Virus record (IMG/VR): IMGVR_UViG_3300046011_004470
Location: 1 to 25,232 of that record
DNA length: 25,232 bases
Reading direction: 5' to 3' (one strand)
DNA from: a virus
Part shown: positions 1 to 25,232 of the stretch, in pieces
How the letters are laid out: each line of letters opens with the position of its first letter
Numbering within the stretch: the first letter of the stretch is position 1
Notes under the pieces: generated by a model
Databases searched by the model: none
The model's input: the letters and a program-made list of their open reading frames with translations, nothing else
Told to the model about the DNA's origin: nothing
Translations under genes and position numbers: made by a program

Positions 1-1
1 C

Positions 2-1279
2 GAGGCACTATCCAGGCTGGGGCTGCGCAGGTCGGACAATGTGTCCACCATTCATGCGATGGCATTCAGAAGCATGGGGATGCGGCAGTCTCAAGTGGTG
101 GATTCGATGAAGCTGCGGGAATTCTCCATGGTTATGGGGGTACCAATCATAGGCAAGTCTCCGGAGGACGACGAGGAGCGAGCGGACGGGGACTTTTACT
201 TGGATATACTCAATTATGCGAGAAATACGTTCAGCAACCCTGCCGAGGTCTACGACGTCTCTGATCGACCTGGGACTCGCGCCGAATTCAATGCTTTTGT
301 TCGGGCCTATGCTGATTGGAAATCTACATACGGCTATTACGACTTTACCGATATGCTGGAGCGGGCCGCGAAGGGCTCGGTCCGCACCGATGCCGAAGTC
401 GTTTTCGTCGACGAGGCTCAGGACTTATCACCTCTTCAGTGGTCAGTCATCGAAAAGATCTGCAAAAGGTCTTATCAAGTTATCATCGCAGGGGATGACG
501 ACCAAGCAATCTACACTTGGGCCGGTGCGGATGCTCACGGTATGGCAAGATTCACGCAAAGGCATAAGGGTAGTAGCACGGTTCTCACGCAATCGCATAG
601 ACTTCCATCTTCAGTCCACTCGCGCTCTCAAGGTCTCATCCGTCGCATCAATTTCCGAGTGGATAAAGAGTTCAATCCCCGAGCGGATTTGGGATTGGTC
701 CGCGTACATGGCTCGATCAACTCGGTGGACATCGAGCATGGGACGGATACACTACTCCTCGGGAGGACTCATTCAGTTCTACGTGAAGTGGAGCAATCGC
801 TCATTGAAAAGAGGACACCCTATACGCGGGAGAGCGGCAGACCGGGAATGTATCAAAATCGGTTCGCGATCGGCATCCGAGCGTTCAACAAGTTGGTCCG
901 GGGGGAGCGGATCAGTGACGGTGAACGAAACGCAGTATTCGCGGTCGCCACAGCCGACACCCGAGCAGCGCTTGAAAGAAACGATTATGCAGCCGTCACA
1001 AGAAGTCCTTTCTATGTGGCCCTCGCTATCCCCGGGCGCGTCGTGGACTTTTACGCTGACGCCGACCTCGACGTCGCACCTACTATACGACTTTCAACAA
1101 TCCATGCTGCAAAAGGTCATGAAGCGGATCGCGTCATTCTTCTCACGGACATGACAACGCGGGTGCAGCAGACGGCGGAAAAATCACCCGACGATGAAGT
1201 CCGCGTGTTTTATGTCGGAATGACCCGTAGCAAGAACGTGCTCGATATAGTGGAAGGGTACAACGGGTACAAACTGTGA
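2..1279 (+). CDS. UvrD/Rep-like SF1 DNA helicase, 5'-truncated
   Basis: ATP-dependent 3'-5' type superfamily 1A helicase, presumably for phage DNA replication or repair. The frame is open from base 2, so the GTG at 41 is probably internal and the gene begins upstream; Walker A is outside the window. Visible motifs in order: STIHAMAF (motif Ib region), VVFVDEAQD (Walker B, motif II), IAGDDDQAIYTWAG (motif III), SHRLP (motif IV region), LSTIHAAKGHEADRVIL (motif V) and RVFYVGMTRS (motif VI, arginine finger). The motif order and spacing are normal for the family. It ends just before a promoter that starts the polymerase operon, so it closes an upstream transcription unit. The family assignment is firm; its exact role is inferred. 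Confidence 0.93.
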   Translation, partial: EALSRLGLRRSDNVSTIHAMAFRSMGMRQSQVVDSMKLREFSMVMGVPIIGKSPEDDEERADGDFYLDILNYARNTFSNPAEVYDVSDRPGTRAEFNAFVRAYADWKSTYGYYDFTDMLERAAKGSVRTDAEVVFVDEAQDLSPLQWSVIEKICKRSYQVIIAGDDDQAIYTWAGADAHGMARFTQRHKGSSTVLTQSHRLPSSVHSRSQGLIRRINFRVDKEFNPRADLGLVRVHGSINSVDIEHGTDTLLLGRTHSVLREVEQSLIEKRTPYTRESGRPGMYQNRFAIGIRAFNKLVRGERISDGERNAVFAVATADTRAALERNDYAAVTRSPFYVALAIPGRVVDFYADADLDVAPTIRLSTIHAAKGHEADRVILLTDMTTRVQQTAEKSPDDEVRVFYVGMTRSKNVLDIVEGYNGYKL

Positions 1280-1282
1280 TAG

Positions 1283-1311
1283 TTGACCGATCATCCTAGT
1301 GGTGATATAAT
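1283..1311 (+). promoter_or_regulatory. Early promoter module 1 (SSB-polymerase-purZ operon)
   Basis: TTGACC at 1283-1288, a 17-base spacer, then TATAAT at 1306-1311 with an extended -10 TGA at 1303-1305. The leader carries the conserved AACCAAC-GC-ATAGAGGA box (1324-1340), whose GAGGA serves as the Shine-Dalgarno for the ATG at 1350. It is one of seven full copies of the module and lies right after the helicase stop codon. Confidence 0.85.
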
Positions 1312-1349
1312 AGCATCTTCATCAACCAACGCATAGAGGACTGAAATCG

Positions 1350-1628
1350 ATGGCATACGACAACACTAATTCGGGCATGATCGCTCGTAATGAGAATCGT
1401 AAGACCGACAAGCATCCGGAGTTTACCGGTTCACTCAACGTCGAAGGCGTGGACTTCTGGGTGTCGGCCTGGGTGAATGAGGGTAAAGAGGGTGGCAAGA
1501 TGGAGGGCAAGAAATATTTCTCCCTCAAGATCAATCGAAAAGAGCAGCCAGCTCGTGGAGCACCCCCCATCTCCAGCGGTAATTCGAAGTACGACGGCGG
1601 GTTCATCGACGAAGACATCCCCTTCTGA
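1350..1628 (+). CDS. Small OB-fold-like single-stranded DNA-binding protein
   Basis: A 92-residue protein that probably coats single-stranded DNA during replication. The core reads like small phage or plasmid SSB/DUF736-like proteins: an N-terminal NSG...N..K...HPEFTGS segment, a FWVSAWVNEG strand and a KKYFSLKI strand. The C-terminus is acidic and ends EDIPF, very close to the DDDIPF tip with which bacterial SSBs recruit partner proteins. It is the first gene after promoter module 1, and its stop overlaps the polymerase start (TGATG), so the two are probably translationally coupled. The SSB role rests on the tail, the predicted beta-rich core and the neighbouring polymerase; a related single-domain phage protein of unknown function is the alternative. 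Confidence 0.68.
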   Translation: MAYDNTNSGMIARNENRKTDKHPEFTGSLNVEGVDFWVSAWVNEGKEGGKMEGKKYFSLKINRKEQPARGAPPISSGNSKYDGGFIDEDIPF

Positions 1629-3463
1629 TGTCCGCGTTTCCTCGCATAGACAGCGTGCCCGTTATGGTGATCGACACCGAGACCACCGGGCTGCATTGGT
1701 GGAAGGACAAGCTATTCGGCGTGTCCATCGCACTCCCGGACCATGCGTGGTATTGGGATGTTCGCACCAACCCCGGTGTGATTAACTGGTTGAACGACCT
1801 TATTCGCACACAGTCGGTGGACAGGTGGGTGGGTCATAACCTCAAATTCGATCTTCATTTCCTGCGGGAAGCTGGGGTATCCATTCCGCTCGACCGGATT
1901 GACTGTACCATGGTGCGGGCGGCTCTAATCAGCGAACACGAACCCACATATGCGCTCGATTTCCTGGCTCGCAAGTATGCGGGGCAGAAGAAAGATGACG
2001 AGATTTACGAGGAGATGGCGAAGCTGTTCGGGGGTAGGCCGACTCGTAATGCCCAGATGCCCAATATTTCCCGGGCACCCGAGCATGTGGTTTCGAAGTA
2101 CGCGATTCAAGATGCGGTAGTGACCATGGCGCTGTACAACTGGCAGCGCGGGGAGATAGAAAAGCAGAATCTGCACCAAGTCCATAAGCTCGAAACGGAT
2201 CTGATGCCCGTGATCATGGATATGGAGTACCATGGCGTGCGGGTGAACGTGGAGCGAGCAGAGAAGGCGGTTCACGGCCTCACGAAGCGCATCGACGTCA
2301 TGCAGCGGGATCTGAATACCCTCGCTGGCTTCGAGGTCAACCCGAACCCGTCCGGGTCCATCTCCGATCTATTCAAGCCGACTCTCGGCGAGGATAACGA
2401 GTGGTATCTGGTCGACGGCACTAAGGCGGACAAGACCGATGGCGGGAAAGCATCGATCAACGCCGATTGTCTGCGCAGAATGCGGCACCCAGCGGCTGCG
2501 ATGATTCTCGACTTGCGCAAGATGCTCAAAACGCGGGACACATTCCTGAAAGGTCACATTCTAGGACATCAGCATGACGGCACGATCCATTGCAACTACA
2601 ACCAGACTAAGAACGATGCTGAGGCTGGCACCGGAACCGGACGACTTAGCATCACTAATCCGGCTCTCCAGCAAATCCCATCAAGAGATAAAGATATTAA
2701 GTCGTTGGTGCGCCCCATCTTCATACCAGATGTTGGGGCCGATTGGCTGGGTCTGGACTGGAGCCAGTTTGAGTTTAGGGTTGCTAACCATTACGGTCAG
2801 GTACCCACGATTCTGGAGGCGTATCAAAAGAATCCAGATCTAGACTTTCACCAGTTGGTGAGCGATCTGACCGGAATTCCTCGAAATGCGCAGTATGCGG
2901 GTGGCCCAAGCTCCAAGGCTATCAATCTCGGTCTTGCGTTTAACATGGGTTCCGGTCGGCTGGCTCAGGAGTGCGGGTTGCCGTACACCGAGGAAGTAGG
3001 GCCTAATGGCAATGTGTTCTTGAAGGCTGGTCCTGAAGCGATGGCGATTTTCGAGAAGTACCACGCGGCGAATCCCGGGATGCGCAACACGGCGACCAAA
3101 GCCAGCGGCATTGCTAAAGAGCGTGGCCATGTACGCTCGATCATGGGTAGGCACATTCGGTTCCCGGGAGGGCAGTTCGTGCACAAGGCGTCGGGGCTGA
3201 TTTATCAAGCCACAAGTGCGGATTGCATGAAGCAAAAGCTGATCGAACTGCACAGGTACTTAGTGGACAAGGAGTGTGGCAGACTGCTGCTCACTGTGCA
3301 CGATGAAGTGGGTATATCTCTGGACAAGGACGCAAAGGAGGAAGCGCAGGAGGTAGCTCGGATTTATACGACGTTTGATGGTGTCGAGTGTCCCATTCGG
3401 CTTCGGGTTCCGATTCGGTGCGATTGGGGTGTTGGTGATGATTGGTACGCAGCAAAGGGGTGA
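1628..3463 (+). CDS. dpoZ: Family A DNA polymerase with 3'-5' exonuclease (DpoZ-like)
   Basis: Replicative PolA-family polymerase of 611 residues, with no 5'-nuclease domain. Exonuclease motifs are intact: DTE (D16, E18), HNLKFD (N71, D75) and YAIQD near residue 160. Polymerase motifs: TGRLS before motif A, motif A LDWSQFEFR near 377, motif B SSKAINLGLAFNMG near 430, and motif C VHDE near 557. Compared with E. coli Pol I, motif B keeps the Lys (758) but has Gly for Arg754, Leu for Phe762, Phe for Tyr766 and Asn for Gly767. It lies 3 bases before purZ. In phiVC8-type Z phages the PolA homologue beside purZ is DpoZ, which favours dZTP over dATP. The polymerase call is firm; the Z preference is inferred from context. 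Confidence 0.92.
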   Translation: MSAFPRIDSVPVMVIDTETTGLHWWKDKLFGVSIALPDHAWYWDVRTNPGVINWLNDLIRTQSVDRWVGHNLKFDLHFLREAGVSIPLDRIDCTMVRAALISEHEPTYALDFLARKYAGQKKDDEIYEEMAKLFGGRPTRNAQMPNISRAPEHVVSKYAIQDAVVTMALYNWQRGEIEKQNLHQVHKLETDLMPVIMDMEYHGVRVNVERAEKAVHGLTKRIDVMQRDLNTLAGFEVNPNPSGSISDLFKPTLGEDNEWYLVDGTKADKTDGGKASINADCLRRMRHPAAAMILDLRKMLKTRDTFLKGHILGHQHDGTIHCNYNQTKNDAEAGTGTGRLSITNPALQQIPSRDKDIKSLVRPIFIPDVGADWLGLDWSQFEFRVANHYGQVPTILEAYQKNPDLDFHQLVSDLTGIPRNAQYAGGPSSKAINLGLAFNMGSGRLAQECGLPYTEEVGPNGNVFLKAGPEAMAIFEKYHAANPGMRNTATKASGIAKERGHVRSIMGRHIRFPGGQFVHKASGLIYQATSADCMKQKLIELHRYLVDKECGRLLLTVHDEVGISLDKDAKEEAQEVARIYTTFDGVECPIRLRVPIRCDWGVGDDWYAAKG

Positions 3464-3466
3464 GTC

Positions 3467-4570
3467 ATGGAATCGATTAAAGTAGTGGTAGACTTGCAAT
3501 ACGGCAGCACCGGCAAGGGGCTGATCGTCGGATATCTGGCCGAGGAGGAGGGACCCGACACGGTGATCACGGCGTGGGCACCGAATGCGGGGCACACATA
3601 CATCGACAGCACGGGTCGCAAGTTCATTCACACTCATTTGGGCAATGGTGTGGTATCTCCATTTCTGAGGCGCATCATGCTTGGCCCGGGATCGCTAATC
3701 AATCCGCAGCAGCTTCTGGACGAGATGAAAGCGTGCGAGGACTTGATGGATGATGAGGTCTCAGTCATCATTCACCCACACGCGGCGATCGTCACGCAGC
3801 GGCACATCGAGGAAGAAGCGGGGCCGATGACCAAGATCGGGTCGACCAAAAAGGGCGTGGGTGCCGCGATGATTCAGAGGATTCGGCGTGACCCGGACGA
3901 CATGAACATAGCGGCCAATTGTAAAGAGCTAAAAGATCTGGTCACCACCGTGCAGGGATATCGGCACGCGCTGGGAAAGGCTAGGCATGTCCTGGTCGAG
4001 GGTGCGCAGGGCTACGGGCTGTCTATGTACCATGGGTTTTACCCCTACACGACTTCGCGTGATGTGAGCACGTGGCAGATTCTGGCGGACTCGGGCATTC
4101 CGTACGAAATGCTGTTCCACGCGTCGGGCCGCACTAGAGTAGGGGTGATCGGGACGTGCAGGACGTACCCGATCCGGGTGGCGAATCGATACGACACCGA
4201 GGGTACGCAAGTCGGGTATTCAGGTCCGTGCTACGACGATCAAGTGGAGATCAGCTTCGAGGACATCGGCCAGAAGACGGAACTTACTACTGTGACGAAG
4301 CTACCCAGGCGCATATTCACATTCAGCGCGAAGCAGATCACCGACGCGATCAGCTATAATGGTACCCGAGAAGTGTTCTTGAACTTTGTAAATTACGTTC
4401 GTGATGAGCGCGATCTGGTGTCCATCGTAAAGGCTATCGAGGAGAATGAAGCGGTGGTCAGATGGATTGGCACTGGTCCGACGTATAAAGATGTCCACCA
4501 TCTGAACTACGGTTCCCGGACTTTTCGTATGGACAAGATTATTGACATTTGGAAGGCGACACGAGTATGA
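3467..4570 (+). CDS. purZ: PurZ, succinyl-2-aminodeoxyadenylate synthase
   Basis: PurA-family enzyme of 367 residues, shorter than cellular PurA (about 430). Known PurZ enzymes condense dGMP with aspartate, using ATP or dATP, to give the succinylated precursor of dZMP; host PurB then removes fumarate. The N-terminal loop reads DLQYGSTGKG: Ser14 replaces the catalytic Asp of PurA (QWGDEGKG), the recognised PurZ signature that lets the 2-amino group bind. The general His of PurA is kept (NAGHT, His43). Other conserved parts are IGSTKKGVG, VEGAQGYGLSMYHG, YPYTTSRDVS and GVIGTCRTYPIRV. The start follows the polymerase stop by 3 bases and the stop overlaps mazZ (ATGA). The call is strong because sequence signature and gene context agree. 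Confidence 0.95.
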   Translation: MESIKVVVDLQYGSTGKGLIVGYLAEEEGPDTVITAWAPNAGHTYIDSTGRKFIHTHLGNGVVSPFLRRIMLGPGSLINPQQLLDEMKACEDLMDDEVSVIIHPHAAIVTQRHIEEEAGPMTKIGSTKKGVGAAMIQRIRRDPDDMNIAANCKELKDLVTTVQGYRHALGKARHVLVEGAQGYGLSMYHGFYPYTTSRDVSTWQILADSGIPYEMLFHASGRTRVGVIGTCRTYPIRVANRYDTEGTQVGYSGPCYDDQVEISFEDIGQKTELTTVTKLPRRIFTFSAKQITDAISYNGTREVFLNFVNYVRDERDLVSIVKAIEENEAVVRWIGTGPTYKDVHHLNYGSRTFRMDKIIDIWKATRV

Positions 4571-5064
4571 TGCAAGTCGAATCTACGGTACACACTGATG
4601 AAGCCAACGACGTTCCGTGGTCGGTCAATCCCGAAAATTCCGCGCAGATCATCGACGCGCAAGGCGCTACCGTCGCGTCTTTCGAAGTCCGTCACCACTT
4701 ACGCGGCGTCATGGGGAACTGCGACAAAAATGCCGAGCTGGCTGTACGCGCAGTTAACGCGTACAAAAAACGCGGGGGAGCCGACATACGTCAGTTACAG
4801 GATCGGGTTACCCGTTGGGCCGATAGTAACTTTCCACAACGCACGACGAAAGATATTCTACTCAAGCTCTACGAGGAGATTGGTGAGTATTGCCGCAATC
4901 CGCGTGCAGCCCTTGAAATGGGCGATATCATGATCTTGCTGCTCGATGTGGCGCACAAGAACGGCATCGACGTGCACAAAGCTGTCGAGGAGAAGATGGA
5001 CATCAACGAGGCTCGCCAGTGGCGGGTGGACGAAAACACGGGGATCATGCGTCATGTCGGATAA
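4567..5064 (+). CDS. mazZ: MazZ-like dGTP pyrophosphohydrolase with extra N-terminal domain
   Basis: MazG-like all-alpha NTP pyrophosphatase, 165 residues. In Z phages MazZ converts dGTP or GTP to the monophosphate, supplying dGMP to PurZ. The metal-binding pattern EExxE...ExxD is present: E103, E104, E107 and E117, D120, followed by K...IN.AR.W, typical of the family. The first 65 residues or so are not MazG; they contain PWSV...QIIDAQGATVASF...NAELAVRAVNAY, a module seen in many otherwise unrelated phage proteins. The chosen ATG at 4567 overlaps the purZ stop; an in-frame TTG at 4549 is possible, and ATG 4570 is the next codon. Context makes MazZ much likelier than a general MazG. Confidence 0.88.
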   Translation: MMQVESTVHTDEANDVPWSVNPENSAQIIDAQGATVASFEVRHHLRGVMGNCDKNAELAVRAVNAYKKRGGADIRQLQDRVTRWADSNFPQRTTKDILLKLYEEIGEYCRNPRAALEMGDIMILLLDVAHKNGIDVHKAVEEKMDINEARQWRVDENTGIMRHVG

Positions 5065-5248
5065 CTTCGAAGAGTGGTACTCGGAAAATTTCGCCGACAT
5101 ACCGGGCTCGAATAACGAAGAGTACAAATCCGTGACTCGCACGCTTTGGTCACTAATTGTCGAGCGGATTGCGCGTAACGTCGAGATTTCAGTATTCGAA
5201 GATATCAGCGGTGAAGCCGTTGCAGCGATGATCAGGGCGATGAAATGA
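5054..5248 (+). CDS. Small acidic protein of unknown function
   Basis: A 64-residue protein starting at an ATG 11 bases inside the mazZ end. It has an acidic aromatic N-terminus (FEEWYSENF) and a predicted helical C-terminal half (VTRTLWSLIVERIARNVE). No catalytic motif is visible. Its place inside the Z-metabolism operon, with overlaps on both sides (GATGAAATGA at the next junction), shows it is co-expressed with mazZ and datZ, but says nothing firm about function. I do not recognise the family. Confidence 0.72.
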   Translation: MSDNFEEWYSENFADIPGSNNEEYKSVTRTLWSLIVERIARNVEISVFEDISGEAVAAMIRAMK

Positions 5249-5454
5249 GCACGTTGATTGAAGCAGCAGAGCGCAACAAAGTGGCTTCATGGATGATGAC
5301 CAAGGGCTACGCCACCGGCCACGGTGATACGGTTGAAGACCTGCTGAAAGAGTTGGAGTGGCAAGTTGCAGACCGCTGCGCTGAGATTGCCTACGAAGCC
5401 GAGCCGTGGCATTCTGCTGATCTGATCCGTGAAGCATTTGGAGTGAAGAAATGA
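5245..5454 (+). CDS. Small phage protein with WMxxxGYATGHGDT motif, unknown function
   Basis: A 69-residue protein linked to both neighbours by ATGA overlaps. The central ATGHGDTVEDLLKELEWQV segment resembles a small phage family often found near nucleotide-metabolism genes; the rest is helical and acidic. No catalytic residues can be assigned. Because it separates mazZ and datZ inside one operon it should be made together with them. Function is unknown. Confidence 0.72.
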   Translation: MSTLIEAAERNKVASWMMTKGYATGHGDTVEDLLKELEWQVADRCAEIAYEAEPWHSADLIREAFGVKK

Positions 5455-6014
5455 GCCTTACTACTGCAGAACAATTGAGGGCGTGCCACGTTCGTCGTTG
5501 GCACATTGTGCAAGTCGCACGCGAGCAGACGCTGGCCGAGCACTCATTCGCGGTTGCGGTGATCGCGGGATCGTTGGCTGCTGCTATGCGGTGGCCGGGT
5601 CTGATGCAAAATAACCTGCAACTCAAGCTGCTGCAGTGGTCGCTGTCGCACGACATCATCGAAGTGCGCACTGGGGACACGCCGACCCCGTTCAAGCGGG
5701 TGCTGGAGCAAGCGGGTGGTAAGGGCGTTTTCGAAAAGGCCGAGGATCTGGTGGACACGGACTACGCGGGCGCGTATCGTCAGATTCGCGGGACCGACAT
5801 CGAGGTGATTGTAAAGCTGGCGGACCAGATCGAGGCGATCTACTTTCTGCAGGACAACGGTATAGGAGCACACGCCATTCAGGTTCTCGACGGTTTGCGC
5901 GAAATCCTGTCTAGAATGGTTAACGATATAGAAAAGGAACACCCTAATCTGAATGTGCGCGAGGGTGTCCGCAAAGTGTGTCAAGACATAGGAATTCATG
6001 GGGGCTGGCTGTGA
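5451..6014 (+). CDS. datZ: DatZ, HD-domain dATP triphosphohydrolase
   Basis: HD-domain enzyme of the YfbR/DatZ type, 187 residues. In Z phages DatZ hydrolyses dATP to deoxyadenosine and triphosphate, so that dZTP replaces dATP at the polymerase. The metal ligands are visible in the expected order: H31 (AEHSF), H67-D68 (LSHDIIEVRTGDTPTP) and D125 (VKLADQIEA). The RRWH near the start is also typical of the YfbR family. Length matches the family. ATG at 5451 overlaps the upstream stop (ATGA) and the stop overlaps the zinc-ribbon gene (GTGA). A 5'-nucleotidase of YfbR type is the alternative, but the purZ-mazZ context favours DatZ. Confidence 0.93.
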   Translation: MSLTTAEQLRACHVRRWHIVQVAREQTLAEHSFAVAVIAGSLAAAMRWPGLMQNNLQLKLLQWSLSHDIIEVRTGDTPTPFKRVLEQAGGKGVFEKAEDLVDTDYAGAYRQIRGTDIEVIVKLADQIEAIYFLQDNGIGAHAIQVLDGLREILSRMVNDIEKEHPNLNVREGVRKVCQDIGIHGGWL

Positions 6015-6205
6015 AATGCATTGCATGCGGATATACGACTTTCGTGAGCACTACGTACCAGAATGTGGACAACACAACCAAGCGTAGGCGCTATTGCGTC
6101 AAATGCATGTTCAGATTCACCACTCGCGAAAAAGCCGAGGACAAGGATCAAGCGAAAGTCGAGGCGTGGCGCAAGAAGAAGAGCATCTCGACGGCTGGGG
6201 ATTGA
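6011..6205 (+). CDS. NrdR-like zinc-ribbon protein without ATP cone
   Basis: A 64-residue protein with four cysteines, C3-x2-C6 and C29-x2-C32, followed by RFTTRE. The order CxxC, about 22 residues, RRRxCxxCxxRFTTxE is almost the N-terminal zinc ribbon of NrdR, the ATP/dATP-sensing repressor of ribonucleotide reductase genes; the ATP-cone sensor domain is absent and replaced by a short Lys/Glu-rich tail. GTG at 6011 overlaps the datZ stop. The stop codon lies inside the -35 box of promoter module 2. It may bind DNA or RNA; a role in host nrd control is only an inference. The zinc ribbon itself is well supported. Confidence 0.78.
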   Translation: MKCIACGYTTFVSTTYQNVDNTTKRRRYCVKCMFRFTTREKAEDKDQAKVEAWRKKKSISTAGD

Positions 6206-6231
6206 CGGGACTATCCCATCCGTGGTATAAT
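6202..6231 (+). promoter_or_regulatory. Early promoter module 2 (HDAC-like gene)
   Basis: TTGACG at 6202-6207, an 18-base spacer, TATAAT at 6226-6231 with extended -10 TGG. The -35 box overlaps the stop codon of the zinc-ribbon gene. The leader keeps the AACCA..ATAGAGGACA box, shortened by a few bases, before the ATG at 6263. Confidence 0.85.
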
Positions 6232-6262
6232 CGGGGATTCATTAACCAATAGAGGACACACC

Positions 6263-7117
6263 ATGACCCCAATCTACTATCACCCGGACCAGGACGCCGA
6301 CTACGCCTTCATATCGGTCAAGAAGGTCGCGGAGTTCGTTCGCCAATCCGGTCGCAAGCCCAATCCGGTGGACCCGCTTGCGCCCGAGGATCTGGCCGTG
6401 GCGCACGATCCTGAATTCGTACTAGCAGTAGTCGAGGGTCGCAAGAAGAACGGCTTCGGTAATACGGACCCGGCTGTTAACCGGGCTGTTCTGGCTTCCA
6501 ATGGCGCATTCTTTGACGCAGCGACTCATGCGCTGCGCTGGGGTGGTGTCACGTGTTCTGCGACGCAGGGGTTCCACCACGCGCACTGGGACCATTGCTG
6601 GGGGTATTGCACGTTCAATGGTTTGATGCACGCTGCCGTGCGGATGGTCAATGTCGGCGCACGGGTAATGATCATTGACGGGGACGGGCATTACGGCGAC
6701 GGCACGGACGACATCATCGGCAGGCTGGGTCTGGAGGAAAAGGTCGCCCACATTCGCAGGGAAGACCTGGGGGCATCACGGCATACCCGCTGGGAGCATG
6801 TCAAGTGGCGCAGCTTTTTCACCGACTTGATTCGTCAGCATCGCCCGAGTATAATAATGTATCAGGCCGGTGCGGATGCCTGGGACCAGGACCCCTACGG
6901 GGCTGGATACCTGTCGAAAGAGGGCCTTGCGGCTCGTGATCGTGGGGTATTCAGTGCTGCTCACAAGTTGCGGGTGCCGGTCACCTGGAATCTAGCCGGT
7001 GGGTACAGTGACCTGATGCAGCTAACCATCGACCTTCATCTGCAGACTCTGGCGATATCCGACGAGGTATTTTATGGCACCACCGCTCCCACTGAAGTTC
7101 CATCCCAACGCGCCTAA
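6263..7117 (+). CDS. Histone-deacetylase-fold zinc amidohydrolase
   Basis: Member of the HDAC/AcuC/acetylpolyamine amidohydrolase superfamily, 284 residues, probably cytoplasmic. The catalytic set is complete: the His pair in GFHHA (H105, H106), WGYCTFNG, zinc ligands D141 and H143 in DGDGHYGDGT, D205 in AGADAWDQDPYG, and the transition-state Tyr248 in LAGGYS. It is shorter than most bacterial members (about 310-350), mainly at the N-terminus. Known members remove acetyl or acyl groups from lysine or polyamines; the substrate here cannot be read from sequence. It has its own promoter module right after the Z operon. Possible targets are host nucleoid proteins, polyamines or a modified nucleotide. 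Fold and catalytic competence are strongly supported. Confidence 0.9.
   Translation: MTPIYYHPDQDADYAFISVKKVAEFVRQSGRKPNPVDPLAPEDLAVAHDPEFVLAVVEGRKKNGFGNTDPAVNRAVLASNGAFFDAATHALRWGGVTCSATQGFHHAHWDHCWGYCTFNGLMHAAVRMVNVGARVMIIDGDGHYGDGTDDIIGRLGLEEKVAHIRREDLGASRHTRWEHVKWRSFFTDLIRQHRPSIIMYQAGADAWDQDPYGAGYLSKEGLAARDRGVFSAAHKLRVPVTWNLAGGYSDLMQLTIDLHLQTLAISDEVFYGTTAPTEVPSQRA
6827..6855 (+). promoter_or_regulatory. Possible internal promoter in the HDAC-like gene
   Basis: TTGATT at 6827-6832, a 17-base spacer and TATAAT at 6850-6855. It lies about 220 bases before the 431-residue gene and could give that gene separate expression. It has no TGn and lacks the conserved leader of the other modules, so it may be chance inside coding sequence. 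Confidence 0.35.
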
Positions 7118-8369
7118 GTCGTTCGCTGAATTGATGGCAGGAGTCGACAGGGGGCACGCTGCATTGCGTGCTGTCCCTGGCGCTCAAGCGATACCACCCG
7201 CGTTTCGGCAGATGCAAAAGAACATGTTGCCGGGTGAAATCCTCGACAAATACAGCGATATGGGGCTGTTCGGCAAGACGCCGAAAGGCGAACCTGTGCG
7301 GGCCACATTGGTGCCGTCCAGGGGGCGCGATATCAGTGATGTGAAAAGCGGAAGGCTTCCGTCGGAGGGACGCATACGGCTTGACCCCGAGAGCAGGGTG
7401 CCTAAAGATATATTCGAAGCTGCACAACTCCCCGATCGCAATGCGAGTCGCGGCGAGTACCCCAGGATTAGTTGGGAAGAGGACACCGGGATTGGGTCGG
7501 GTTACGGGATGCTTTCGCCTTTGCAAGACGCTATGCGCAGAGCACGCCGGGACCCGAATAGCAATCCCTCGATGCTGGACATCAACGCGATGTCGGTCAA
7601 GCCTTTCGTAGCTACGCCAGACCCCGACATTCATTGGTGGTCACAGGGTCCCAGCCGTGGTCGAATGCTCTACGGCGCACTTTATGACATGATCCGAGCT
7701 GGGGGCCATGGCAATGCGGCCAGAACGCTGACTGACATCAACACCGTCCGGCGATTAGGTAATGTGGCATCGCATTCAGCGGGGCATGGTGATTTGGGAT
7801 TCATCGGACCGGTCAGCGAGTATCCCTCTCACCTCGCCGGACCCGGTAAACCCAGCTTTTCACCCCAATTGTTCAATCGTCCTCTCACCAACCGGCCAGG
7901 AGAAGAGACTTGGATGCGCACGACGATGGGACCGGATATAGCAGCACAGGCCATGGGTCTAAATCCGAAAGACCTGCTCAATATGACGCCCGAGCAGATT
8001 CGGGGTCTGTTGTACGCTCGCGAGGCGAATTTCGCGGCAGCGTCGGGTCCAAAGTCCGGATCGAGAGTGTCACCACTTCGGCTGGGCGACCCCAATGTGT
8101 CGATGTACGATAAAGCGGCGCTCGCCGATGTGGCGCAGAACGCTCGGACATACGGTCAAGACGAATTGGCCGACGCGTTTGGTCCGCATACCCTCGGGCG
8201 GCAGATGACCACGGAAGAACTGATGCTTCGCATAATGCGCAGGGGGGAGACACCGGAAGAGATCGTAGAAGACATGATGCTTCGCGGCAAAGAGGAGGGA
8301 TTCGATGTGCAAGACGCCATTCGTGGACGGTATATGAAGGGAGGACTAGTTGCAGCACTCCAAAGTTGA
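7074..8369 (+). CDS. Unrecognised 431-residue protein, possibly virion-associated
   Basis: The gene starts within the HDAC-like gene (44-base overlap) after a GAGG Shine-Dalgarno at 7064-7067. The protein is soluble-looking, Pro/Gly/Arg-rich, with no membrane segment or clear enzyme motif. Noticeable segments are HWWSQGPSRGRMLYGALYDMIRAGG near 190, a helical region with two MxxRG(E/K)E-type repeats near the end, and a C-terminal YMKGGLV. This last piece resembles the QAGG(K/R)V motifs of the 578-residue protein between terminase and portal, hinting that both belong to the same class of phage multi-domain or internal virion proteins. Function unknown; the coding call is firm from length and frame. 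Confidence 0.8.
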   Translation: MAPPLPLKFHPNAPKSFAELMAGVDRGHAALRAVPGAQAIPPAFRQMQKNMLPGEILDKYSDMGLFGKTPKGEPVRATLVPSRGRDISDVKSGRLPSEGRIRLDPESRVPKDIFEAAQLPDRNASRGEYPRISWEEDTGIGSGYGMLSPLQDAMRRARRDPNSNPSMLDINAMSVKPFVATPDPDIHWWSQGPSRGRMLYGALYDMIRAGGHGNAARTLTDINTVRRLGNVASHSAGHGDLGFIGPVSEYPSHLAGPGKPSFSPQLFNRPLTNRPGEETWMRTTMGPDIAAQAMGLNPKDLLNMTPEQIRGLLYAREANFAAASGPKSGSRVSPLRLGDPNVSMYDKAALADVAQNARTYGQDELADAFGPHTLGRQMTTEELMLRIMRRGETPEEIVEDMMLRGKEEGFDVQDAIRGRYMKGGLVAALQS

Positions 8370-8625
8370 TATAGAAGCAATCACTGATGAGCGTGGTCGC
8401 CAGTATGGGGATTTCACTCACCAGGGCATAATTGCGCAGGACTTGAAGGAGTACATGCGCGAGCAGGACGGCTGGCGGCGGCTCAAGAGCCACCAGAAGG
8501 AAGCGCTCGACATGATCGCGCACAAGATTTCGCGAATCCTGAACGGCAACCCCGAGCACCGGGATTCCTGGGTGGATATAGCGGGGTACGCCCAGATCGT
8601 GGCGGAGAGGATACTTGACAAGTAA
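8350..8625 (+). CDS. DUF6378-like phage protein (TTG start)
   Basis: A 91-residue all-helical protein. The pattern DERGRQYGDF near residue 13, the KEALDMIAHKISRI helix and the C-terminal HRDSWVDIAGYAQIV match the DUF6378 family, common in phages, whose function is unknown; its helices and D..DiagY pattern recall all-alpha NTP pyrophosphatases, but I cannot see a complete metal site. The TTG start at 8350 is chosen because of the strong GGGAGGA at 8339-8345; it overlaps the upstream gene by 20 bases. Its 3' end contains the -35 box of promoter module 3. Confidence 0.82.
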   Translation: MQHSKVDIEAITDERGRQYGDFTHQGIIAQDLKEYMREQDGWRRLKSHQKEALDMIAHKISRILNGNPEHRDSWVDIAGYAQIVAERILDK

Positions 8626-8643
8626 TTCCACCCGTGGTATAAT
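8615..8643 (+). promoter_or_regulatory. Early promoter module 3
   Basis: TTGACA at 8615-8620, 17-base spacer, TATAAT at 8638-8643 with extended -10 TGG. The leader has AACCAACCG-ATAGAGGACA before the ATG at 8678. Its -35 and spacer lie in the last codons and just after the stop of the upstream gene. The spacer ends CCACCCGTGG, a CCAC/GTGG inverted pair shared with other copies. Confidence 0.9.
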
Positions 8644-8677
8644 AAAGCTTTTCAACCAACCGATAGAGGACAACACA

Positions 8678-8980
8678 ATGGCTAAAGTAACTACTTCCGC
8701 GATCGTCGTCACTGCTGCGATCATCGACGAGCTTGCGGCGCTGCGCGAGCAGATCGCGTCGCTCGCCAAGCGTGAAAAGGAACTGGTCAAGGCGGTGCGC
8801 GAGGACTGCAACGGCGTGGACACTATCTACCGTGGCGTCAATTACGTGCTCAAGACCCGTCACATCTCCTCGGAGCGTCTGGATACAGTCGCCGCTCGCG
8901 AGGCGCTGGGTGAAGAGTGGTGCTCGACGCATACTAAGACCAGCGTGGCGATGAATATAGATACCACCGAGGTGCTGTAA
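8678..8980 (+). CDS. Small coiled-coil phage protein, unknown function
   Basis: A 100-residue protein. Residues 14-45 form a likely coiled coil (IIDELAALREQIASLAKREKEL), followed by a small domain with YRGVNYVLKTRHISSERLDTV and a C-terminal beta-like stretch. The ATG at 8678 follows the conserved ATAGAGGACA leader; an upstream in-frame TTG at 8615 would lie within the promoter and is rejected. It is first in a three-gene cassette and its stop overlaps the next start (TAATG). Function unknown. Confidence 0.85.
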   Translation: MAKVTTSAIVVTAAIIDELAALREQIASLAKREKELVKAVREDCNGVDTIYRGVNYVLKTRHISSERLDTVAAREALGEEWCSTHTKTSVAMNIDTTEVL

Positions 8981-9081
8981 TGCACCCGGTCAAGCTGACT
9001 AAAGCGCAAAAGGTGGAGCGAGTGGTTCTGCTGCTGGCTCTGATTGTTCTGGCTCTTGACGTTTTTGTATGGAGGCCCTGA
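8980..9081 (+). CDS. 33-residue single-pass membrane protein
   Basis: A very small gene starting in a TAATG overlap with the upstream stop, with GAGGTG 5-6 bases before it. The peptide has a charged N-terminus (K, K, K, E, R) followed by a hydrophobic stretch VVLLLALIVLALDVFV, a convincing single transmembrane helix, and ends WRP. Two bases separate its stop from the next start. Placement in an early cassette makes a host-membrane effector or superinfection function more likely than a holin, but this is speculation. Confidence 0.6.
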   Translation: MHPVKLTKAQKVERVVLLLALIVLALDVFVWRP

Positions 9082-9082
9082 A

Positions 9083-9283
9083 GTGAATGAATCCGAAAGA
9101 CAACTCGACCTTGCCCTCGGTGACGAGCGCAGCGAAAACGCTCGGCTGCGCGAGGAAAATGCCCGACTGCACGCCCTCGTCGGCGAATTCTCAAGGCGGC
9201 TGCTCGCCATCGAAAGACTGGCCAACGTGGCCTTTCACGCGTCTTACACCCCAGGCGATGAGTCGTCTGGTGAAACGGATTAA
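9083..9283 (+). CDS. 66-residue coiled-coil protein (GTG start)
   Basis: GTG at 9083 is chosen because GGAGG at 9071-9075 sits 7 bases before it; the longer in-frame ORF overlaps the membrane-protein gene without a Shine-Dalgarno. Residues 8-48 have heptad-like Leu/Arg/Glu spacing (SENARLREENARLHALV), a probable coiled coil. It might pair with the tiny membrane protein just upstream, in the way small two-component membrane systems do, but nothing proves it. No known family recognised. Confidence 0.68.
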   Translation: MNESERQLDLALGDERSENARLREENARLHALVGEFSRRLLAIERLANVAFHASYTPGDESSGETD

Positions 9284-9326
9284 GGCGCAAGAAATCGCTA
9301 ATGCGCCCGACGCGCCGTACTAATAC

Positions 9327-9355
9327 TTGACAGGGTATTGTACGAGTGTTATAAT
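9327..9355 (+). promoter_or_regulatory. Early promoter module 4 (DUF932 gene)
   Basis: TTGACA at 9327-9332, 17-base spacer, TATAAT at 9350-9355, extended -10 TGT. The leader contains AACCAACCG-ATAGAGGACA before the ATG at 9394. The CCAC/GTGG pair in the spacer is degenerate here (TAC/GTG), unlike modules 3, 6, 7 and 8. Confidence 0.9.
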
Positions 9356-9393
9356 TGAGACTTCAACAACCAACCGATAGAGGACACTGCAAA

Positions 9394-10371
9394 ATGGCTC
9401 ATCAACTGCACATCAATTCCGCTGGTAAGGCCGCAATGGCGTACGTGGGCGAGACTCCGTGGCACGGACTCGGACAAGCGCTGACGCCGGACGCGAACCT
9501 GGACGTCTGGACCCGGGAAGCTGGCTTCGATTGGGAGGTCAAGCGTGGTGCGATCGCCTACGAGGTGCGCGACGAGAACGATGCTCCGGTGCGGATGCAA
9601 ACGGTACCCAAGCGCTGGGCGCTGTATCGCTCCGACACGGGCGCACCGCTGTCGGTCATGTCGAGCAATTACCACATCACGCAGCCCCGGGATGTGATGG
9701 AGTTCTTCCGCGATCTGTGCGAGGTCGGTGGCTTCAAGATGGAGACTGCGGGTATGCTGCGCGAGGGCGCGACCTATTGGGCACTGGCCAAGGCCGACGA
9801 TTCATTCGATGTCGGTGGTGGTGATGTGGTGCTACCCTATCTGCTGCTGGCCACCTCGTGCGACGGCACACTGTCGAACGTAGCGCAGTTCACTACCACC
9901 CGCGTGGTGTGCAACAACACGCTCACCGTGGCGGTGGACAACAAGACCGGCCAGATCCGGGTGCCGCACAGCACGAAATTCGACCCGGTGCGATTCAAGA
10001 CCGAGTTGGGTCTGATCGGTGGCGCATGGGACCGGTTCAAGGGCGATGCGACGACGCTGAGCAAGCGCAAAGTGTCGAAAGAGGAAGCGGCCAAGTATTT
10101 CCTCGATGTATTCTACGGCGAAGACGAGGAGATCGACCCCAAGGCCAAGCGCCCGATGATCGAATTGGTCACCAAGATCTACTTGGACGGGATTGGGCAG
10201 CAGGTCAAGACCGCCACCGGCACCGCCTGGGGTCTGCTCAATGCCGTCACCCGGTTCGCTGATCACGAGCGCGGAGCCGCTTCGCGTGACACTCGCTTGC
10301 AATCGGCGTGGTTCGGTGCTGGTGCTCGACTGAAACGCGACGCCCTGCAAGCCGCGCTCGCCTTGGTATAA
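9394..10371 (+). CDS. DUF932 / phage-plasmid-like protein (TIGR03299 type)
   Basis: A 325-residue protein of the DUF932 family, widespread on phages and plasmids and of uncertain biochemical role. Typical features: the early TPWHGLGQ motif near residue 28, RWALYRSDTG, SVMSSNYHITQPRDVMEFF, LLLATSCDGTLSNVAQFTTTRVVCNNTL in the middle, and a C-terminal GTAWGLLNAVTRFADH. The ATG at 9394 follows the conserved ATAGAGGACA leader; an upstream in-frame start at 9355 lies in the -10 box. Full length for the family. It stands alone between promoter module 4 and the terminator at 10412. Homologues have been linked to plasmid or phage DNA maintenance only by context. Confidence 0.88.
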   Translation: MAHQLHINSAGKAAMAYVGETPWHGLGQALTPDANLDVWTREAGFDWEVKRGAIAYEVRDENDAPVRMQTVPKRWALYRSDTGAPLSVMSSNYHITQPRDVMEFFRDLCEVGGFKMETAGMLREGATYWALAKADDSFDVGGGDVVLPYLLLATSCDGTLSNVAQFTTTRVVCNNTLTVAVDNKTGQIRVPHSTKFDPVRFKTELGLIGGAWDRFKGDATTLSKRKVSKEEAAKYFLDVFYGEDEEIDPKAKRPMIELVTKIYLDGIGQQVKTATGTAWGLLNAVTRFADHERGAASRDTRLQSAWFGAGARLKRDALQAALALV

Positions 10372-10372
10372 T
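10345..10372 (+). promoter_or_regulatory. Extended -10 promoter-like site before a terminator
   Basis: TATAAT at 10367-10372 preceded by TGG, overlapping the DUF932 stop codon. The -35 is poor (CTGCAA at 10345-10350, spacer 16). A transcript starting near 10379 would form ACTGCG/CGCAGT (10378-10393) and reach the intrinsic terminator within about 65 bases, so the site may drive a short RNA or an attenuated leader. Confidence 0.45.
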
Positions 10373-10411
10373 AGGAGCACTGCGGCACCGCAGTTGCTGC
10401 AGTTGCCCTTA

Positions 10412-10442
10412 GGGAGGGCTCGAAAGGGTCCTCCCATTTTTT
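10412..10442 (+). terminator. Strong intrinsic terminator with GAAA tetraloop
   Basis: A 10-base-pair stem, GGGAGGGCTC (10412-10421) against GGGTCCTCCC (10426-10435) with a few G-U pairs, closes a GAAA loop and is followed by A and six T (10437-10442). It lies 41 bases after the DUF932 stop and 23 bases before the next ATG, and the T-run merges into a residual ...TTAACGCAGACATAGAGGACA leader. Confidence 0.9.
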
Positions 10443-10464
10443 AACGCAGACATAGAGGACAATC

Positions 10465-11199
10465 ATGCGAAAGATCAGGTGGTCGAACGCCGAGAAAGAA
10501 CTCGTTTTCAATTCGCTGGTGCACGAATTCAAGAGATTCCCGTCACTCAGTGATGAATCTGCGCTACGAAATGCGCAACTGCAGCTGCCCGAATCCCGGC
10601 GAGCGAAGATCAATTACCAGAGGCTCAAGACGTACGAATCCACGATAGAGAAGGCGAGAGGGCGAGCGAAAGAGTTGGCCAAGCCGTTACCGGAGCCCGC
10701 ACCACTACCGGAGCCCGCACCACTACCGGAGCCCGCTATGTCGTTGGAGACCACCATAGGCAAGGCTCTCGTCGCGCTGGTGGACCAGATATGCGCGATG
10801 GTGATCGAGCGCGTCGCGCAATCGCAAATCGAGGCTTCCGCATTCCGGGTGGACCGGGCTGAAGCGAAAGCGAACGTGCGGGAACGCGAGACCCTCGCGA
10901 CTGCGACCGAGGTACGCGACACACAGCGGGTTCTTATTGTCGGGTTGATGGGTGCGCAAATCGGCTACGTGCGCGACAGATACCGAGGTCGGCCTCTGGA
11001 ACCCGTTTTCATGACAGCGGACGAGGCGAAATCGCAATCTGTTAATCGGGGCTGTCCCATCGTGCTGATGACGAAATTCATATCGCACGCGGTGCAGACC
11101 AAGGCGCAACAGTCCTCGCAGCGGGTGTTGTATTGCAATGGGGGCGTGGACGAGTGCAGCAAGATAATCGACGACATCTTGAAGGGAGCGAAATCGTGA
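10465..11199 (+). CDS. Putative two-domain regulator with PLPEPA repeat linker
   Basis: A 244-residue protein. The N-terminus (RKIRWSNAEKELVFNSLVHEF) looks like a small helical, possibly DNA-binding domain of Myb/SANT-like character. A linker at about residues 73-91 has three PLPEPA repeats. After a helical segment, the C-terminal 90 residues start QRVLIVGLMGAQIGYVRDRY and continue with a beta-alpha pattern including KFISHAVQTKA, reminiscent of the DUF2325 Rossmann-like fold. ATG at 10465 follows ATAGAGGACA. Because the gene sits behind a terminator with no full promoter, its expression should depend on readthrough. The regulator role is inferred; the domain calls are weak. Confidence 0.75.
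   Translation: MRKIRWSNAEKELVFNSLVHEFKRFPSLSDESALRNAQLQLPESRRAKINYQRLKTYESTIEKARGRAKELAKPLPEPAPLPEPAPLPEPAMSLETTIGKALVALVDQICAMVIERVAQSQIEASAFRVDRAEAKANVRERETLATATEVRDTQRVLIVGLMGAQIGYVRDRYRGRPLEPVFMTADEAKSQSVNRGCPIVLMTKFISHAVQTKAQQSSQRVLYCNGGVDECSKIIDDILKGAKS
10684..10737 (+). repeat. Three tandem 18-base units encoding PLPEPA
   Basis: Units at 10684-10701, 10702-10719 and 10720-10737 differ at only two positions in the first unit and the last base of the third. They encode three PLPEPA repeats forming a stiff, acidic linker between two protein domains. Such in-frame repeats can change copy number by slippage or recombination. Confidence 0.95.
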
Positions 11200-11414
11200 G
11201 AGCTTTTAAACCACTGACAGACGCGGTGCGCACAATGGCGCGCAAGAAATCACTGGCCGAGACAATGGCGCAGGAGTTGTACGAGGCGCAATTCGCGAAG
11301 GTTCGAGCAGAAAGCGCGGTGGAGTACGCCGAGTCGATCGTGCGGTACAACGAACGCCGGATCGAAAGGCTGCAGCAGCGGATTCGCGAGGAGATGGCGC
11401 GAGGGGATACTTGA
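11196..11414 (+). CDS. 72-residue basic coiled-coil protein (GTG start)
   Basis: GTG at 11196 overlaps the upstream stop (GTGA) after a GAAGGGAG Shine-Dalgarno. The protein is almost entirely helical and rich in Arg, Glu and Ala (SAVEYAESIVRYNERRIERL), a likely coiled coil. Its stop codon lies inside the -35 box of promoter module 6. Translational coupling to the putative regulator suggests joint expression. No family recognised. Confidence 0.72.
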   Translation: MRAFKPLTDAVRTMARKKSLAETMAQELYEAQFAKVRAESAVEYAESIVRYNERRIERLQQRIREEMARGDT

Positions 11415-11439
11415 CAGGGTATTGCACCTGTGGTATAAT
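11411..11439 (+). promoter_or_regulatory. Early promoter module 6
   Basis: TTGACA at 11411-11416, 17-base spacer, TATAAT at 11434-11439, extended -10 TGG, leader ending AACCAACCG-ATAGAGGACA before ATG 11473. From the -10 box through the GGACA it is identical to module 7. Confidence 0.93.
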
Positions 11440-11472
11440 AAAGTCTTTTAACCAACCGATAGAGGACAGCAA

Positions 11473-11760
11473 ATGCAAGTGACCCAACGATACGCAGACC
11501 TGACCGACGCCCAACGGCGCGAAATCCGCATGTACGGCTGCACCGAGGCGCAGATGCGCGAGGCGGTCGAGGAGAGCCTGACTTTCCGGTTTTCGGGTCC
11601 GGCAATGTACGCCGCCAGCATTCTCTCGGACGCGCAGGAGATGATCGCGCACGACAACGCAGGTACGTATTCGTTCATGCAGGTCGAGGACGCACGCCAA
11701 GCGATCAATCGGGCGAAATGGATTCTGTTCACCTACGTCATGAAAGGAGACGCGAAATGA
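11473..11760 (+). CDS. 95-residue early protein, unknown function
   Basis: Starts right after the conserved leader. A helical protein: N-terminal DAQRREIRMYGCTEAQMREAV resembles a short helix-turn-helix-like segment, then FSGPAMYAASILSDAQEMIAH and VEDARQAINRAKWILF. The AMYAASILSDAQE...A...IN.AK pattern occurs in small phage proteins of unknown role. First gene of a three-gene cassette joined by ATGA and TGATG overlaps. Confidence 0.82.
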   Translation: MQVTQRYADLTDAQRREIRMYGCTEAQMREAVEESLTFRFSGPAMYAASILSDAQEMIAHDNAGTYSFMQVEDARQAINRAKWILFTYVMKGDAK

Positions 11761-11996
11761 ACCACGCGCAGCAACTGCAGCAAGCCGCGAGGCTGTGGCT
11801 CAATCCGAACCAGCGCGACGTCGCCGAAATCCGGCTGGACGACCTGTTGAATCCGACGGGCGAGGACGCGATTGTGTCGATCGACTCCTTGCGCGACGAC
11901 GAATACCTGTCGGGCGTGTCGGTGATCCAGGAATCGGGTGTCGAAACGCGCATCTGGCTTGGCGGTCCGATCGACCACATCCCGGGAGGGCAGTGA
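11757..11996 (+). CDS. 79-residue acidic early protein, unknown function
   Basis: ATG overlaps the upstream stop (ATGA) after AAAGGAGA. The protein has a helical N-terminal third and a beta-rich acidic remainder (SVIQESGVETRIWLGGPID). No known motif. The next gene starts in its stop codon (TGATG), so the cassette is coupled. Confidence 0.75.
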   Translation: MNHAQQLQQAARLWLNPNQRDVAEIRLDDLLNPTGEDAIVSIDSLRDDEYLSGVSVIQESGVETRIWLGGPIDHIPGGQ

Positions 11997-12205
11997 TGCA
12001 AAAGCGCAACTGGTTCAACACGCTGAACGACGCCCTTGAATCCGAGGGGCTACTCGAATCCTGGAAGCCGACGAATCCGCCACTCGAATACGGCGAAACC
12101 CGGCAGTGGGCCTGGGACGACGGCACCCGCTGGGGTCGGTGGGTGTCGATCTACCGGAACGAAAAGGGCAGGTACGAGCGCCCGGTGCACTACTCTCGGG
12201 GATAG
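11996..12205 (+). CDS. 69-residue Trp-rich early protein, unknown function
   Basis: ATG in the stop of the preceding gene (TGATG), with GGGAGGG upstream at 11984-11990. Seven-residue-scale Trp/Arg spacing (QWAWDDGTRWGRWVSIYR) gives a basic aromatic core of the kind seen in small inhibitor or nucleic-acid-binding proteins, without clear homology. It ends 4 bases before promoter module 7. Confidence 0.72.
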   Translation: MQKRNWFNTLNDALESEGLLESWKPTNPPLEYGETRQWAWDDGTRWGRWVSIYRNEKGRYERPVHYSRG

Positions 12206-12209
12206 GGGA

Positions 12210-12238
12210 TTGACAAATTGTCCCACCTGTGGTATAAT
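12210..12238 (+). promoter_or_regulatory. Early promoter module 7
   Basis: TTGACA at 12210-12215, 17-base spacer containing CCACCTGTGG, TATAAT at 12233-12238 with extended -10 TGG, then the conserved leader and GAGG before ATG 12274. Confidence 0.93.
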
Positions 12239-12273
12239 AAAGTCTTTTAACCAACCGATAGAGGACAAGCGAA

Positions 12274-12690
12274 ATGTACAAGACCTTCATCACCAAATCG
12301 AGCGCTGGCCACTACACCGTGACCATCAAGGACGAGCAGCGCAACGTGCTGTTCAAGCGCTATCTGATCGACAACCTTGTGTACGCTCGCGAGATAGCAG
12401 CTGAAATCCTGGCCGATTTGCAAGCTCGCGCCCGCGAGCCCCAGTCCGATTCGGAGTACGGCAAGCTGTCCGCTGCGAGCTACGAAATTGCAGACTACCG
12501 CCTGCGCTCGGAAGTACAAGACGTGTTGTGTTCAGCCGCTGACAACGCGACCGAGACGATGCAAGAGGTGAAAGACCGCACCTGGGAATCGGTTTTTATC
12601 AGCAGCCTGGGCAGCAATCTGTCTTTTTATCACGGCGGCTTGAAAGAGTCCGTCCGCGAGTGGTTTCGCACCAACGGCGTCACATGGTGA
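12274..12690 (+). CDS. 138-residue early protein, unknown function
   Basis: Single-gene cassette between promoter modules 7 and 8. The N-terminus looks like a small beta-hairpin unit (HYTVTIKDEQRNVLFKRYLI), followed by helices (YAREIAAEILADLQARA; SEVQDVLCSAADNATETMQEV). Acidic, no membrane segment, no enzyme motif. The promoter leader decides the ATG at 12274. Function unknown. Confidence 0.82.
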   Translation: MYKTFITKSSAGHYTVTIKDEQRNVLFKRYLIDNLVYAREIAAEILADLQARAREPQSDSEYGKLSAASYEIADYRLRSEVQDVLCSAADNATETMQEVKDRTWESVFISSLGSNLSFYHGGLKESVREWFRTNGVTW

Positions 12691-12702
12691 GCAGGGGGGT
12701 AC

Positions 12703-12731
12703 TTGACAGACTGTTGCACCCGTGGTATAAT
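12703..12731 (+). promoter_or_regulatory. Early promoter module 8
   Basis: TTGACA at 12703-12708, 17-base spacer, TATAAT at 12726-12731, extended -10 TGG, then AACCAACCG-ATAGAGGACA before ATG 12767. It is the last full module in the window and would drive the four-gene cassette ending with the nuclease. Confidence 0.93.
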
Positions 12732-12766
12732 AAAGCTTTTTAACCAACCGATAGAGGACACGCAAA

Positions 12767-13297
12767 ATGCAAATCGCAATCGACACCCGCACCGCTCACC
12801 AAGTCGAAATCGTCGCCGTCAAAGGCGGCTGGACCACCGTGCGCCAGATCGGACAGCGCAAAGAGTACAAGGTCCGCAATGGCCAGCTGTCGAAGATCAC
12901 CGAAGTGCAGTCTGAAATCCTGCGCGAGTACGTGCTCATTGACCGTGACGCGAGCGCAAAAGGCGACATCGTGCGCCCGGTGACCACCCGCAAGCCGATC
13001 GAAGAGCGCCTGAACGGTGTCGTGTACGCCGGGTACCTGCCGCAGTACAGCGCCTATACCACCGTGCGGGCCGACGGCACGAAAAAGCGCTCGATCGACA
13101 AGGGCGACAGCGTCGCCGAGCAGCTGCGCTCGCTGGAATTGCACAGCGTCTACAAGCTGGTGGCCCGCACGATGGGCGTGTCCAGCACGAACCTTCACGA
13201 GCGCTTCTGCCACCTCAATCCCGGCATGCAGCGCATGAACCTGGGCAACATGCTGCGCAAAGCGCTGCGCGAGCAGTCCGCAAAGGTGGCCGCGTGA
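12767..13297 (+). CDS. Phage protein with LNPGMQRMNLGN C-terminal domain
   Basis: A 176-residue protein. The N-terminal 50 residues are beta-like; the C-terminal half has YTTVRADGTKKRSIDKGDSVAEQLRSL then ARTMGV...HLNPGMQRMNLGNMLRKALRE. This second part is a recurrent phage domain (x-GDxVAxxLxx..., LNxGMxRMNLGNxLR) of unknown function, plausibly DNA-binding because of its helical, basic end. A shortened relative is found at the end of the gene at 13508. It overlaps the next gene by GTGA. Confidence 0.82.
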   Translation: MQIAIDTRTAHQVEIVAVKGGWTTVRQIGQRKEYKVRNGQLSKITEVQSEILREYVLIDRDASAKGDIVRPVTTRKPIEERLNGVVYAGYLPQYSAYTTVRADGTKKRSIDKGDSVAEQLRSLELHSVYKLVARTMGVSSTNLHERFCHLNPGMQRMNLGNMLRKALREQSAKVAA

Positions 13298-13500
13298 AGC
13301 GGGCTCGGGTCCGGGTGGCTGCGGCCACCCTGTCCGGCGAAATGCTGCTGGACGGTCAACGCTTCAAATTCCACGCGAACGTCGCCTATCCTCGGATCGA
13401 TGCGGAGTTCGCGAACCTGGACGACAACTCGACGCCCGTGGACCAGTGGGAAGCGCTGCGGGCGCTTGAGACCTTCATCGACGAACACTTGAGAGGATAA
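13294..13500 (+). CDS. 68-residue protein (GTG start), unknown function
   Basis: GTG overlaps the upstream stop (GTGA), with AAAGG before it. The basic N-terminus (KRARVRVAAATLSGEML) precedes a short acidic helical end (WEALRALETFIDEHL). No recognised family. The tight coupling and Shine-Dalgarno support it as real; seven bases separate it from the next gene. Confidence 0.65.
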   Translation: MKRARVRVAAATLSGEMLLDGQRFKFHANVAYPRIDAEFANLDDNSTPVDQWEALRALETFIDEHLRG

Positions 13501-13507
13501 GCGCGAA

Positions 13508-13963
13508 ATGCAAAATGCGACCACTGTCGAGCAGGTGCTGGCCGAGCACTACCCGCGATCGGGCGACGACCCGCTGTACGTGCCCTGGTGGGCGAAAGGC
13601 GAGTACGCGGCCCGGGTCGGCACGAAATGGGCGATGCCCGACGGCACCAAAATCGAAGGCGGACAAATCGTCCAAAGGGGCTCCGGAGCCTTTCCGAGCG
13701 CGTCGAGGGCCGAGCCGCTATCCAAGCCCCGACCCCAGGCCGAGAGCGCAAGGGAGACCCCACGGCGGGCCTCGTCGACCCCTTCGCGCAGCAAGCGACC
13801 CCTGGACCGAGTGGACGAGCTGCTGCAGGAGCACCGAACACTGGATGCCCGTACAGTGCTGTGTGTCCAGCATGGCATTGACCCGGCGATTCTGCGCGAC
13901 GCGCCGAACCCGGGAGTCGCCAGTATGCGGCTGGCCAACGCTCTGCGAAAGGTGCTGCGATGA
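13508..13963 (+). CDS. 151-residue protein related at its C-terminus to the gene at 12767
   Basis: Three parts: an N-terminal segment with LYVPWWAKGEYAARVGTKWA, a low-complexity Ser/Arg/Pro linker (about residues 57-97), and a C-terminal helical domain with ARTVLCVQHGIDPAIL...NPGVASMRLANALRKVLR. The end aligns with LNPGMQRMNLGNMLRKALR of the upstream gene, so the two look like diverged paralogues sharing one module. Shine-Dalgarno AGAGGATAAG at 13491-13500. ATGA overlap with the nuclease gene. Function unknown; a DNA-binding partner of the nuclease is possible. Confidence 0.78.
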   Translation: MQNATTVEQVLAEHYPRSGDDPLYVPWWAKGEYAARVGTKWAMPDGTKIEGGQIVQRGSGAFPSASRAEPLSKPRPQAESARETPRRASSTPSRSKRPLDRVDELLQEHRTLDARTVLCVQHGIDPAILRDAPNPGVASMRLANALRKVLR

Positions 13964-14388
13964 GGCTCCCCGAGCAGCGCCTGTGGGATTGGCTTGCCCG
14001 ACGCTGTGGGCACCTGGCTCACCTGCAGCGAATCGAAAACCGGGTCGGACGCGACGTGCCGGACCTGTACGTGGCCTGCTTTGGGTGGCAGGGCTGGGTC
14101 GAGCTTAAGGTGCTGCCCGCGTGGCCCAAAAAAGCCTCAACGCCCGTGCGGCTGGCGCACTGGACTGCGGGCCAGCGGGCCTGGGCTCGTCGGCACGAAC
14201 TGTACTGCGGGCGAGTCGCGCTGCTGGTCGAAATCGCGGAGAGCGAAACGCTGGTGTTGTTCTCGGCGGTGGACATCGTGGACTCGATCGACACTTGCAC
14301 TCGCGACCAATGGTTGCAGCGGGCTATCTGGTCCGGGCAGCGAAGTGCGACGGGCGAGCAGGTGCTTGACGCGCTGCGCCGAGTGTGA
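13960..14388 (+). CDS. PD-(D/E)XK family nuclease (VRR-NUC-like)
   Basis: A 142-residue small nuclease. The catalytic set is visible: E5 in the first helix, GRDVPDLYV with D35, then WVELKV with E48 and K50, the PD...ExK signature; a Q/W/R helix follows (TAGQRAWARRH). This matches VRR-NUC or phage Holliday-junction-resolvase-like nucleases acting on branched DNA or cutting ends. ATG at 13960 overlaps the previous stop (ATGA). It closes the early region and its 3' end holds the -35 box of a diverged promoter. In other phages such enzymes resolve replication intermediates before packaging. Confidence 0.82.
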   Translation: MRLPEQRLWDWLARRCGHLAHLQRIENRVGRDVPDLYVACFGWQGWVELKVLPAWPKKASTPVRLAHWTAGQRAWARRHELYCGRVALLVEIAESETLVLFSAVDIVDSIDTCTRDQWLQRAIWSGQRSATGEQVLDALRRV

Positions 14389-14394
14389 TACATT
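14366..14394 (+). promoter_or_regulatory. Diverged promoter module at the end of the early region
   Basis: TTGACG at 14366-14371, a 17-base spacer, TACATT at 14389-14394 with extended -10 TGA overlapping the nuclease stop codon. The geometry equals the early modules but the -10 is weaker and the leader box is missing; instead a hairpin GTGCCG/CGGCAC (14401-14419) follows. It would transcribe the intergenic region. Confidence 0.5.
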
Positions 14395-14456
14395 TACGGA
14401 GTGCCGTGCAACGCGGCACCGCTTGCCCATCGTCGGCAGCGCGGAACCCACAAAGC

Positions 14457-14672
14457 GTTCCATTGTTACATCGCAATGTAACAACCAGTGTAACAACTCT
14501 CCCATTCGAAAAAAGGCCCGGTGTTACATCGTTACATGCGCACGCGGGGGGTTGAGCTTGTCACGAAAATCTGAATTCGGGTATATGTGAGATGGAACAA
14601 TGTAACAAAACGCTCTTCTCGAATGGAAAAGCCGTTACATGAGCCGTTCCATCATCATGGAACGATGTAACA
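14457..14672. repeat. Clustered ATGTAAC / ATGGAAC half-sites, candidate origin or operator array
   Basis: About 215 bases hold eight TGTAAC/GTTACA-type half-sites and four ATGGAAC/GTTCCAT half-sites in both orientations. Clear structures: a perfect 9-base inverted repeat TTGTTACAT/ATGTAACAA (14463-14484, 4-base centre); two tandem GTTACAT copies (14523-14537); the composite ATGGAAC-A-ATGTAACA (14593-14607); and a nested palindrome GTTACAT-x4-CGTTCCAT-x4-ATGGAACG-ATGTAAC (14634-14671). No coding frame with support covers it. Such arrays are typical of iteron-like origins or multi-site operators. The repeats are observed; the function is inferred. Confidence 0.85.
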
Positions 14673-14763
14673 CGAGAGCGGCACTTTAGACGCCAAGTGT
14701 TGCTGCAGCACCACATTAGGACTCTTCGGGTCCCTCTCGTGTACGCGCACGATTGTTAATAGC

Positions 14764-14833
14764 TTCCGACTATTGATTTGTGACGGCCGATAGTTTATAG
14801 TTCCGGACTATCGATTTGTCACTCTCGATAGTT
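14764..14833 (+). repeat. Two direct 32-33-base repeats with ACTATCG/CGATAGT arms, candidate late control site
   Basis: Copies at 14764-14795 and 14801-14833 share TTCCG(G)ACTAT-GATTTGT-AC...CGATAGTT. Each has an internal inverted repeat: ACTATTG/CGATAGT (6 of 7) in the first and ACTATCG/CGATAGT (7 of 7) in the second. A possible promoter, TTGATT at 14773-14778, 17 bases, TATAGT at 14796-14801, is embedded, so the units may be operators controlling the terminase and head operon that begins 40-60 bases downstream. Confidence 0.75.
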
Positions 14834-14871
14834 GTAATGCCTACAAAGCCCGGGGTTGTGTCGTCCGTGCC

Positions 14872-15558
14872 ATGTGTGGTTTAATTCGCCCTATGGCTTT
14901 CAAGGACGACCTCACCACGCTGGACCAGATTGGTGCCGAAACGCTTGCCGAGTACGAGCGCCGTGCCGGGATTTCCGCTCAAACGCTGCTGAGCGAAATT
15001 CGACGCGACCGCGTGCGGATTCCACCAAGCGAATCCTCGCGTTTGCCTAATTCTCTCGCGTGCAACGATCCGACCGTGGCGGCGATTGGCGATCTCCGTT
15101 TGCACGAGGAGACGCGGGCGTACAAAATGCTGCAGATCCTGGCTGAGTTTCGTGATGGTCCGCCCGAGGCGCGATTCTCGATGCGGCACGCGTACACTAC
15201 AGCGGGCGTACATCGTTCCACGATGATCCAATGGCGAAAGGACCACAAGTTGTTTGATTCGCTTATGGAAGCGATTCAAGAGGAAATGATCGACACGCTG
15301 CGGGCTGAGGCCTACCGGCGTGCTGTGGTCGGACACGACGAGCCTCTGGTGCACCAAGGTCTCAAGACGGGCGACACGGTGAAAAAGTATAGTGATGGGC
15401 TGCTGCAGTTCACGCTCATGGGCTACGATGCGAAATTCCGGGCGAAAGACGTGAACATGAACGTCAGCGGATCGCTTGATTCCAACGTCAACATAGAGGG
15501 ACTACGTGACCGGCTTGCACAGCGGCTTGAGCAGAGGGCAAAGGCGGAAGGCCAGTAA
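14872..15558 (+). CDS. Terminase small subunit (TerS)
   Basis: DNA-recognition subunit of the packaging motor, 228 residues. A helix-turn-helix region lies near residues 103-125 (MRHAYTTAGVHRSTMIQWRKD), followed by a helical oligomerisation part and the segment AYRRAVVGHDEPLVHQG...KKYSDGLLQFTLMGYDAKFR, typical of one TerS family of tailed phages (VxKYSDxLLxxxLxGxxPxxYR). The start is uncertain: ATG 14872 or ATG 14893 (MAFKDDL...), neither with a good Shine-Dalgarno. It overlaps terL by 53 bases. The role is well supported by sequence and by the following TerL. Confidence 0.86.
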   Translation: MCGLIRPMAFKDDLTTLDQIGAETLAEYERRAGISAQTLLSEIRRDRVRIPPSESSRLPNSLACNDPTVAAIGDLRLHEETRAYKMLQILAEFRDGPPEARFSMRHAYTTAGVHRSTMIQWRKDHKLFDSLMEAIQEEMIDTLRAEAYRRAVVGHDEPLVHQGLKTGDTVKKYSDGLLQFTLMGYDAKFRAKDVNMNVSGSLDSNVNIEGLRDRLAQRLEQRAKAEGQ

Positions 15559-16939
15559 AGCTCGGAATCTCGTCGACCCGTCAAATCTGCGAGAGTTTAT
15601 CGCGGAATTGTCGAACGAGGAGGCGATCGAGCTTTTCTACGATTGGCAGACCTGGGCACGCCCGAACCAGTTCGTACCACCGGGTGATTTGTGGACGATC
15701 TGGCTTATCCTCGCGGGTCGAGGCTGGGGCAAAACGCGCTGCGGTGCCGAGTTCGTCCGGTTTCACGTGGAACGAGGCTTGGCGTCGCGCATCGCGCTGA
15801 TCGCCGAGGACGCGGGCGACGCCCGGGACGTCATGATCGAGGGCGAGTCGGGCATCTTGGCCATCTCGCACCCCAAGTGCAAGCCAGTGTTTGTCCCATC
15901 GAAACGCCGCATCGAGTGGCCCAATGGTGCGATCGCCACGATCTATTCAGACAACGACCCCGAGACCCTGCGCGGACCCCAGCACGATTTGGCCTGGGTC
16001 GACGAGCTTGCGAAATTCCGCAACGCTGAGGACATGTGGTCGAACCTTATGTTCGGCCTGCGCCTGGGGCAAAGGCCCAGGGTCTGCATTACGACCACGC
16101 CCAAGCCGATCCCCATCGTCCGTCGGCTGCTGGACGACGACCGCGTGCTGGTCACCACTGGCACGACTCACGAGAATTTCAATAACCTTGCCCCGACTTT
16201 CCGCGACGAAATCATCTCGCAGTACGAAGGCACGCGGCTGGGTCGCCAGGAGCTTTACGCCGAGGTGATCGACCCCGAGGACTATGGTATCGTCAAGCGC
16301 GATTGGTTCCGACTATGGGATGCTGATCGTCCATTGCCGGAGTTTATCTACATTTTGCAGTCCTACGACTGTGCCTACACCGAAAAGACCATCAACGATC
16401 CGACCGCGTGCAGCGTTTGGGGCATCTTCAAGCCCAGCGATGACCGCCCGATGTGCGCGATGCTCATCGACTGCTGGGAGGACTTTTTGGCTTACCCGGA
16501 CTTGCGCCCCAAGGTCATCGACGAGTTTAAATCGGTCTACGGCGAACCCGGTAAAAAGACGGATTTGGTGTTGGTCGAGGACAAAGCCTCGGGTATCAGC
16601 ATCTTGCAGGATTTGCAGCGGGCTGGGGTGCCGTGCCGTGCCTACAACCCGGGCAAGGCCGACAAGGTGCAGCGGCTGCATTTGGTGGCCAATATAATCA
16701 TGCATGGTCGCGTCTACATCCCCGAGTCCACCGTGCATCCGGGCGAGCCTCGCGATTGGGCCGAGCCGTTGGTAAGCCAGATTTGCTCGTTTCCCGAGGC
16801 CGAGCGCGATGACCTGACCGATACGACCACGCAAGCGCTGCGGCTGCTGCGCGACATGGGTTTCCTCAATTTCGACCCTGTACCGGAGGAAGAGTACGAC
16901 GAGGACAGGGGCAAGCGGGCAAACCCGTACGCGCAGTAA
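15506..16939 (+). CDS. Terminase large subunit (TerL)
   Basis: ATPase-nuclease that drives DNA into the prohead, 477 residues. Walker A is AGRGWGKT (70-77), Walker B LAWVDE near residues 161-166, and the coupling motif TTTPKP follows. The C-terminal RNase H-like nuclease shows QSYDCAYTEKT (first Asp), VLVEDKASG (second acidic residue) and the final acidic DLTDTTTQALRLL. The GTG start follows ATAGAGGGAC and lies inside terS. Length and motifs are complete, so the protein should be active. It belongs to the family 17 type (DNA-packaging protein) seen in many podo- and siphoviruses. Confidence 0.95.
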   Translation: MTGLHSGLSRGQRRKASKARNLVDPSNLREFIAELSNEEAIELFYDWQTWARPNQFVPPGDLWTIWLILAGRGWGKTRCGAEFVRFHVERGLASRIALIAEDAGDARDVMIEGESGILAISHPKCKPVFVPSKRRIEWPNGAIATIYSDNDPETLRGPQHDLAWVDELAKFRNAEDMWSNLMFGLRLGQRPRVCITTTPKPIPIVRRLLDDDRVLVTTGTTHENFNNLAPTFRDEIISQYEGTRLGRQELYAEVIDPEDYGIVKRDWFRLWDADRPLPEFIYILQSYDCAYTEKTINDPTACSVWGIFKPSDDRPMCAMLIDCWEDFLAYPDLRPKVIDEFKSVYGEPGKKTDLVLVEDKASGISILQDLQRAGVPCRAYNPGKADKVQRLHLVANIIMHGRVYIPESTVHPGEPRDWAEPLVSQICSFPEAERDDLTDTTTQALRLLRDMGFLNFDPVPEEEYDEDRGKRANPYAQ

Positions 16940-16951
16940 GGAATTACGACT

Positions 16952-18688
16952 ATGGCCGGTGCACTTGAAGACCTCGCAAAAACGCTGGACCTGCAGCCCG
17001 CTGATATACTGTCGGCATTTACTGGTCTTCGCGCAGCGGTACCGATTTACATGGGGCTGGGTGCCACCGGGCTCAATGCAGGCGAGGACGAGCAATTGCG
17101 CCGCATTTATGGCCCGCTGCCTCCGACGCCCGTTTCACGTGAAACGCCCGAGATGGCACAGCGGCGCATGGTCGAGGAGTTCGAGCAGCGTTTCCCCACA
17201 CCCGAACTTCGTCGCGCAGTGATCGAGCAGATGCGGGCCAATCGGCGCGAAGGCAGGTTCGACCCCAGCACTGCTACGCGGCGTGCGGATTTTGCACCCC
17301 ATGCACAGCCCGAGTACAAGGGTCCGGTGGCGACGCCATCGATCGGGAAGCGGAAATTCCAGGCCGGTGGCAAGGTGGTGAAGTCCGCGATGCAGAAAGC
17401 GCGAGATGTCGCAGCCGCTGAGTTGTGGCATGGCGGCAATTACCGCAGAGGCGAGACGATCAATCGACCGCTGTATATGACGCCGATTCGCGAGATGGCA
17501 GAGTCCTATGTCGATGTAAAGGGAGTGCCGGATGCTACATTGCAGCAGCTCAAGCCTCAGGTATCGCGACCTGCGCCTGAGCGTTTGGTGCGGGCGGCTT
17601 CGCGCCGATATGTGCCCGACAATGAGAGATTAGGCTATACACCAGCATCAGCGTTCGACGAGAATCTGCATGATCCGGAGCAGATTGCGGAGATGATTCG
17701 CGAATTGCAGCGGCGAGGATACGACAGCGCGGTAGCCCGTGATGTCGGAATGCGCCAGGGCATGTTTTTTGGCGCACCCGTGGGTGACGCGCTTGTAGTG
17801 TTTCCTGGTAATAAGGCTTATCAGGCCGGTGGTCGCGTCAAGAAGACCGCGCAGCAAATGGCGGACGAAATGCTCGTGCGGGGCACCAAGACCGCGCAAA
17901 GAGAACCGGTGAACCTGTCGCGCCGTGGCTTTTTCGGTTTGCCCGAGTCCAAATCGATGCCGCTGGCCAAGATCGACGACACGACACTGGACAAGCTTGA
18001 AAAGAAGTACGCGAGGGAGGGCCAAGCCCCGGCGCTTACCGAGCGGACCACGACGGTATCGCCCGATGCAGGCAAGACGCAATCGACTTTGCGGTCAATC
18101 GTCGAAACGCCCATGTCTCGACGCTCATTGCTCCAGGCCGCAGGGTCGCAGGCTGTGCAGAGTATGCTGCCCGCAGGCGCATTGCCAGTGCCTAGCGTCA
18201 GCAATTTGGTCAAGCCTGTGGTGCAAGCTGCTACCGCCGCACCTTCGCCGCTAAGCATGATGGGAGCGATAGCGAAAGCTGTGGAGGCAGGACTTAGCGA
18301 GCGCCAAGCTGTGGCGGCTGTGCGAAGTATGTTCCCGAAGGCCGATCGGTACGAAATCGAAGACTCATTTCAAATGCTGTCCGACCCGTATGTGAATTCG
18401 ACGATCGAACCCGGTGATCTGCAAAGACCCGTTGAGACGATGCGCAACCTAATAGCGCCAAATTTACCCAGCGATGCGAGTCCCTTTGCATTGCGTTCTG
18501 CCATGCGAGAGGTCAAGCGCGAAGCACCGTTAACTTATAGTGGTGCGAAAGGATTTGCCAAAGACGTTTGGGATGACGAGATCGAGACGTTGTTTGAACG
18601 TGGGTATATTAAATCCGACGATGAACTAAGACGGCTGCGCATGGGTGACGAGTCGATTTACGACTTGATGTACGATCGCGGTCGATAA
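16952..18688 (+). CDS. 578-residue multi-domain protein with possible ART-like region
   Basis: Between TerL and portal, with Shine-Dalgarno AAGGAA at 16938-16943. Two QAGG(K/R)V motifs (residues 137-142 and 291-296) bracket a region that starts LWHGGNYR and LYMTPIREMAESYVD, and ends RRGYDSAVARDVG...GDALVVFPGNK. That layout recalls ADP-ribosyltransferase-like (ART-PolyVal) domains of phage proteins (xHGx, FxTxxxxxAxxYA, GYDG, vvFxpxxiK), but without a sure catalytic Glu. Later come two twin-arginine-like pieces, LSRRGFFGL (about 322) and MSRRSLLQAAGS (388), and a helical C-terminus. Probably a polyvalent or internal virion protein delivered with the DNA. Coding certainty is high; the domain call is tentative. 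Confidence 0.8.
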   Translation: MAGALEDLAKTLDLQPADILSAFTGLRAAVPIYMGLGATGLNAGEDEQLRRIYGPLPPTPVSRETPEMAQRRMVEEFEQRFPTPELRRAVIEQMRANRREGRFDPSTATRRADFAPHAQPEYKGPVATPSIGKRKFQAGGKVVKSAMQKARDVAAAELWHGGNYRRGETINRPLYMTPIREMAESYVDVKGVPDATLQQLKPQVSRPAPERLVRAASRRYVPDNERLGYTPASAFDENLHDPEQIAEMIRELQRRGYDSAVARDVGMRQGMFFGAPVGDALVVFPGNKAYQAGGRVKKTAQQMADEMLVRGTKTAQREPVNLSRRGFFGLPESKSMPLAKIDDTTLDKLEKKYAREGQAPALTERTTTVSPDAGKTQSTLRSIVETPMSRRSLLQAAGSQAVQSMLPAGALPVPSVSNLVKPVVQAATAAPSPLSMMGAIAKAVEAGLSERQAVAAVRSMFPKADRYEIEDSFQMLSDPYVNSTIEPGDLQRPVETMRNLIAPNLPSDASPFALRSAMREVKREAPLTYSGAKGFAKDVWDDEIETLFERGYIKSDDELRRLRMGDESIYDLMYDRGR

Positions 18689-18699
18689 CGAAAGTGATT

Positions 18700-21213
18700 A
18701 TGGCCACTGAATTCCCACAACCGCAAACCGAACTACCCGAGGGACCTGAGGATCAGGAGGGCATTCTGTTCGACCTGGACGACGAATTCGCGGAGGTCGA
18801 GGAGCAGCCCGATGGCTCGGCTATCGTGCGGATGGACGAGTTCAAGGGTCCGATGGAGGACGACGATTTCTACTCGAATCTTGCCGAGAAAATCGACGGC
18901 TACAAGCTCGGGAAAATCGCGCTCAAGTATCTGGAACTGATCGAAAAGGACCGGGAGGCGCGTAAAGATCGGGACAAAAAGTACGAAGAGGGTCTCAAGC
19001 GCACGGGTCTCGGCAACGACGCGCCCGGTGGTGCTAATTTCCAGGGTGCATCGAAGGTGGTGCATCCGATCATGGCTGAGGCCTGCATTGATTTCGAGTC
19101 GCGGGCGATCAAAGAGCTATTTCCACCAGATGGTCCAGTGCGCACGAAAGTGCTGGGCAAGCAGGAGGAAGAAGCGACGTTGCGGGCCGAGCGCAAGCGC
19201 GATTGGATGAATTGGCAGTTGACCGAGCAGATCGAGGAGTTCCGCGACGAGCAGGAGCAATTGCTTACCCAACTGCCGCTCGGAGGGTCGCAGTACCTCA
19301 AGCTCTGGTACGACGAGCGCAAGAAACGACCATGCGCCGAGTTCATCCCGGTGGACAACATACTGCTGCCATTCGCAGCGACGTCGTTTTATACCGCACA
19401 GCGGGCTACTGAGCAGCAGGACATCACTGCCGAGGAATTCGAGGATCGCGTAGGGTCGGGCTTGTATATCGACGTCGATATCGGGATCGCGGCGATGGAA
19501 CCCGAGCCGACTGCATCGCAGAAGGCGAACAACAAGATCGAAGGCAAAACGTTCGAAGAGAATCAAGACGGGTTGCGTCGGGTGTACCACAGCTATGCGA
19601 ACATGGCTCTGGAGGACGACGCACGTACCGATGGCGAGGTCGCACCCTACATTTTAATGATCGACGAATTGACCGGTGAGGTCGTCGGGCTGTATCGCAA
19701 TTGGGAAGAGGGTGACGAAAGCCGTGCGAAACTCGAATGGGTGGTCGAATTCAAGTTCATCCCCTGGCGTGGAGCCTACGCGATTGGTCTGCCGCACCTC
19801 ATTGGAGGTCTTTCGGCGGCTCTCACCGGCTCCCTGCGTGCTCTTCTGGATTCGGCGCATATCAACAATGCTGCCACTATGCTCAAGCTCAAGGGTGCGA
19901 AGATTTCGGGCCAGTCCCAGCAGGTCGAAGTGACTCAGGTGGCCGAAATCGAGGGAGCCCCAGGGGTCGACGACGTGCGCAAGATCGCTATGCCGATGCC
20001 CTTTAATCCGCCCTCGCCGGTACTTTTCCAGCTTCTGGGGTGGTTGACTGGTGCAGCCAAGGGTGTCGTGACCACGAGCGAGGAGAAAATCGCGGACGTG
20101 ACGTCCAATTCCCCCGTCGGGACCACTCAAGCGCTCATCGAGCAGGGTGCAGCGGTATTTTCCGCTATTCATGCGCGACTTCATGCATCCCAATCGCGTG
20201 TTCTGAAGATCCTTCAGCGCATCAACCGCTGGTATTTGGATGACATGTCCAAGGGCGACATCGTGCAGGAACTGCCGATCAAGCGCGAGGATTTCAATCG
20301 AAGCACCGACGTGATCCCGGTGAGCGACCCTCACATATTCTCGGAGACTCAGCGTTTTGCGCAGAATCAGGCTGTGCTCGCTCTGATGGAGAAATTCCCG
20401 GATCAATTCGACCGCAGAGCTGTGCTGCAGCGGGTCATCAAGCAGATGAAGGTGCAAAACCCCACTGAATTGATGCCAGCGATGGCGGAACCGGAGGAGC
20501 GAAATGCAGCGGACGAGAATGCGGCGATGGCGATCGGTCGCGCAGCATTTGCGTACCCGCATCAGAACCAACTGGCGCATATTCAGGCGCATTTGGACTT
20601 CGCGCTGAACCCCATGCTGGGCTCTTTGCCTATCATCGCGCCGTCTTTCATGCCGATGTTCCTGGAGCATTTCAAGCAGCATTTGATCCTCTGGTATCTG
20701 GGCCACATGAACGGATACGTCGAGCAGTCGTTGGGCAAGAAGATCGAGGATTACGACATCCCAGGGATCACCGGAGACATCGACAAACTGTTCGCGGTGG
20801 CGTCGCAGCACACTGATATCGACACGAAAGAAGCGTTCGAGAAGGTCGCGCCAGCACTTCAAAAGCTCATCGAAGTCGCTCGGCAGTTCAAGCCCGAGCC
20901 CAAAATGGATGGAGCCGATTCAGTTATCCTCAAGACGTCGATGGCGGAGACCGAGAGGCGTGCGGCCAAAGACAAGATGGACGCAGAACACGCCAAAGCG
21001 AAGCTTCAGGCTGATATGCTCGAAGAGAATCGCAAGATGCAGATTCAGATCGCCACGAATGCGGCTGATAATCTGACTGACGAACGAATCAAGACTGCCG
21101 AACTGTCGAATGACGCTTCGCTCTTGAGAAATGAGCAGCAAAAAACTGCTATTGCCGCGCTGGAAAGCGCTCAACGAACCTTTGGAGAAGGAAATGGCTA
21201 CATCGAACAGTGA
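18700..21213 (+). CDS. Portal (head-to-tail connector) protein
   Basis: The dodecameric ring at the packaging vertex, here 837 residues, large for the class. Supporting segments: GANFQGASKVVHPIMAEACIDFESRAIKEL near 108-140, QLPLGGSQYLKLWYDE, IPWRGAYAIGLPHLIGGLSAALTGSLRALLDSAHINNAATML and DVTSNSPVGTTQALIEQG, all usual in large portals of podovirus-like phages. The C-terminal 120 residues form a long helix rich in Lys, Glu and Ala, comparable with the barrel of large portals. ATG 18700 is preferred to GTG 18694 because of the better spacing to GAAAG. The following small gene begins inside its end. Confidence 0.88.
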   Translation: MATEFPQPQTELPEGPEDQEGILFDLDDEFAEVEEQPDGSAIVRMDEFKGPMEDDDFYSNLAEKIDGYKLGKIALKYLELIEKDREARKDRDKKYEEGLKRTGLGNDAPGGANFQGASKVVHPIMAEACIDFESRAIKELFPPDGPVRTKVLGKQEEEATLRAERKRDWMNWQLTEQIEEFRDEQEQLLTQLPLGGSQYLKLWYDERKKRPCAEFIPVDNILLPFAATSFYTAQRATEQQDITAEEFEDRVGSGLYIDVDIGIAAMEPEPTASQKANNKIEGKTFEENQDGLRRVYHSYANMALEDDARTDGEVAPYILMIDELTGEVVGLYRNWEEGDESRAKLEWVVEFKFIPWRGAYAIGLPHLIGGLSAALTGSLRALLDSAHINNAATMLKLKGAKISGQSQQVEVTQVAEIEGAPGVDDVRKIAMPMPFNPPSPVLFQLLGWLTGAAKGVVTTSEEKIADVTSNSPVGTTQALIEQGAAVFSAIHARLHASQSRVLKILQRINRWYLDDMSKGDIVQELPIKREDFNRSTDVIPVSDPHIFSETQRFAQNQAVLALMEKFPDQFDRRAVLQRVIKQMKVQNPTELMPAMAEPEERNAADENAAMAIGRAAFAYPHQNQLAHIQAHLDFALNPMLGSLPIIAPSFMPMFLEHFKQHLILWYLGHMNGYVEQSLGKKIEDYDIPGITGDIDKLFAVASQHTDIDTKEAFEKVAPALQKLIEVARQFKPEPKMDGADSVILKTSMAETERRAAKDKMDAEHAKAKLQADMLEENRKMQIQIATNAADNLTDERIKTAELSNDASLLRNEQQKTAIAALESAQRTFGEGNGYIEQ

Positions 21214-21361
21214 TCAAATGGGTCAAGACGTGAACCTGCATAAACGAATCGCTATGGGCGCTCGGCTCGACGGCAGTTCGATGGGTGCCAAAGAGCAGCC
21301 CAAAAGCAGCTCCAGCAGCAAGCCCAAGGTGGGCGCACTCATGCAGGCGAAGAAGAAATAA
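21194..21361 (+). CDS. 55-residue Lys/Ser-rich protein, unknown function
   Basis: ATG 21194 is chosen for the strong GGAGAAGG at 21184-21191; an earlier in-frame ATG at 21131 has no such site. The short protein is basic and Ser-rich toward the end (KSSSSSKPKVG), probably disordered. It overlaps portal by 20 bases and the next gene by one base (TAATG). Position between portal and head genes suggests a head-assembly accessory role. Confidence 0.72.
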   Translation: MATSNSDQMGQDVNLHKRIAMGARLDGSSMGAKEQPKSSSSSKPKVGALMQAKKK

Positions 21362-21546
21362 TGCGATATGTCAGCGACTTCATCGGTGCTATCGAAGATC
21401 GCAAAACGGCAATCGCGCAATCGTTAGTTACTGGCCATGCCATTAACTTCGAAACCTACCAGCGTTTGGTAGGACAGCACCAAGGGCTTGAAGAAGCTCT
21501 GGTAATCCTTAACAATCTTCTAAAGGAAGACGAAATTGACAATTGA
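21361..21546 (+). CDS. 61-residue helical protein, unknown function
   Basis: Starts in TAATG with the upstream stop. Sequence pattern FIGAIEDRKTAIAQSLVTGHAINFETYQRLVGQHQGLEEALVIL is that of a small all-helical phage head-region protein that recurs in many tailed phages (x-G.a.s.e.YqrlvGxxqGLexaLxxI). Its role is not established. The GroES-like gene starts 11 bases before its end. Confidence 0.8.
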   Translation: MRYVSDFIGAIEDRKTAIAQSLVTGHAINFETYQRLVGQHQGLEEALVILNNLLKEDEIDN

Positions 21547-21973
21547 ACTTATGCCGGATGCTTCGCATGAAGCCGCGTTGAGGGATGCATTCCCCGAGGT
21601 GGACCCCGGTGCTCTGCCAGTAGGTGGACGGATTCTCGTCCAATGGCGACAGACCAAAAAGACTGTCACCAGTTCTGGCATCGTGCTGGTCGAAGAGACC
21701 AAGGAGACCGAAAAGTGGAACAATCAGGTGGCGAAAGTTATTGCGATTGGTCCGCTCGCTTTCAAGAAACGCGACACCCTTGAGCCGTGGCCGGAAGGCA
21801 ACTGGATTGAGGTCGGAGATTATGTGCGGATGCCCAAATGGGGCGGCGACCGTTGGGAAGTACCCTACGGAGACCCTTCGATTGGCGAGACCGCGCTTTT
21901 CAGTGTGTTTAACGATCATGAAGTTATCGCGAAGGTAACGGGTGATCCCTTGAATGTGAAGGCATTCCTATGA
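21536..21973 (+). CDS. GroES-like co-chaperonin
   Basis: A 145-residue protein with a Cpn10-type core: VGGRILVQWRQTKKTVTSSGIVLVEETKETEKWNNQVAKVIAIGPLAF, then PWPEGNWIEVGDYVRMPKWGG. The SGIVLVEE mobile-loop region and VGDYVR strand correspond to those of GroES, though the protein is about 45 residues longer. Phages such as T4 (gp31) use their own co-chaperonin with host GroEL to fold the capsid protein, which fits its place between portal and scaffold. The TTG start at 21536 is favoured by AAAGGAAGA upstream; ATG 21551 is the alternative. ATGA overlap with scaffold. Confidence 0.8.
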   Translation: MTIELMPDASHEAALRDAFPEVDPGALPVGGRILVQWRQTKKTVTSSGIVLVEETKETEKWNNQVAKVIAIGPLAFKKRDTLEPWPEGNWIEVGDYVRMPKWGGDRWEVPYGDPSIGETALFSVFNDHEVIAKVTGDPLNVKAFL

Positions 21974-22992
21974 CTAGCACAGAGAAACTCGAATTGCAGG
22001 TATCGGAGGCGTCCGACGGGTCCGCGACAGTGGTTATGCCGCAGGGCGAGACTGCTCCGAATACCGGAGATACTTCCCAGAACCAATCCGGAGACACCCA
22101 AGACCGGGACGAAGACGTCGACAATGACGCCGACGACGATTCTGGTGGTTCAGACCCGGATGGGGGTGGCTCGGCGGGGTCAGACCCCGAGAGAGATGCG
22201 ATCCGACAGGCTCGACGCGAGGAGCGATTCCTCAAGAAGAAGCTCCAGAAGGCTCGGATGAGCGAGAGCAATACGCTGATCAACACTCTGAAGCGTCAAA
22301 ACGATCAGATGGCCGAGCGTTTGGCAGTTCTTGAGAAGAGGACTGCTGGAGCGGATCAGGCGCGGCTGGACAAGGCGATCGAGGATGCCCACGTACGTCT
22401 GCAATACGCCAAGATGAAGATCAAAGAGTCGACCGAAATGGCCGACGGCACTGGTCTGGCTGAGGCGCAAGAGTCTTGGTACGACGCCCGTCGTCAGGTC
22501 GAGGCTTTGGAGGCACTCAAGAAAAAGGCAGTGTCCACGCCTGCCAATTCGGCGGTCCCGAAAGCCCCCGATCCTCGACTCAAGCGTCTGGCGGGCGACT
22601 GGATGGCCCGAAATGATTGGTACGACCCCAACGGGAAAGACACGGATAGCCGCGTCGCGGTCAAAATCGACGAGAGTCTCGTCGAGGAAGGCTGGGACCC
22701 GACGAGTGACGAGTACTGGGAGGAGTTGGACAATAGATTGACAAAATATTTGCCGCACCGTTATAATGGTACCAGTGATGAAAGGTCGTCACAAGCACCT
22801 AGAAGGCCAAAGACGGTGGTAACTGGATCTGGACGTGAATCTCAAAGCACCCCGAAGGGGTCGGAGTTCCGTCTGTCTCCTGAGCGCGTTCGAGCGATCA
22901 AGGAAGCGGGTCGGTGGGATAATGTCTCCGAGCGCAACAAGATGATCCGCAAGTACGCTGAGTATGACCGTATGAATACGAATAGGAGCTGA
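21970..22992 (+). CDS. Capsid scaffolding protein
   Basis: A 340-residue protein with a strongly acidic, Asp/Gly/Ser-rich disordered region (about residues 35-75), a long coiled coil (about 78-190) and a basic C-terminal end (RRPKTVVTGSG...), the usual anatomy of scaffolding proteins, whose basic tail binds the capsid protein. It precedes the capsid genes directly. The codons for residues 257-266 hold a full-consensus promoter sequence. Low sequence conservation of scaffolds means the call rests on composition and location. Confidence 0.82.
   Translation: MTSTEKLELQVSEASDGSATVVMPQGETAPNTGDTSQNQSGDTQDRDEDVDNDADDDSGGSDPDGGGSAGSDPERDAIRQARREERFLKKKLQKARMSESNTLINTLKRQNDQMAERLAVLEKRTAGADQARLDKAIEDAHVRLQYAKMKIKESTEMADGTGLAEAQESWYDARRQVEALEALKKKAVSTPANSAVPKAPDPRLKRLAGDWMARNDWYDPNGKDTDSRVAVKIDESLVEEGWDPTSDEYWEELDNRLTKYLPHRYNGTSDERSSQAPRRPKTVVTGSGRESQSTPKGSEFRLSPERVRAIKEAGRWDNVSERNKMIRKYAEYDRMNTNRS
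22738..22767 (+). promoter_or_regulatory. Full-consensus sigma70 promoter inside the scaffold gene
   Basis: TTGACA at 22738-22743, an 18-base spacer and TATAAT at 22762-22767: both hexamers are perfect. No TGn and no conserved leader are present. It could raise transcription of the downstream capsid genes (from 22995) over scaffold. Confidence 0.6.
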
Positions 22993-22994
22993 TT

Positions 22995-23528
22995 ATGAAA
23001 GACGACCGCATCAAAAAAGATCTCACCGCTGGTGGCCGGGACTCTCGCGCTACGCAAGATCGTAGAGCCGCCAGTGATGAATTAGCAAGCCAGCAGGAGC
23101 GTCGCAGGATGTTCCGGAACGAGTGGATTCAAGAATCCCTCCCCAAGCCGCCCGATATTCCGGGCTATCATCTTACTTGGCTCTCTACCACTAACGGGTA
23201 CGATCCTATCCACAAACGTCTCCGCATGGGGTACACCCCCGTCGCGATCGAAGAAGTTCCGGGCTTTGAAAACTACAAAGTGAAAGCCGGAGAACACGCT
23301 GGATTCGTGGCATGCAACGAGATGCTTTTGTACAAGCTCCCGAACGAACTCTATCAGCAAATCATGGAAGAGCTGCATCACTTTGCTCCCCAAGATGAAG
23401 CGGACAAAATTCGCACGCAGATTGAGAACATGGGACCTCGGGATAGTAAAGGTCGTCCGCTCGGTATGGTTGAAGGTGAGGGGATGAGTCAGCTTGACCA
23501 AACCATGCCCGTTCCGGTATTTACCTGA
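22995..23528 (+). CDS. Head-region structural protein, unknown function
   Basis: A 177-residue protein, Shine-Dalgarno TAGGAG at 22982-22987. Basic N-terminal region (RRAASDELASQQERRRMFRNEW), then a domain with IPGYHLTWLSTTNGYDPIHKRLRMGYTPVAIEEVPGF and ACNEMLLYKLPNELYQQIM. This combination is familiar from head genes of podoviruses next to capsid genes; no enzyme motif is visible. It may be a minor head or assembly protein; exact role unknown. Confidence 0.82.
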   Translation: MKDDRIKKDLTAGGRDSRATQDRRAASDELASQQERRRMFRNEWIQESLPKPPDIPGYHLTWLSTTNGYDPIHKRLRMGYTPVAIEEVPGFENYKVKAGEHAGFVACNEMLLYKLPNELYQQIMEELHHFAPQDEADKIRTQIENMGPRDSKGRPLGMVEGEGMSQLDQTMPVPVFT

Positions 23529-23558
23529 CGGATCTCGAACTGTATTGGAGAAACTAAT

Positions 23559-24131
23559 ATGTCTTCTGCAAATGCACCGTTCGGTCTGCGTCCCGCTTTC
23601 CACCCCTCCGGTTTGGATCGCGCTCAAGCGCTGGCTGGCGGTATCGTCTCGGGGTACTCCTCGGACATTCTCAAGGGCCAACCGGTCAAATACGTAACCG
23701 GTGGTACTATCGAGCCAGCAGCCGCTGGCGATCGCTTTGCTGGCGCTTTTGCTGGCGTGGAGTGGACCGACACCACTGGTCGTCGTCGCGTCTCGAACTA
23801 TTGGCCTGCCAACACGGCATACCAGACTGGTTCGTGCGTGGCCTATTTCTACAATGATCCTCTGATCGTGTACGAAATTCAGGCAGACGGCTCTTTGGCG
23901 CAGACCTCTATCGGTGATCAAGCCGATCTAAGTGCTACCACCGCAGGTTCTAACGTCACTGGTCTGTCGCAGTGCACCATCTCGACCACTTTGGCCGGTG
24001 CTGGTGCTAGTGCTCAGATGCGGATCGTTGATCTTGCCCCGTACCCCGACAATGCTTGGGGCGATGCGTTCACGATTGTTCGCGCAACCATCAACGAGGC
24101 GCAGTTCCAAGCGTCCGTTAACGCCATCTAA
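23559..24131 (+). CDS. Putative capsid decoration or minor head protein
   Basis: A 190-residue beta-rich protein with Shine-Dalgarno TTGGAG. It begins SSANAPFGLRPAFHPSG, a pattern frequent in small capsid-associated proteins of podovirus-like phages, and contains Gly/Thr-rich strands (QPVKYVTGGTIEPAAAGDRFAGAFAGVEW). The next gene, the capsid protein, follows after 11 bases. Decoration is inferred from composition and context. Confidence 0.76.
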   Translation: MSSANAPFGLRPAFHPSGLDRAQALAGGIVSGYSSDILKGQPVKYVTGGTIEPAAAGDRFAGAFAGVEWTDTTGRRRVSNYWPANTAYQTGSCVAYFYNDPLIVYEIQADGSLAQTSIGDQADLSATTAGSNVTGLSQCTISTTLAGAGASAQMRIVDLAPYPDNAWGDAFTIVRATINEAQFQASVNAI

Positions 24132-24142
24132 GGGGGTAAATC

Positions 24143-25057
24143 ATGGCTGCTCCGATGAGAAGTACAGACTTTCGTTCGATCGTTGAACCGATTCTGAACG
24201 AATGTTTTGATGGTGTGTACGAGCAACGCAAGGATGAATGGTCTCGCGTTTTCCGCGAAGAGAACGGCATCCCGCGTAACTACCACGAAGAACCCGTCCT
24301 GTATGGGTTTGGTGCCGCTCCCCAACTGCCTGATGGCACTCCGGTGACCTATCAGCAGGGTGGTGTGCTGTTCCTCAAGCGCTACGTTTATAACGTGTAC
24401 GGTCTGGCCTTCGCGCTGACCAAAGTGCTGGTGGAAGACGGCGACCATATCCGTATTGGTCAGGTGTACGCCAAGCACTTGGCGCAATCCATGATCGAGA
24501 CCAAGGAAACGCTGTCGGCCAACGTGCTGAACCGCGCTTTCAACGCCTCGTATCCTGGCGGCGACGGTGTGCAGCTGAACAGCGCTTCGCACCCGATCGT
24601 CAACGGTACTTTCAGCAACCTGCTGAGCACCGCAGCTAACCTGTCGCAGACCTCGCTTGAGCAAATGCTCATTCAGATCCGTCAGGCTGTGGACAACAAC
24701 GGCAAGAAGATTCGTCTGGTGCCCCGCCAACTGGTGGTCGCACCTGGCAACGTCTTCCAGGCCGAGGTGCTGCTCAAATCGGTGCTGCGTGCTGGTACGG
24801 CTAACAACGACATCAACCCCGTCAAGTCTATTGGCTTGCTGGATGAGGGTGCCGCTGTTCTGTCCCGTCTGACCAACGCCAATGCATGGTGGGTTCAGAC
24901 CGACGCTCCCGAGGGCATGAAGCTGATGATGCGTCGCGCTATGGAAAAGACCATGGAAGGCGATTTCGAAACTGACTCGATGCGCTACAAGGCCACCGAG
25001 CGTTACGACGTTGGCTTCACTGATCCTCGTGCGATGTACGGTACTCCCGGCGTCTAA
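24143..25057 (+). CDS. Major capsid protein
   Basis: HK97-fold-type major head protein of 304 residues, preceded by AAGGGGG. Features: RSIVEPILNECFDGVYEQRKDEWSRVF at the N-terminus, TYQQGGVLFLKRYVYNVYGLAFALTKVLVEDG, IRLVPRQLVVAPGNVFQAEVLLKS and a C-terminal ERYDVGFTDPRAMYGTPGV, characteristic of phage capsid proteins with the typical P-domain RLVPRxLVVxP element. Many codons in this gene are C/G-ending and high-use in proteobacteria, as expected for the most abundant virion protein. Followed by a stable hairpin. Confidence 0.9.
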   Translation: MAAPMRSTDFRSIVEPILNECFDGVYEQRKDEWSRVFREENGIPRNYHEEPVLYGFGAAPQLPDGTPVTYQQGGVLFLKRYVYNVYGLAFALTKVLVEDGDHIRIGQVYAKHLAQSMIETKETLSANVLNRAFNASYPGGDGVQLNSASHPIVNGTFSNLLSTAANLSQTSLEQMLIQIRQAVDNNGKKIRLVPRQLVVAPGNVFQAEVLLKSVLRAGTANNDINPVKSIGLLDEGAAVLSRLTNANAWWVQTDAPEGMKLMMRRAMEKTMEGDFETDSMRYKATERYDVGFTDPRAMYGTPGV

Positions 25058-25064
25058 ACCATTT

Positions 25065-25086
25065 TGTGGGGGCTTCGGCCCCCACA
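25065..25086 (+). other. Stable UUCG hairpin after the capsid gene
   Basis: A 9-base-pair perfect stem TGTGGGGGC/GCCCCCACA closes a TTCG loop (C-UUCG-G), 7 bases after the capsid stop. There is no T-run after it on either strand, so it is a poor intrinsic terminator and more likely an mRNA-stabilising or processing hairpin between the capsid gene and the next one. Confidence 0.85.
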
Positions 25087-25103
25087 CCACAAGGAGAAAG
25101 ACA

Positions 25104-25232
25104 ATGGCAAATCTGATCGTAACTCGATTCCCCAATGGTGTTACCAACGTGGGAGAAGATTCGCCGTTTGCTGATCTGGCAATGCCAGCGCCAACTCTGT
25201 TTCACACTTACTTTGAAGATTTCGACTATCTT
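25104..25232 (+). CDS. Start of a further virion gene, 3'-truncated
   Basis: ATG 25104 after AAGGAGAAAG; 43 codons run off the window. The segment TRFPNGVTNVGEDSPFADLAMPAP and FHTYFEDFDYL resembles the start of a structural protein found just after the capsid gene in several podovirus-like phages. The function cannot be settled from this fragment. Confidence 0.78.
   Translation, partial: MANLIVTRFPNGVTNVGEDSPFADLAMPAPTLFHTYFEDFDYL

Follow-up and report, generated by a model that had tools for sequence, protein, structure and literature searches.

The stretch of DNA analysed here (the window, 25,232 nt) is a 25-kb piece of the genome of an uncultured tailed phage, and it contains the full known gene set for 2-aminoadenine ('Z') DNA. 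An earlier note had placed the genes for DpoZ, PurZ, MazZ and DatZ in one operon spanning positions 1628–6014, and all four are present in the claimed order and orientation as intact ORFs (Table 1). The four genes do stand together; however, the operon begins further upstream, with ssb at 1350, and ends at 6205 with a zinc-ribbon gene, and two small ORFs also sit between MazZ and DatZ. The short gaps or overlaps described between the genes are also there, ranging from an 11-nt overlap (MazZ/small ORF 1) to a 3-nt gap (DpoZ/PurZ). Between these extremes, the ssb stop codon overlaps the DpoZ ATG by 1 nt (TGATG), PurZ and MazZ overlap by 4 nt (ATGA), and the junctions of small ORF 1 with small ORF 2, of small ORF 2 with DatZ and of DatZ with the zinc-ribbon gene (GTGA) are of 4 nt each. 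The Z operon, positions 1350–6205, is thus predicted to be one translationally coupled unit read from a sigma-70-type promoter. A match to the pattern TTGAC-N16-19-TATAAT precedes ssb in 47 of 62 related loci and precedes the deacylase gene in 67 of 70. The gene order helicase-ssb-DpoZ-PurZ-MazZ-DatZ-zinc ribbon is kept across the clade, in approximately 45 IMG/VR contigs, which indicates that the arrangement is not due to chance. The zinc-ribbon gene, which is kept throughout the clade, scores 26.1 bits against PF22811, slightly below the cut-off of 27.2.

Table 1. Features of the Z operon and the adjoining deacylase unit in the window
Feature	Position	Strand	Basis or remark
Z-operon promoter, sigma-70-type, TTGACC-N17-TATAAT	1283..1311	+	11/12 consensus bases
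5'-UTR element AACCAACGCATAGAGGACTG	1324-1343	+	3' of Z-operon promoter
Single-strand DNA-binding protein (ssb), operon gene 1	1350..1628	+	phrog_7364, E 3.8e-14
DpoZ, putative family A DNA polymerase with 3'-5' exonuclease domain	1628..3463	+	NF038380; 7pbk; residues
PurZ, putative N6-succino-2-amino-2'-deoxyadenylate synthase	3467..4570	+	NF038379; 7odx; Ser14; tree
MazZ, putative MazZ-1-type dGTP pyrophosphohydrolase, N-terminal extension	4567..5064	+	PF04447; phrog_801; 7ody
Small ORF 1	5054..5248	+	No assigned function; detectable in most close relatives
Small ORF 2	5245..5454	+	No assigned function; here only in nearest relatives
DatZ, putative HD-domain dATP triphosphohydrolase	5451..6014	+	phrog_7076, 6.7e-28; 6zpa; residues
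Zinc-ribbon protein resembling the NrdR N-terminal region, final operon gene	6011..6205	+	PF22811, 8.5e-6
Promoter 2, TTGACG-N18-TATAAT, plus UTR element	6202..6231	+	Heads deacylase unit
Putative class IV-like zinc deacylase, histone-deacetylase fold	6263..7117	+	PF00850, 1.4e-26; AF2 pLDDT 90.5
Protein of no assigned family	7074..8369	+	Overlaps deacylase gene; AF2 pLDDT 82.5

PurZ passes the curated cut-off of its NCBIfam model (NF038379; 347.3 bits against 300, E 6e-104) and, in a sequence search of the PDB, matches the PurZ of cyanophage S-2L (7odx) at 9e-83. For this and the other Z enzymes, residues were compared at positions taken from structural papers (PMC8065100, PMC8342488, PMC8599892). 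In PurZ, Ser14 replaces the catalytic Asp of PurA in the G[S/D]xGKG loop, Thr274 stands in place of a PurA Gly, and 20 of the 22 listed S-2L positions are identical, including the dGMP pocket; the exceptions are C204, which is Thr, and Q308, which is Asn both here and in the other PurZ aligned. The phylogeny that had been proposed as a check clusters the protein with phage PurZ and separates it from E. coli PurA as well as from actinophage PurZ0. This was a quick IQ-TREE analysis of 87 rows with one PurA as outgroup (E. coli, on a long branch; archaeal PurA left out), and it has long branches, such that the positions of S-2L, OspOH and PurZ0 are unsure. A single metagenome scan confirmed 111 PurZ relatives, 80 of which were kept, about half of them within the PurZ clade of the window. 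The protein falls in an uncultured clade, its identity to any PurZ from a cultured phage being ≤47 %.

The remaining three enzymes are similarly well preserved, and the statement that all visible catalytic residues are intact holds for the whole cassette, given that residues for catalysis or specificity are kept almost without exception in all four. MazZ, which matches PF04447 (4.7e-8), phrog_801 (6e-11) and, by sequence search, S-2L MazZ (7ody, 1.4e-13), keeps E110, E113, E123, D126, I129, D133 and R156 (numbered for an ORF starting at 4549). All MazZ-1 residues are thereby kept, i.e. the metal ligands E35, E38, E50 and D53, the guanine residues I56 and D60, and R83; I56 and D60 are absent from the MazZ-2 of phages phiVC8 and ZP6. 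DatZ, whose sequence match to S-2L DatZ (6zpa) is 1.1e-17, keeps 13 of 13 functional positions, among them the HD-site ligands H34, H66, D67 and D119, the phosphate residues R19, K81 and K116, and the base/sugar residues W20, I22 and P79. Neither MazZ nor DatZ passed an NCBIfam model of its own. The description of the polymerase as DpoZ-like is borne out by NF038380 (798.8 bits, E 3e-240; curated cut-off 500), by the match to phiVC8 DpoZ (7pbk, 2e-133 by sequence search), by L434, F438 and G523, which correspond to phiVC8 L455, F459 and G548, and by the alignment of three DpoZ-clade insertions around the polymerase site. Among the matches listed, its identity is 39–48 % to polymerases of PurZ phages vs ≤30 % to other phage polymerases. 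However, a related polymerase also occurs in phage phiJL001, which lacks the Z genes (PMC8599892), and DpoZ-like features alone are hence no proof of a Z genome.

All the checks at sequence level that could have spoken against a Z cassette came out in its favour. Taken together, the cassette suggests that this phage very probably has a genome in which 2-aminoadenine replaces adenine, with the modified genome and the activity of each enzyme being read from characterised homologues. MazZ would convert dGTP to dGMP, and PurZ would join this to aspartate, forming N6-succino-2-amino-dAMP, from which host PurB would then remove fumarate to yield dZMP; host nucleotide kinases would raise this to dZTP. 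Meanwhile, DatZ would hydrolyse dATP, and DpoZ would copy the genome with dZTP instead of dATP. The suggestion that the PurB and kinase steps are left to the host fits with profile searches of 14 relatives of 47–59 kb, in which neither purB (TIGR00928) nor guanylate kinase (PF00625) was found; in control genomes, the same searches were positive for purB in 14 of 14 and for gmk in 10 of 14. Hence, these steps are probably the host's, and the pathway does not appear to be completed by phage genes.

Two other readings of the cassette were weighed against full replacement. It is very improbable that the pathway is active and replacement is nonetheless partial, or that the sole purpose of Z is to poison the host's nucleotide pool or alter its make-up, leaving a sizeable fraction of A in the virion DNA; S-2L genes expressed in E. 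coli converted a significant share, not all, of the adenine (PMC8342488), but both safeguards that promote replacement in other phages are encoded, i.e. DatZ with a dATP-specific pocket and a polymerase of the DpoZ clade. The idea that PurZ functions as a conventional viral adenylosuccinate synthetase boosting AMP supply, with the MazG-like and HD enzymes acting as general nucleotide-pool genes, is scarcely credible: the protein does share homology with PurA (PF00709, E 3e-30), yet it has lost the catalytic Asp and the Gly of PurA to Ser and Thr274, passes the curated PurZ cut-off, clusters with phage PurZ and is encoded between DpoZ and MazZ/DatZ. Thus, replacement of adenine by 2-aminoadenine is the favoured reading. 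The cassette itself is a known kind of gene set; what the analysis adds to the earlier note is the uncultured PurZ clade and an adjoining deacylase pair.

The first member of that pair is, according to its AlphaFold2 model, a putative class IV-like (HDAC11/VcHdaH-type) zinc deacylase, the nearest folds being VcHdaH (9gky, Z score 34.8) and Leptospira HDAC11 (9gz5, Z score 33.0). H105, H106, D141, H143, D205 and Y248, which comprise the zinc ligands, the HH dyad and the catalytic Tyr, are invariant in 22 sequences. In deacylases of this fold, an RPP motif is the mark of robust deacetylases and GGGXHH that of long-chain deacylases; the phage protein has no RPP motif before HH and reads TQGFHH there, not GGGXHH. 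VcHdaH and Leptospira HDAC11, both class IV/cluster 5, likewise have no RPP, although VcHdaH has SGGYHH at the HH pair, identity to the phage protein is 22–27 %, and the window's enzyme is encoded by a phage, as one of two genes in a unit adjoining a Z cassette. The viral acetylpolyamine amidohydrolases that have been assayed to date are giant-virus enzymes of 345–354 aa (PMC9992855). With 284 aa, no RPP and class IV-like nearest folds, the enzyme is less likely to be one of these. Nothing in the genomic surroundings of the closest cellular deacylases (L136, L137 and L143) hinted at a function.

The partner protein gave nothing significant in Pfam, PHROGs, a PDB sequence search or phage tblastn, and Foldseek with its model against the PDB returned no match under E 0.001. 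The model has weak GNAT-fold matches (Z score ≤6.9), with 15 of the 16 best VIA matches being what we take to be GNAT-fold entries, and a divergent GNAT-like fold is therefore possible on structural modelling. GNAT proteins have a CoA-binding glycine-rich loop, and no invariant glycine loop was seen in the partner. In BFVD, the model matched a single protein, labelled 'large polyvalent protein associated domain', at E 0.002, and LPD37 matches in four relatives were all below the cut-off. GNAT genes (PF00583) were found in none of the 14 relatives of 47–59 kb, indicating that no ordinary acetyltransferase accompanies the deacylase.

The deacylase pair is a separate transcription unit, and its tie to the Z cassette is one of genome position only. 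In two scans, the two genes occurred together in 71 of 71 loci, and the deacylase subfamily directly adjoins Z genes in all 65 loci having upstream sequence, the other six ending there. On the PurZ tree, deacylase presence changes just twice, which we interpret as a single gain followed or accompanied by a single loss. These regularities would be expected if the pair were functional in the Z system, e.g. by safeguarding or controlling the synthesis or packaging of Z, a role that would add to the main explanation rather than replace it. However, such a role is unlikely, given that the pair has its own conserved promoter, that cultured Z phages lack the deacylase, that two clade members (L028 and L057) retain the Z genes without the pair, and that the linkage is explained equally well by common descent within a single phage lineage. 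More doubtful still is the specific proposal that the deacylase and its translationally coupled, possibly GNAT-like partner form a phage acylation/deacylation pair serving Z-DNA replication, packaging or protection. Open-licence papers yielded no description of a pair like this in any Z phage, though one may exist elsewhere; the Z-phage survey does not mention deacetylases, and the two deacylase surveys do not mention phages. Even so, the strict pairing of a deacylase with a new family beside the Z cassette raises the question of what further needs a Z genome may have.

Z phages are a rare instance of life using a non-standard genetic base, and a modest number of cultured groups are known. Among the nearest known counterparts are Acinetobacter phage SH-Ab 15497, Salmonella phage PMBT28 and Klebsiella phage VLCpiS6a, which, like the window, encode PurZ (45–47 % identity), MazZ-1, DatZ and DpoZ (47–48 % among the matches listed), with helicase and ssb beside the Z genes. 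In these phages, however, ssb lies between DpoZ and PurZ rather than upstream of DpoZ, and DatZ is followed by what is presumably a VRR-NUC-type nuclease gene, whereas in the window it is followed by the zinc ribbon and then by the deacylase unit; all three phages lack a deacylase. Cyanophage S-2L has homologous PurZ, MazZ-1 and DatZ in the same order and with the same specificity residues but has PrimPol, no DpoZ and a MazZ without the N-terminal extension. Vibrio phage phiVC8 shares the DpoZ clade, with its residues and insertions, and a PurZ that is 44 % identical; yet, it encodes MazZ-2 rather than MazZ-1 and has a primase gene between DpoZ and PurZ. More distant are the PurZ0 phages such as Arthrobacter phage Wayne (approximately 28–36 % identity to the window's PurZ), which have DutZ/DmtZ/DUF5664 instead of DatZ/MazZ (PMC12884076). 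The lineage of the window is common in metagenomes and distant from every cultured Z phage, and it thereby enlarges the stock of candidate enzymes for Z DNA synthesis. Its nearest complete relatives are Caulobacter phage RW (capsid 76 %, terminase 41 %) and Caudoviricetes MW202545 (88 and 49 %, respectively), neither of which is among the PurZ matches listed or has a match to the deacylase; the virion genes therefore seem to derive from a background that is otherwise non-Z.

The cassette of the window very likely yields a genome containing 2-aminoadenine (Z), because its enzymes combine homology to the known Z pathway with conserved functional residues. Two of them exceed NCBI curated cut-offs, DpoZ as 'aminoadenine-incorporating DNA polymerase' and PurZ as 'succino-amino-deoxyadenylate synthase', and the top solved structures found by sequence search are phiVC8 DpoZ and the PurZ, DatZ and MazZ of S-2L. 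Based on alignments with proteins of S-2L, phiVC8, SH-Ab 15497, PMBT28, VLCpiS6a and ZP6, scored at positions named in the structural papers (PMC8065100, PMC8342488, PMC8599892), the earlier note's view that the visible catalytic residues are intact in all four enzymes is borne out. DatZ keeps 13 of 13 functional positions, including W20 and I22, which confer deoxyribose and adenine specificity according to those papers. PurZ is identical to S-2L at 20 of 22 positions, with Ser at the position of the PurA catalytic Asp and with Thr274 and Arg281 present. MazZ is of the MazZ-1 type: its metal ligands are conserved, as are the guanine residues I56 and D60 and also R83. DpoZ retains the equivalents of phiVC8 L455, F459 and G548 along with the three insertions.

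The four genes are intact and run in one direction. From ssb (1350) to the end of the zinc-ribbon gene (6205), every junction is a 1-11 nt overlap or a 3-nt gap and a promoter precedes ssb; the operon therefore spans 1350-6205. The four-gene operon of the earlier note thus stands with its short gaps and overlaps, its extent being somewhat longer than the 1628-6014 proposed and taking in the two small ORFs that separate MazZ from DatZ. The zinc-ribbon protein might bind DNA near nucleotide-metabolism genes.

Features of the window
Feature	Positions	Remarks
Replication and nucleotide module	1-6205	
Z-operon promoter	1283-1311	TTGACC-N17-TATAAT, near-consensus; precedes ssb
DpoZ	1628-3463	intact ORF
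PurZ	3467-4570	intact ORF
MazZ	4567-5064	intact ORF
DatZ	5451-6014	intact ORF
Zinc-ribbon protein	6011-6205	NrdR N-terminal domain-like; final Z-operon gene; kept in clade
Second promoter	6202-6231	TTGACG-N18-TATAAT; directly after Z operon, heads deacylase gene
Deacylase	6263-7117	histone-deacetylase fold; PF00850, 1.4e-26
Partner gene	7074-8369	no known family; overlaps deacylase 3' end
DUF6378 protein	8350-8625	annotated elsewhere as phosphofructokinase
DUF932 protein	9355-10371	
Cpn10 (GroES-like) protein	21536-21973	head module
Capsid	24143-25057	88% identity to MW202545 (spring-water metagenome), 76% to Caulobacter phage RW
Promoter plus UTR element	1283-1343, 6202-6259, 8615-8673, 9327-9387, 11411-11469, 12210-12268, 12703-12761	
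UTR element alone	10438-10462	without the near-perfect sigma-70 promoter

An IMG/VR scan confirmed 111 PurZ relatives. In the PurZ tree, with a single E. coli PurA as outgroup, the window falls among phage PurZ and apart from that PurA, as expected of a true PurZ, and also away from PurZ0, the distant type of actinophages. Its clade comprises 41 of the 87 tree rows (SH-aLRT 97), has no cultured member and preserves the order helicase-ssb-DpoZ-PurZ-MazZ-DatZ-zinc ribbon throughout. The closest cultured PurZ has 47% identity, and the closest cultured DpoZ among the matches listed 48%. Neither purB (TIGR00928; control genomes positive 14/14) nor guanylate kinase (PF00625; controls positive 10/14) was found in 14 relatives of 47-59 kb, which supports the proposal that PurB and the kinases, here the PF00625 family, are left to the host.

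The deacylase has a confidently predicted structure (pLDDT 90.5), whose closest solved folds, VcHdaH (Z 34.8) and Leptospira HDAC11 (Z 33.0; following rows 28.7), are both class IV-like. Its zinc ligands, two histidines and catalytic tyrosine are invariant across 22 sequences. The RPP motif, a mark of robust deacetylases, is missing (the stretch reads TQGFHH); by analogy with PMC11532494, this would fit a wider acyl pocket. Structural comparison of the partner gave Z values of at most 6.9, below the tool's own trust level, and 15 of the 16 best rows are what we take to be GNAT-fold acyltransferase domains. In three related loci, L034, L036 and L038 (13436 onward), the partner is lengthened to 632-882 aa by an additional C-terminal part.

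In the window's lineage, deacylase and partner form a strict pair of genes that adjoins the Z operon and has a separate promoter. A first count found the two together in 71 of 71 loci, many of them overlapping stretches of the same contigs, mostly with an ORF overlap of 11-119 nt; a comparable promoter lies upstream in 67 of 70 related loci. A second scan recovered 71 distinct loci of the deacylase subfamily, and the partner was present in all 71. Z genes occur in the available flank of 65 of the 71, the other six beginning at or shortly before the deacylase, and nine more distant viral deacylases from the same scan had neither partner nor Z genes. This linkage within one lineage makes it possible that the pair belongs to the Z system. 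Three points speak for a function independent of that system: the pair has a promoter to itself, cultured Z phages lack it (no deacylase homologue was detectable in the cultured PurZ phages of the phage genome collection), and two clade members, L028 and L057, have lost it; the deacylase label requires two changes on the PurZ tree, read as one gain and that one loss. Across that collection of deposited phage genomes, a deacylase homologue was detectable in just two phages: Rhodococcus phage E3, as gp202, and the uncultured 595-kb phage LR756511.

The window is the entire 25,232-base IMG/VR virus record, itself a fragment, and beyond 6205 it carries a run of small genes and then a head module (terminase, portal, capsid). 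Caulobacter phage RW and MW202545 have similar virion genes, yet neither is among the PurZ matches listed; judged by sequence similarity, the Z cassette appears to be set in an otherwise non-Z virion background. As a guess, the host is possibly an alphaproteobacterium. Seven near-perfect sigma-70 promoter copies occur in the window, each followed by a common 5'-UTR element (AACCAACCGATAGAGGACA) directly before a gene start. As with the Cpn10 gene here, a GroES gene also lies near the capsid gene in Caulobacter phage RW.
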